From NCBI GenBank assembly GCA_900317845.1, contig ONII01000015.1:1-47457 (forward strand): 47,457 nucleotides of DNA, in the 5' to 3' direction. The notes below the pieces were generated by a model that saw nothing but the letters and a program-made list of their open reading frames with translations, was not told the origin of the DNA and searched no databases. Origin of the DNA: an uncultured Bacteroidales bacterium (GTDB taxonomy: Bacteria > Bacteroidota > Bacteroidia > Bacteroidales > UBA932). A program made the position numbers and the translations under genes. Below are positions 1 to 47,457 of this stretch, in pieces (position 1 is the first letter of the stretch; every line of letters begins with the position of its first letter).

Positions 1-1
1 C

Positions 2-1273
2 CTGTTCCCTTTCTTCGCCGTCAAAAACGGACACAACTTTGCCAAGAGCATCCTCGGGCAGATGTTTGCCTGCCGGAAGGATATGTTCTACCGCTTTCTG
101 GCCAATGCGGACATCAACTGGCGTCAGATTGTGTACAGCTTCAATCGCAGGCTCCTTAGGCGCATTGCCATGCGTAGTGACTCGGTTAAGAGCAAAGAGC
201 CCCGCTGCCTGATTGCTGATGACACTGACTTCCCGAAGACAGGCCGTAAAGGCGAACTGCTGGGCCGCGTCTTTTCCCATATTGAACACAAGAGCATCCT
301 GGGCTACAAGGGTCTGTTCCTCCTGTATACAGACGGAAAGACACAGACCTTCGCAGACTTCACACTCCAGGGTGAGATGGGCAAGAAGCCGGCCAAGCCT
401 CAGGGCTTGTCCCAGAAGCAGTTGGATGCCAGATATAGCAAGGAACGCGATACGGACAGCCGTGCGGCAAAGCGTGCAGGAGAGTACTTCCAGAGCAAGA
501 TTGACAACCTTATCTACCTTGTCAAGCGGGCCATCCTGGAAGGAATCCGTTTTGACTACCTGCTTGTGGATAGCTGGTTCACCAACAAGGAACTGGTCCA
601 GTTCGTGAAGTCCAGACACATAGGCTGCCATCTTCTGGGCATGATCAAGATGTCTAAGACCAAGTATGACACGACCGAGGGGGCCATGACGGCGAATGCC
701 ATCATAGCCAAGGAATCCAAACGGAAGGGTCATGTCAAATACTCCAGACATTATCGTTTCTATTACTGTGAGGCGGTGGCAACCTTTGCCGGGACACCCG
801 TTAAACTCTTTTTCTATCGCAATGGCCGCAAGGGTGAATGGAATGCGCTGCTTTCCACTAATACCGCCCTTGGTGCCTATGAAGCGTACAAAATATACTC
901 TATGCGCTGGGCTATCGAGGTCTCGTTCGCTGAAGCCAAAAGGCTTCTGAACCTTGGCAAATGCCAGTGCCGCGACTTCGCGTCCCAGATTGCATCCATC
1001 TCGCTCTGCATGCTCCAGTACAACATCCTCGGATACGTCAAGCGGTATGAGTCATACGAGACCATCGGTGGCGTGTTCCGTGATGTGACGCAGGCTTCCG
1101 TAGAACTGACTGTCACCGAGAAGATCTGGGGCATCCTCATGGAGGTTATCCAAACCATCGCTGATGCCTTCAACTTCGACCAGGACGAGATGATGCGGGC
1201 AGTCATAAACAACAATAACAAAGAACTCAATGCCGTCCGACGAGCCTTTGAGGCCCTACAATTGGCGGCTTAA
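2..1273 (+). CDS. IS4-type DDE transposase, 5' end outside window
   Basis: This is a cut-and-paste transposase that acts on the ends of its own insertion sequence. The reading frame is open from base 2, so the gene starts before the window; the first internal ATG is at 62. Numbering from that ATG, the catalytic residues are visible: the first Asp in IADDTDF (about residue 51), the second in LLVDSWF (about 168) and Glu in YSMRWAIEVSFAEAK (about 283). The last motif fits the IS4 signature Y-x2-R-x3-E-x6-K exactly. The stop at 1273 is followed by AT-rich DNA that should hold the right inverted repeat, but its partner is off the window, so the end cannot be set. The element sits directly upstream of the phosphoesterase-SusCD locus. 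Family assignment is firm; the exact IS name is not. Confidence 0.9.
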   Translation: MFPFFAVKNGHNFAKSILGQMFACRKDMFYRFLANADINWRQIVYSFNRRLLRRIAMRSDSVKSKEPRCLIADDTDFPKTGRKGELLGRVFSHIEHKSILGYKGLFLLYTDGKTQTFADFTLQGEMGKKPAKPQGLSQKQLDARYSKERDTDSRAAKRAGEYFQSKIDNLIYLVKRAILEGIRFDYLLVDSWFTNKELVQFVKSRHIGCHLLGMIKMSKTKYDTTEGAMTANAIIAKESKRKGHVKYSRHYRFYYCEAVATFAGTPVKLFFYRNGRKGEWNALLSTNTALGAYEAYKIYSMRWAIEVSFAEAKRLLNLGKCQCRDFASQIASISLCMLQYNILGYVKRYESYETIGGVFRDVTQASVELTVTEKIWGILMEVIQTIADAFNFDQDEMMRAVINNNNKELNAVRRAFEALQLAA

Positions 1274-1356
1274 ATCACTTGCGAAACTTAAATTAATAAA
1301 AATCTCAATTATTTTAACCTTGTTTCGTGATTATTTTGTAATTTTACTTGTCAAAA

Positions 1357-3315
1357 ATGAACAATATGATGCTTAATCATTTCCTCCGGCCTGTCCGGTT
1401 TATTCTATTCGGTGTTTGCCTGATATGTTGTACCCGGAAAGAAACGCCTGTCCAGTCATTGGAAAGCGTCCAGTTCGCTGTCCCGGAAAAGATGGAAATC
1501 GCCTATGGCGCCAGTACCATTTCCTTCCGTGTACAGTTTTCCAAATCGCCTTCTTCCGGCGACAACCTGTCCTTGGGAAGCCTGGGCGCCTGTCCCATTC
1601 TGAATATCGGCACAACTTCCTTCGATGTGGACATCAGTTCCCTGTGGGGCCAGTCGTTCGGCAATGGGTTGTACAATGTGACGCTGCACCGTGGAACCGC
1701 CAGCCGGAAGATGGGGCAGATGCAGGTGATAATAAAGGCCGATGACGCAGAGGAACTCAAGCCTGCAGCCGGTGCCACCGTTTACGGAAAAGTGATCTGT
1801 GGCGGTGAGGGCGTCCCGGATGCCGTAGTGTCCGATGGCATCAATGCGGTGAAGACGGACAAGGACGGAACTTATCAGCTCCCGTCCAAGAAGTATCACG
1901 GATATGTGTTCGTGAGCGTACCTTCCGGGTATGAGCCCTCCCGTAGCGGCATCCTTCCCGTGATTCACCGGCAACTCTCGGCGGGCGTCAGTACGCCTGA
2001 ACGGGTAGACTTCACCTTGAACAAAGCCGTCGGCCAGGAAAACCACACCATGCTCATGCTGGGCGATATCCACCTGGCCAACCGCACCGACGACCGCAAG
2101 CAATTCAGGGATTTTGTGACCGATATCAACAGTTACGTCTCCCAGGCTACAGGTAAGATTTATGGAATGACCCTGGGCGACATGACCTGGGACCTGTACT
2201 GGGAAACCAATAATTACGGATACAGGGAATACCTGGCCGATGCGCAGGCCATCACCGGCCTTACCATTTATCAGACTATCGGCAACCATGACCACAGCAT
2301 GTACCAAACCGGGGATTTCAATACGGTTAAAGAGTACAAGGAAGTGATAGGGCCCACGTATTATTCCTTCAACGTAGGCAAGGTTCACTACATTGTGCTG
2401 GATGACGTGGAGTGCACCAATGCCACCCCTACTACGGACAATAATGGAAAGGCCTGCTACGTAAGGGATTACAATGCTTCCCTGGTCCAGGACCAGCTGG
2501 AATGGCTGGCTAAGGATCTTTCCTTCGTTCCCGCCTCCACTCCGCTTGTGGTCACCATGCATATCCCCCTGTACAAACAGGGCGGGAGCTACCGCTTCGA
2601 CAGCAACGGCTCTCAATTCGAACACATCCTCAAGCCTTATAGCCGGGTTCAACTGTTTACAGCCCATACGCACACGGTTTATAATGTGGACAAGAGCAGC
2701 GACACCCACATCTTTGAGCACAATGCCGGCGCCATCTGCGGAACCTGGTGGTGGAGCGCCAAGGAGACGCCCGGCATCCATATCGGCCAGGACGGTTCTC
2801 CCGGCGGATATATGATTCTGAAGGTGAACGGGGACAGCTTCACCTGGCAGTTCAAACCCACCGGCGGTTCGGTCAACGAGCAGTTCCGTGCCTATGACCG
2901 CAACCAGATTCACATTACGGCCGACAAATACGTCGCTTCCGGAGATGCGGCGCATAAAGGTGACTTCGAGCCCGGACTTTGGGCAACGGCTTCATCGGCC
3001 AATGAGGTGTACATCAATGTCTGGAACTGGGACCCTTCCTGGCAGGTGGAAGTGACAGAGGGCGGTACGCCCCTCACGGTTACCCGGGAAACCCAGATGG
3101 ATCCGCTGCACCTGATTGCCTACACGGCCAAGCGGCTGAACAAGAACGCCACGGCTTCTTTCCCTACCGGTACCAACAACCACATGTTCAAGGTAAAGGC
3201 TTCGTCGGAGAATTCCACCCTGGAAATCAAGGTCACCGATGGCTTCGGCACGGTGTATACCGAGTCCATGACGCGTCCCCGCGCGTTCTCCATAGACACC
3301 TATAAACATTTGTAG
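1357..3315 (+). CDS. Surface calcineurin-like metallophosphoesterase lipoprotein
   Basis: A predicted exported phosphatase or phosphodiesterase of about 652 residues. The ATG at 1357 is preferred over a TTG at 1348. The N-terminus has a hydrophobic stretch ending in LICC, a lipobox with acylation at Cys24 or Cys25. An N-terminal beta-rich region (about 30-225) resembles the MetallophosN type. The calcineurin fold then shows GDIH (about 236), GDMTWD (274), GNHD (309), MHIP (about 401) and AHTH (436), a full set of two-metal ligands with A for G in the last motif. The C-terminal 150 residues match the MetallophosC arrangement. It precedes SusC and SusD, so it probably works at the cell surface or in the periplasm on a phosphorylated substrate. 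The substrate is not readable from sequence. Its last 13 codons are repeated at 4016-4053. Confidence 0.88.
   Translation: MNNMMLNHFLRPVRFILFGVCLICCTRKETPVQSLESVQFAVPEKMEIAYGASTISFRVQFSKSPSSGDNLSLGSLGACPILNIGTTSFDVDISSLWGQSFGNGLYNVTLHRGTASRKMGQMQVIIKADDAEELKPAAGATVYGKVICGGEGVPDAVVSDGINAVKTDKDGTYQLPSKKYHGYVFVSVPSGYEPSRSGILPVIHRQLSAGVSTPERVDFTLNKAVGQENHTMLMLGDIHLANRTDDRKQFRDFVTDINSYVSQATGKIYGMTLGDMTWDLYWETNNYGYREYLADAQAITGLTIYQTIGNHDHSMYQTGDFNTVKEYKEVIGPTYYSFNVGKVHYIVLDDVECTNATPTTDNNGKACYVRDYNASLVQDQLEWLAKDLSFVPASTPLVVTMHIPLYKQGGSYRFDSNGSQFEHILKPYSRVQLFTAHTHTVYNVDKSSDTHIFEHNAGAICGTWWWSAKETPGIHIGQDGSPGGYMILKVNGDSFTWQFKPTGGSVNEQFRAYDRNQIHITADKYVASGDAAHKGDFEPGLWATASSANEVYINVWNWDPSWQVEVTEGGTPLTVTRETQMDPLHLIAYTAKRLNKNATASFPTGTNNHMFKVKASSENSTLEIKVTDGFGTVYTESMTRPRAFSIDTYKHL
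3272..3309 (+). repeat. Direct repeat copy 1 (end of phosphoesterase gene)
   Basis: These 38 bases encode the C-terminus RPRAFSIDTYKH of the phosphoesterase. They match 4016-4053 at 36 of 38 positions. The two copies lie 744 bases apart and bracket an AT-rich cassette holding a C10 protease tail and a small lipoprotein gene. Confidence 0.93.
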
Positions 3316-3569
3316 ATTGTGACGGTTATTCTTCTTTATCATCACAAACAGAGTATCGTTTGTATCTATTAGAAACTTACATGCGGTATCCCGACCAATT
3401 AACTTTATTTGATTCAACGATCTGCAATTATTGGAGCCATGTGTCTTATCACATGAATTGGGGATGGGCAGGACAATCTGACGGATATTATGATGATCCA
3501 AATGTGACAACAAGTGGTATAACATACCATTTCACAAGTGATCGTAAGGATTTATTGATAACTCCATAG
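3306..3569 (+). pseudogene. C-terminal remnant of a C10 (streptopain-like) peptidase
   Basis: The frame is open from 3306 and reads TFVDCDGY, then about 45 residues later YHMNWGWAGQSDGYY, and ends DRKDLLITP. In the papain-like C10 family the catalytic His precedes a VxDGY segment and the NWGWGG segment follows it. This is therefore the last third of such a protease. The catalytic Cys and His are missing because the fragment starts just after the His position, exactly where the direct repeat ends. Base composition is AT-rich and unlike the flanking SusCD locus. Bacteroides C10 proteases are often encoded next to small lipoproteins, and one follows here. The fragment cannot be an active enzyme. 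Confidence 0.75.
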
Positions 3570-3579
3570 TTTATTATAT

Positions 3580-4008
3580 ATGAGAATAAGACTATTCATA
3601 TTGTTCTTGGTGATTATCCCGTTATTTGTTGCATGTCAGATGAAGAAGGAGGGGGGATATCAGTTTCGTCGGGTATATATACTTGAAGGAGAGAAAATTA
3701 TTGATGCTCAGAACCATGAAGTACAGTTTGGTTTGGAAGGTGGTCAGGTAACGCTCGAATATGTAGGTCCTTCTTCATTCAGTATTGTTGGATTGAGCGC
3801 AACTTCTGGTGTTATAGTAGAAACAGTTGATAATGCTAAACCTTTGGACAATACGTTTAATGACGATAGAGATTCATACACGTGGGTTATGCAGACTGTA
3901 TTAATCAATGCCAATCCGACAACTTCTTTCAGAAAAGTCCAATGTTACGTGGTTTCAGATGCGGCAAATGGATTTGCTGCACCACTGACGATTATTCAAT
4001 CGAATTGA
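3580..4008 (+). CDS. Small lipoprotein of unknown function in AT-rich cassette
   Basis: A 142-residue predicted lipoprotein. The signal ends in LFVAC with acylation at Cys19. The mature part is beta-rich and ends in a strand APLTIIQSN, which resembles the last strand of BACON or Ig-like domains; no catalytic motif is visible. It starts 10 bases after the C10 remnant. In Bacteroides fragilis, C10 proteases have linked propeptide-like inhibitor lipoproteins, so an inhibitor or accessory role is possible, but that is inference from position. Codon use is AT-rich compared with its neighbours, which suggests transfer. The reading frame looks intact, so it may be the only working gene of the inserted cassette. 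Confidence 0.7.
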   Translation: MRIRLFILFLVIIPLFVACQMKKEGGYQFRRVYILEGEKIIDAQNHEVQFGLEGGQVTLEYVGPSSFSIVGLSATSGVIVETVDNAKPLDNTFNDDRDSYTWVMQTVLINANPTTSFRKVQCYVVSDAANGFAAPLTIIQSN

Positions 4009-4015
4009 TGCAATT

Positions 4016-4053
4016 CGCGTCCCCGCGCGTTCTCCATAGATACCTATAAACAC
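4016..4053 (+). repeat. Direct repeat copy 2 (right border of cassette)
   Basis: A second copy of the phosphoesterase 3' end. It still reads RPRAFSIDTYKH followed by a stop, 34 bases before the SusC start. It differs from copy 1 by two C/T changes. It marks the right border of the AT-rich insertion and probably represents the original gene end or a duplicated attachment site. Confidence 0.93.
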
Positions 4054-4086
4054 TAACCATATTTATTTATTAACCAAACATTACCT

Positions 4087-7000
4087 ATGAGACAGATCAA
4101 ACGAATTGCTGTTTGCCTGGTCTTGGCCCTGGGAGCGCTTTGGCAGCTTCAGGCCCAGAACCGGGCCGTTAACGGCACTGTCCAGGATGCGTCCGGACAG
4201 CCCGTTATCGGAGCCGTCGTCATGGTCCCCGGCACCACCAATGCCGTGGTCACCGACGCCGATGGTCATTTCTCGATCCGTGTAGGGGCAGGGGACGCTT
4301 CCCTGGAAGTGTCGTGCCTGGGCTACACGGGACAAACCCTTCAGGTCTCCGCCGCTCAGGCTACGGTATCGGTTACCCTCCAGGAGGATACCATGATGCT
4401 GGAAGAGACGGTGGTGGTAGGTTACGGCGTACAGAAGAAGGTGAACCTCACCGGCGCCGTCACCTCCGTAGACACCAAGGAACTGCAGGACCGTACCTCC
4501 CACAGCCTTACCAACATGCTGCAGGGCGCCGTTCCGGGCCTGAACATTTCTACCAGCTCCGGTAACCCCGGCAGCGTGGGCTCCCTGAACATCCGCGGTA
4601 TCACCTCCATCAACGAGGCCGAGCCGCTGGTACTCATCGACGGTTCCGAGGGAGACCTCTCCCGCGTGAATGCGGCCGACGTGGAGAACATCTCCGTAAT
4701 CAAGGACGCCTCTGCCGCAGCCATTTACGGTGCCCGTGCCGCCTACGGCGTCATCCTGGTCACCACCAAAACCGGCACCGAGAAAGGCGGAAGGGCCAAG
4801 GTGCACTATTCCGGCCGCTGGGGCTGGGAAGAGCCCACGGTTTCCACCGACTTCGAAACCCGCGGTTACTGGTCGGTGTACACGGTGGACAAGTTCTGGG
4901 CTTCGGACGCCGGTAAAAACTACACCACGTACACGGCCCACGACATGGCCGAACTCCTGGCCCGCGTGAACGACAAGACCGAGAATCCCGCCCGTCCCTG
5001 GGCGGTGCAGGAAGTGCGCAACGGCCGCAACCAGTGGATATATTATGCCAATACCGACTGGTACCACGAGCTCTATAACGACAAGCACCCCGTCCAGCAG
5101 CACAGTATCTCCGTCACCGGTGGCAACAAGGACATCAAATACTATCTGTCCGGCGCCTACGACCGCCAGAGCGGTATCATCAAGATGAATCCAGACGTGT
5201 TCCAGAAGTTCAACCTCCGGGCAAAGATAGACGCTCGCCTGAACAAGTACATGCGCCTGTCCAACAACACGTCCTTCTACAGCAGCTCCTACAACTATCC
5301 GGGCGGTAGCAGCATCCAGGACTCCTTTGCGTATGCTTCCCGCCATGCCCTGGCCAGCTTCCCGCTCCAGAACCCGGACGGCAGCTGGCTGTATGCCACA
5401 CCCATGATTGCCGGCAACTACAATGTGGCCAACGGCCGGCATCTGCTGTTCGCCGAGGGGAAGGCCCGCAACCAGCAGAATCGTTCCGACTTGTCCAATA
5501 CGACGGAACTCAAAATTACTCCGTTCAAGGACCTCACCATTACAGCCAATTACACCTACAGGCTGTACCAGAACCGCAATCAGTACCGTAGCGTAAACTT
5601 CAAGTACCGCCAATACCCTGACGCCGACTATGAGTATTACACTACCGGCGCCGGTGAAGACGCCCTGCAGGAGACCATCACCACCAACCAGCGGCACACG
5701 GCCAACATCTTTGCCACCTACGACCACACCTTTGCCGATGCCCACCGCCTCACCGTGACGGCCGGCTCCAACTTTGAGGTCTGGTCCAGCAAAGCCGTGG
5801 GCGCCATAGGCAAAAACCTGCTATCGGAAACCCTGAACGACCTGAACCTGGTGGGCCCGGATGCTACCGGCAACGTGCTCACGGAAGTGTCCGGCGGGCA
5901 GAATGAATATGCCATCGCCGGCTTCTTCGGCCGTATCAATTACAACTACAAGGAACGCTACCTGTTGGAGGTTTCGGGCCGCTACGACGGTACGTCCCGC
6001 TTCCGCAGCGGTCATCAGTGGGGTTTCTTCCCGTCGGCCTCCCTGGGCTGGCGTATCTCGGAAGAACCGTTCTTCCAGCCCGCCCGCAGCCATGTGGACA
6101 ACCTCAAACTGCGTGTCTCCTACGGCCGGCTGGGCAACCAGGTGGTTCGCACCGCTTCCGGCGCCCAGAACTATTACGCCTACCTCCGCGAGATTTCCAT
6201 CGAAGACTTCAAGGCCTACTCCTTCGGCGAAGGCACCACCATGGGTAAATATGCCACGCTGGGCGCTCCGGTGGACGCCAATCTTACCTGGGAAACGGCC
6301 GAGCAGTGGAATGTGGGCGTAGATTTTGCCGCCTTCAAGAACCGCCTCACCTTCACCGGTGAAATTTATCAGCGCAATACCCTGAACATGCTCACCGCCG
6401 GTCCGGATTTGCCGGCCGTGTATGGCGCGGCTTCCCCGCAGACCAATGCGGCTGACCTCAAGACCCAGGGCTACGAGCTGTCCATCGGCTGGAGAGACCA
6501 GTTCTCCCTGTTCGGACGTCCGTTCGGCTATGGCGTCCGTGCCACGCTGAGCGACTATCGTTCCTACATTACCCGCTTCAACAATCCCACCAAGTCGCTG
6601 GCCATGTCTTACTATGAGGGCATGCGCCTGGGCGAAATCTGGGGCTTCGAGGTGGACGGCCTCTTTGCCAGTGACGAAGAAGCGCAGAAGTACACCACCG
6701 AAGTACTGGACTGCAGCGGGTACATCAGCTCCCGCATGACCGGTGGCTTCCTGGGCGGCGACCTCCGCTTTGTGGACCAGGACAACGACGGCCATTACCA
6801 GATTGACGAGAACGGTCACTATGTGCTGGACGCGAACGGCAACAAGATTCTGCTGCCGGAAGATCAGTGGCGGGTGAACACCCTCTCGCTGGGCTCCAAC
6901 ACCGTGGACGACCCCGGCGACCGCAAAATCCTGGGCAATGCCCTGGCCAGCCTCCAGTACGGCCTCACCCTGAGCTTCGACTACATGGGCTTTGACGTGC

Positions 7001-7482
7001 AGGCTTTCTTCCAGGGAACCGGTGACCATTACTGGTATCCGGCCGGCATGAACTACATGTTCTGGGGCCCGTACAGCTATCCGTACGTCTCCTTCCTCCA
7101 GCGCGACTTTATCGACCGCGTCTGGTCCGTGGAGAATCCTAACACCTACTTCCCGCGTCCGCGCGCCTATTCCTCTACCGGCGGCGAGCTGTCCAAGGTG
7201 AACAGCCGCTACCTGCAGAACATCCGCTACCTGCGCTTCAAGAACCTCACCGTAGGTTACAGCCTTCCGTCCAAGATTACCCGCAAGATTGGCATCGACA
7301 AAGTGCGTGTGTACTTCTCCGGCGAAAACCTGGCCTACTGGTCTCCGCTCAAGAAGAATACGCTGTACCTGGATCCGGAAAGCGCCTATACGCGTAGTGG
7401 AACTGGCAATTCTGCCGCACAGGATCACATGAGCTATCCCTGGCAGAAGACCTTCATGTTTGGCGTAGAAATCACTTTCTAA
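4087..7482 (+). CDS. SusC/RagA-type TonB-linked outer membrane transporter
   Basis: An outer membrane beta-barrel that imports a ligand captured by its SusD partner, powered by TonB. It has 1131 residues, typical of SusC. A signal peptide occupies residues 1-23. A carboxypeptidase-regulatory-like domain (about 27-100; GTVQDASGQPVIGA) is followed by the SusC signature EETVVVGYG (about 106-114). The plug domain has LNIRGITS and LVLIDG (about 167-186) and IYGARAAYGVILVTTK (about 203-218). The barrel ends in FMFGVEITF, with the terminal aromatic residue expected for BAM-dependent insertion. SusD follows after 18 bases, so they form one transcription unit. The ligand is unknown; the upstream phosphoesterase suggests a phosphorylated molecule. 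Confidence 0.97.
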   Translation: MRQIKRIAVCLVLALGALWQLQAQNRAVNGTVQDASGQPVIGAVVMVPGTTNAVVTDADGHFSIRVGAGDASLEVSCLGYTGQTLQVSAAQATVSVTLQEDTMMLEETVVVGYGVQKKVNLTGAVTSVDTKELQDRTSHSLTNMLQGAVPGLNISTSSGNPGSVGSLNIRGITSINEAEPLVLIDGSEGDLSRVNAADVENISVIKDASAAAIYGARAAYGVILVTTKTGTEKGGRAKVHYSGRWGWEEPTVSTDFETRGYWSVYTVDKFWASDAGKNYTTYTAHDMAELLARVNDKTENPARPWAVQEVRNGRNQWIYYANTDWYHELYNDKHPVQQHSISVTGGNKDIKYYLSGAYDRQSGIIKMNPDVFQKFNLRAKIDARLNKYMRLSNNTSFYSSSYNYPGGSSIQDSFAYASRHALASFPLQNPDGSWLYATPMIAGNYNVANGRHLLFAEGKARNQQNRSDLSNTTELKITPFKDLTITANYTYRLYQNRNQYRSVNFKYRQYPDADYEYYTTGAGEDALQETITTNQRHTANIFATYDHTFADAHRLTVTAGSNFEVWSSKAVGAIGKNLLSETLNDLNLVGPDATGNVLTEVSGGQNEYAIAGFFGRINYNYKERYLLEVSGRYDGTSRFRSGHQWGFFPSASLGWRISEEPFFQPARSHVDNLKLRVSYGRLGNQVVRTASGAQNYYAYLREISIEDFKAYSFGEGTTMGKYATLGAPVDANLTWETAEQWNVGVDFAAFKNRLTFTGEIYQRNTLNMLTAGPDLPAVYGAASPQTNAADLKTQGYELSIGWRDQFSLFGRPFGYGVRATLSDYRSYITRFNNPTKSLAMSYYEGMRLGEIWGFEVDGLFASDEEAQKYTTEVLDCSGYISSRMTGGFLGGDLRFVDQDNDGHYQIDENGHYVLDANGNKILLPEDQWRVNTLSLGSNTVDDPGDRKILGNALASLQYGLTLSFDYMGFDVQAFFQGTGDHYWYPAGMNYMFWGPYSYPYVSFLQRDFIDRVWSVENPNTYFPRPRAYSSTGGELSKVNSRYLQNIRYLRFKNLTVGYSLPSKITRKIGIDKVRVYFSGENLAYWSPLKKNTLYLDPESAYTRSGTGNSAAQDHMSYPWQKTFMFGVEITF

Positions 7483-7500
7483 AAGAGGGAGGACAAGACC

Positions 7501-9330
7501 ATGAAAAGATATATTTTACCTGCTATCGCAATTATTGCCTGCCTTACCTCCTGCAGCAAGTTCCTGGACCGTACGCCCAAGGACACCCTGGCCCCGGAGA
7601 ACTATTTCCGGAACGAGACCGACCTGCAGCTGTTCTCCAATACCTTCTATAACAACCTGCTCAACAAGGAACCGTACAGCGAGCAGAGCGACCAGCTGGT
7701 GTGCCTGAACCTGTCGGCCTTCCTGCGCGGCGGCAATTCCCGCACCGTTCCCAACAGCGGCGGTGGATGGGGAAGCGGCTCCGGCGCCTGGGGCGACCTC
7801 CGCAAGATGAACACCCTGCTGGAATACATCGGCCAGTGCGAGGACAAGGATGCCGTGGTGAAGTACACGGCCCTCACGCGCTTCTTCCGCGCCTACTTCT
7901 ACTTTAACATGGTGGTACGTTTTGGCGATGTCCCGTGGATTGACGAGCAGCTGGAGTCCAACTCCGACAACCTGTACCGTCCGCGCGACAGCCGCGAAGT
8001 GGTGATGGGCCATATGCTGGATGATATCGACTATGCCATTGAACATCTGCCTGCTGCGGTGAGCCCCTATCGCGTGAACCGCTGGACGGCGCTGGCCCTG
8101 AAGGCCCGTTTCTGCCTGTTCGAAGGCACCTTCCGCAAGTACCACAGCCCTGCTGTACATCCGGAAATGTACGTGGTGGACCTTCCTGCCGACAGCCGCA
8201 GCGCCGCCGACTACCTGGGTCTGGCCGCCGCTGCCGCCAGCGAAATCATGAAGGACGGCCCGTACACGCTGGCCCAGGTGGACGACTACCGTAAGCTCTT
8301 TGCCAACGTAGACGCCAACAAGAACGAATTCATCCTGGCCATCAAGAACGACCAGAGCCTGCAAATCTGCAACAACGCCACGGCATTTGCCATGATGCCC
8401 ACCCAGGGCACGCCCGGCTTCACGCGTAAGTTTGTAGCCAGTGTGCTCATGGCCGACGGCACCCGCTTCACGGACCAGGCCGGATGGGAAACCATGCAGT
8501 ATGTGGACGAGATGCAGGGCCGCGATCCCCGTCTGGCGGCCATCACCGTATGCCCCGGAAACGTGTGGCTGGGCGACGAAGCCGTCAGCCCTACGGACCT
8601 CGGGTGCAGCGTCACCGGTTACCAGGTGGTGAAGTTTGTGATGGACAAAACCCTCCCGGAATGGGGACGTGTGGACAAGTCCTACAATGACATGCCCGTG
8701 TTCCGCTATGCCGAGGTGCTGCTGAACTACGCGGAAGCCAAGGCAGAACTGGGAACCCTTTCCCAGGACGATGTGGACGCTACGGTGAACGCCCTGCGCG
8801 ACCGCGTGGGCATGGCGGCTCACCTGGATATGGAGACGGCCAACGCCACCCCCGACCCGTACCTGCTGTCGGAGGAATTCGGCTACCGGAACGTGAGTGG
8901 CGCCAACCAGGGTGTTATCCTGGAAATCCGCCGCGAGCGTGCCCTGGAGCTGGCCATGGAAGGCTTCCGCCTCACCGACCTCCTACGCTGGAGAGAAGGC
9001 AAGTGCCTGGAGCAGCCCATCTACGGCATGTATTTCCCCGGTGTGGGACAATACGACCTTACCGGAGACGGAACCCCGGACATCTACCTCTGGCAAAATG
9101 TGGATCCCAAGACCAAGGACATGACCGGCTTCGAGCTGGGTGTTTCCACGGGCATTGAACTCACGGAGGAGACCACCGGTTTCGTATACCACCACGGCAA
9201 TGTTTCCCGCAGCTTCAACGAAGCCCGCGACTATTACTATCCCATCCCCACCAAGGAACGCCAGCTCTACCATGAGAAAGGGGTAGACCTGAAACAGAAT
9301 CCGGGTTGGGTAGACGGTTTGAGCTACTAA
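7501..9330 (+). CDS. SusD/RagB-family surface glycan- or ligand-binding lipoprotein
   Basis: A 609-residue SusD homologue that caps the SusC barrel and binds the substrate. The lipobox LTSC places the lipidated Cys at residue 18. The early motif KFLDRTPKDT and the helical TPR-like scaffold with FFRAYFYFNMVVRFGDVPWID are typical of RagB/SusD proteins. So is the C-terminal ALELAMEGFRLTDLLRWREGK segment followed by YYPIPTKE. It is larger than many SusD proteins (about 500-550 residues). It lies between SusC and a BACON-domain lipoprotein in the same operon. The specificity loop cannot be assigned from sequence alone. Confidence 0.97.
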   Translation: MKRYILPAIAIIACLTSCSKFLDRTPKDTLAPENYFRNETDLQLFSNTFYNNLLNKEPYSEQSDQLVCLNLSAFLRGGNSRTVPNSGGGWGSGSGAWGDLRKMNTLLEYIGQCEDKDAVVKYTALTRFFRAYFYFNMVVRFGDVPWIDEQLESNSDNLYRPRDSREVVMGHMLDDIDYAIEHLPAAVSPYRVNRWTALALKARFCLFEGTFRKYHSPAVHPEMYVVDLPADSRSAADYLGLAAAAASEIMKDGPYTLAQVDDYRKLFANVDANKNEFILAIKNDQSLQICNNATAFAMMPTQGTPGFTRKFVASVLMADGTRFTDQAGWETMQYVDEMQGRDPRLAAITVCPGNVWLGDEAVSPTDLGCSVTGYQVVKFVMDKTLPEWGRVDKSYNDMPVFRYAEVLLNYAEAKAELGTLSQDDVDATVNALRDRVGMAAHLDMETANATPDPYLLSEEFGYRNVSGANQGVILEIRRERALELAMEGFRLTDLLRWREGKCLEQPIYGMYFPGVGQYDLTGDGTPDIYLWQNVDPKTKDMTGFELGVSTGIELTEETTGFVYHHGNVSRSFNEARDYYYPIPTKERQLYHEKGVDLKQNPGWVDGLSY

Positions 9331-9344
9331 TCTATTAGAAGTTT

Positions 9345-12300
9345 ATGAGTATGAAAATGACCAATATACTGAGGAGCGTTGCGGCTGTCTTTTGCGGAGT
9401 CCTGCTGTGGGGCTGCCAGCAAAAGGAGCAACTGGGCGAGGCCCGTGCCGTTGCCGCCAGCGAGACCTATGTGGTCTTTGACGCCAAGTCTGCCCCGGAG
9501 AAGGTACTGTCTGTGTATGCCGACGGTGCCTGGGCCGTGGATGTGGACAGCGAATGGATTACCGTTTCGCCCATGCGGGGCGCCGGTGCAGGGGAGATTA
9601 CCGTCTCCGTTACCGACAATGTAACCGGTACGGTGACCGACCGTCCCCGTGAAGGAATCATCACCCTGCAGGGCGGCTCCGTGGAGCGCAATGCCAAAAT
9701 CATTGTTCACCAGAACGGCGACACCTACTATGGTGTGCAGGAGTATACCCTGGCGCAGCTGCGCGAACTGGAGGTGGACGATGTAGCCAAGGTGGCGCAG
9801 GCACAGGTTGTGGCCCTGTCCCAAAAGGGCTTCATCGCCTCCGATGCTTCCGGCTGCCTGTATGTGCAGGGAACCGGCGTCAAGCTGGGCGATGTCCTTG
9901 CCTTCAACGGCAAGCGCATCGAAGTGAACGGCGCCCCGGCCTTTGAGCTGGACGAATGTGAGGTGAAGTCCCATTCCGAGGTGGTTCGCCCCGAGGCCAA
10001 GGACATTACCTCCATCCTGCCCACCTACGACACCGCGGTGGCCGAATACGTGTCCCTGTCGGCCTCGCTGGTGGGGACCAATATCTGGATCAGCGCCGAT
10101 GTCCAGATTCCTGTCCTGGACCCGCTGGAGAGCCTGGAGCTGAGCAAACTGGATTTGCACAAGGTGGTGCTCAAGGGTTATGGCGTGGGCCTGTCCATGC
10201 TGGTGACCTCCGTGGAGGACCAGGGGGCGGACGAAGCCTTGATCCCGTATCCGCTGCGCTTCCTTGTGCGCGTGGACGGCATCAATTACACCTCGGCCAC
10301 CTGGAGCGCGACCAGCCGCATCCAGCCGGTGCAGGGTCTGGGTTACATCGAGTACGTTCCCTTCGACCTTGCCACTACCGACGGCAACCAGAAATATAAA
10401 CTGGATGTCTCCGACAAGAGCCCGCGCGTAACCGGTCCCTGGCCGGGCGACTACTGGCTTTTCTATGGCAACGGTGCCATCAAGGCCGGCTCCGAGGTGC
10501 ATATCGCCTTCGAGGCCCGTACGTCGGCCACCGGCCACAAGTTCTGGATCCTGGAGTTCCTGGACGGCTCCGAATGGCGTCCGGCAGGGGAGACCTTCAC
10601 CACCACCGAGCCCGGTGAGGAAGTGGTGTACACCCACGCCATGAATGCCGACGGTGCCACCAACGTGCAGGCCGACCAGGTGGTGAAATACCGCAAGAAC
10701 ACCGAGCATGCCCAGTTCCGCTTCCGCTGCGTTGCCAACTGGCAGGCCAGCGGTGCCGGTAAACTGGCCGCCCGTAACGGTGGTTCGGCCCGTCTCACCG
10801 TTACCGATGTGGCCGATGCTACCTACCAGCCCACCATCGAGATTCTCAAGGAGGGCAACGGCGTGGAAAAAGATCCGGTGTATGCCAACATTGAGGTGTC
10901 CACAGAACTGCTTACCTTCAACGGCACGCCGGGTGCTCCCAAGACCATCACCGTGCAGTCGGACTACGACTTCACCGTTTCTACCTCCGCCGACTGGCTC
11001 AGCTTTGACGTGGCGGAAGGCCTGGCTGGGGAATCGGTAGAGATTCAGGTAACCTGCGCCCAGAGCGAACTTCCGGAGCTGCGTCAGAGTACCATCAAGA
11101 TTGTCTCCGAAGACTCCGAGAAAGTGATTAACGTGGTGCAGAGCGCCGCCGGCCAGCAGCTGGATCCGTTCGTGAGCGTTTCCGGCGGCAACAAGGCCGA
11201 GGTCTTTGAAACGGAAGGCAGCATTACGGTGAAAATCCAGTCCAACGTGGAGGTAAGCTATGAAACGGCAGACAGCTGGATTCAGGTAGAAGCCGTTCCC
11301 GAGACGAAGGGCCTGGTGGAATGGACGGAGTACATCGTGAGCTACCAGGCCAACGAACTGCCCGATCCCAGAACCGGCGTCGTACGTTTCTTTAATGAGG
11401 AAGAAAAGGTAGAGACCCTCTTCACCCTGGTACAGGCCGGTAAGGAACCCGAACCCGAGTATCCGGAAGGCGTGTTCTTCCAGGATGACTTTGAGTGGCT
11501 GGAACCGTATATCCAGGGCTGGATTGCGGCCAATCCCGACGATGCCGACAAACTGGATCCCGTGGGCGCCGGCGACCAGGCCACTCACGCCCAGCCCAAT
11601 GTCTGGAATGTGGCCGAACTCGCAGCTACGGCGGGCGCCGAACTGGAGAAGCGGGGATACACGGACCTGAACAAGGACGCCAAGACCCTGTACATGCAGA
11701 AGAACTACTTCAAGATGGGTGCTACCAACAAGCACACCGGACTGCAGTTGCCTGCCATTAAATTCGGTGCTTCCCCCGTGGATGCCGAGCTCAGCTTCGA
11801 CTGGTGCGCGCACATGACCGGAAAGGGTGTCATTGACAATGTGACCATTACGGTAGAGATTGTGGAAGGCCCCGGTACGCTGGCCGATAACGGTACCCAG
11901 GTCTCCGCGGAACTCTCTACCACGCAGGAAAAAGGCAAGCTGGAATGGCAGCATGCCAAGGTGAAACTGGTGGGCGTCACCGACGACACCCGTATCCAGA
12001 TTCATCCCACCCACTACAAGGACGGCGCCGGTGCCTCCCAGCAGCGCTGGCACCTGGACAACATCAAGGTGGCCGAGCCCGAACCTGCCAAACCTGCGGT
12101 AGGCGATGTGCTGTGGGAGGAATGGTGGCAAGGCGGCGCCGCTGGCGATACGCCTTCGGCCTATCAGGAGAAGGAGACGTGCTCTACTGTAGTATTTGGC
12201 GAAGGAAATGTGGTTTATTCGCAGAATTCCGCCAGCACAAAGCTCTACGACGACGCTCTTGTATTCTATAACAGCAAGGATAACGTCACCGACGAAAAGT

Positions 12301-12638
12301 ACAGGTACAACCTGCTCGTTACGAAAGGAAATGGTTTCCTTGACGTGAACGGCATCCCCTGTAACGGCGTCAAGACGGCTACGCTTACGTACCGGAGCAA
12401 CTCCAAGCTGGAAGGAAACCATCAGGTGACCAGCACTACAGCCGGCGTCACCATTGGCGAACTGTCGGCTACCTCGGTCCCCAAGCAGGACCTGGCCGAT
12501 AAGAACACCTACACAGTTACCTGTACGGTCACCATCCCCGAGGGAACCAAGACACTGGATCTGTGCATTACCAACATCAATGCCAAATCCAACATCCGTG
12601 TCGATGGCCTGCAAGTGGTTGTGACTGAGGTGCAGTAG
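9345..12638 (+). CDS. Multi-domain BACON/DUF5689-type surface lipoprotein
   Basis: A 1097-residue predicted surface lipoprotein, third gene of the SusCD operon (14-base gap). The lipobox LLWGC places the lipid on Cys24. Residues about 35-125 form a BACON-like domain (WAVDVDSEWITVSP, closing with IIVHQNG). This is followed by an OB-like DUF5689-type segment (about 130-220). Two further BACON-like repeats lie at about 510-605 (ISTSADWLSF-type core) and 610-695. After a linker of Glu-Pro repeats (PEPEYPEG) come lectin- or anchor-J-like beta domains up to the C-terminus. No catalytic motif is visible. BACON proteins in these loci are thought to act as spacers or binders at the surface, so this is probably an accessory substrate-binding protein. 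The domain borders are estimates. Confidence 0.85.
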   Translation: MSMKMTNILRSVAAVFCGVLLWGCQQKEQLGEARAVAASETYVVFDAKSAPEKVLSVYADGAWAVDVDSEWITVSPMRGAGAGEITVSVTDNVTGTVTDRPREGIITLQGGSVERNAKIIVHQNGDTYYGVQEYTLAQLRELEVDDVAKVAQAQVVALSQKGFIASDASGCLYVQGTGVKLGDVLAFNGKRIEVNGAPAFELDECEVKSHSEVVRPEAKDITSILPTYDTAVAEYVSLSASLVGTNIWISADVQIPVLDPLESLELSKLDLHKVVLKGYGVGLSMLVTSVEDQGADEALIPYPLRFLVRVDGINYTSATWSATSRIQPVQGLGYIEYVPFDLATTDGNQKYKLDVSDKSPRVTGPWPGDYWLFYGNGAIKAGSEVHIAFEARTSATGHKFWILEFLDGSEWRPAGETFTTTEPGEEVVYTHAMNADGATNVQADQVVKYRKNTEHAQFRFRCVANWQASGAGKLAARNGGSARLTVTDVADATYQPTIEILKEGNGVEKDPVYANIEVSTELLTFNGTPGAPKTITVQSDYDFTVSTSADWLSFDVAEGLAGESVEIQVTCAQSELPELRQSTIKIVSEDSEKVINVVQSAAGQQLDPFVSVSGGNKAEVFETEGSITVKIQSNVEVSYETADSWIQVEAVPETKGLVEWTEYIVSYQANELPDPRTGVVRFFNEEEKVETLFTLVQAGKEPEPEYPEGVFFQDDFEWLEPYIQGWIAANPDDADKLDPVGAGDQATHAQPNVWNVAELAATAGAELEKRGYTDLNKDAKTLYMQKNYFKMGATNKHTGLQLPAIKFGASPVDAELSFDWCAHMTGKGVIDNVTITVEIVEGPGTLADNGTQVSAELSTTQEKGKLEWQHAKVKLVGVTDDTRIQIHPTHYKDGAGASQQRWHLDNIKVAEPEPAKPAVGDVLWEEWWQGGAAGDTPSAYQEKETCSTVVFGEGNVVYSQNSASTKLYDDALVFYNSKDNVTDEKYRYNLLVTKGNGFLDVNGIPCNGVKTATLTYRSNSKLEGNHQVTSTTAGVTIGELSATSVPKQDLADKNTYTVTCTVTIPEGTKTLDLCITNINAKSNIRVDGLQVVVTEVQ

Positions 12639-12645
12639 TTTAAGT

Positions 12646-12701
12646 TTGCCGCGTTTGCACGGAATGTGCCTTTTACGGTACTCCAGATGCAAACGCGGCA
12701 A
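12646..12701. terminator. Hairpin 1 between convergent operons
   Basis: A perfect 14-bp stem, TTGCCGCGTTTGCA (12646-12659) with TGCAAACGCGGCAA (12688-12701), and a 28-base loop that can pair partly with itself. It follows the BACON gene stop by a few bases and is followed by an A-rich tract. It probably ends the SusCD transcript. It is a close relative of the hairpin at 12728. Confidence 0.75.
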
Positions 12702-12727
12702 TTAAAAAAGCCCTAGGGCAGAAAGCG

Positions 12728-12783
12728 TTGCCACGTTTGCAAGAAAATAGCGTTTCAGGCTATTTCAACTGCAAACGTGGCAA
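12728..12783. terminator. Hairpin 2, sister of hairpin 1
   Basis: A perfect 14-bp stem, TTGCCACGTTTGCA (12728-12741) with TGCAAACGTGGCAA (12770-12783), and an inner stem AAATAGC/GCTATTT. The arms differ from hairpin 1 by one compensated base pair (GC to AT), so pairing is preserved. It ends 3 bases before the glpT stop codon and probably terminates the minus-strand glp transcript. A REP-like pair is the alternative. Confidence 0.75.
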
Positions 12784-12786
12784 TTC

Positions 12787-14160
12787 TTACGAGCGGCGCT
12801 CTTCCTTGAGGGTGAGGCCCATGAAGAATATGGCCAGGAGGCAGGCGGCTACCAGCAGGAGGAATGTCCAGCTCCAGCCGAACTGTTGTGCCACCCAGCC
12901 AATCACGGTGTTGGCCAGGATGAACGTGCCCAGGAAGTAGCCGAAGAAGCCGGTAAGGCCGGCGGCTGTTCCGGATGCGTTCTTAGGGGCCAGGTCCAGC
13001 GCCTGTACGCCAATGAGCATCACCGGCCCGTAGATGAAGAAGCCAATGCCGATGAGGCTGATAATCACTACGCTGAGGTTGTCAATGAACACCCAGTACA
13101 GCAGGATGAACACCAGCACCAGCCCCATGAACAGCATGGTGGGCAGGGCCCGCTTCCCATGAAAGAGTTTATCCGACAACCAGCCGCAGAGCAGTGTCCC
13201 CGGAATGGCGGCGAATTCGTAGGCAAAATAGGCCCAGCCGGCACTCTTGAGGTCAATTCCTTTCTCCGTTAGAATAGTGGGTGCCCAGTCCAGGCAGCCG
13301 TATCGGACCATATACACAAACGCGTTGGCCAGGGCGATGTACCAAAGGAACTTGTTGTTGAGCACGTACTGGAAGAAGATTTCCTTGGCGCTCAAGGTTT
13401 CCTCATGCTTTGCGGAGTAGTTCTTGGGGTAGTCGTTGCGCCAGGCTTCCACCGACGGGAGTCCGCAGCTTTGTGGCGTGTCGCGCAACAGCAAATACGC
13501 TAGGATGGCGATAAACAGCGCTACCGCGGCGGGAAAAGCAAACGTGCCGATGAGGAAGTAGAGCTCCGTATGTGCCCCGTAAAACCAGCTGCCGAACCAG
13601 ATGGCACCATAGGTGGCCATGGGGCCTACCAGTGCACCGCCCACATTGTGCGCGCAGTTCCAGATACTCATCATGGTACCCCGCTCATTAGGCGAGAACC
13701 AGTGCGTCATCACGCGGCCGCAAGGAGGCCAGCCCATGCCGTTGAACCAGCCCACCAGGGCGTTGAGCACGCCCATCACCAGGATGGCCAGGGCTTTGTG
13801 TTCCGCGCCGATCAGCTGGATGGGGACAATCATGAAGCACATGGAAATGGCCGTAAGGATGAGCCCCACCGGCAGGAAGACGCGGGCGTTGGAGCGGTCG
13901 GAGACGCTGCCCATCAGGAATTTGGACAGGGCGTATGCTGCAGCGTTCAGGCCCAGAACAAAGCCCAACTCGGTTTTGTCGAAACCCAGCGGCGCCATGG
14001 CCGGGATGGCCATGGACAGGTTTTTTCTCACCAGATAGAATCCGGCGTAGCCAATGAATGCGCCGATGAATACCTGCAGCCGCAGGCGTTTGAATTTGGC
14101 GTCGGCCTCAGGGCCGGTCTGTGCCGGCAGATAGGCCGGCTGTTGCATGAATTTCAGCAT
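12787..14160 (-). CDS. glpT: Glycerol-3-phosphate transporter GlpT (MFS)
   Basis: An inner-membrane antiporter of 457 residues that exchanges glycerol-3-phosphate for inorganic phosphate. It has the organophosphate:Pi antiporter layout: an N-terminal cytoplasmic segment, then GYAGFYLVRKNLSMAIP with the substrate-binding Arg, a loop SDRSNARVFLP, WFNGMGWPPCGRVMTHW, and twelve predicted membrane segments. The family includes UhpT and PgtP, but co-transcription with glpABC favours glycerol-3-phosphate. It is the last gene of the glpABCT operon, 87 bases after glpC, with a repeated hairpin element in the gap. It converges on the SusCD locus. The start at 14160 places about 30 residues before the first membrane helix, which is normal. 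Confidence 0.93.
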   Translation of the reverse strand: MLKFMQQPAYLPAQTGPEADAKFKRLRLQVFIGAFIGYAGFYLVRKNLSMAIPAMAPLGFDKTELGFVLGLNAAAYALSKFLMGSVSDRSNARVFLPVGLILTAISMCFMIVPIQLIGAEHKALAILVMGVLNALVGWFNGMGWPPCGRVMTHWFSPNERGTMMSIWNCAHNVGGALVGPMATYGAIWFGSWFYGAHTELYFLIGTFAFPAAVALFIAILAYLLLRDTPQSCGLPSVEAWRNDYPKNYSAKHEETLSAKEIFFQYVLNNKFLWYIALANAFVYMVRYGCLDWAPTILTEKGIDLKSAGWAYFAYEFAAIPGTLLCGWLSDKLFHGKRALPTMLFMGLVLVFILLYWVFIDNLSVVIISLIGIGFFIYGPVMLIGVQALDLAPKNASGTAAGLTGFFGYFLGTFILANTVIGWVAQQFGWSWTFLLLVAACLLAIFFMGLTLKEERRS

Positions 14161-14187
14161 CTCTCAATACGTATTTTTCATTTCCGA

Positions 14188-14240
14188 GCAGACAAAACTT
14201 TTTCGCTCCCCCTTGTGGGGTAGAAAAAGTTTTCGTCTGC
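14188..14240 (-). repeat. Dispersed hairpin element, copy A (glpC-glpT gap)
   Basis: A palindrome with an outer 6-bp arm (GCAGAC/GTCTGC), one bulged base, an 11-bp arm (AAAACTTTTTC/GAAAAAGTTTT) and an inner CCCC/GGGG pair. It begins 8 bases after the glpC stop. Homologous elements lie at 20328-20383 (opposite orientation) and 20569-20619 (same orientation). It may modulate the glpC-glpT ratio or simply be a REP-like repeat. Confidence 0.85.
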
Positions 14241-14247
14241 GAAGGGG

Positions 14248-15459
14248 TTATTCCAAAGCTTCGGCGAGGATGGATATGGGGTTCATGACGGGATAGCCGG
14301 TGGACATTTCGATCTGCCATTTGCAGGTTTCGCAGTCGCAGGCGACCACCTCCGGATTCACCGCCTTGATTTGTTCGAACAGTGGGGCACCAATGGCCTG
14401 GGAGGCTTCGTAATTCTCCTTTTTGAAGCCATACGTTCCCGACATGCCGCAGCAGTTGGAGGCCAGCATGGTGAACTCCACACCGGGAATCATGCGCAGT
14501 AAACGCTCGGAGAACACCCCCCAGCCCAGTTTTTCCAGGTGACAGGGCGTGTGATAGGCCACCTTTTTGTGATAGTCGGCCCTGAATTTGAGCGTTGCCC
14601 CTTGCTCCAGCTTCTCGTAAATGAAGCGGGTGGCCATGAGCAGCGAGTCCCGTACCGCGGAATTGTCCACCTTGAGCAGTTCCGGATACTCGTCCCGCAT
14701 GGTGAGCGTGCAGGTGGAAGAGGTGGTTACTACCTTGAGCCCCCGGGAGACCGCTTTCCCCAGCACTTCCACATTGTGTTGGGCGTGCTTGGCCGCTTCC
14801 CGCGCCATCCCGTTGGCAATCATGGCGATACCGCAGCATTTTTCATCGTCCAGTAATTGAACGCCCACGCCCAGGGCGTTGAGCACCTTCACCAGGTCCT
14901 TGCCAAGCTGCGGGTAGTTGTAATTCACGTAGCATCCGTGGAAATAGGCCACCTGCTCCGGGAACGCCGCCTGCTCCTTGCTGCGCCGTTTGAGCCAGCC
15001 CTCGAAACTGCGTCCGCTGTATTTGGGGAAGGTTCTCCGGTGGTCTATATCCAAAACCATATCCAGCGTCTTTTTGGTGACACCCAGATCCGTAACGGCA
15101 TTGACGATGGGGGCAAACGGTCGTGCCAGCTTGCCCATGAAGTCCGTGGAAGCCAGCATTTGGTCCCGCAGTTTGGGCGGATGCGTATCGTACTTGATGC
15201 GGGCGCTCTGGATAAGGTCCGCCACCTTTACGCCGGAGGGGCAGGCCACTTCGCAGCGCTTGCAGTTGAGGCAGTACTTGAGCGCATAGTTGAAGAAATA
15301 CGGGTCCTTGAGCCGCAGCCGTTCGCCGTCCGGGCCGGCCTGCTTGGGGCCGGGGTACAAGGGATTCACTTGTAGCACCGGGCAGTAGGCCGTGCACACG
15401 GTGCACTTCATGCACTCCTCGAAGTTATGCGCGCTGGTAGTATATTCTTGTAGTTTCAT
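14248..15459 (-). CDS. glpC: Anaerobic glycerol-3-phosphate dehydrogenase subunit C
   Basis: The Fe-S subunit that passes electrons from the GlpAB dimer to the membrane quinone pool. It has 403 residues, like the E. coli protein. Two 4Fe-4S motifs are visible, Cys16-19-22-26 and Cys63-66-69-73. Two CCG domains follow, with CCGIAMIANG and CCGMSGTYG, the heterodisulfide-reductase-like pattern of GlpC. It starts 2 bases after the glpB stop, so translation is likely coupled. The product has no membrane helix and is expected to be peripheral on the inner membrane. All three subunits are present next to each other, which supports a working anaerobic enzyme. Confidence 0.95.
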   Translation of the reverse strand: MKLQEYTTSAHNFEECMKCTVCTAYCPVLQVNPLYPGPKQAGPDGERLRLKDPYFFNYALKYCLNCKRCEVACPSGVKVADLIQSARIKYDTHPPKLRDQMLASTDFMGKLARPFAPIVNAVTDLGVTKKTLDMVLDIDHRRTFPKYSGRSFEGWLKRRSKEQAAFPEQVAYFHGCYVNYNYPQLGKDLVKVLNALGVGVQLLDDEKCCGIAMIANGMAREAAKHAQHNVEVLGKAVSRGLKVVTTSSTCTLTMRDEYPELLKVDNSAVRDSLLMATRFIYEKLEQGATLKFRADYHKKVAYHTPCHLEKLGWGVFSERLLRMIPGVEFTMLASNCCGMSGTYGFKKENYEASQAIGAPLFEQIKAVNPEVVACDCETCKWQIEMSTGYPVMNPISILAEALE

Positions 15460-15461
15460 CG

Positions 15462-16643
15462 CTAAAGATTCTTCGCTTCGCTCAGAATGACAGGAGTTGC
15501 AGGTTCTTCGTTGTCATTCTGAGTGCAACGAAGAATCTGATCCACTACGGCAAAGGCGCTGTTAATGGCCAGTCCGGCGCCGCTGCCTAGTTCCGGCCGG
15601 GTGTTTCCAAGGATGGAGCCGATGGCATACACATTCTTCAGCGCCACGCCCTCTTTAACAGCATGCAGCTGCGCATCCGTTTTTACGCCATAGCCCATGT
15701 ACGGCTGTTCCTCCGCAAAGGCCGGATTGTACCAGTTGTTGCGGTCTTCCGGATGGTCTACATCCAGGCCCAGGATGGGCTCCGAAATCCGGAACGGATT
15801 GGACCGGAGGCCCTTGGAGAACAGGCCGCCGGTGGCCAGGATGAAGGAATCGGCCTCTAAATAGTGCGCATCCAGATTGTTGGTGGCGATGCTGTGCACC
15901 ACGCCCTCGTGCTCGTGGGCACGGATGGCTTCGTCGCCCATCAGGAAGGTGCCGCCCAGGAGCTGATAGCGCCTTCGCAGCTGAATTTGCGTGCGGATGC
16001 CGGGCACGGACGGAGGCATGGTCCCGGCAAATACCACGCGGGCAGGTAAGGACTGCCGGATGCGTCCCGGTACGGTGGTGTCCGACAGGCCGAATACCTG
16101 CGGCAGCACCACGGTGTCCTCGTCCCGGAGCATGAGCCGAATCTCCTGCACCACCTTCTCCCAAATGCGGTCCATGCTGCGGGCAATCTGCACCGAGCGC
16201 ATTTCTCCGTGCGCTTTGGTGTTGTCCAGATCCGGCAGGCTCAGGAAACGGATGCGGCATTCAATGCCATGTTTTTCCAGGCCTTCCGCCAGGAAGGAGG
16301 AGAAAAAGTCATGGTAGCCCAGGAAATTGACAATGAGCACCCGCCTCGCAATTTTAGCGTTGGGAAAAATGTCGATATCTTCCAGCGAAAGCGCGGCCTT
16401 CTTGAACGTGCCTAAGGGCATCAGGCGCACGCCTTCCCGGTAATGCACGCGGATGCCGGCGGCAGAAAACAGCGCTGCGAGCCGCTCATCAGGTTCTTTC
16501 AGGCTCTCGAATGTCCCGGAGAAAAAGTGCAGGGCGTTCTGGCCCATGGAGACGATGGCGGTGTTTTTCCCCGCTTGCTGCAGGGCAATCCCGGCAATCA
16601 TGCCAGCCAGGCCGCCTCCCATTATAACAGTGTCAAATTTCAT
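15462..16643 (-). CDS. glpB: Anaerobic glycerol-3-phosphate dehydrogenase subunit B
   Basis: A flavoprotein subunit of the anaerobic glycerol-3-phosphate dehydrogenase, 393 residues. The N-terminus has the dinucleotide-binding motif MGGGLAGMIAGIAL (about residues 8-21). Conserved GlpB features include the DAHYLEADSFILATGG and GSGAGLAINSAF segments. The oddity is the C-terminus: the last 25 or so residues, ending in VILSEAKNL, are encoded by a dispersed-type palindromic repeat (15466-15538). The normal end of the protein is therefore probably replaced or extended by repeat-derived sequence. It lies between glpA (62 bases upstream) and glpC (2 bases downstream). Confidence 0.93.
   Translation of the reverse strand: MKFDTVIMGGGLAGMIAGIALQQAGKNTAIVSMGQNALHFFSGTFESLKEPDERLAALFSAAGIRVHYREGVRLMPLGTFKKAALSLEDIDIFPNAKIARRVLIVNFLGYHDFFSSFLAEGLEKHGIECRIRFLSLPDLDNTKAHGEMRSVQIARSMDRIWEKVVQEIRLMLRDEDTVVLPQVFGLSDTTVPGRIRQSLPARVVFAGTMPPSVPGIRTQIQLRRRYQLLGGTFLMGDEAIRAHEHEGVVHSIATNNLDAHYLEADSFILATGGLFSKGLRSNPFRISEPILGLDVDHPEDRNNWYNPAFAEEQPYMGYGVKTDAQLHAVKEGVALKNVYAIGSILGNTRPELGSGAGLAINSAFAVVDQILRCTQNDNEEPATPVILSEAKNL
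15466..15538. repeat. Palindromic repeat forming the glpB 3' end
   Basis: Imperfect inverted repeat with 27-base arms (15466-15492 and 15512-15538) matching at 24 positions, with a 19-base loop. The arms contain AGATTCTTCG and CTCAGAATGACA, the core of a palindrome that recurs between genes in many bacterial genomes. Here it is read in frame and supplies the GlpB tail and stop codon. Confidence 0.88.
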
Positions 16644-16684
16644 TTCATGAAATATAAAATGTTCACGTTACCCCCTCCCGAAAC

Positions 16685-16703
16685 CCCTCCCCTCGGGGGA
16701 GGG
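16685..16703. repeat. GC-rich hairpin between glpA and glpB
   Basis: An 8-bp stem CCCTCCCC/GGGGAGGG with a 3-base loop, 2 bases after the glpA stop. A second CCCCCTCCC lies at 16671-16679. It has no T-tract on the minus strand, so it is more likely an intercistronic RNA-stabilising hairpin or a dispersed repeat than a full terminator. Confidence 0.6.
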
Positions 16704-16705
16704 AC

Positions 16706-18301
16706 TTAAATGCCCAGAACGTGTTTATAAATCCATTGTGTGTATTCTGCTTCGCGGAGGGTGTCCCCCCAGCCGATGGGGAAGTTGCCCTTCCAGCGCT
16801 CCTGCAGGAAGTCCGCCAGGTCTTTCCGTTCCCGCTCCACGCATCCGTGTGCCTTTGCCAGCAGGCCTGCGGCGCGGCAGGCGCAGAATTCCCCCTGACA
16901 GGTGCCCATGCCCACGCGGGTGCGTCTGCGAAGGTCCGTCAGGGTAGAAACGTCCATACGGTCGATGGCGGCATTGATTTCGCCCACCGACACTTCTTCG
17001 CATTCGCAGATGAGGTCATCGTCCCGCCGGTTGGCCGAACGGATGCGGCTGGCACGGGTGCCCATGCGCGATGCGGCGGCCTTCTGGGCCGTGGTAGGGG
17101 ACTCCCACACCTTCTGGGCCACGGCTTCGTACGATTTTTCCTCCGAGCCGGGCAGGGGAGTCTCTGCAGTAGTACAGGCCTTGTTCACCGCCAGTTTCCT
17201 GCATACCAGATCCGTGGCGATTTCCGCCATGAGCCGGTAAGTCATGAGTTTGCCGCCGGTGATGGTGATAAAGCCCTTGAGTCCGTCTCTTTCTTCGTGA
17301 TCCAGGCATACGATGCCGCGGGAAATATTGCGCCCGGAAGGGTCGTCGTCTGCGCTCACGAGCGGACGCACACCGGCATAGGCCCGTAATATGCGTGTTT
17401 CCGAGAGGGAAGGAGCCAGTTTGGCGCCTTCGGTGATGAGGAGGGTGACTTCGTCCGGGGTAACCGCGACGTTGTCGCATTCCTCAAAGGGAATGCGGGT
17501 AGAGGTGGTGCCAATGACGCAAACGGTGTCTCCGGGCACCAGGATATCTGCATTGGAGGGCTTCCGGCAGCGGTTGATGACCATGTTGTTCACGCGGTGT
17601 GCAAAAATGAGCAGGGCTCCCTTGGCAGGGAACATGCCCACCCGCACGCCGGCCAGTTCCGCAATGTGTTGTCCCCAGATGCCGCAGGCGTTAACCGTAA
17701 TGGGGGCATAATAGTCTGTTTCCTCGCCGGTCTGGTGGTTCAGGGTATGCACGCCCTTGATGGTGTTGCCCTCTCGGATGAAGCCGGTGACTTCTGTGTG
17801 CAGACGCACCTGCCCGCCGTGGAGTTTGGCATCCAGCATGTTGGCGGCGCACAGGCGGAACGGATCTACGCTGCCGTCGGGAACCTTCACGGCACCAATC
17901 AGGTCCGGATTCACGCTGGGTTCCAGGCGTTTGGCCAGCTCCGGATCGATAATCTCCGCTCCAATTCCCGCTTTCTTGCAGGCGTCTACGAACGTTTGCT
18001 GATAGCCCAGGTCATCCTCCGGCAGGGTGATGAACAGGCCGTCGGTTTCGTCTATGCAGTGGGCGGCAATCCGGCGCAGAATCATGTTCTCGCGGATGCA
18101 TTCCTCCGCGCTCTCTGCGTCGTTCACGGCGTACCGCGCTCCGGAGTGGAGCAGGCCGTGGTTGCGCCCCGTTGCTCCGGTAGCAATGTCCGAGCGTTCA
18201 ATCAGGAGCGTGCGGAGGCCGCGCATGGCGCAGTCCCGCTGGGTTCCGGCTCCCGTGATGCCGCCGCCGATGATAATCACATCAAATTCGTTGGGATTCA
18301 T
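16706..18301 (-). CDS. glpA: Anaerobic glycerol-3-phosphate dehydrogenase subunit A
   Basis: The catalytic FAD subunit that oxidises sn-glycerol-3-phosphate to dihydroxyacetone phosphate. It has 531 residues. The FAD site IIIGGGITGAGTQRDCAMRG is at about 10-29, and GATGRNHGLLHSGARY follows at about 42-57. The C-terminal part has a BFD-like 2Fe-2S domain with ICECEE and a later CQGEFCACR, as in GlpA but not in aerobic GlpD. It is the first gene of the glpABCT operon. A Bacteroidota promoter with perfect boxes lies at 18324-18355, giving a leader of roughly 16 bases. Confidence 0.96.
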   Translation of the reverse strand: MNPNEFDVIIIGGGITGAGTQRDCAMRGLRTLLIERSDIATGATGRNHGLLHSGARYAVNDAESAEECIRENMILRRIAAHCIDETDGLFITLPEDDLGYQQTFVDACKKAGIGAEIIDPELAKRLEPSVNPDLIGAVKVPDGSVDPFRLCAANMLDAKLHGGQVRLHTEVTGFIREGNTIKGVHTLNHQTGEETDYYAPITVNACGIWGQHIAELAGVRVGMFPAKGALLIFAHRVNNMVINRCRKPSNADILVPGDTVCVIGTTSTRIPFEECDNVAVTPDEVTLLITEGAKLAPSLSETRILRAYAGVRPLVSADDDPSGRNISRGIVCLDHEERDGLKGFITITGGKLMTYRLMAEIATDLVCRKLAVNKACTTAETPLPGSEEKSYEAVAQKVWESPTTAQKAAASRMGTRASRIRSANRRDDDLICECEEVSVGEINAAIDRMDVSTLTDLRRRTRVGMGTCQGEFCACRAAGLLAKAHGCVERERKDLADFLQERWKGNFPIGWGDTLREAEYTQWIYKHVLGI

Positions 18302-18323
18302 GTATGCGTGCTATTAATCACTA

Positions 18324-18355
18324 CAAATTTACCCATTTTTTTGTAGCAAAACAAA
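18324..18355 (-). promoter_or_regulatory. Predicted promoter of glpABCT
   Basis: On the minus strand the sequence reads TTTG (18355-18352), 20 bases, then TAAATTTG (18331-18324). This matches the Bacteroidota -33/-7 consensus TTTG-N19-21-TAnnTTTG. The expected transcription start is about 16 bases before the glpA ATG. Confidence 0.75.
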
Positions 18356-18437
18356 TATTCCCCTCACCATGTGTCATAAGGCCTTAGGCCCGTTTTTTTT
18401 GTGACAACTATGTGTTTGATACTCCGCTATTTATACA

Positions 18438-18470
18438 ATAATCCTCGTTCAAAAACTGAACGAGGATTAT
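18438..18470. terminator. 13-bp perfect hairpin downstream of DUF5692 gene
   Basis: Perfect inverted repeat ATAATCCTCGTTC / GAACGAGGATTAT with a 7-base loop. It lies 53 bases past the DUF5692-like stop in the direction of transcription and upstream of the glpA promoter. There is no long T-tract after it on the minus strand, so it could be a non-canonical terminator or a regulator-binding palindrome. Confidence 0.6.
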
Positions 18471-18523
18471 CTTGTAAGTAGTTGTGTAACAGCGAGTTGG
18501 TTGTCACACGAAAATGCCAGTGA

Positions 18524-19621
18524 CTAGGCCATATCGGCGCGAGCCACGGCGTCCTTGTAGTACTTCTGGTCCACGAAGACGTCTTCCTTGTACGGGTTGA
18601 TGTGACGCTTCTTGGAAACGGCGATGATGTAGCAGATGGCCACGCAGTTGGTTACCAGGGCCAGGGCGCTGATGACAATCATCATGGTGGGGTTGGCGGC
18701 CACTACGGAAGGATCCACGGTGGTGCCTACGGTTGCGGCTTCTCCGCCGGCTACTTCATACAACTTGGCGATGGTATCCACCCCTTCCGGATAGAGCACG
18801 GGCAGGGTAGCCCAGCTGAACCACTGCTGACCGTTCTTGAAGGTCTCCTGGAAAAGGGGGAATACCTGTGCGAACATGCACCAGATGGCCAGGGTGTTGG
18901 CGCGGTTCTGGATCCAGCCGCCACGGTTCCAAAGGAGAGCGGCCACGGTAGGGGCGAGCAGAAGGGCGATACCGCAGTACCAGCTGTGCGTAGGCAGGCA
19001 GTTGTAGGTGTAGGCGAAGTTCCAGATGTCGTAGATGAGGATGTACACCCAGGTCATGTCGGCCCAGATCATGTCCTTCTTGTCCTTGGAAGGATACACG
19101 TTCCACCAGGCGGTCATGCACATGATGTTGATAAGACCGGCCACGCCGTTCATCACATTGTGCCAGCCACCGTACTGCCAGACGCCTTCGGAGGTGAGCC
19201 ACCACTTGTTCCAGCCCATCACGGCGCTCTCGAAGTCAGAGACGCAGGCGATGAGGATGTTGATGCCCACAATCACAAACGGGAAGGGTTTGAACCAGTG
19301 CTTGGCACCCACGCCCCATTTGTATTTGATCATCATAAAGCCGATACAGCCGGCGGTGGCGGCATACAGCTTGGCATAGTGGAACCAGCCCTGCATGTAA
19401 ATGTGGGTCTGGTTTTCCAGGGCCCATTGGGCACCGCTGCGGACACCCCACCAGATGGCCAGGAAGTAGGCCGTGAGTGCCAGCGGCACTACCAGGAAGG
19501 TGATGATACCGCCCAACTTGGTGCGACGGGCGAATTCGTTGAGGAGGATGAGGCCCAGCAGGACCACAATCAGCATTCCCCATTGAGAAAGGGCATTAGC
19601 CCCATACACTTGGAAAAACAT
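18524..19621 (-). CDS. DUF5692-like polytopic membrane protein
   Basis: A 365-residue integral membrane protein with about nine hydrophobic segments, rich in Trp and Tyr. Examples are QWGMLIVVLLGLILLNEFA at the N-terminus and NPTMMIVISALALVTNCVAICYIIAV near the C-terminus. The overall pattern is that of the DUF5692 family known from gut anaerobes, which has no established function. It is the last gene of a minus-strand unit with hypA and a 108-residue membrane protein (11-base gap). The soluble tail (KKRHINPYKEDVFVDQKYY) is probably cytoplasmic. A role in nickel handling or as a membrane partner of the upstream flavoprotein is possible only by context. The family name is from memory of its pattern and should be confirmed with a profile. 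Confidence 0.75.
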   Translation of the reverse strand: MFFQVYGANALSQWGMLIVVLLGLILLNEFARRTKLGGIITFLVVPLALTAYFLAIWWGVRSGAQWALENQTHIYMQGWFHYAKLYAATAGCIGFMMIKYKWGVGAKHWFKPFPFVIVGINILIACVSDFESAVMGWNKWWLTSEGVWQYGGWHNVMNGVAGLINIMCMTAWWNVYPSKDKKDMIWADMTWVYILIYDIWNFAYTYNCLPTHSWYCGIALLLAPTVAALLWNRGGWIQNRANTLAIWCMFAQVFPLFQETFKNGQQWFSWATLPVLYPEGVDTIAKLYEVAGGEAATVGTTVDPSVVAANPTMMIVISALALVTNCVAICYIIAVSKKRHINPYKEDVFVDQKYYKDAVARADMA

Positions 19622-19632
19622 AATTTAAGGTT

Positions 19633-19959
19633 TTAGATATAAGATTTAGAATGTGATTTCAGTGCCACCCAAATGCCCCAGGCAGCGGTGAGGGCCAGGG
19701 CCATGGGCACGCCCACGGTGAGGACTTCGCGCCAGAGGATGGCCGCGCCGCCCGTCTGGCCGAGAGACGTAAAGAAGGGGAAGGTCCAGGTGAGTTCCCC
19801 GTTGATGATATGGTCTACGATGAGCATGAGCGTGCCGCCCCAGAGCATTTTCTCCAGGTCCGGCAGATGCTGCAGGTAAGGGGAGTTTCCTTTGAGTCCG
19901 CTTTTGCGGATGGCGGTTACCGCGATGGCTTCCACCAGGGGAGCAATAAAACAAGCCAT
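19633..19959 (-). CDS. Small membrane protein between hypA and DUF5692 gene
   Basis: A 108-residue protein with two or three hydrophobic segments: an N-terminal amphipathic stretch, LWGGTLMLIVDHIIN in the middle and VGVPMALALTAAWGIWVAL at the C-terminus. It starts 4 bases after the hypA stop and ends 11 bases before the DUF5692-like gene, so the three are almost certainly co-translated. I do not recognise the family. A conserved His-containing membrane segment (VDHI) could bind a metal or quinone, but that is speculation. It may be a subunit of a complex with the DUF5692-like protein. Confidence 0.75.
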   Translation of the reverse strand: MACFIAPLVEAIAVTAIRKSGLKGNSPYLQHLPDLEKMLWGGTLMLIVDHIINGELTWTFPFFTSLGQTGGAAILWREVLTVGVPMALALTAAWGIWVALKSHSKSYI

Positions 19960-19963
19960 AATT

Positions 19964-20314
19964 CTAATTGTCAGGTACTTCTATTTCTTTGATTTCTATT
20001 TCGTTGCCCCGCAGGAGGTAGGTATGTTCACTGCCACAGTGCGGGCAAATCTTGCCGTGCGCCACCGTGCCGAATTCCGCATGGCAGTCCTCACAGTATG
20101 TCACGGCCGGAATGGTATTGATTTTTAACTCGGCACCCTTCAGCAATTCCTCCTTGTCCGCAGCCCAGCGCCAGCAGTCCTGCAGGTAGTCCGGAATAAT
20201 GGTGGATACCTCGCCAATATTCATCACTACCCCCGAGACCTTGCTCACAGCATGCTCCAAGGCCGCCTGCTTAACGTCCCGAATAATATAAAACACAATT
20301 CCTAATTCGTGCAT
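19964..20314 (-). CDS. hypA: Hydrogenase/urease nickel incorporation protein HypA
   Basis: A nickel metallochaperone of 116 residues that hands nickel to HypB-assisted maturation of a nickel enzyme. The start at 20314 is chosen over one five codons upstream because HypA needs His as residue 2 for nickel binding, and this start gives MHELG. The zinc-ribbon cysteines are at 74, 77, 90 and 93 (YCEDC and ICPHC). A clear Shine-Dalgarno sequence, GGAGG, lies 8 bases before the ATG, unusual in this window. Directly upstream is hairpin copy B. The gene is separated from hypB by the large flavoprotein gene, and no hydrogenase or urease structural gene is in the window. Confidence 0.93.
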   Translation of the reverse strand: MHELGIVFYIIRDVKQAALEHAVSKVSGVVMNIGEVSTIIPDYLQDCWRWAADKEELLKGAELKINTIPAVTYCEDCHAEFGTVAHGKICPHCGSEHTYLLRGNEIEIKEIEVPDN

Positions 20315-20327
20315 TCCTTTTACCTCC

Positions 20328-20383
20328 ACAGACTAAACTATTTTCTACCCCCAAAAGAGGGGGAGCGAAAATAGTTTGTCTGT
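20328..20383 (+). repeat. Dispersed hairpin element, copy B (hypA leader)
   Basis: Palindrome with outer arms ACAGAC/GTCTGT, middle arms AAACTATTTTC/GAAAATAGTTT and inner CCCCC/GGGGG. It is homologous to copies A and C but lies in the opposite orientation. Its edge touches the GGAGG of hypA, so it would form directly upstream of the ribosome binding site. Confidence 0.85.
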
Positions 20384-20411
20384 TCCGGTATCATTATTAT
20401 TGTAGATTTGT

Positions 20412-20536
20412 AGAAGAGGTATAGGTCCCAAAAACCGTAGCCGCCCATGGCTTCGTGAATGGGAGGGGCCCGCGGCCGCAGGCCGTGGGAGGGATAGGAC
20501 CGAAGGTCCGTAGTTTTTGGAACCTGTACCTCTTCT
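20412..20536. other. 125-bp structured palindrome, possible RNA or MITE-like element
   Basis: Outer arms of 24 bases (20412-20435 and 20513-20536) pair at 22 positions. The interior holds further pairs: CCCAT/ATGGG, GGCC-rich palindromes around GCGGCCGC, two GGGAGGG blocks and GGACC-GAA-GGTCC. No protein is plausible here. It lies in the 346-base gap between the hypA start and the flavoprotein stop, with hairpin copies B and C on its sides. It could be a structured RNA, a decayed miniature transposon or a transcription barrier. Confidence 0.65.
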
Positions 20537-20568
20537 TCATAAATATTTCATTATTAGTTCTTTGTGGA

Positions 20569-20619
20569 GCGGATAAAACTTTTTCGATCCCTTTACGGGT
20601 AGAAAAAGTTTTGATCCGC
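20569..20619 (-). repeat. Dispersed hairpin element, copy C
   Basis: Palindrome with outer arms GCGGAT/ATCCGC, middle arms AAAACTTTTTC/GAAAAAGTTTT and inner CCC/GGG. The middle arms are identical to copy A. It lies about 40 bases downstream of the flavoprotein stop and may serve as its terminator. Its right arm (20603-20621, 19 bases) is repeated exactly at 20642-20660. Confidence 0.85.
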
Positions 20620-20641
20620 GACCTTTTCAAAAAAACTTAGC

Positions 20642-20660
20642 AAAAAGTTTTGATCCGCGA
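20642..20660. repeat. Half copy of element C abutting the flavoprotein stop
   Basis: AAAAAGTTTTGATCCGCGA, an exact 19-base copy of 20603-20621. It ends at the base before the flavoprotein stop codon. It looks like a decayed or partially duplicated element. Confidence 0.8.
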
Positions 20661-23492
20661 CTATTTTTGTTTACTGAACAGGATTTTGCCGGTGCGTTTG
20701 ATCATGTAGGGCAGGATGCCGGAGAATTTGTCCTCAGAGGTGCGCATGACGCTGGCTTCCGGATGGACACGGTGCAGGTGAATGGCATCGAAGCCGCACT
20801 TGGTGGTGCAGATGCCGCAGCCAATGCACTTGTTCTCGTCCACCACCGACGCGCCGCACTTGAGGCAGCGGGCCGTTTCCTTACGGACCTGCTCCTCCGT
20901 GAGCGTGCCGTGATACTCCGCAAACTTGCTCTTGACGGGTACTACGCCCGGATCCTGGCGGGAGCCGTTGTCGTAGCTTTCCACCACAATATCCTGCTTG
21001 TTGAGCTCGATGAAATCCCGCCGGTTGCGGCCGATGGTCATGTGACCGCCCTGCACAAAGCGATGCAGGGACTCCGCAGCCTCCTTGCCGGCGGCAATGG
21101 CGTCAATGGCGAACTTGGGACCGGTGAAGACGTCGCCGCCCACAAAGATGTCCGGTTCCGCCGTCTGGTAGGTGAGTTTGTCCGCAATGGGATACACGCC
21201 GCGGAAAAATTCCACCTTGGTGTCCTTGAGAAGGTCTTTCAGGATAACCGTCTGGCCGATGGCGAAAATCACCAGATCCGCCTCAAGGGAGATGGTCTGC
21301 GATTCGTCGTACTCCGGGGCAAACTTGTGCTCTGCGTTGAATACGGAAGTGCATTTTTTGAAGACGATGCCGCTCACCTTGTCCGTGCCCAGGACCTCCT
21401 TGGGCCCCCAGCCGGGATTGAGCACCACGCCGTCTTCGCGGGCCTCTGTGCGCTCCTCCAGCGAGGCGGGCATAATATCCTCTGTCTCAAGTGATAACAT
21501 AGTCACTTGCGAAGCACCGCTTCGCATGGCAACGCGGGCTGCGTCAATAGCCACATTGCCGCCGCCAACCACTACCACCTTGCCGGAAACGGAAACATTT
21601 CCGCAGTTGGCTTTGTGCAAAAAGTCGATGGCGGTGGTGGTGCCGGACAGCGTTTCTCCGGGGATGCCGGGCAGGCGCCCTCCTTGGCAGCCGATGGCCA
21701 CGTAAAAGCCCTTGTACCCTTGCTCGCGCAGCTGGGCGATGGTGATGTCCTTGCCTACCTCCACGCCGGTGCGAATCTCTACGCCAATCTCGCGCATGAT
21801 GTCAATCTCCGCCTTGATGACGTCCTTCTCCAGCTTATAGGAAGGAATGCCGTAGCGGAGCATGCCGCCCGGCTCCTCATTGCGCTCAAAGACGGTGGGC
21901 TTGTAGCCCATGGTGGCCAGATAATAGGCACAGGAGAGGCCGGCAGGTCCGCCGCCGATGATGGCAATCTTCTGGGGCCAGCGCTCCTCCACGTTGGAGC
22001 AGATGTTTACCTCCGGCACAAAACGCGTTGCCGCATGGAGGTCTTGTTCTGCAATAAATTTCTTTACGGCGTCGATGGCGACAGCCCGGTCGATGGTGCC
22101 GCGCGTGCAGGCGTCTTCGCAGCGCCGGTTGCAGATGCGCCCGCACACCGCCGGGAACGGATTTTCGCGCTTGATGAGCTCAAGCGCCTCCGTGTATTTG
22201 CCCTCCGCAGCCTTCTTCAGGTAGCCCTGGACGGCAATGTGGGCGGGGCAGGCGGTTTTGCAAGGGGATGTACCGGTCTCGTAGCAGTTGATGCGGTTTT
22301 TGTCCCGGTAGTCCTCCGTCCATTTGTGCTCGCCCCAGGCTTTGGCATCCGGAAGCTCGTGCTTGGGATACTGGATGGGACCGTTGTGGGTGCAGAGCTT
22401 CTGGCCCAGTTTGACGGCGCCGGCGGGGCAGTATTCCACACAGCGGCCGCAGGCGACGCAGTTTTCTGTCTGGACCTCCGCCACATAGGCGCTGCGGCTC
22501 ATGTTGGGCGTGTTGAACAGCTGCGAGGTGCGCAGGGCGTTGCAAATCTTGACGTTGCAGTTGCAGATGGCAAAGATTTTTCCTTCACCGTCAATGTTGG
22601 TTACCTGGTGCACAAAGCCGTGGTCTTCCGCCTTCTTGAGGATGGCCATGGCTTCGTCGAAGGTGATGTCGTGGCCACGACCGGTCTCCCGGAGGTAGTC
22701 TGCCATGTCACCCACGCCGATACACCAGTCCCGGTAGTCGTCCGCGCAGCCTTCGTCCAGTTTTTTACGGCCGTAGCGGCAGCTGCAGATGCCTACGCCC
22801 AGGTGCCCTTCATACTTTTTGAGCCAGTAGGAGATGTGTTCGATGTCGACAGACTGGTTCTCCATGGAAATGGCTTTTTCTACGGGAATCACGTGCATGC
22901 CGATTCCGGAGCCGCCCATGGGCACCATAGGGGTGATTTTCTCCAGCGGGAGGAAGGTCATGCGCTCGAAGAACATGGCAAGCTCCGGATGCTTGTCCAT
23001 GAGCTCCACGTTCATGTTGGTGTATTCCGCGCTGCCGGGAACGAACATCGGTACCCAGTAAATGCGGTCCTTGCGCTCAAACGTGGTGCCGGGGTCCGGG
23101 CCCTGGCCATTGGTGTAATGGTCTCCGTAGTCATATTCCAGCATGCCGAAATAGGCCAGTTTGTCCAGCAGGGCATCGAAGTCTGCTTCCGACGAGGCAT
23201 AATGCTTCTGGCGGTTGAGTTCATGGAGCTGGTCCCGGGTCCAGTGCTTGCGCACTTTGAACGGATTGCCGGGAAGCATGTCCAGGAGCAGGTCCAGCGA
23301 GGCTTCGCGGGTGATGGGATCCATCTCGTCCTCGAAGATACAGGCCAGGCCCCAGTACTCCGGTGCCTCCGTGGTCATTTTGATTTTGCCGGGAACGCGG
23401 TCCGTGATGTGGCGGACCAGCTTAATGAGCTTGGGATTGGGGTTTTTGTCACCAAAGTGCTTGGGGACAAACTTTTTGGACATCTCAGGCAT
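20661..23492 (-). CDS. Large Fe-S/FAD oxidoreductase (GltD-like, with ferredoxin domains)
   Basis: A 943-residue soluble electron-transfer protein. Residues 1-230 have no family I can name. Cysteine-rich segments follow: ICSCRYGRKK to DWCIGVG (236-257) and ICNCNVKIC (310-317). A ferredoxin motif, CVACGRCVEYCPAGA, is at 345-359. A GltD-type N-terminal Fe-S domain (about 403-465; CKTACPAHI, CGRICNRRCEDAC) precedes the FAD site GGGPAGLS (513) and the NAD(P) site VVVGGGNVAIDAAR. GGDVFTGPKFAIDAIAAGKEAA closes the flavin domain, and a C-terminal ferredoxin lies at about 876-899 (CIGCGICTTKC). It probably moves electrons between NAD(P)H and a ferredoxin-like partner. It starts 12 bases after hypB, so the two are co-transcribed. 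Its real partner and reaction are unknown. A second Met at residue 4 is an alternative start. Confidence 0.85.
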   Translation of the reverse strand: MPEMSKKFVPKHFGDKNPNPKLIKLVRHITDRVPGKIKMTTEAPEYWGLACIFEDEMDPITREASLDLLLDMLPGNPFKVRKHWTRDQLHELNRQKHYASSEADFDALLDKLAYFGMLEYDYGDHYTNGQGPDPGTTFERKDRIYWVPMFVPGSAEYTNMNVELMDKHPELAMFFERMTFLPLEKITPMVPMGGSGIGMHVIPVEKAISMENQSVDIEHISYWLKKYEGHLGVGICSCRYGRKKLDEGCADDYRDWCIGVGDMADYLRETGRGHDITFDEAMAILKKAEDHGFVHQVTNIDGEGKIFAICNCNVKICNALRTSQLFNTPNMSRSAYVAEVQTENCVACGRCVEYCPAGAVKLGQKLCTHNGPIQYPKHELPDAKAWGEHKWTEDYRDKNRINCYETGTSPCKTACPAHIAVQGYLKKAAEGKYTEALELIKRENPFPAVCGRICNRRCEDACTRGTIDRAVAIDAVKKFIAEQDLHAATRFVPEVNICSNVEERWPQKIAIIGGGPAGLSCAYYLATMGYKPTVFERNEEPGGMLRYGIPSYKLEKDVIKAEIDIMREIGVEIRTGVEVGKDITIAQLREQGYKGFYVAIGCQGGRLPGIPGETLSGTTTAIDFLHKANCGNVSVSGKVVVVGGGNVAIDAARVAMRSGASQVTMLSLETEDIMPASLEERTEAREDGVVLNPGWGPKEVLGTDKVSGIVFKKCTSVFNAEHKFAPEYDESQTISLEADLVIFAIGQTVILKDLLKDTKVEFFRGVYPIADKLTYQTAEPDIFVGGDVFTGPKFAIDAIAAGKEAAESLHRFVQGGHMTIGRNRRDFIELNKQDIVVESYDNGSRQDPGVVPVKSKFAEYHGTLTEEQVRKETARCLKCGASVVDENKCIGCGICTTKCGFDAIHLHRVHPEASVMRTSEDKFSGILPYMIKRTGKILFSKQK

Positions 23493-23504
23493 ATTGAAAT
23501 CTTT

Positions 23505-24179
23505 TTATTGTTGTTTCCAGTCTTTTACGCGCTCCAGCAGCCACCCGGCAAAGGCTTCTACGCCCTCGCCGGTTTTGGCGCAGATAGGAATCACCCGGGC
23601 CTTGGGGTTGCGCATGTGGATGTACTCCTTGCATTTTTCCAGGTCAAAGTCAAAGTAGGGGAGTACGTCCATTTTGTTGATAACCACTACGTCGCAGATG
23701 GAGAACATGAGCGGGTATTTGAGCGGCTTGTCCGTGCCTTCCGGGACGGAGAGAATCATGGCGTTGGCCACGGCGCCGGTGTCGAACTCCGCCGGGCACA
23801 CCAGGTTGCCCACGTTTTCCAGAATGACCAGGTCCAGCTGGTCCATGGGCACGTTGTCCAGGCCCTGGCGCGTCATCTCTGCATCCAGGTGGCACATGCC
23901 GCCGGTGTGCAGCTGGATGGACGCGATGCCGGTGGCTTCCTTGATTTTGATGGCATCTACGTCCGAGTCGATATCGGCCTCCATTACGGCCATGCGAAGC
24001 TTGTCTTTGAGCAGGCCGATGGTTTGGATGAGGGTGGTGGTTTTGCCGCTGCCCGGGGAGGACATGAGGTTCAGGAGAAACACCCCTTGGGCTTTGAGCT
24101 CTTTTCTTAAAAGGGCGGCGTCTTCGTCGTTATTGGCAAAGATGCTCTTTTTGATTTCGATTACTTTTACGGGGTCCAT
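23505..24179 (-). CDS. hypB: Hydrogenase nickel incorporation GTPase HypB
   Basis: A GTPase that drives nickel delivery into the active site of nickel enzymes, with HypA. It has 224 residues from the ATG at 24179. A longer upstream frame is rejected because it runs across the divergent gene and the promoter at 24213-24244. The P-loop SSPGSGKTT is at about 40-48, the metal-binding Cys-His pair is in TGGMCHLD (about 100), ENVGNLVCPAEFD carries the second cysteine site, and VVINKMD is the guanine-specificity motif. There is no His-rich N-terminal tail. It is the first gene of the unit hypB, flavoprotein, (hairpins) hypA, 108-residue membrane protein, DUF5692-like protein. Confidence 0.95.
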   Translation of the reverse strand: MDPVKVIEIKKSIFANNDEDAALLRKELKAQGVFLLNLMSSPGSGKTTTLIQTIGLLKDKLRMAVMEADIDSDVDAIKIKEATGIASIQLHTGGMCHLDAEMTRQGLDNVPMDQLDLVILENVGNLVCPAEFDTGAVANAMILSVPEGTDKPLKYPLMFSICDVVVINKMDVLPYFDFDLEKCKEYIHMRNPKARVIPICAKTGEGVEAFAGWLLERVKDWKQQ

Positions 24180-24212
24180 GAGGGACGATGTGGTTAGTTT
24201 AGTTTTAGTATA

Positions 24213-24244
24213 CAAAATTACGCCTTTTTCGTTATATTTGCAAA
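24213..24244 (-). promoter_or_regulatory. Predicted promoter of hypB
   Basis: On the minus strand: TTTG (24244-24241), 20 bases, TAATTTTG (24220-24213), a full match to the Bacteroidota consensus. The leader to the hypB ATG is about 27 bases. A plus-strand -7-like TATATTTG at 24233-24240 overlaps it, so divergent transcription of the Holin-X-like gene may compete with it. Confidence 0.7.
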
Positions 24245-24266
24245 AAGAAAAACGCAGAATCGTACC

Positions 24267-24848
24267 ATGAGCAATTTCACAGAACCGCTGAATAACCTTG
24301 TAAAAGACGGGGAGCAGTATGTTAACGCACAAATGGACTCCCTCAAACTCCACAGTATAAAAGGCCTTTCCATGGGGCTTTCCACCGTAGCCTCCCTGCT
24401 CCTTATTTTTATCCTGGGCAGTGTGCTTCTGCTGGCACTCTCCTTTGCCCTTGTTATGTGGCTGGGCCAGCTGTTGGGAAGCTATGTCTTGTCGGCCTTC
24501 ATTGTGGCGGGCGTGCTGTTTATTGCCTTGGTTACGTGCCTGCTGCTGCGCGAACGTTTGTTTAAAAACACCTTTGTAGGTCCCCTGAAGGACGCTCTGG
24601 CGCCTTCTGTTCCGCTGAAGGAGGACACCCTGGATGCCATCGACGCCGCCCTTGTGGTGAACCAGGTGCAGGTAGATGCCGCAGAAGAGCAGCTCGCCGG
24701 CGGTGTGGAGCAAATACGGGAATTCTATACCCCCAGGAACATTATCAACCACGGCTTGCAGCAGCTCGGGAACCAGACCGCCCGCTCGGGCTTCTCCGTT
24801 GGCCGCATGGCCGTTGGCATGCTTCGTCGTTTCATTCAAAAACACTAG
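24267..24848 (+). CDS. Holin-X/YqjE-like small membrane protein
   Basis: A 193-residue protein with two adjacent hydrophobic helices (about 37-62 and 70-92; LLLIFILGSVLLLALSFALV and YVLSAFIVAGVLFIALVTCL) preceded by an amphipathic helix and followed by a soluble helical tail. This is the pattern of the putative Holin-X family (PF07332-like), widespread on chromosomes and usually not part of a prophage. The tail contains helices rich in Gln and Glu and ends in a basic MLRRFIQKH. It opens a plus-strand run with an alanine/glycine symporter 3 bases downstream. The function is unknown; the holin name refers only to the fold pattern. Confidence 0.7.
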   Translation: MSNFTEPLNNLVKDGEQYVNAQMDSLKLHSIKGLSMGLSTVASLLLIFILGSVLLLALSFALVMWLGQLLGSYVLSAFIVAGVLFIALVTCLLLRERLFKNTFVGPLKDALAPSVPLKEDTLDAIDAALVVNQVQVDAAEEQLAGGVEQIREFYTPRNIINHGLQQLGNQTARSGFSVGRMAVGMLRRFIQKH

Positions 24849-24851
24849 CCA

Positions 24852-26222
24852 TTGGAAAACATTATCACGCAGCTGAATGCCATTGTCTGGAACCCCGTGC
24901 TGGTGGTTCTTCTCATTGGCGCCGGTCTCTATTTCTCTGTCCGTACCCGCTTTGTGCAGGTACGGAAATTTTCGACCATGCTGCGTTCCCTGTTTTCCAA
25001 GAAGCGGGATGGAAACGGCATTTCTTCCTTTGAGGCATTTTGCCTGGCCCTTTCCGGGCGCGTCGGCACCGGCAACATTGTGGGAGTAGCCACGGCCATC
25101 GCCTTTGGCGGCCCGGGCGCTGTGTTCTGGATGTGGGTGGTGGCCTTCTTTGGCGCATCCACTGCCTTTGTGGAATCTACACTGGCGCAAATCTATAAGT
25201 TTCAGCACAGCAGCGGCTACCGGGGCGGCCCGTTCGCATTCATTGAAAAAGGACTGGGTATCAAGTGGCTCGGGGTTGTTTTTGCCATCATTGCCGTTGT
25301 CTCCAGCGGACTGTTCCTTACTACGGTGCAGGCCAACGGAACCTCATCGGCCCTGGCCAATTCGTTCCCTGTGGTTACCCCGCTTGTTTCCGGCATTGCC
25401 CTGGCGGTGCTGCTGGGACTGGTTGTGATTGGGGGCGTCAAGCGCATTGCCGTTGTGGCCAGTGTCATTACCCCTTTTATGGCGCTGGGCTACATTGTGC
25501 TGTCATTGGTGGTGGTGGGTATGCATATCCATGAGGTGCCGGCCGTTTTCAGTGCCATTTTCAAAGGGGCATTCGGCCTCAGTCCCATATGCAGCGGTAT
25601 CCTGGGTTCCACCATCGCCATGGGCGTCAAGCGCGGTATTTTCTCCAACGAGGCCGGGCAGGGCACCGGGGCCATCGTATCGGCCGCAACCGACGTAGAG
25701 CATCCGGCCCAGCAGGGCCTGGCACAGTCGTTTTCCGTGTATGTGGATACCCTGCTGGTGTGCACGGCTACGGCGCTCATGATCCTTACCTCGGGCACCT
25801 ACAACATCCTGGACGGCCAGGGCGGCATGCTGTATGCCGGCGCCCCGGAGCTTGGGAACAATTACGTGGCCTATACCCAGTCTGCCGTAGATTCCGTATT
25901 TCACGGCTTTGGCAGCCGCTTTGTGGCGGTGGCTATGATTTTCTTCGCATTCACTACACTCCTGGCCTATTACTTTTACGCAGAATCCAGCATCATCTAC
26001 CTGTTCCAGGGCAAGAGCGCCCGCCAGGAAAAGTGGGTCATCCGTGTGCTCCAGCTCCTCATGCTGGCGGCGGTGGTGTTCGGTGCCATCCACGAGGCCG
26101 ACTTTATCTGGCAGCTGGGGGACATTGGTGTGGGCCTGATGGCCTGGATTACGGTGGTGAGCATCCTTATCTTGTGCCCCAAGGCTATCCGTTCCTTGAA
26201 AGAATTTGAATCCAAAAAATAA
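24852..26222 (+). CDS. Alanine/glycine:cation (sodium) symporter, AGCS family
   Basis: A sodium-coupled amino acid importer of 456 residues with about eleven membrane segments. Family hallmarks include GAGLYFSVRTRFVQVRKF near the N-terminus, FCLALSGRVGTGNIVGVATAIAFGGPGAVFWMW at about 58-90 (quoted positions only; core GTGNIVGVATAI) and the signature KRGIFSNEAGQGTGAIVSAA in the middle. The start is TTG at 24852; no in-frame ATG precedes the conserved first helix. It lies 3 bases after the Holin-X-like stop, which suggests coupled translation from that gene. The HIT gene follows after 9 bases. Confidence 0.93.
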   Translation: MENIITQLNAIVWNPVLVVLLIGAGLYFSVRTRFVQVRKFSTMLRSLFSKKRDGNGISSFEAFCLALSGRVGTGNIVGVATAIAFGGPGAVFWMWVVAFFGASTAFVESTLAQIYKFQHSSGYRGGPFAFIEKGLGIKWLGVVFAIIAVVSSGLFLTTVQANGTSSALANSFPVVTPLVSGIALAVLLGLVVIGGVKRIAVVASVITPFMALGYIVLSLVVVGMHIHEVPAVFSAIFKGAFGLSPICSGILGSTIAMGVKRGIFSNEAGQGTGAIVSAATDVEHPAQQGLAQSFSVYVDTLLVCTATALMILTSGTYNILDGQGGMLYAGAPELGNNYVAYTQSAVDSVFHGFGSRFVAVAMIFFAFTTLLAYYFYAESSIIYLFQGKSARQEKWVIRVLQLLMLAAVVFGAIHEADFIWQLGDIGVGLMAWITVVSILILCPKAIRSLKEFESKK

Positions 26223-26231
26223 TATAATACT

Positions 26232-26648
26232 ATGCCGCAGAATTGCCTCTATTGCCAGAACAAGGAAGCGCTGGATGCGCTCATGATTAAAATTGCCGAT
26301 TTGTCAGTCTCTACCCTGTACCTGTTCAAGGAACAGACCCACCCGGGCCGCTGCGTGGTGGCCTACAAAGACCATGTGGGCCAGCAGTTCGAGATTCCGG
26401 AGGCGGACTACGTGCAGTTTATGCTGGATGTGCGTCGTGTGGCTATTGCCATCAACAAGGCCTTTCAGCCGGCCAAAATCAACTTCGGCGCCTATTCAGA
26501 CACCCTCAAGCATGCCCACTGGCACATTGTCCCCAAATATGAGGGAGGTCCGGAATGGGGCGGAACCTTTGCCATGAACCCCAAGCAGACTTATCTCTCG
26601 GATGCCGAATACGCAGCAATCATCGACAAAATCCGTCAGTATCTTTAG
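26232..26648 (+). CDS. HIT-family nucleotide hydrolase/transferase
   Basis: A 138-residue HIT protein. The histidine triad appears as HAHWHIVP (about residues 96-103), the H-x-H-x-H core that attacks the alpha-phosphate of dinucleotides or AMP conjugates. The N-terminus has a C-x2-C pair (NCLYCQN) with no clear partner motif, so a zinc site as in some HIT proteins is possible. It follows the symporter gene by 9 bases and precedes the ECF S-component by 43 bases. Its exact substrate cannot be told, and its place in this operon is probably incidental. Confidence 0.92.
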   Translation: MPQNCLYCQNKEALDALMIKIADLSVSTLYLFKEQTHPGRCVVAYKDHVGQQFEIPEADYVQFMLDVRRVAIAINKAFQPAKINFGAYSDTLKHAHWHIVPKYEGGPEWGGTFAMNPKQTYLSDAEYAAIIDKIRQYL

Positions 26649-26691
26649 GCTCTGCCTGGAGTGTAATTTGCAATACTAAAAAAGATAAACT

Positions 26692-27201
26692 ATGTCAACT
26701 GCAGCCCTTGCCTCCCGGAAGTATTCCTTTGGTAATTATCGGACCTATTTAGCCGCCATTGCCTTTATTGGCGGCAATATCGTGGTCCCTCAGCTATGCC
26801 ATCTTATCCCCAATGGGGGGCTTATGTTCCTTCCCATTTATTTCTTTACGCTGGTCGCGGCGTTCCGCTGTGGCTGGAAAGTAGGTTTACTCACGGCGGT
26901 GCTCTCGCCGGTGGTGAACTGCCTGTTGTTCGGCATGCCGCCCGTGGCTTCGCTGCCTGCTATTCTGGTGAAATCCCTTACCCTGGTTGCCGCGGTGGAG
27001 CTCATCTCCCGCAAAATGGACTTCTCGCTGCTTTCCGTGGCGCTGGCCGTGCTGGCATACCAGCTGGTGGGCATGACGGTGGAATTCTTCATGGACTTCA
27101 ACTTCATGCACGCCATCCAGGATATCCGCATTGGCTGGCCGGGCATCCTCATCCAGATTGTGTGCGGCTACCTGGTCATTAAAGCCCTCCAGCGCAAATG
27201 A
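26692..27201 (+). CDS. ECF transporter S component-like membrane protein
   Basis: A 169-residue protein with five or six membrane segments, the size and layout of ECF S components, which bind vitamins or metal cofactors and dock on a shared energising module. Segments such as FLPIYFFTLVAAFRCGWKVG and LLTAVLSPVVNCLLFGMPP fit the substrate-binding half. It overlaps the next gene by 4 bases (ATGA), and that gene overlaps a TonB-dependent receptor. This suggests a dedicated two-membrane uptake route for one ligand. No ECF ATPase or T component is in the window. The ligand is unknown; the FmdE-like partner points to a metal or metal cofactor. Confidence 0.75.
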   Translation: MSTAALASRKYSFGNYRTYLAAIAFIGGNIVVPQLCHLIPNGGLMFLPIYFFTLVAAFRCGWKVGLLTAVLSPVVNCLLFGMPPVASLPAILVKSLTLVAAVELISRKMDFSLLSVALAVLAYQLVGMTVEFFMDFNFMHAIQDIRIGWPGILIQIVCGYLVIKALQRK

Positions 27202-27743
27202 AAGGCGTCCTGAAGAGCTTTCTTCTGCCTGCAGATTTTTATGCCGATGATGTCCGGGACATTGTCGGCAATTGCATTCAGCGCTACGGGGAGGAAGAAT
27301 GGCGGGCGGTCACGCTCACCAACGAGATTCACGGGCACCTGGGCATTTATTCTACGCTCGGCGCCAAGATGGGCATCCGGGCCCGGGAACTGTTCCGGGA
27401 AAGGGGTGCGGAAGGGGAGATGCAGATTCTGTCTTTTGCCGGAAGCGTGCCTCCCGTCAGCTGCCTGAACGACGGCCTGCAGGTGAGTACCGGCGCCTCC
27501 ATGGGGCACGGACTCTTTGCGGTGTCGGCCCAAAATCCGGTTTCCGTACGGGCACAATTTACTTGTGGTAATGCTTCATTTGAGCTACGGCTAAAGCCTG
27601 AATATGAGGTGCTTATTAGGTCAGATATTGAGAGAGGCGTGGCGCAATTCGGCCACTCTCCGGCCTACTGGAATTATGTCCGGCAGCTGGCGCTTTCCTA
27701 TTGGCGGGACTGGGACCGGACACAACTCTTCGAGGATGCGTAA
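27198..27743 (+). CDS. FmdE-like (formylmethanofuran dehydrogenase subunit E family) protein
   Basis: A 181-residue cytoplasmic protein. The segment TNEIHGHLGIYSTLGAKMG (about 41-59) matches the FmdE start motif FHGHxxxGxxxGxRA. SCLNDGLQVSTGASMGHG (about 93-110) matches the second motif, where most relatives have TGCTxGxGN. Here that Cys is Ala, while the first Cys is kept, so one metal ligand seems lost. The C-terminal zinc ribbon of archaeal FmdE is absent. FmdE-like proteins in Bacteroidota often lie beside metal or cofactor transport genes, and this one is translationally coupled on both sides (4-base and 8-base overlaps). A role in handling an imported metal species is likely but not shown. 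Confidence 0.75.
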   Translation: MKGVLKSFLLPADFYADDVRDIVGNCIQRYGEEEWRAVTLTNEIHGHLGIYSTLGAKMGIRARELFRERGAEGEMQILSFAGSVPPVSCLNDGLQVSTGASMGHGLFAVSAQNPVSVRAQFTCGNASFELRLKPEYEVLIRSDIERGVAQFGHSPAYWNYVRQLALSYWRDWDRTQLFEDA

Positions 27744-29748
27744 GGAAAAGTATACTCTGCTTTTGGCAATGCTGCTCCTGGGGGGGACGGCAGCTGCCCA
27801 GGAACACCGTCAGGATTCCACGGATGTGTTCTATAAACACCTGGAGCTCAAAGAGATAGTGGTTACAGGCCTGGCCGGTGACGCAAAAATGAAGGAAATG
27901 AGCGCGCCTGTATCGGTGGTGCGCCCGGCAGACCTGGCCGCCCGTGCAAGCGGCAATATCATCAGTGCCATAGCGGCGGAACCCGGCGTGAGCGAAATCA
28001 CTACCGGCGGCGGCATTTCCAAACCGGTTATTCGCGGCATGGGCTACAACCGCGTAGTTGTGGTGAGCGACGGCATTCGCCAGGAAGGCCAGCAGTGGGG
28101 CGATGAACATGGCATTGAGGTGGACGGCGCCGGCGTGCATTCCGTAGAAATCCTCAAGGGACCTGCCTCCCTGATGTACGGCTCAGACGCCCTCGCCGGC
28201 ATTATTATCTTCCATCCGGAACCCATCCGGATGCCGGGTACGGCGGGGGGCAGTGTGTCCACGGAATACCAGACGAACAACGGCCTGGCTACTTATTCGC
28301 TTGCCACGGACGGCAACCTGGGCGGCTGGGTTTGGGGCGCCCGTTTCTCGGACAAATACGCCCGTGCCTATAAAAATGCAGGGAACGGCCCTGTGGCCAA
28401 CTCCGGTTTCCGGCAGCGGGCTGCCCAGGCTCTGGTGGGCAAAAACGGCTCCTGGGGCTATTCCAGGCTTCGGCTCAGCTATTTCCACCTTACGCCCGGC
28501 ATGATAGAAGGGGAGGGCGACAACTTTGGCTATACGCCTGCGCTCCCTTTCCAGCAAGTGAGGCACTATAAGGTGGTGTCGGACAATACCGTCCGGCTGC
28601 CGCTGGGAAACCTGAAACTGCTTGTGGGCTGGCAGATGAACCGCCGGCAGGAGTTTGAAGAAAGTCCCGCGGAACCCGGTCTGGACTTCCGCCTAAACAC
28701 CCTCAATTATGATTTCCGCTGGCAGGCCACGCTGGAGCATGGCTGGAAACTGGCTGCGGGCCTGGCCGGCATGGGCCAGAAGAGCGACAACCTGGGCGAT
28801 GAGTACCTCATTCCCGCCTACGGCCTCTTTGACGCCGGTCTCTTTGCCACTGCCACCAAAACGCTGGGCCAGTGGACCCTTTCCGGCGGTATTCGGGCCG
28901 ATCTCCGCTGGCTGCACAGTGAGCCGCTGGAAGGCCGCTTTGAGGCTTTCAGCCGCCGTTTCCCGGGCATCAGCGCCAGCCTGGGCGCTGTGCGTCCGCT
29001 GGGCAAGTATTTTGTTATCCGCGCCAATGTGGCCCGCGGCTTCCGGGCCCCCAACCTGGCTGAACTCGGGTCCAACGGCGAGCATGAGGGCACCTTCCGC
29101 TATGAGTTGGGTAACAAGGACTTAAAGCCGGAATATAGCCTGCAGGGAGACCTGGGCGTAGACTTTACCTCTAAATACATCTCTGTGCAGGCTTCTGCCT
29201 TTGCCAGCCGCATCGACAATTACATTTTTGCAGCGCGTAATGGTGAATGGGCCGATGAAGGCCTGCCGGTGTATGTGTTCCGCAGCGGCCTGGCACAGCT
29301 TTACGGCGGAGAGTTCGGGGTAGATGTGCACCCGCTGCATCAGCTGCACTTGAGCAGCGCGTTTTCCTGTGTCTATGCCAGTGAGGCCGGCGGAGACAAC
29401 CTGCCGCTCATCCCGGCCCCGCGCCTGTTCTCGGAACTCAAGTGGGAAATCAGCCATGGCGGCAAGGTGTTCAACAATGCTTTTGTTGCGCTAAACCTGG
29501 ACTGGAACCTGCGTCAGGACCGTTTCTATGCCAGGGACAATACGGAAACGGCCACGCCGGCCTATCTGCTGCTGGGGGCATCGGCCGGAACGGATGTGGT
29601 CATTAAAGGGAAGACGCGTTTCTCGCTGTACATTATTGGCACCAACCTGACGGATGCGGTGTATGCGCCGCATCTGAGCCGCCTCAAGGATGCCGGTATT
29701 TATAATATGGGTCGAAATCTTACTTTTAAACTGGTGGTGCCTATTTAG
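27736..29748 (+). CDS. TonB-dependent outer membrane receptor
   Basis: A 670-residue TonB-dependent receptor for a small ligand such as a metal chelate or cobalamin-like cofactor. The start at 27736 overlaps the FmdE-like stop by 8 bases and gives a normal signal peptide (LLLAMLLLGGTAAAQ). A longer frame upstream is rejected because it runs through the FmdE-like gene. The TonB-box-like ELKEIVVTG lies at about 39-47, and the plug has ISKPVIRGMGYNRVVVVSDG and LKGPASLMYGSDALAGII. The barrel has RGFRAPNLAELG and YELGNKDLKPE, and the C-terminus is NLTFKLVVPI. It is smaller than SusC and has no SusD partner. It is the outer membrane member of the ECF-S/FmdE trio. Confidence 0.93.
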   Translation: MRKEKYTLLLAMLLLGGTAAAQEHRQDSTDVFYKHLELKEIVVTGLAGDAKMKEMSAPVSVVRPADLAARASGNIISAIAAEPGVSEITTGGGISKPVIRGMGYNRVVVVSDGIRQEGQQWGDEHGIEVDGAGVHSVEILKGPASLMYGSDALAGIIIFHPEPIRMPGTAGGSVSTEYQTNNGLATYSLATDGNLGGWVWGARFSDKYARAYKNAGNGPVANSGFRQRAAQALVGKNGSWGYSRLRLSYFHLTPGMIEGEGDNFGYTPALPFQQVRHYKVVSDNTVRLPLGNLKLLVGWQMNRRQEFEESPAEPGLDFRLNTLNYDFRWQATLEHGWKLAAGLAGMGQKSDNLGDEYLIPAYGLFDAGLFATATKTLGQWTLSGGIRADLRWLHSEPLEGRFEAFSRRFPGISASLGAVRPLGKYFVIRANVARGFRAPNLAELGSNGEHEGTFRYELGNKDLKPEYSLQGDLGVDFTSKYISVQASAFASRIDNYIFAARNGEWADEGLPVYVFRSGLAQLYGGEFGVDVHPLHQLHLSSAFSCVYASEAGGDNLPLIPAPRLFSELKWEISHGGKVFNNAFVALNLDWNLRQDRFYARDNTETATPAYLLLGASAGTDVVIKGKTRFSLYIIGTNLTDAVYAPHLSRLKDAGIYNMGRNLTFKLVVPI

Positions 29749-29777
29749 CATTCGGGGAATAGTGCTATCTTTGCCGC

Positions 29778-31220
29778 ATGAAGACGAACACGAAACGGAC
29801 TTGGATTGCCATGATACCTCTGGCGGTGCTTATTGTACTGCTGGTTTTCAATATCTCCATCTTTGGCTCGGATTCCATTCTGGGAGCGTCTCAAGTGGCG
29901 CTCCTGGTGGCTTCCGGGGTATGTGTAGCCCTCTCCATGTGGCTCTATAAAACCCCATGGGAGCAGTTTGAGGGGACTATTGCCAAGAACGTGGGCAGTG
30001 TGGCATCGGCCATCCTGATTCTTTTCCTGATAGGCGCCATTTCCGGTACATGGACCATGAGCGGGGTGGTTCCGGCGTTCATTTACTATGGGCTGCATTT
30101 GATCAGCCCCAAGGTGTTCCTCCTCACGACGTGCATTCTTTGCGCCTTGGTCTCCGTGATGACGGGCTCCTCCTGGACCACCATTGCTACGGTGGGTGTG
30201 GCGCTGCTGGGGATTGGCCGGGCGGAGGGCTTTTCAGATGCCATGACGGCGGGTGCCATCATTTCCGGAGCCTATTTTGGCGACAAAATTTCTCCGCTGT
30301 CGGATACCACCGTGCTGGCATCGTCCCTAAACCGGGTGAAGCTCTTCGATCATATCCATTATATGTATCTGACTACGGTGCCGTCGTTCGTTATTACGCT
30401 CATTGTGTTTACGGTTCTGGGGCTGGTGCATGGCAGCGGGTCTGCGGACCAGATTCAGGTCTATACCACTACGCTGGCCGCGCGATTCCATCTTTCTGCC
30501 TGGCTCATGGTAGTGCCGGCCGTTACGGTGGTGCTTATCTGGCGACGGAAGCCGGCACTCATGGTACTGGCTGAATCGGCCCTCGTAGCGGCGGTGGCGG
30601 CTCTTCTGTTCCAGCCGGAAATTGTCCGGGAAATAGGCGCGCGGGTTACTGCAGGCGCTACCGGGAGGGTGTATTTTGCCGGGATAGTGGAGATGGTGTA
30701 TAATTCCGTTTCGCTGGAGACGGGCGTTCCGGAAGTGAACCAGTTGGTGAGCACACGCGGCATGCTGGGGATGCTCAATACCGTGTTCCTCATCGTGTGC
30801 GCCATGTGTTTTGGCGCCACCATGCAAGGCAGCGGCATGATTGGGGACCTGTCCCGCATTCTGCAACCGTTAACGCGTTCCAGGGCTGGCCTGGTGGGTT
30901 CTACGGTGGTTACCGGTACGGCGCTCAACGGCATTGTGTCGGACCAATACCTGGCCATTATCCTTACCTCCAATATTTATCGGGATACGTATGAAAGAAA
31001 CGGATATGAAGCGCGCCTATTGAGCCGTAGCGTAGAGGATTCCGCCACAGTAACATCTCCGCTGTTCCCCTGGTCCAGTTGCGGGATGACCCAGGCTACC
31101 ATCCTGTCCGTTCCCACGCTCGTATATGCGCCGTTCTGCCTGTTCAATATCCTCTCGCCTTTTGTCTCTTTCCTGCTGGCGGTGACTGGGTGGCGGATTG
31201 TGCGGAGAGTGACGGAGTAA
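29778..31220 (+). CDS. NhaC-family Na+/H+ antiporter
   Basis: A 480-residue secondary transporter with about eleven membrane segments. Family features are the Gly/Ser-rich MTGSSWTTIATVGVALLGIG and the motif AGAIISGAYFGDKISPLSDTT (core GAYFGDKISPLSD), and the later LLSRSVEDSATVTSPLFPWSSCG-type region. It exports sodium or exchanges malate/lactate in some members; the exact role here is open. It starts 29 bases after the receptor gene. A -7 box TATCTTTG lies at 29766-29773, only 4 bases before the ATG, which implies a very short or absent leader, or use of Met12 as the start. A hairpin terminator follows at 31226. Confidence 0.9.
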   Translation: MKTNTKRTWIAMIPLAVLIVLLVFNISIFGSDSILGASQVALLVASGVCVALSMWLYKTPWEQFEGTIAKNVGSVASAILILFLIGAISGTWTMSGVVPAFIYYGLHLISPKVFLLTTCILCALVSVMTGSSWTTIATVGVALLGIGRAEGFSDAMTAGAIISGAYFGDKISPLSDTTVLASSLNRVKLFDHIHYMYLTTVPSFVITLIVFTVLGLVHGSGSADQIQVYTTTLAARFHLSAWLMVVPAVTVVLIWRRKPALMVLAESALVAAVAALLFQPEIVREIGARVTAGATGRVYFAGIVEMVYNSVSLETGVPEVNQLVSTRGMLGMLNTVFLIVCAMCFGATMQGSGMIGDLSRILQPLTRSRAGLVGSTVVTGTALNGIVSDQYLAIILTSNIYRDTYERNGYEARLLSRSVEDSATVTSPLFPWSSCGMTQATILSVPTLVYAPFCLFNILSPFVSFLLAVTGWRIVRRVTE

Positions 31221-31225
31221 AAAAT

Positions 31226-31250
31226 GCCGCCTTCCTTTGTGGAAGACGGC
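31226..31250. terminator. Bidirectional terminator between nhaC-like gene and Hc1 gene
   Basis: Hairpin GCCGCCTTCC / GGAAGACGGC with one mismatch and a 5-base loop. On the minus strand it is followed by ATTTTTT, so it fits an intrinsic terminator for the Hc1 gene. It also lies 5 bases past the antiporter stop on the plus strand. Confidence 0.75.
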
Positions 31251-31273
31251 AAGACATCAAAAAGTCCTGAAAC

Positions 31274-31429
31274 TTATTTTACAGAAACTTTGCGATACTC
31301 TTTAGCTGCTTTCTCGAGGGCGAGGGTAGCCTTGCGGACGCGAGCCTTGGCGGCCTTGTTGTCAACCTTGTCGATGTCGGCGGTGATAGCAGCGATCTGA
31401 GCCTTGATTTCAGCGATGAGCTTTTCCAT
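31274..31429 (-). CDS. Hc1-like (histone H1-like) small basic protein
   Basis: A 51-residue protein starting MEKLIAEIKAQIAAITADID and ending YRKVSVK. It is Lys- and Ala-rich, predicted to be a helical hairpin, and contains KAAKARVRKATLALEKAAKEYRK-type repeats (about 25-47). This matches the short Hc1-family proteins common in Bacteroidota, which are thought to bind DNA, with little direct evidence. It stands alone, has GC-rich codons like the highly expressed genes here, and ends at the terminator at 31226-31250. A weak -7-like TAACTTTA lies upstream. Confidence 0.85.
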   Translation of the reverse strand: MEKLIAEIKAQIAAITADIDKVDNKAAKARVRKATLALEKAAKEYRKVSVK

Positions 31430-31590
31430 TTGTTTTGTGTTTTAAAGTTAATATTTGGTTTTATTTGGGTTTTCTTGCGCTAAATTACTCATTTTAAGTG
31501 AATAAACAAGCGTTTTGTTCCAAAAAAAGCGAATTTTTGTGTGTTTTGAGGCGTTTTTTGCCCAATTGGGGGCTTTTCCCCCTTAACGAC

Positions 31591-32436
31591 TTAGTCTTTA
31601 ATCATTTTCTTGGCCAGCATACCCAGGAAGAATCGCTCGGAGAAACTCAGCGGTTGAATGTGCCCCAGCAGGACAATATCCAGGGCGGCAAAGCGTTTGC
31701 AGGTTTTGTTGAAATCGGCCACGTTCTCCTCGCCGGCATAGGCTTTGGCAAAGGTATCCCAGAACCGGACCATTTGCTGGTCCGTCATGTGTGCAATGTC
31801 CTGCACGCGCTTTTGACGGCCGAAGATGTTGCAGAACAGGTAGAAGTGCCCCAGGTCAAAGTACGGTGAGCCGTGCGTGGCTCGGCCCAGGTCTATCCAG
31901 TAGGCCTTGTCATCGGCAAGGATAATATTGCTGAAGGTGAAGTCTCCGTGCAGGAGGGTGGGGGTATCTTCCACGGTGTCCAGGAAGTCCTGTACGCGTT
32001 TCTGGGCCTTGGCGCTGAGCATGGCCGACTGGGCCACGGCCTCCGTCATCAGGGTTTTCATGGAAGGAATGGCCTTTGTGCCCGCTGTGCCGGTGGCATG
32101 GAACTTCTTGGCAAGTGTGGCCATCTGCAGGGCGTAGTCGTCCAGATGCTCCGGGTTGTCATGGCACAGTTTGGCAAAGGATTTTTTCCCTTCGATAGCC
32201 TGGCATAAGATGGCGGCCCGGCCGTTCACGCTCACCAGTTCTATCATCCGGGGCGTGGAGACGCCCAGTTCATAGATGGCCTTGGAAATGTTGAATTCCT
32301 GCACAAGGTCATCGGCCTTGGCAAGCTCTAAGTAACTTTCTTTAAGCAGAACGCCCGGTTCTGCCGGGTTGATGTATGTGGCGCCGTTTCCGCCTTCGCC
32401 TACCTTGGTCCATTGGGTGATGTCAAGTTCTTTCAT
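31591..32436 (-). CDS. Aminoglycoside-phosphotransferase-fold protein (TIGR02172-like)
   Basis: A 281-residue protein with the kinase-like APH fold. The start at 32436 is chosen because MKELDITQWTKVGEGGNGATY is the conserved N-terminus; a longer frame adds 17 residues inside the phosphatase gene. The glycine-rich GEGGNGATY lies at about 13-21, the catalytic loop is LLHGDFTFSNII, and the metal motif is WIDLGRATHG (DFG-like position). These match the TIGR02172-type family, whose substrate is unknown. It overlaps the tyrosine phosphatase gene by 14 bases, so the two are coupled and may act on related phosphorylated molecules. Confidence 0.85.
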   Translation of the reverse strand: MKELDITQWTKVGEGGNGATYINPAEPGVLLKESYLELAKADDLVQEFNISKAIYELGVSTPRMIELVSVNGRAAILCQAIEGKKSFAKLCHDNPEHLDDYALQMATLAKKFHATGTAGTKAIPSMKTLMTEAVAQSAMLSAKAQKRVQDFLDTVEDTPTLLHGDFTFSNIILADDKAYWIDLGRATHGSPYFDLGHFYLFCNIFGRQKRVQDIAHMTDQQMVRFWDTFAKAYAGEENVADFNKTCKRFAALDIVLLGHIQPLSFSERFFLGMLAKKMIKD

Positions 32437-32875
32437 ACTGTAGTAGTGCTTCGCATCCTTCCAGAAGGTCCTGGAAAGTGGTTTCAAAATCTCCGGTGTA
32501 CCAAGGGTCCGCTACGTCGCGTCCTACGCCGGTATAGGACATCATGAGGCGGATTTTGCCTTCCGGGTCCTCTGGAATAATACGCTGGATGCGCCTCAGG
32601 TTGGAAGCGTCCATGCAAATGATCCGGTCAAAGCGATTGTAGTCTCCCCGGGTGACTTGCCTGGCCCGTTTGTCCGGGCTGAACCAAACTCCATGTTGGC
32701 TCAGGCATCTTTTTGCCGGCGGGTAGATGGGACTGCCAATCTCCTCCGTGGAAACCGCTGCCGATTCAATGAAAAATTGCCCCTCCAGGCCCTTGGCCTT
32801 TACCAGCGCCTTGAGGATAAACTCCGCCATGGGGCTACGGCAAATGTTTCCATGACAGACAAACAGAACCCTCAT
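32423..32875 (-). CDS. Low-molecular-weight protein tyrosine phosphatase
   Basis: A 150-residue LMW-PTP that removes phosphate from tyrosine. The P-loop VCHGNICRSP (residues 6-15) has the catalytic Cys7 and Arg13. The general acid Asp lies in ADPWYTGDF near residue 123. Length and motifs are those of a complete cytoplasmic enzyme. It precedes and overlaps the APH-fold gene. A -7 box TATTTTTG lies on the minus strand at 32915-32908, about 32 bases before the ATG. A role in capsule or exopolysaccharide control is typical for the family, but no tyrosine kinase is in the window. Confidence 0.95.
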   Translation of the reverse strand: MRVLFVCHGNICRSPMAEFILKALVKAKGLEGQFFIESAAVSTEEIGSPIYPPAKRCLSQHGVWFSPDKRARQVTRGDYNRFDRIICMDASNLRRIQRIIPEDPEGKIRLMMSYTGVGRDVADPWYTGDFETTFQDLLEGCEALLQYERT

Positions 32876-32948
32876 GTGATATTGTTTTGTTAGCGGCTAC
32901 TAAGTTACAAAAATAATGATTAACTTTACCATGTAAATGCTTAGTGCT

Positions 32949-33614
32949 ATGAGAAAATATGTCATTCTTGGCCTTGTCGGCCTTCTTACCCTTGCGGGAT
33001 GCAAGAACGTTAAAACCACTGATATGAGTAATTCCAACTCCCTTCAAGAGGTGGCCGGACGCAAGAATTTCGGTCCCAACCACGCCCTTGTAACTACGCC
33101 CCAGCCCTGCGTCATGATTGCCACCTGGGACAAAGACCACAACCCGGACGTCATGATGGCCGCCTGGGCCGGACAGTACGACCACAACAAAATTGTGATT
33201 TCCCTTTCTAAGCACAAAACCACTGAGAATCTGGAACTTACAGGCGCGTTTACGGTTTCCTTTGCCGATATCCGTACGGTGGCGGAATCCGACTACCTGG
33301 GCCTCGTGAGCGGCAATCAGGTGCCGGACAAGGTGGCCAGGGTGGGCTTCACCATTACGCCCAGCCCCAACGTGGATGCACCTATCGTCAATGAATACCC
33401 GCTCACCCTTGAGTGCAAGGTAGTCAGCTGGGCCGACGGCATCCTGGTAGGGGAGGTCGTGAACCAGAGCGCAGACGAATCCATCCTTACCGACGGCAAG
33501 GTGGACCTGGCCAAACTCCAGCCCATTGTGTTTGATGCCGCCGGCATGTGCTACCGCGCTATAGGTGAGGTAGTTGGCGGCGCCTGGAACGCCGGCAAAA
33601 AGTTTACGGAATAG
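32949..33614 (+). CDS. Flavin reductase-like FMN-binding lipoprotein
   Basis: A 221-residue protein with the split-barrel flavin reductase-like domain (PF01613 type). From NFGPNHALVTTPQPCVMIATW onward (about residue 38) the fold is clear, including HKTTENLELTGAFTVSFAD and the central VSGNQVPDKVARVGFT. Unusually, the N-terminus is a lipoprotein signal, with LTLAGC and lipidation at Cys18. The product would therefore be exported and membrane-anchored. The Met at 32937 gives four extra residues and is less likely. An internal Met (about residue 26, DMSNSNSLQ) could start a cytoplasmic form. It stands between oppositely oriented genes and ends 10 bases from the winged-helix gene stop. Confidence 0.85.
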   Translation: MRKYVILGLVGLLTLAGCKNVKTTDMSNSNSLQEVAGRKNFGPNHALVTTPQPCVMIATWDKDHNPDVMMAAWAGQYDHNKIVISLSKHKTTENLELTGAFTVSFADIRTVAESDYLGLVSGNQVPDKVARVGFTITPSPNVDAPIVNEYPLTLECKVVSWADGILVGEVVNQSADESILTDGKVDLAKLQPIVFDAAGMCYRAIGEVVGGAWNAGKKFTE

Positions 33615-33624
33615 GCGCAGCCGG

Positions 33625-34668
33625 CTACTTCTTGAGAAACTTATTGTATCGCGCTATTTCTGCCTCCAGGGCTGGGGCGGGAAGGGGCGTGTCTGAACGG
33701 AAAATTTCCACCTGGGGCTCACCGGCGGGCACGGACCAGTTGCCCACGGCCTCGCCGTCTACAAGGAGCACGGGCCAGAAGATGCCGCGCTGGTTGTGGG
33801 CGCGGTGGCTGTGGTCCGGGTGCAGGGCAACGTGCCGGCTCTTGTACCCAATCAGATACTCGTCATAGGAGGGGAGCAGGGTCACGATGCCGCTGCGAAA
33901 GCCGCGTGTGCGGCTGTCCCGGTGCCGATAAAACGTGAGCTTATGCCATCGTTCCGTCATCAGTTCCCCCTGAATGGCATCCAGCCCCTGTTTGCACTCG
34001 CCAATGTTGAGGCCGCTCCACCACACAAAGTCTTCCAGGGTGGCGGGGCCGTGGCTGCGGAAGTACTTCCGGGCCAGGAGGGCCAGGGCTTCCTCCCTTG
34101 GGAGGGGCGCCTGCCCGGGCAGTTTGGCGCTTGCAAGGGCGTAACTGTGCTTCAGGGGGAAAAGGTCTCCGCTGCACAGGAGCCCGGAGTATTCGCCCAG
34201 GCGGATGTGATAGGAGAGCCGATGGTCGTCCATGACGATTCCTTGCTCCGCGAGCGCCGCAGCAAAATCGGCCTTAAAGGCAATGCGATGCTGCTCCAGG
34301 TAGTCGCTGAAAAGTTGCTGGACGGTGTCCTGTTCGGCCGCGGGAATGCTCACGCCGTTTTGTTTCATCCAGCCTTCCAGCCCGCGCAGGGCGTTGGTGC
34401 GGCACAGCGACAGCATCCAGCGCCAGTCCTCGCCGGCGACCAGCTGCCAGGTGGTGCGGAAAAGGTGCCCGCGGACAATTTTACCGGCATTATAATCCTT
34501 CTCAAAGGCCCGGGCCGACGGCCGCCTGGTGCGCATGCCCACCGCCCAGCGCATCATCCGGTACTCCTGCGCCTGCATGGCCCCCAGCCACTCCACCACT
34601 TGATAGGGCGTAGTGAACTGGGGGCAAATCAGTTGCTGGTTCAGGAGCCTGGCGGAAACCGGGTTCAT
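33625..34668 (-). CDS. Winged-helix DNA-binding (AlkZ/YcaQ-type) protein
   Basis: A 347-residue protein of the HTH_42/AlkZ superfamily, which includes DNA glycosylases that excise alkylated or cross-linked bases. The N-terminus, with SARLLNQQLICPQF and EWLGAMQAQEYRMMRWAVGMR, is typical of the family. The middle has GPATLEDFVWWSGL, and the C-terminal part has LPSYDEYLIGYKSR and the FWPVLLVDGEAVGNW strand. The catalytic QxQ-like motif of AlkZ may correspond to MQAQEY (about 31-36). Whether it is a glycosylase or only a related DNA-binding protein is not certain. It converges closely on the flavin reductase gene. A smaller AlkZ-related gene lies at 41517. Confidence 0.85.
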   Translation of the reverse strand: MNPVSARLLNQQLICPQFTTPYQVVEWLGAMQAQEYRMMRWAVGMRTRRPSARAFEKDYNAGKIVRGHLFRTTWQLVAGEDWRWMLSLCRTNALRGLEGWMKQNGVSIPAAEQDTVQQLFSDYLEQHRIAFKADFAAALAEQGIVMDDHRLSYHIRLGEYSGLLCSGDLFPLKHSYALASAKLPGQAPLPREEALALLARKYFRSHGPATLEDFVWWSGLNIGECKQGLDAIQGELMTERWHKLTFYRHRDSRTRGFRSGIVTLLPSYDEYLIGYKSRHVALHPDHSHRAHNQRGIFWPVLLVDGEAVGNWSVPAGEPQVEIFRSDTPLPAPALEAEIARYNKFLKK

Positions 34669-34735
34669 GGGGCTACGAGCAATTATCGACCGTGTAGGTC
34701 ATTTTCATGCCATTGTACTCGAAGAAGGGGACGAA

Positions 34736-35317
34736 TTACTGCTCGTCAATGGCATTTTTAACGTTGGCACGGAACTGCTTCAGGTGATTCTCTACCCGGT
34801 TGATGCCGAAGAGGGCCAACAGGTAGGCTACGCCGGCAGAGATAATACCCAGGCCGATGATCCAGGAGAGTGCGGTGCCGGCTACATCCGGATTCTTGAG
34901 ACCCAGGAAGCCGAGGACGGCACCGGCGATACCAAGAAGCAGCACACTCCACCAGGCGGAGAAGCCCAGCTGCTTGTAGTCAAAGCTCTGGACAGCGAGG
35001 ATGATGCCTTCGATCAGGACCCAGGAGGCAAAGATGATGGGCAGGGAGATAGTTACAAAAAGATTGTGTCCCAGGAAAATGATACCGAGCAGAATTTGCA
35101 GGATGGAGGACAGCATGCGGGTGCCGCTATTGGGTAGGAAAGCCTGTGTCTTGAAGGTGAAAATGAGCTCTGCGATACCGCTGACCAGGGTTAAACAGCC
35201 AATCATCCATGCGGTGGAGAACAGCGTTGCCGCGGGGTTGGCAATACAGACGATGCCCAGGACGATAAGGAGGATACCGGCAACGGCCAGAAGGATTTTA
35301 GTACTTGTTTTAATCAT
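34736..35317 (-). CDS. HdeD/DUF308-family membrane protein
   Basis: A 193-residue protein with six predicted membrane segments in three pairs, for example LLAVAGILLIVLGIVCIANP, AWMIGCLTLVSGIAELIFTF and LSWIIGLGIISAGVAYLLAL. This is the pattern of HdeD/DUF308 proteins, linked to acid resistance in E. coli and of unknown mechanism. The soluble C-terminus (NRVENHLKQFRANVKNAIDEQ) is helical. A consensus -7 box TATCTTTG lies at 35360-35353 on the minus strand, 36 bases before the ATG; the -33 box is poor. It is transcribed alone. Confidence 0.88.
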   Translation of the reverse strand: MIKTSTKILLAVAGILLIVLGIVCIANPAATLFSTAWMIGCLTLVSGIAELIFTFKTQAFLPNSGTRMLSSILQILLGIIFLGHNLFVTISLPIIFASWVLIEGIILAVQSFDYKQLGFSAWWSVLLLGIAGAVLGFLGLKNPDVAGTALSWIIGLGIISAGVAYLLALFGINRVENHLKQFRANVKNAIDEQ

Positions 35318-35478
35318 AATTTATAAGCGTTTAGTGTTAAATATCCATCATGCAAAGATAGCATAAACTGCCCTATAACCGTCATATTTTGTACAAAAAT
35401 TACCTGGACGATTATGCGTAATGTATTTCCATTCGTCGGCGACGAAGTCCCGGCTTACCGGCTGCCGTGCACGAAGTT

Positions 35479-37296
35479 TTACCAGATATAGGCCCTTCTC
35501 TCCTGGGGAAGGTACAGTTTGCAGTTGCGGTCCACTCCGAAGAGATCGTACCAGAGGTCACAGTTCATCACCACGCCGTTAACCCTCAGGCGGGCGTGTG
35601 AGTGGACGTCCTTTTCCGGGAACTGAGCGAGTTTGGTATCGCTGTACTGGACCCTCCATACATAGGCATAAGACTCGAAGAACTTCCTCAGTTGCTCATT
35701 ATAGGTTTCGCCGGTATAGCCATCGGCCGTAAGACGGGCCTTGTAGGCATCCAGGGCAGCGTGGAAACCGCCAAGGTCTGCGATATCCTCCGTCTGGGTG
35801 ACGTCCCCCTTGGAAAAGAGTGAGGGCTTGCGGACAGGGTCTATCTCCAGGTGGCTGTAGCAGGCCACAAGCTTGTCACGGCGCTCCTCGAAGGCCATTT
35901 TGTCGGCTACCGTCCACCAGTTGTGCTTGTTGCCGTATTTGTCGTACTGGGAGCCTTTGGTGTCAAATCCGTGGGTGAATTCGTGGCCGATAATCACGAA
36001 CATCGCGTACTCATAGGCCGCCGTGACGTTTTCCGGAAGGGTGGGCGGAAGCATCAACGCCGGATAGATGAACACGGCGTTACACGTAGGATCGTACATT
36101 GCGTTCATAAGGGTAAGGTCCGCGGGAATAAAATCATTGGTGGACGGTACCGCACATGTAAGCATAAAACTGAACATATCTTTGCTGCCCAGAAGTTTGC
36201 CCTTCATTTCTGCAATGCCGCGATTTCCGCGGTAAACGGCCTCGGCCAGCGTAGCACAGTCCGTATACTTTGCCACGCAGTCCTCATACCACTGGTCGGG
36301 GAAAGCCACGTTAAGGGCGCAGTAATCCAGTTTGTCAATGGCGTTACTCTTTGTGGTCTCGCTCATCCAGTCAACGTTCTGGATGCGTTTCCTCAGGGAC
36401 TCCTTGATTTCCCTGGTAATGCCAAGGTACTTGTCCTTGAATTCCTTACTGAGGAAAGTATTGGCAAAGTGATAGGACAGGGTATAGGCATTGGCAAATG
36501 CAGCAGTATTCCGGGCCTCTTCCTTAAGCTGTTCCTCCGAGAACTGGTCAAAGTATTTCCAGCAGTTGTCAATGATAGTGAGGAGTTCCTCAAGTGACTT
36601 CTGACCCATTAAGTCCCAGAAGACAGCCATGCCCGGGTCCATCACAAAGAGTGAGGGATCCACCCCCATACCCTTGATGATAAGGCTCAGGGCCGATCCT
36701 TCCTCTCCTGCCTTGGTCTGGGCAATGGGAACAAGCGTTGAAGGATCGATCTCTCCCGGAGGCAGGGGGACACTGGAAGACTCCAAAAGCGGCAACAGAT
36801 TACCCATAAGTTTGCCGTCCTTCCATACCAGACGCCATGCCTGGAAAAGCGTACTTCCCCACACGGGGTTACCCTCGGCAATCAACTTTCCAATGGTGAT
36901 GAAGGCCTCCTCCTTGGTCTTGGGCTGGGGGAAGCGGGCCTTTTGGGCGTCGATAAACGCCTTGGAGGCCTCCGGGTTCCCGGAAGCCGCTTCCTTGAGG
37001 CTGTAGAATTTTTCAATATCCGGGACCTTGGTCCGGAGTTCCTTAACGCGCGCCTCCATAGCCGCAGCCTGCTCGTATATCCCGCCCACGGCACTGGTGG
37101 CGGGAATGGGCGTATTCTTGAGCCAGGTTCCGTTGCAGTAGTCGTAGAAATTGTCTCCGGGCTTTATGGAAAGGTCCTTGCCGGCTTCGGCGCCGGAAGG
37201 CAGCGGAAGCGGATCCGTTGCGGACACCGGTTCTTTTGTGCAGGAAACGATGAGCAGCGCCGCCATGCCGGCCGTAAGGAGCGTACGTAACTTCAT
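35479..37296 (-). CDS. M13-family metalloendopeptidase (PepO/neprilysin-like) lipoprotein
   Basis: A secreted zinc peptidase of about 605 residues. The start at 37296 gives MKLRTLLTAG and a 16-base leader from the promoter; an in-frame Met at 37305 is also possible. The lipobox LIVSC puts the lipid on Cys19. The zinc motif HEFTH is at about 438, followed by GFDTKGSQYDKYGN. The third ligand lies in TEDIADLGGFHAALDAY, and the C-terminus RVNGVVMN to ERRAYIW is typical. The family usually has about 670 residues, so this is a compact member. It cleaves short peptides at the cell envelope. Transcribed alone. Confidence 0.93.
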   Translation of the reverse strand: MKLRTLLTAGMAALLIVSCTKEPVSATDPLPLPSGAEAGKDLSIKPGDNFYDYCNGTWLKNTPIPATSAVGGIYEQAAAMEARVKELRTKVPDIEKFYSLKEAASGNPEASKAFIDAQKARFPQPKTKEEAFITIGKLIAEGNPVWGSTLFQAWRLVWKDGKLMGNLLPLLESSSVPLPPGEIDPSTLVPIAQTKAGEEGSALSLIIKGMGVDPSLFVMDPGMAVFWDLMGQKSLEELLTIIDNCWKYFDQFSEEQLKEEARNTAAFANAYTLSYHFANTFLSKEFKDKYLGITREIKESLRKRIQNVDWMSETTKSNAIDKLDYCALNVAFPDQWYEDCVAKYTDCATLAEAVYRGNRGIAEMKGKLLGSKDMFSFMLTCAVPSTNDFIPADLTLMNAMYDPTCNAVFIYPALMLPPTLPENVTAAYEYAMFVIIGHEFTHGFDTKGSQYDKYGNKHNWWTVADKMAFEERRDKLVACYSHLEIDPVRKPSLFSKGDVTQTEDIADLGGFHAALDAYKARLTADGYTGETYNEQLRKFFESYAYVWRVQYSDTKLAQFPEKDVHSHARLRVNGVVMNCDLWYDLFGVDRNCKLYLPQERRAYIW

Positions 37297-37318
37297 GTCT
37301 ATCATAAGTTTATTTTCT

Positions 37319-37350
37319 CAAAGATAATAAGATTTTCCCAATTGGACAAA
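37319..37350 (-). promoter_or_regulatory. Predicted promoter of the M13 peptidase gene
   Basis: On the minus strand: TTTG (37350-37347), 20 bases, TATCTTTG (37326-37319). Both boxes match the Bacteroidota consensus. The start codon at 37296 lies about 16 bases past the predicted transcription start. Confidence 0.75.
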
Positions 37351-37403
37351 ATAGCGGAAAAAATTGTAAATTCGCGTCTGTTATTTGTAGAACCATTCGC
37401 AAA

Positions 37404-38309
37404 ATGCCCATGAAACTTAGAAGTGCGTTTTTATCCATTTTGGCTGCGGTAGGGCTTTGTGTCCAGGGTGCTGCTCAGGAGGTTCCCGCGCTGGACAGTC
37501 TGCTGTATGAAGGGTCGGTGCGCTATCATTACCTTTTCATTCCCCCTTCGCTGCTCCCTGAGCGTCCGCTGGTTGTGATGCTGCACGGGTATGGCGGAAA
37601 GGCCGAAGGGTATCGGCCCGAAATGCTCACGGCGGCGAGGGAGGAGGGGTTTGCCGTCTGCATTCCGCAGGGATTGAAGGCGCCCAATGGCAAGACCGGC
37701 TGGTACGTGGGCTATCCGGCCCAGGAGGGGATGCGCACCGACGACGATGCCTTTGTCTGCCACCTGGCACGGGAAGTAGCACGGAAACACGGCCTCCGGA
37801 CGCTTTTTCTCACGGGCATGTCCAATGGGGGAGAGATGTGCTACCTTATCGGACGTAAGGAGCCGCGCACGTTCCGTGCCATCGCTTCCGTCGCTGGTCT
37901 CACAATGAAATGGGTGGCCGATTCCGTGGCGTTCCACGGTCCGGTCCCTTTCATGGAAATCCATGGGACGGCCGATAAAACCTCCCGTTGGGAAGGCGAC
38001 CTTGAAGGTCAGGGCGGCTGGGGGGCTTATCTTCCCGTAGAGGATGCCGTAGCGGCCTGGGTGAAGGAAAACGGTTGCACGCCCTGTGCGCCGGAGCCGC
38101 TGCCGCTTTTGCACGAAGATTCCCACCCTGTTGTCCTTCACCGCTGGGAGGGCGGCACCCCTGCTAACGGCCTAGCCACCGAGGTCCTCCTTTACGAAGT
38201 CCAGGGTGGCAAGCACAGTTGGGCGCTTAAAGATATGGATACCTGCAGGGTAATCCTGCAGTTTTTCCGCCGATGGCTCAATGCCGATGTAGACGGTTTA
38301 CATAATTAA
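37404..38309 (+). CDS. Secreted LpqC/PHB-depolymerase-like esterase (CE1-type)
   Basis: A 301-residue alpha/beta hydrolase with a signal peptide (about 1-24, ending VQGAAQ). The oxyanion segment is MLHGYGG (about 57-63), the nucleophile elbow GMSNGGEMC carries the catalytic Ser, the acid lies near EIHGTADKT, and the His is in GGKHSW close to the C-terminus. The pattern fits COG3509/CE1 esterases, including feruloyl and acetyl esterases. It could remove ester groups from plant polymers in the periplasm. It is followed after 14 bases by the nucleosidase-like gene. Met3 (37410) is an equally good start. Confidence 0.88.
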   Translation: MPMKLRSAFLSILAAVGLCVQGAAQEVPALDSLLYEGSVRYHYLFIPPSLLPERPLVVMLHGYGGKAEGYRPEMLTAAREEGFAVCIPQGLKAPNGKTGWYVGYPAQEGMRTDDDAFVCHLAREVARKHGLRTLFLTGMSNGGEMCYLIGRKEPRTFRAIASVAGLTMKWVADSVAFHGPVPFMEIHGTADKTSRWEGDLEGQGGWGAYLPVEDAVAAWVKENGCTPCAPEPLPLLHEDSHPVVLHRWEGGTPANGLATEVLLYEVQGGKHSWALKDMDTCRVILQFFRRWLNADVDGLHN

Positions 38310-38323
38310 AAGAACCAAGCAAT

Positions 38324-39010
38324 ATGAGGAATATGAAGAAAACGCTGGCCATGCTTTTGGGGGCGCTCCTGCTGATTGCCTGCAAAAGCCAACATGTCGA
38401 TGATGAACCCGCTAAGTACGATACATTGACGGATGTGAATCTGGTTTTAGAAGAACTCAAGGGCCGTGACGTGGTCCTGTTTGTGGCCGACCAAGATGAG
38501 ATTTCTCCTGCCGAAGTACCATTCCCTGTTGTTTTCACCGGGATGGGCAAGATGCGGATGTTCAGCGGTCTGGTGAAATGGCACGAAACGCTGCCTGAAG
38601 GAAGCCATCCCGTCGTCCTAAACATTGGCAGCGCCGGGTCGGCCAAATATCCTATCGGCACCATTGTCAACTGTACCCGGATCTTCAACGGCGGCTGCGA
38701 GTTGGTGCATGATTGCATTGACCTTCCGGGCGATGGCGCCAGTGTCTTTTCCGGGGATTATTTCATGAGCACCCAGACCTTCAGCCCGGAGCAGGTGAAG
38801 GCGCTTTCGCAGCAGTACGACCTCTTTGACATGGAGGCCTACGCCGCGGCGCAGTTCTGCAAGATGTACGATATCCCGTTCTACTGCCTCAAGGCGGTTT
38901 CCGACAATTTGGACGGAAACCTGAAGGACTGGCGCTCCATTCTTGCCGATATCCGTGTCCGGTTCACGGAGTTGTTGTGGACAGGGAAGGCCGAGGATTC
39001 GGCTGAATAA
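38324..39010 (+). CDS. Exported nucleoside phosphorylase/MTA-SAH nucleosidase-like lipoprotein
   Basis: A 228-residue protein of the PNP/MTAN superfamily. FTGMGKMRM (about 71-79), LNIGSAGSA (about 99-107) and FDMEAYAAAQFCKMYDIP (about 168-185), then LKAVSDNLDG, follow the phosphorylase order, with Met-Glu for ribose binding and Asp near the base pocket. Unusually, it begins with a lipoprotein signal (LLIAC, lipid on Cys20), so it should act outside the cytoplasm, perhaps to release bases from nucleosides for uptake. It follows the esterase gene by 14 bases. A 36-base piece of this gene is repeated just after its stop (39012-39047). Confidence 0.8.
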   Translation: MRNMKKTLAMLLGALLLIACKSQHVDDEPAKYDTLTDVNLVLEELKGRDVVLFVADQDEISPAEVPFPVVFTGMGKMRMFSGLVKWHETLPEGSHPVVLNIGSAGSAKYPIGTIVNCTRIFNGGCELVHDCIDLPGDGASVFSGDYFMSTQTFSPEQVKALSQQYDLFDMEAYAAAQFCKMYDIPFYCLKAVSDNLDGNLKDWRSILADIRVRFTELLWTGKAEDSAE

Positions 39011-39011
39011 G

Positions 39012-39047
39012 GCCACCATCGTCAACTGTCCCCGGATTTTCAACGGC
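39012..39047 (+). pseudogene. Fragment of a duplicated nucleosidase-like gene
   Basis: These 36 bases match 38657-38692, inside the nucleosidase-like gene, at 32 positions. The segment encodes the ATIVNCPRIFNG version of GTIVNCTRIFNG. It begins 1 base after the intact gene's stop and also contains the stop codon of the convergent hydrolase gene. It looks like the remains of a tandem duplicate. Confidence 0.75.
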
Positions 39048-39732
39048 CTGAAAGTAATCTTTCGATGCACCAGGCAAATGCCCTGGCCAGCCGGCTTTCG
39101 TTGTCATTGAAATGACCACCCTGTTCCCAGAAAAGGGTACAGTTATCGGCGCCTATTTGCTCTTGTAGCAGGCTGTGTTGCGTCCTCAGGCAGTTGCCAA
39201 CGCGCGCAATGGCCTGATTCTTAACGTGTTCCTCCTGGTTTCCCAGGCTCAGATAAACCATATCGGCCATGGGCGCATGCTTCTGCGCAAACGGAATCCA
39301 GTCCTTGATCCAGACAGACGGTGAAGCCGCTGCAACGGCTTTGAAACTGTCCGATTGCGCCGATGCCCATAGGGCGAAGAGACCACCCAGAGAATAGCCG
39401 CCAATAATAACAGGCAGTGGACCATAGCGCTTTTGCAATTCCGGAATCAGTGACTCAAGGACGTATTCCAGGGTGTCCTGCCCGTGTTTTCCGGCCTCCG
39501 GGTCTCTGGAGATATTGTTGTCGGGCCAGGGCATGAGGTCTATCATCCAATCCGCCAGCTCAATGGTGGCCAGCACAAACGGGACGCGCGAGCGTTCCGC
39601 AATCTGTCCGGCCTCTGCCTCAAGCGTCGCATTCTCATGCCGGGCCGATGGCTGAATGAGCAGACATCCCGGTTTGTCAGACCCGAACAGCCTGCACTTT
39701 CTGCCCGATAGGGTGAGCTCTACTTTTTTCAC
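39040..39732 (-). CDS. Alpha/beta hydrolase, esterase-type (IroE-like)
   Basis: A 230-residue alpha/beta hydrolase without a signal peptide. The nucleophile elbow is GGYSLGGLFALW (about 108-119), a candidate Asp lies after VYLSLGNQEEHV, and the His in EQGGHFND near the C-terminus completes the triad. It resembles esterase D or siderophore-esterase proteins (PF00756-like). The last residues and stop fall in the duplicated nucleosidase fragment, so the original C-terminus may have been cut. No obvious operon partner. The substrate is unknown. Confidence 0.8.
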   Translation of the reverse strand: MKKVELTLSGRKCRLFGSDKPGCLLIQPSARHENATLEAEAGQIAERSRVPFVLATIELADWMIDLMPWPDNNISRDPEAGKHGQDTLEYVLESLIPELQKRYGPLPVIIGGYSLGGLFALWASAQSDSFKAVAAASPSVWIKDWIPFAQKHAPMADMVYLSLGNQEEHVKNQAIARVGNCLRTQHSLLQEQIGADNCTLFWEQGGHFNDNESRLARAFAWCIERLLSGR

Positions 39733-39853
39733 AGTGCTAGGATAGCAACGATTTCTCGGCCACTAATTTAGTCATTTTTCCCGCTCCCACCAACTCCCCG
39801 TCGCACATCTTTTGGCAGTCTCGCCGCCCACCATTCCCTATGCATCGGTAAAT

Positions 39854-39955
39854 CTACGGCTCTGTGATCACGTTCTCATGGCTGTAATACTTGCTTGTGC
39901 CAAGCTGCTGCGCAAGCTGAAATAATCGAGAAAAAGTCGTAAATTCACAGCCGAT
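39854..39955 (-). pseudogene. Remnant of a small membrane-protein gene
   Basis: The minus-strand frame ends TSKYYSHENVITEP and a stop. The last residues match the tail YCNHDHVVTEP of the intact 35-residue gene at 43586-43693; 39853-39888 and 43585-43620 are similar at about 28 of 36 bases. The hydrophobic part and a start codon are not recognisable. It is most likely a decayed paralogue in a 223-base gap with nothing else of note. Confidence 0.5.
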
Positions 39956-41137
39956 ATGAGCACTACCAACGAAAAATACGGCTGTTATTGCAATACGCAA
40001 AGACACCGAATTATTCTCTTCCTGGCTATTGTCCTCTTCTACGGCTGCCGCAGTGGCGCTCCACTGTCGGCCCCGAGGATGGCGGATGGAATCCTAGTCC
40101 CCGAAGACACGCTTTCCCTCGGTCTTTCCCGCTGCGAGGGCGCAACGTGGGCGGAGGTCCACCGCTCCGACGGATACGTCAATAACGCCGTCATGACCCG
40201 CTTCAAGGGACGATACTACTGCATGTGGCAGGAGTCCGCAAAAGACGAGGACACGCCCGACACCCGCATCCTGTACGCGACAAGCGCCGACGGAGAGTCA
40301 TGGGAGGTGCCTTCCACGCTCGTTCCGCCCACGGAGGACCACTTCGCCTCGCCCGGAGGATGGCTTCCCCGGGGAGACTCGCTTACGGCCCTGGTGAACT
40401 ACATCTATGCGCCCGACCGTTCGGCCGGAGGGAGCGCCTATTTCATCTCTACCGCTGACGGGCAGTCATGGACAGCCCCAAGTCCCGTTCTCATGGCGGA
40501 CGGGACGCCTGTCGGGGGTATCTTCGAGCAGGACCCGCTGCGCCTTCCGGACGGTAGGACCGTCGGAGCCGTGCACTTCCGCCCGGGGACGACCCTCTGC
40601 CCGGTCTATACGGACGACCCCTCCTGTGTGAGAGGATGGGAGAAAGCCCGTTTCCCGGAAGGGGAGGGAACGCCCCTGGAGCCCAGCCAGTACCTTGCCC
40701 GCGACGGGCGTCTGGTCATGCTCTTCCGGGACCAGCAGTCCTCCTTCCGGAAGCTCTACGCCATCTCGGACGATAGGGGTGCATCCTGGAGCGCGCCCCG
40801 CCTGAGCAATATCCCGGACTCCCGCTCCAAGCAGTGCGCCGGAACGCTCGCGGATGGACAGGCCTTCTGGGTGGGTAATCCCACCGGCACGAAATCCCGC
40901 CGCGCCCTCGTGCTGGCCCTCTCCGAGGATGGCTACCGCTTTGACAGGGCCTGCCTTCTCGCCGGTCCCGGGGACCTGCCCCTGCGAAGGAAGGAGGGGC
41001 GTTATAAGACGAAGGGGTACAATTATCCCAAGGCCTTTGTCGAAGGGAACACCCTCTGGGTCGCGCTCACCGTCAACAAGGAGGATGTCCGGGTTGTGCG
41101 GGTCATCCTCGGCGAACTCGCGCCTTGCGCCCACTAA
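39956..41137 (+). CDS. Sialidase-fold (BNR/Asp-box) lipoprotein, possible glycoside hydrolase
   Basis: A 393-residue predicted lipoprotein with a six-bladed propeller. A long N-terminal stretch precedes the lipobox LFYGC (Cys31). Asp-box repeats SxDxGxxW are visible three times: SADGESWEVP (about 103), STADGQSWTAP (about 165) and SDDRGASWSAP (about 271). Other features of sialidase-like families include VNNAVMTRFKGRYYCMWQ and KTKGYNYPKAFVEG near the end. The catalytic Tyr/Glu/Arg set cannot be assigned safely, so it could be a sialidase or another propeller hydrolase. GC-rich codons. A fragment of another gene follows directly after its stop. Confidence 0.8.
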   Translation: MSTTNEKYGCYCNTQRHRIILFLAIVLFYGCRSGAPLSAPRMADGILVPEDTLSLGLSRCEGATWAEVHRSDGYVNNAVMTRFKGRYYCMWQESAKDEDTPDTRILYATSADGESWEVPSTLVPPTEDHFASPGGWLPRGDSLTALVNYIYAPDRSAGGSAYFISTADGQSWTAPSPVLMADGTPVGGIFEQDPLRLPDGRTVGAVHFRPGTTLCPVYTDDPSCVRGWEKARFPEGEGTPLEPSQYLARDGRLVMLFRDQQSSFRKLYAISDDRGASWSAPRLSNIPDSRSKQCAGTLADGQAFWVGNPTGTKSRRALVLALSEDGYRFDRACLLAGPGDLPLRRKEGRYKTKGYNYPKAFVEGNTLWVALTVNKEDVRVVRVILGELAPCAH

Positions 41138-41215
41138 ATCTTCGACACGTCCACGGGCGAGTACACGACCGTCAAATGGGCCCCCAAGGACAGTCTTCCG
41201 CTGCCTTGCTATTAG
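41138..41215 (+). pseudogene. Deleted copy of the 45471 secreted-protein gene
   Basis: Reads IFDTSTGEYTTVKWAPKDS and continues to a stop after a few residues, immediately after the sialidase-like stop. The first 17 residues equal those of the 165-residue gene at 45471-45968, with only synonymous base changes. It then jumps to the downstream APKDS segment of that gene. This looks like an internal deletion between two short GCNCCCAANGA repeats, and the 5' part is lost. Confidence 0.8.
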
Positions 41216-41325
41216 TCTCGTAGAAAATATGTAAATTTGTCTGGCTAAACTGAATTCATCATGGCAAAAGACAGAGAATCTCCTTACGGAAACGTCACCA
41301 AAGATGGATATAAAAAGTAGTTCCT

Positions 41326-41496
41326 ATGATAAAGATGTACGTCATGCACACCTGCCCCGACTGCGAATACGTGGAGAAGCAGGTGGAAGGCAATCCCGAT
41401 TTTGAAGTGATCGATATCGGAAAGCACGTGCGTAACCTGAAACAATTCCTATGGGCGCAGCTTGCAGCATGGACGGTCGCGGATGCTAATCGGTGA
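41326..41496 (+). pseudogene. Truncated glutaredoxin-like gene
   Basis: A 56-residue frame starting MIKMYVMHTCPDCEYVEKQV, with the redox motif CPDC at 10-13, then IDIGKHVRNLKQFL. That is the first half of a glutaredoxin-like protein of about 80 residues. After QFL the sequence no longer fits the family and stops after about 14 residues, so a frameshift or deletion has removed the GSH-binding half. A -7-like box TAAATTTG at 41232-41239 lies upstream with a 19-codon open frame starting at 41261. Confidence 0.6.
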
Positions 41497-41516
41497 AGGT
41501 AATAAAACTTTGTATC

Positions 41517-42218
41517 ATGCCTGTTAACCGTACTCAAGGAGAAGTCTGCAGCCCGGCCCTCAAGGACCAGGAGGGCATGCTCCGTCTGATCAAAAAGTAT
41601 CGGCTTATCCCTTTTTTCGTCAATCCGGTCCCCGGCTTCTCCATCGAAGAGCATACGCCGATCGAGTTATGGTTCACGGAGGAGAATCTGGGCCCATGGG
41701 ACTGGAAAATCGAATGCGTCCAGAGCGGGGACATCGCATACGGGAAGTTCCTTTACGGCGGCAAGGCCGCCTTCGCCACGGTTGACGTTTACCGGGAAAT
41801 CATCAACTGGCGGCGTTCCCTGCCCAAATATCGGCCTAATGCCCATCAGCAGAAGGTGCTTGAATACCTGGATGAGCACGGCAGCGTTTCCGTTCCGGAA
41901 GTACGTGAATTGCTGGGGATAAACAAAGCCGGCGCAGATGCCGTGCTGGCCAAGTTGCAGATGCAGGCGCGCCTCATTACCGGCGACATCACGCGGGTAT
42001 ACCGCGGCCCGGACCTTAAATACAGCGGCTGGCAGCGGAGCAGTTTCTGCACGCCGGAGGCGTTGTTCGAAGATATGGATTTCCCTTTTCCCGGCTACAA
42101 TCCCCGGACGCTCAATTCTTCATTGACACCCGCCGAATCGCTGGAATTCCTCAAGGAAACCATCCGGGAGTCGTGCGGTGATGTCCCAGACAAAGTGCTC
42201 ATGAAAATCCTGGGATGA
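41517..42218 (+). CDS. AlkZ-related protein
   Basis: A 233-residue protein of the AlkZ-related group, which resembles the DNA glycosylase winged-helix superfamily. Diagnostic segments are IKKYRLIPFFVNPVPGFSIEE (about 19-39), LGPWDWKIECVQSGDIAYGKF (about 51-71) and the winged-helix part SVSVPEVRELLGINKAGAD (about 117-135). A start at 41517 gives MPVNRTQGE; a GTG 24 bases earlier is less likely. The second such gene in the window, at 33625, is a different subfamily. It may act in DNA repair, but the family is not biochemically settled. It lies alone among gene fragments. Confidence 0.82.
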   Translation: MPVNRTQGEVCSPALKDQEGMLRLIKKYRLIPFFVNPVPGFSIEEHTPIELWFTEENLGPWDWKIECVQSGDIAYGKFLYGGKAAFATVDVYREIINWRRSLPKYRPNAHQQKVLEYLDEHGSVSVPEVRELLGINKAGADAVLAKLQMQARLITGDITRVYRGPDLKYSGWQRSSFCTPEALFEDMDFPFPGYNPRTLNSSLTPAESLEFLKETIRESCGDVPDKVLMKILG

Positions 42219-42268
42219 CAGGAGAACTGACTGCGCTTTTGAATTAGATGGAGTTTTTAAGAGTACAA

Positions 42269-42300
42269 TTTGCAAGTTTGTCAATAAATTGCTAATATTG
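42269..42300 (+). promoter_or_regulatory. Predicted promoter of the kinase-like gene
   Basis: TTTG (42269-42272), 20 bases, TAATATTG (42293-42300), one base off the Bacteroidota -7 consensus. It predicts a start site about 15 bases before the GTG at 42322. Confidence 0.6.
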
Positions 42301-42321
42301 CATAGTTAAACAATTTATGCT

Positions 42322-43032
42322 GTGAACAATGCCGGAACTGCATTCAATAGATTTCGATATGATCCAGCGTTTCAGCGAGGATTTGAAGCGGGAGGTCGCC
42401 TCCTGGGCGAAGGATCCGTTGTCTTGGGAAGATATGGTCGCCCAGTACCAGAGGCTCCATACAACCCAGAATCAGAGTTAGAAACAGCCATGGACCAAGA
42501 ATCCGACCTGGAGAACTGGGCTCGGAAAAATGGTTGTTGGCATATACATCCTCAGGAATACTACAAAAGCCTCGGTTACCAGTTTTATGGTTTCGGAGGT
42601 GAAGCACAGGTGTATGCAGAAGGGGATGTCTTTGTTCATAAAGTATGCAGGACTGGCCAATATGACAATCTTGTCCGTTTCTTTGACAGGATAGTTATTC
42701 AGAATACTCTATGTCCTCAAGCTTCTCTGGAAGTAGAGGGCTTTGGTCGTGACCTGCAGAATGACTTTGTCGTTCTTATGAAGCAGCGTTTCTTCCGCCA
42801 GGCGCATAAAATGAGCGAAGATGAAATCTCTCTGTATATGCGCTGTCTTGGCTTCTGGAAACTTGTAGAAGAGCCCTATCACACCGTTCGCTTCTATTCG
42901 GACACTGTGATTGCCGAAGATCTTCACCCCGGAAACATTTGGATGACCGGTGATAATAATGTGGTTATTATCGATGGATCTTTCAAATTTAATACACCCG
43001 GTCTCGGTCTTGGCGGCAAGTTTGTCTACTAA
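42322..43032 (+). CDS. Putative polyvalent protein kinase-like domain protein
   Basis: A 236-residue protein starting at GTG 42322; an ATG 5 bases upstream is out of frame, and the promoter spacing supports this start. The N-terminal 60 residues are poorly conserved in appearance. Residues about 90-230 look like the polyvalent kinase domain found in Bacteroidales phages and mobile elements: YGFGGEAQVYAEGDVFVHKV (ATP-binding lobe), then EDLHPGNIWMTG (catalytic loop) and VVIIDGSFKFNTP (metal-binding Asp). AT-rich compared with the main operons. It stands in a cluster of small genes with a phage-type macro-like gene downstream. Activity is plausible; the target is unknown. Confidence 0.7.
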   Translation: MNNAGTAFNRFRYDPAFQRGFEAGGRLLGEGSVVLGRYGRPVPEAPYNPESELETAMDQESDLENWARKNGCWHIHPQEYYKSLGYQFYGFGGEAQVYAEGDVFVHKVCRTGQYDNLVRFFDRIVIQNTLCPQASLEVEGFGRDLQNDFVVLMKQRFFRQAHKMSEDEISLYMRCLGFWKLVEEPYHTVRFYSDTVIAEDLHPGNIWMTGDNNVVIIDGSFKFNTPGLGLGGKFVY

Positions 43033-43119
43033 AACGGATTACAGTACTCGTTGGCCGCCTTTGGAAACAAGTACCTGACGGCCTTCAAATGGATATTTGT
43101 TTTCATAGACCGCCACGAA

Positions 43120-43542
43120 CTACTTTCCTATCAACAGCTTTGCAAACCCCTCCGGCAAACACACGTTCTCCAGGCCGACAGCATCGGCAAATAGGGGAGC
43201 AATCTCCTTCTCCTTGAAGCCTGCTATTCCACACCCTATACGCGTCACATAGAAGAACAGCTCTGGGTGCTCGCCAGCAAACGAAACGAACTCATCCGTG
43301 TACGGTTTAATGGTCTCAACGCCGCCCTGCATGGTAGGAATAGCATAGCTCTGACCACGTAGGCCGACACCGCATCCCAGTACTGCGCCAAACTTCTGGA
43401 AAGCCACCCACGCAGCGCCGCCGCCGTGCATGCCTTCCAGGTTTGATCCGAATACGAACACCTCGTCCGGACGAAGCTCACTGATGCGCTCCGGGGTGAA
43501 CTCCGGACGCTCAATCCCATTATAAACTCTAGGTTCTTTCAT
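43120..43542 (-). CDS. A1S_2505-type phage non-structural protein (macro-like)
   Basis: A 140-residue protein starting MKEPRVYNG at 43542; a longer frame to 43611 is rejected because it runs into another small gene. DEVFVFGSNLEGMHGGGAAW (about 28-47) and YAIPTMQGGVETIKPY are the hallmarks of the A1S_2505 family of phage-associated proteins, related to ADP-ribose-binding macro domains. YVTRIGCGIAGFKEKEIAPLF completes the pattern. These are often found near phage or mobile DNA, sometimes with ADP-ribosylation or defence functions. It lies 43 bases downstream of a 35-residue membrane-protein gene. Confidence 0.82.
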   Translation of the reverse strand: MKEPRVYNGIERPEFTPERISELRPDEVFVFGSNLEGMHGGGAAWVAFQKFGAVLGCGVGLRGQSYAIPTMQGGVETIKPYTDEFVSFAGEHPELFFYVTRIGCGIAGFKEKEIAPLFADAVGLENVCLPEGFAKLLIGK

Positions 43543-43585
43543 ATACGCGAAGGTACGAAAAAATACCGGAACAACCGTGGGAATT

Positions 43586-43693
43586 CTACGGCTCAGTGAC
43601 AACGTGGTCATGATTGCAATAAGCTATAGCGCCTTTAACAAGAAGAACCAGAGCGCCTAAATACAGGGCAACGGAAATGACAATCTCGAACAT
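43586..43693 (-). CDS. 35-residue single-span membrane protein
   Basis: Reads MFEIVISVALYLGALVLLVK followed by GAIAYCNHDHVVTEP. One hydrophobic span (about 4-25) is followed by a short polar tail with two His and a Cys. A minus-strand remnant at 39854-39955 has the matching tail, which suggests selection on the peptide and a small family in this genome. It lies directly upstream of the A1S_2505-type gene, so they may be one transcript. A -7-like TAGCTTTG lies about 35 bases upstream, though the -33 box is poorly spaced. Function unknown. Confidence 0.6.
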   Translation of the reverse strand: MFEIVISVALYLGALVLLVKGAIAYCNHDHVVTEP

Positions 43694-43970
43694 AGCACAA
43701 CAGTTTTAAATCTGCTGCAAAGCTAGTTCGAGAAAATGCCAAACCGTTGCCCATGCTAGGAAAAACTCAACAAGTCGAGTGAAAACTGGACAATCATAAA
43801 ATAAACTCCTAAATTTGTCAAATTCTTACAAATCTAAGAGTTTTCTTCGGAAATCCAAGAGATTCGATAACATTCAGCCCTTAAACACACGCGGGTCAAA
43901 GAACTCCGCATACCGGGCATTATGTACCATAGCCTCACAACTGGCCTGAATCTTGTTGCTGCTCTGCGGT

Positions 43971-45413
43971 ATGACTCGATTTGTAACGCGACTCTCTGCC
44001 ATCTGGCAGGGGCTTCTGCGCAGCTTCCGGGATTTCCCCGTGGAAGCCTTCATCTCGATTGCGGCCTTCACCCTGACCATCCTCTCCGAAGAAGAGGTAA
44101 TCGCATCAGGGTTCCCGATTGTTTTCTTCTTCCCGCTTGTTGTGCTCTCCTTCAGTTTGCACCGAATGGCCGGAAGGGAGGGGAGCCCCGCATGGAAGGT
44201 CTGCTACCTTGTGTCGGCACTTCTGTGGATTCCCCTTTATGTCTGGAAGCCGACGTTGGATGAGGCCGGAATTTTCGTGACGTATCTCCTTTCCTTCATC
44301 CTCCTGTTCGCATCGGTCGGGAGGCACAAGGACAATGCACATTATGCGGAGACCATCCTCCATTGTCTTTCAAAGGGCCTCGCTGCGGTCCTTGTAGCCG
44401 GCATCTTGTCGCTTGCACTGCTCGCCATCACCGCTTCGGTAGATTACCTTTTCCTGTCCTCGCACCTTGGGGAGAAGTGGTATATCTATCCGCTGCTGCT
44501 TATCTGGATGGTCATCGCCCCGATGCTCTGCTGCTCGTTCGTATCGGAGCCCCCGGCGCAGTGGAAGGACCGCCGCTTCCTTAGCATCGTTGTCGATTAT
44601 GTTCTTACACCGGCCCTTCTCATCTACGCAGTCATCCTGTATGCCTACATGCTCCGTATCCTTTTCCAGTGGCGTCTGCCGGATGGCGGGGTGGCCTATC
44701 TCGTGGGCGGTTTTGTCGGCGTCGCGCTTTCGTGCCGCCTGCTGCGGGAGCAGCTTTCCACGCATCATTTCAACGGGTTCTATCAGTACCTTCCGTATGT
44801 AAACCTCGGGCCGCTCGTCCTGTTGTGGGTGGGTGTCGTCCGACGCGTCGGAGAGTATGGCCTCACGGAAATGCGGGTGTATCTGATTGCGGTTTCCCTC
44901 CTTCTGACCCTTTTCACACTGATGCTCCCATCGCCCCGGACACGTTCGTACTACCGGATGAGCCTCATTACCGGATGTGTAGCGATTCTGCTGACGTACA
45001 TTCCCGGCATGCGGGCCTGTGACCTGGGCCTTTACAGCCAGCGCGCGCGGACGGATGCGGTGCAAGCGGACGACGGGGATATGGAACGCCCGGAGGTGCT
45101 TGACGATGTAGTCCCTTCGACGTGCTATGAGCTGGAGGAACCCGTCCCGCTGAATGAGTATACCCTTTTTATCCCGGAGGGCAGCTATCACTACTACGAG
45201 GACAGTTCCGTAGCCATATTCTATGAGGACGCTTCGCGTGAGAAGGAGCTGCTCCGCTGCGAGATTGCCGCGCGCTTGGATTCTCCCGATGCGGAAAAAC
45301 TCATCTTCCGAAATGAGCAATACCAAGCCGTCTTCACGCTCATCACTGACTATCAGACGGGCACAGGCCCCAGATTCATCACCGGGCAGCACATGCTCTA
45401 TGCCCGCCCGTGA
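43971..45413 (+). CDS. DUF4153-like polytopic membrane protein
   Basis: A 480-residue protein from the ATG at 43971 (an in-frame TTG at 43953 is an alternative). About ten membrane segments occupy the first 340 residues, for example VYLIAVSLLLTLFTLMLPS and ALLIYAVILYAYMLRILFQW. The segment VDYVLTPALLIYAVILYAYM is typical of DUF4153. The C-terminal 130 residues are soluble, beta-rich and probably periplasmic. Family members usually have about 600 residues, so the N-terminal half may be shortened. The family has no known function. The downstream 165-residue secreted-protein gene is 57 bases away. Confidence 0.75.
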   Translation: MTRFVTRLSAIWQGLLRSFRDFPVEAFISIAAFTLTILSEEEVIASGFPIVFFFPLVVLSFSLHRMAGREGSPAWKVCYLVSALLWIPLYVWKPTLDEAGIFVTYLLSFILLFASVGRHKDNAHYAETILHCLSKGLAAVLVAGILSLALLAITASVDYLFLSSHLGEKWYIYPLLLIWMVIAPMLCCSFVSEPPAQWKDRRFLSIVVDYVLTPALLIYAVILYAYMLRILFQWRLPDGGVAYLVGGFVGVALSCRLLREQLSTHHFNGFYQYLPYVNLGPLVLLWVGVVRRVGEYGLTEMRVYLIAVSLLLTLFTLMLPSPRTRSYYRMSLITGCVAILLTYIPGMRACDLGLYSQRARTDAVQADDGDMERPEVLDDVVPSTCYELEEPVPLNEYTLFIPEGSYHYYEDSSVAIFYEDASREKELLRCEIAARLDSPDAEKLIFRNEQYQAVFTLITDYQTGTGPRFITGQHMLYARP

Positions 45414-45470
45414 TGTATCATCTCGGTGTAAAGAAAAGATATTAACCCCAATCTTATTGCAACCAATAGT

Positions 45471-45968
45471 ATGAAAAAGATACTGACTATTCTGCTTATC
45501 ATAGCACTTTCTCTTCCCGCCGCCGCGCAGGTAGGCCGGTACAAGAGCCTCAAGACCATCTATCCCGGGTACTCCCTCAAGTTCGACACGGCAAGCGGGG
45601 AGCTCGCCGCCATGCGCCTGGACGAAGAGACGGGTATCATGAAGGAGGAGATTATCTCTGAGAAACAGAGCCACGGGAACAAGGTGGGCCGATATGAGCT
45701 TCGTCGCAGCGCCCGTCTCGCTACCTACCAGATTTTCGACACGTCCACGGGAGAATACACTACCGTCAAATGGGCGCCCAAGGAATACGAGGCGGATAGG
45801 ATTGGCGACCAGGTGGATACCGCGGTCTCCAAGACGATAGACAAGATCAAGCGCCTCCTGCGTGGCCTCGAAGAGAGTCTTGAGGACCTCGGCCGATCAA
45901 CCCGCGACAGCATCATCGAGGTCCAGGCCCCCAAAGACAGTATTTTGCGGCCGCAATATAAGATATAA
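45471..45968 (+). CDS. Secreted protein of unknown function
   Basis: A 165-residue protein with a clear signal peptide (about 1-20, LLIIALSLPAAAQ). The mature part has two similar short beta segments (KFDTASGELAAMRLDEETG and IFDTSTGEYTTVKWAPKEY), then a helical stretch (about 112-142, SKTIDKIKRLLRGLEESLED) and a tail APKDSILRPQYKI. I do not recognise a family. The repeated xFDTxxGEx motif suggests tandem beta-hairpins. A deleted copy of it lies at 41138-41215, so the gene has been duplicated in this region. Predicted periplasmic. May be co-transcribed with the DUF4153-like gene. Confidence 0.7.
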   Translation: MKKILTILLIIALSLPAAAQVGRYKSLKTIYPGYSLKFDTASGELAAMRLDEETGIMKEEIISEKQSHGNKVGRYELRRSARLATYQIFDTSTGEYTTVKWAPKEYEADRIGDQVDTAVSKTIDKIKRLLRGLEESLEDLGRSTRDSIIEVQAPKDSILRPQYKI

Positions 45969-46205
45969 ACGCCCACGTCTCCTTGTTTGGGTTTCGGGTC
46001 GTTCCAGCGTCTGCAGCGTTGGAGTGGTCATCGTCCGTGATGGCCAGATAGTGGATTCTTTCCTCCGACGCTCAGATTCTTCTCGATTCCTCTTTATCTG
46101 AGCCCTGAACTGTTCGTGCGATAAGGGATGCTTAGACATTTCTTCGACCTCCTTCTGACACGCTTCCGAATATTTCCTGTGGGATTCGTTAAAATACTTT
46201 CTCAT
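45897..46205 (-). CDS. Possible small charged protein
   Basis: A 102-residue frame starting MRKYFNESHRKYSEACQKEV. The first 50 residues are highly charged and helical (EQFRAQIKRNREESERRRKE) and look like a real protein. The rest is less protein-like and overlaps the end of the convergent 45471 gene by 72 bases. A frameshift or early end after about 52 residues is possible. The remainder of the 391-base gap between 45968 and 46360 shows only the promoter-like sequence of the next gene. Treat as tentative. Confidence 0.35.
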   Translation of the reverse strand: MRKYFNESHRKYSEACQKEVEEMSKHPLSHEQFRAQIKRNREESERRRKESTIWPSRTMTTPTLQTLERPETQTRRRGRLYLILRPQNTVFGGLDLDDAVAG

Positions 46206-46359
46206 GGCTCTGTGGTTTTAGATGCAGTCCATATACGGCTGTTCACACCCAGAAGTTTCACAATCCCGGGACGTATTTCAAAACTTTTTTTTACACATTA
46301 CTTATTGGATTTGATTTCCAAAATACGTACTTTTGTTAAGACAATGTAACTTACAGAAT

Positions 46360-47154
46360 ATGAATGTTCCTGTTTTGCTTCCAGATTATATGCAGCCGTG
46401 GATGACAGATCCCCGTTCCTGGATGGTTCTGCTCATCGTAGGAATTGTAGCGGCAATCCTCATGTGGTATCGTAATTACTGGGTCAATGCAATAGGAATA
46501 GTATTGAATATTGCATTGATTGCAGCTTTGGGATGGTATGTTTGTGCGATGGGCTACTGGGAGGGTAGCTGGTTCCTTGCCCGATCTCCGGAGCAACCCC
46601 TATGGAATTGGATTCTTAGAATAGCCCTCATGATACTGTATCCGGCCATATCACTCATCTTCCGTCCTGGCCCACACGGAAAGAATGTACATCCGGACAG
46701 CACAAAGATGCGCTGGGGCCAGTTTAACATACTGGTCATCGCTATTTGCCTGTCGTACCTCGCCAGTGTTCTGATGATGCATTTCTGGGAATGCAACGTA
46801 TGGAGTGTTGTGGCATTTGCCGCTCTCCCCGTTCTCTATATGCTTGTCCTCCTAGGAAAGGCACATGTAAACTTCTCTTCTTTATTTACGTGCATCCCGG
46901 CAAGCATAGTTGCTTCGCTGACCCTTGTTGGGGTAATGAGACAATCCATCGCCGTGTCGGCGATATTTGCCTACATTATTTATGGAATAGTTCTGGTTGT
47001 TGTTATCGTTGCCTTTGCCAAGATTGGCAGTGCACTCGGCCTTGATAAGGAAACCAAGACCATCGGTACGTCTTCTTCAGGAGGAACAAATACCTCTTTT
47101 GACGTACGCGCATTCGGCCAAGCTCTGGAGTATGTCCGAAAACACGGATGGTAG
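46360..47154 (+). CDS. Polytopic membrane protein of unknown function
   Basis: A 264-residue integral membrane protein with about seven membrane segments, for example WMVLLIVGIVAAILMWY, AIGIVLNIALIAALGWYV, GQFNILVIAICLSYLASVLMMH and IYGIVLVVVIVAFAKIG. The C-terminus is a soluble Ser/Gly/Thr-rich tail. The start ATG at 46360 follows a -7 box TACTTTTG at 46328-46335 (24 bases between box and ATG), so it has its own promoter; the -33 box is weak (TTGG). No family is recognised. AT-rich codons compared with the glp and SusCD operons. It may belong to the same foreign region as the genes around 42-46 kb. Confidence 0.7.
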   Translation: MNVPVLLPDYMQPWMTDPRSWMVLLIVGIVAAILMWYRNYWVNAIGIVLNIALIAALGWYVCAMGYWEGSWFLARSPEQPLWNWILRIALMILYPAISLIFRPGPHGKNVHPDSTKMRWGQFNILVIAICLSYLASVLMMHFWECNVWSVVAFAALPVLYMLVLLGKAHVNFSSLFTCIPASIVASLTLVGVMRQSIAVSAIFAYIIYGIVLVVVIVAFAKIGSALGLDKETKTIGTSSSGGTNTSFDVRAFGQALEYVRKHGW

Positions 47155-47332
47155 TAAAACAGCAGGGGTCCGATCTTGTGTTTTCTGCATAACCGGCCTC
47201 CGGAATCTTTCTGGATAACCGTCCCGTGTGCGAAATTGGAATTTGTCTGTTTCGCAGGGAAATAGTTCGACCAACTCCGTTTAGTAATGTGTAAAAAATA
47301 TGTTGCATCAGTTGGCCGGTTTGACGAGGTAA

Positions 47333-47425
47333 TTCCACTTTCCGAGTTCCGGTGCGAAGCTTTTCCGCCTGAACAAGGCCAAATACGTGGAGATGAAAGA
47401 AGAAGGAAATAAACTGGAATTCTGA
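47333..47425 (+). pseudogene. 3' fragment of an unidentified gene
   Basis: A frame with no start codon before its last third, following an in-frame TAA at 47330. It encodes FRLNKAKYVEMKEEGNKLEF and a stop at 47425, a helical charged C-terminus that looks like real coding sequence. The 5' part of the gene is absent or disrupted. It ends 2 bases before the ATG of the next gene, a spacing typical of a former operon. Not identified. Confidence 0.35.
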
Positions 47426-47427
47426 CT

Positions 47428-47457
47428 ATGAAACGCGATTACTTTGAAGGGGCCGAT
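47428..47457 (+). CDS. Start of a gene running off the window
   Basis: ATG at 47428 followed by MKRDYFEGAD and open to the last base. It starts 2 bases after the stop of the preceding fragment. Ten codons are too few to name the product. Confidence 0.4.
   Translation, partial: MKRDYFEGAD

Follow-up and report, generated by a model that had tools for sequence, protein, structure and literature searches.

A cassette comprising hypB, a gene for an IsrA-type flavoprotein, hypA, in most loci a gene for a small membrane protein, and a gene for a DUF5692 membrane protein is a conserved unit that occurs without NiFe hydrogenase. The cassette is already described in kind as IsrA-type, and it does not amount to a complete isr operon. 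Its role is probably the hydrogenation of hydrophobic, double-bonded molecules and not that of a hydrogenase part.

Organization of the cassette

The operon lies on the minus strand at positions 24179-18524 of the window (the whole stretch of DNA that was analysed, 47,457 nucleotides), and all of its ORFs are intact. It consists of hypB (23505-24179, 224 aa, nickel GTPase metallochaperone), the flavoprotein gene (20661-23492, 943 aa, IsrA-type, clade 9-like Fe-S/FAD/NAD(P)H oxidoreductase), hypA (19964-20314, 116 aa, nickel chaperone), the gene for a small membrane protein (19633-19959, 108 aa, a fast-evolving but real gene) and the gene for the DUF5692 integral membrane protein (18524-19621, 365 aa), with successive intergenic gaps of 12, 346, 4 and 11 bases. 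The five co-directional genes and these gaps agree with the original prediction in ORFs and coordinates, and the spacing suggests that the genes are co-transcribed. The window had also been said to lack hydrogenase, urease and hypCDEF genes, and none was recognised by reading the listed ORFs, which included those of <150 aa for ~15.5-28 kb, with a Pfam scan on part of the ORFs.

The 346 bases between the flavoprotein gene and hypA (20315-20660) hold palindromic (inverted) and direct repeat elements, and similar copies occur in gaps in some relatives and, in the window, at 14186-14245. This gap is no conserved spacer: it is shorter than 50 bases in 58 of the 73 named loci with hypA (median 9) and longer than the window's in one.

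The flanks of the cassette vary among the named loci. The neighbouring glp genes, holin-like gene and TonB receptor gene were considered as cassette parts and rejected, being found beside the cassette in 3, 4 and 1 of 80 named loci, respectively (6, 6 and 3 of 101 loci, duplicates included). Apart from opposite-strand ORFs overlapping the operon genes, no other neighbour cluster recurred in more than 6/80 named loci (7/101).

Conservation across loci and genomes

At least 580 relatives were confirmed in the scan of GTDB genome contigs, and rates were taken from the best 80 named loci because the 101-locus set contains duplicates. A locus was testable when enough contig was present on the relevant side (76, 70, 64 and 59 of the 80). 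The hypB gene is directly before the flavoprotein gene in 75/76 testable loci, hypA follows it in 69/70, the small membrane gene is present in 52/64, and DUF5692 is linked in 50/59. The titles of the 80 loci all name Bacteroidales, Bacteroidia, Bacteroidetes or Paludibacteraceae. A ruminant source is given in 66 of them, by the words ruminant or ruminant stomach or by a RUG/Tb.RUG label, RUG presumably standing for rumen uncultured genome, and 14 are uninformative; this ruminant bias may merely mirror genus habitat or sampling. Purifying selection acts on all five genes, with median dN/dS values of 0.14 for hypB, 0.10 for the flavoprotein, 0.16 for hypA, 0.30 for the small protein and 0.10 for DUF5692 (pairs with 0.1<pS<0.55).

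The phyletic profile covered 150 relatives, consisting of 91 genomes of the same genus, many of them incomplete drafts, and 59 genomes from the order's other genera. A match to the N-terminal domain of the flavoprotein was found in 43/91 genus genomes, about half. Over-threshold HypB was likewise found in 43/91, of which 42 are flavoprotein carriers (Fisher p 1e-23, shared ancestry uncorrected), and DUF5692 in 43/91, of which 39 are carriers (Fisher p 1e-16, shared ancestry uncorrected). The flavoprotein carriers with no DUF5692 match are four drafts (G240, G248, G258 and G259). Several of the mismatches are contig breaks, and the raw counts were kept as they are: G208 was scored flavoprotein-negative though its contig starts inside the gene (L143), hypB in G232 (L149) and DUF5692 in G201 (L145) lie at contig ends, and G256 has a fragment at the contig start.

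Outside the genus, over-threshold HypB is present in 18 of the 59 genomes and a NiFe-hydrogenase-family match in 23; the flavoprotein domain gave only four weak partial matches there. In a sample of the phylum (n=395), the full domain was found in the window's own genome only, and the weak matches of four other genomes lie in ORFs that are 319-361 residues long. No relative was found in the scan of viral contigs.

Nickel chaperones and nickel enzymes

HypA and HypB bind nickel and pass it on, and their classic clients are hydrogenase and urease. HypB scores 230.5 bits against TIGR00073 (cut-off 121.2), and its translation, by reading, holds a P-loop and the CH...C cysteines of a nickel site, a motif also given in Kronen et al. 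(2023). HypA scores 109.1 bits against PF01155 (cut-off 28.9) and 76.3 against TIGR00100, under the cut-off of 88.1; it starts with MHE and has two CxxC motifs.

Four nickel-enzyme families were covered, namely NiFe hydrogenase, urease, LarA and NiFe-CODH. In the window's own genome (2.4 Mb in 39 contigs, 97.75% complete), no match was found to the NiFe-hydrogenase large subunit (NiFeSe_Hases), urease alpha (PF00449), LarA (PF09861) or NiFe-CODH (TIGR01702). NiFe hydrogenase, urease and NiFe-CODH each matched in 0/91 genus genomes. LarA-family matches were found in 24/91 genus genomes (20 over the cut-off), which indicates another possible nickel enzyme in part of the genus; they are spread over 13/43 flavoprotein carriers and 11/48 others.

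The original prediction had allowed for a separate nickel-dependent electron-transfer module, noting that no hydrogenase gene is present, and had proposed a comparison of neighbourhoods across genomes and a check of cassette genomes for NiFe hydrogenase. The comparison gave the linkage counts above and the check gave no match in the 91 genus genomes. Hydrogenase structural genes linked to the cassette did not appear in the relatives, and the association of the flavoprotein with hypAB extends well beyond one strain. As a separate nickel-chaperone and redox module with no hydrogenase, this part of the prediction stands. Compared with NiFe hydrogenase maturation by HypABCDEF, the cassette shares HypA and HypB and differs in that there is no large-subunit match in the 91 genus genomes and that reading of the window revealed no hypCDEF.

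The flavoprotein and its relation to IsrA

The domains assigned by Pfam are Fer4_20 (residues 402-485), Pyr_redox_2 (508-802) and Fer4-type domains at 337-359 and 883-904. In the C-terminal part, residues ~391-815 match NfnA/GltD-type chains in the PDB and share with these oxidoreductases the Fer4_20 and FAD/NAD(P)H module. The N-terminal 336 residues, in contrast, have no solved relative by sequence, with no Pfam match above cut-off and no PDB sequence match even at E<=10. C236, C238, C249, C257, C310, C312 and C317 are invariant in 41 flavoprotein sequences of the genus and are also kept in the Subdoligranulum homologue. The segment at 22557-22787 (minus strand), which codes for C236xC238, C249, C257 and C310xC312, is a candidate catalytic Fe-S (possibly Ni) site. 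The AlphaFold model (mean pLDDT 51, pTM 0.39) is too poor for placing clusters.

Acetobacterium wieringae has a putative isoprene reductase of 901 residues, IsrA, whose gene is accompanied by those for two HypA proteins, one HypB and a ferredoxin (Kronen et al., 2023; PMC10134865). The CxC motifs of IsrA are Cys180/182 and Cys254/256 (PMC10134865), and the two motifs are 74 residues apart both in IsrA and in the window flavoprotein (C236/C238 to C310/C312). The window operon also shares with the putative isoprene-regulated (isr) operon of A. wieringae ISORED-2 and strain Y (Kronen et al., 2023; Jin, 2022) a flavoprotein of ~900 aa whose N-terminal domain is unassigned and which also has Fer4_20, FAD/NAD(P)H and additional [4Fe-4S] domains, the presence of hypA and hypB in the operon, and the lack of a NiFe hydrogenase; ISORED-2, an acetogen, is also without one (PMC10134865). 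It differs in lacking a second hypA and a gene for a ferredoxin of ~350 aa, and so falls short of a complete isr operon, in having DUF5692 and the small membrane protein instead, and in its Bacteroidales host. The domain layout of ~900 aa, the two-CxC multi-cysteine N-terminal site and the linkage to hypA/hypB without NiFe hydrogenase, the latter a common but not universal feature of IsrA-type enzymes, are those of an IsrA-type protein. The nickel in IsrA itself is putative. To our knowledge, no activity is known for IsrA-type members beyond the correlative proteomics of IsrA, and none has been characterised biochemically.

Among 988 IsrA homologues, HypA is a neighbour in 73%, HypB in 56% and DUF5692 in 40%, and the phyla with clade 9 homologues include Bacteroidetes (PMC10134865). 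The clade 9 homologues linked to DUF5692 in that work have the same flavoprotein, hypA, hypB and DUF5692 combination, so the system, which had been put forward as a candidate for an undescribed one, was already on record in this linkage. The window adds the 108-aa membrane protein, encoded between hypA and DUF5692, and the cassette is here traced through a genus of Bacteroidales whose MAGs come largely from ruminants. The case for membership of clade 9 is made by architecture, motif spacing and neighbourhood, which stand in place of a direct alignment with IsrA. Among the papers listed from the open-licence PubMed Central literature, only Kronen et al. (2023) and Jin (2022) dealt with IsrA/DUF5692, and the name DUF5692 itself appeared in Kronen et al. 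alone.

DUF5692 and the small membrane protein

DUF5692 belongs to PF18948 (424.5 bits, cut-off 27). Across seven divergent members, of which the two most distant align uncertainly, 31 columns are invariant and include E29, R32, K84, N121, D129, N158, D183, D188, W200, N201, Y206, Q238 and R240. No His or Cys is invariant in these members, and the only invariant Met is the start. With this set of invariant residues and no His/Cys among them, DUF5692 looks less like a nickel permease, and in our judgement the residue pattern would better suit an enzyme or a redox partner. The AlphaFold model is poor (mean pLDDT 63, pTM 0.66), and a fold search with this weak model against the PDB gave no match at E<=0.001.

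DUF5692 also occurs away from the cassette. A Latilactobacillus curvatus plasmid carries DUF5692 without the flavoprotein, and no hyp gene is annotated in the 20.8 kb viewed. In both G262 and G211, DUF5692 is missing from the cassette contig, which extends past the other genes, and is found on another contig. DUF5692 without the flavoprotein is found in G285, which has no HypB match either, in G288 and, by distant matches, in G310, G328 and G337. Because each occurs without the other, the flavoprotein and DUF5692 seem not to be obligatorily interdependent. The 108-aa membrane protein matches no family above cut-off in Pfam or NCBIfam.

Origin of the cassette

The Subdoligranulum variabile record OY725877.1 (L053) has the same order, hypB-flavoprotein-hypA-DUF5692, with identities to the window of 72% for HypB, 61% for the flavoprotein, 52% for HypA and 55% for DUF5692. 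Unlike the window, it has a GntR/FadR-like regulator gene (named by reading the translation) divergently upstream; hypA and DUF5692 are ~70 bases apart there, and the 108-aa gene was not found in that operon. The HypB of a Roseburia sp. 831b plasmid is 58% identical to that of the window, and no hypA is annotated within 8 kb of it. Firmicutes neighbourhoods were taken from plasmid records, one of them with the flavoprotein, and from Kronen et al. (2023). Eight HypB from the same order are only 38-45% identical to the window HypB (L169 39%), and all eight of their genomes have a NiFe-hydrogenase-family match. As the window HypB is far closer to that of Subdoligranulum than to those of its own order, the cassette was probably acquired horizontally from Firmicutes.

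Predicted mechanism and alternative explanations

With moderate confidence, we favour a reading in which the horizontally acquired cassette encodes a HypA/HypB-nickel- and NAD(P)H-dependent Fe-S flavoprotein of the IsrA type that reduces a C=C bond of a hydrophobic substrate together with DUF5692. The nickel would be brought by HypB, a GTPase, and HypA, and its destination would be the invariant multi-cysteine site of the flavoprotein's N-terminal domain or a place close to it. Electrons would pass from NAD(P)H to FAD, through [4Fe-4S] clusters and on to the multi-cysteine site, where a C=C bond would be reduced, most likely one of the two in a conjugated diene. DUF5692 and the small membrane protein may receive, pre-process or position the substrate at the membrane, or may anchor the reductase. 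The cell would benefit from an electron sink or from detoxification of the substrate. Strain Y is reported to be selective for the dienes isoprene and butadiene and not for a single C=C bond (Jin, 2022). Isoprene cannot be transferred to the window enzyme as substrate, because other clade 9 homologues are present in Acetobacterium strains that failed to reduce isoprene (PMC10134865).

It is also conceivable that HypA and HypB supply another nickel enzyme elsewhere in the cell, as the original prediction had allowed, and that the flavoprotein is a bystander. Hydrogenase and urease being their classic clients, and LarA-family matches being present in part of the genus with only four nickel-enzyme families covered, such supply has a basis. 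It is made less likely by the absence of all four families from the window's own genome and by the flavoprotein being the constant partner of hypA and hypB; HypB tracks the flavoprotein through the genus (42/43), whereas the LarA family does not. We therefore hold it to be improbable. Import or export of nickel for the cassette by DUF5692 and the small membrane protein is more doubtful still. The transporter role suggested earlier for DUF5692 found no support as far as nickel is concerned: linkage to hypA/hypB is all that speaks for it, against which stand the lack of invariant His/Cys, and of Met other than the start, in the seven divergent members (suggestive), the lack of a PDB fold match with the weak model, and the Latilactobacillus DUF5692 with no annotated hyp gene in the stretch viewed.

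Somewhat less remote, and in our estimate still unlikely, is a flavoprotein acting as an electron hub, either as an Nfn-like NADPH:ferredoxin oxidoreductase or by bifurcation, with DUF5692 and the small protein as membrane terminal reductase or ion-coupling partner, so that the C=C substrate would not be the flavoprotein's own. The match of the C-terminal two thirds to NfnA/GltD-type chains and the invariant charged residues in the membrane protein DUF5692 are in line with such a hub, and bifurcation was considered possible by Kronen et al. (PMC10134865). A hub that works through DUF5692 is harder to reconcile with the presence of DUF5692 without the flavoprotein in Latilactobacillus and other Bacteroidales, and with the flavoprotein without a DUF5692 match in 4/43 genus genomes, all drafts.

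Possible role in rumen fatty acid metabolism

In the rumen, biohydrogenation converts linoleate to a conjugated diene and then to a trans-monoene. Applied to the favoured reading of the cassette as a C=C-reducing system, a specific and speculative proposal, to which we give little credence at present, is that DUF5692 would be a cofactor-free membrane linoleate (polyene) isomerase making the conjugated diene, and that the IsrA-type nickel/Fe-S flavoprotein would be the conjugated-linoleate reductase giving a trans-monoene such as vaccenate, the cassette then being a biohydrogenation system of uncultured rumen Bacteroidales. Linoleate isomerase is described in PMC13365329 as membrane-associated in several organisms. 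The Butyrivibrio reductase was missing from the databases searched in PMC4478896, though according to that article a sequence had been reported by Fukuda et al. (2007). An oleate hydratase gene adjoins the IsrA homologue in A. woodii (PMC10134865). Oleate hydratase was found in 0/91 genus genomes, which counts against the fatty-acid idea, and no fatty-acid-related gene recurred among the neighbours of the named loci, which were not systematically annotated.

Three observations would fit biohydrogenation: the diene selectivity of strain Y, the origin of most named carriers from ruminants, and the occurrence of DUF5692 on its own in a lactobacillus.

With the IsrA-type proteins, the alkene/diene reductases may gain a new, nickel-dependent class. 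A genus with the flavoprotein in 43/91 genomes and NiFe hydrogenase, urease and NiFe-CODH in none is a clean setting for the roles of HypA/HypB outside hydrogenase. Biohydrogenation of fatty acids in the rumen would be an attractive candidate role, and the cassette would offer a candidate gene for the old question of which uncultured rumen bacteria and enzymes hydrogenate dietary unsaturated fatty acids.

Genes and repeats around the cassette

Directly downstream of the cassette, and in the same direction, genes resembling glpA-glpB-glpC and an MFS gene, GlpT-like by reading, were present (12787-18301). The glpA and glpB genes adjoined the cassette in 3 of the 80 named loci, which are the best 80 of at least 580 confirmed relatives, all from Bacteroidales-type MAGs. 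On the other side of the cassette, consecutive genes encoding an ECF-type substrate component, an FmdE-domain protein and a TonB receptor (26692-29748) were assigned by family profile matches, with the score of the ECF-type component slightly below the family cut-off. Among the 101 loci of the wider set, duplicates included, a related TonB receptor was observed beside or within the cassette in three other loci, including L033 and L036. The receptor may be an importer that occasionally moves together with the cassette.

The gap between the flavoprotein gene and hypA (20315-20660) was occupied by palindromic and direct repeats of two types, about 60 and 130 bases, which are probably small mobile repeats of the host genus. 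A further copy of the 60-base type adjoined the glp genes (14186-14245), and the 130-base type was also found within the gaps of some relatives. Near the window start, a transposase-like ORF was recognized by reading (62-1273).

Related genes away from the cassette

In four other Bacteroidota (L154-L157), ORFs of 319-361 residues were weak matches to the flavoprotein CxC region, and are perhaps comparable to the isr ferredoxin of about 350 residues.

Another genus of the Bacteroidales encodes a distantly DUF5692-like protein next to a regulator named TetR-like by reading (L150:5567-6974), an arrangement resembling the TetR neighbours of IsrA homologues in Kronen 2023 (PMC10134865). On a Latilactobacillus curvatus plasmid (L136:9926-10855), no hyp or IsrA-type gene was annotated near the DUF5692 gene in the 20.8 kb viewed, histidine phosphatase and azoreductase genes were nearby, and DUF5692 may be able to function alone.
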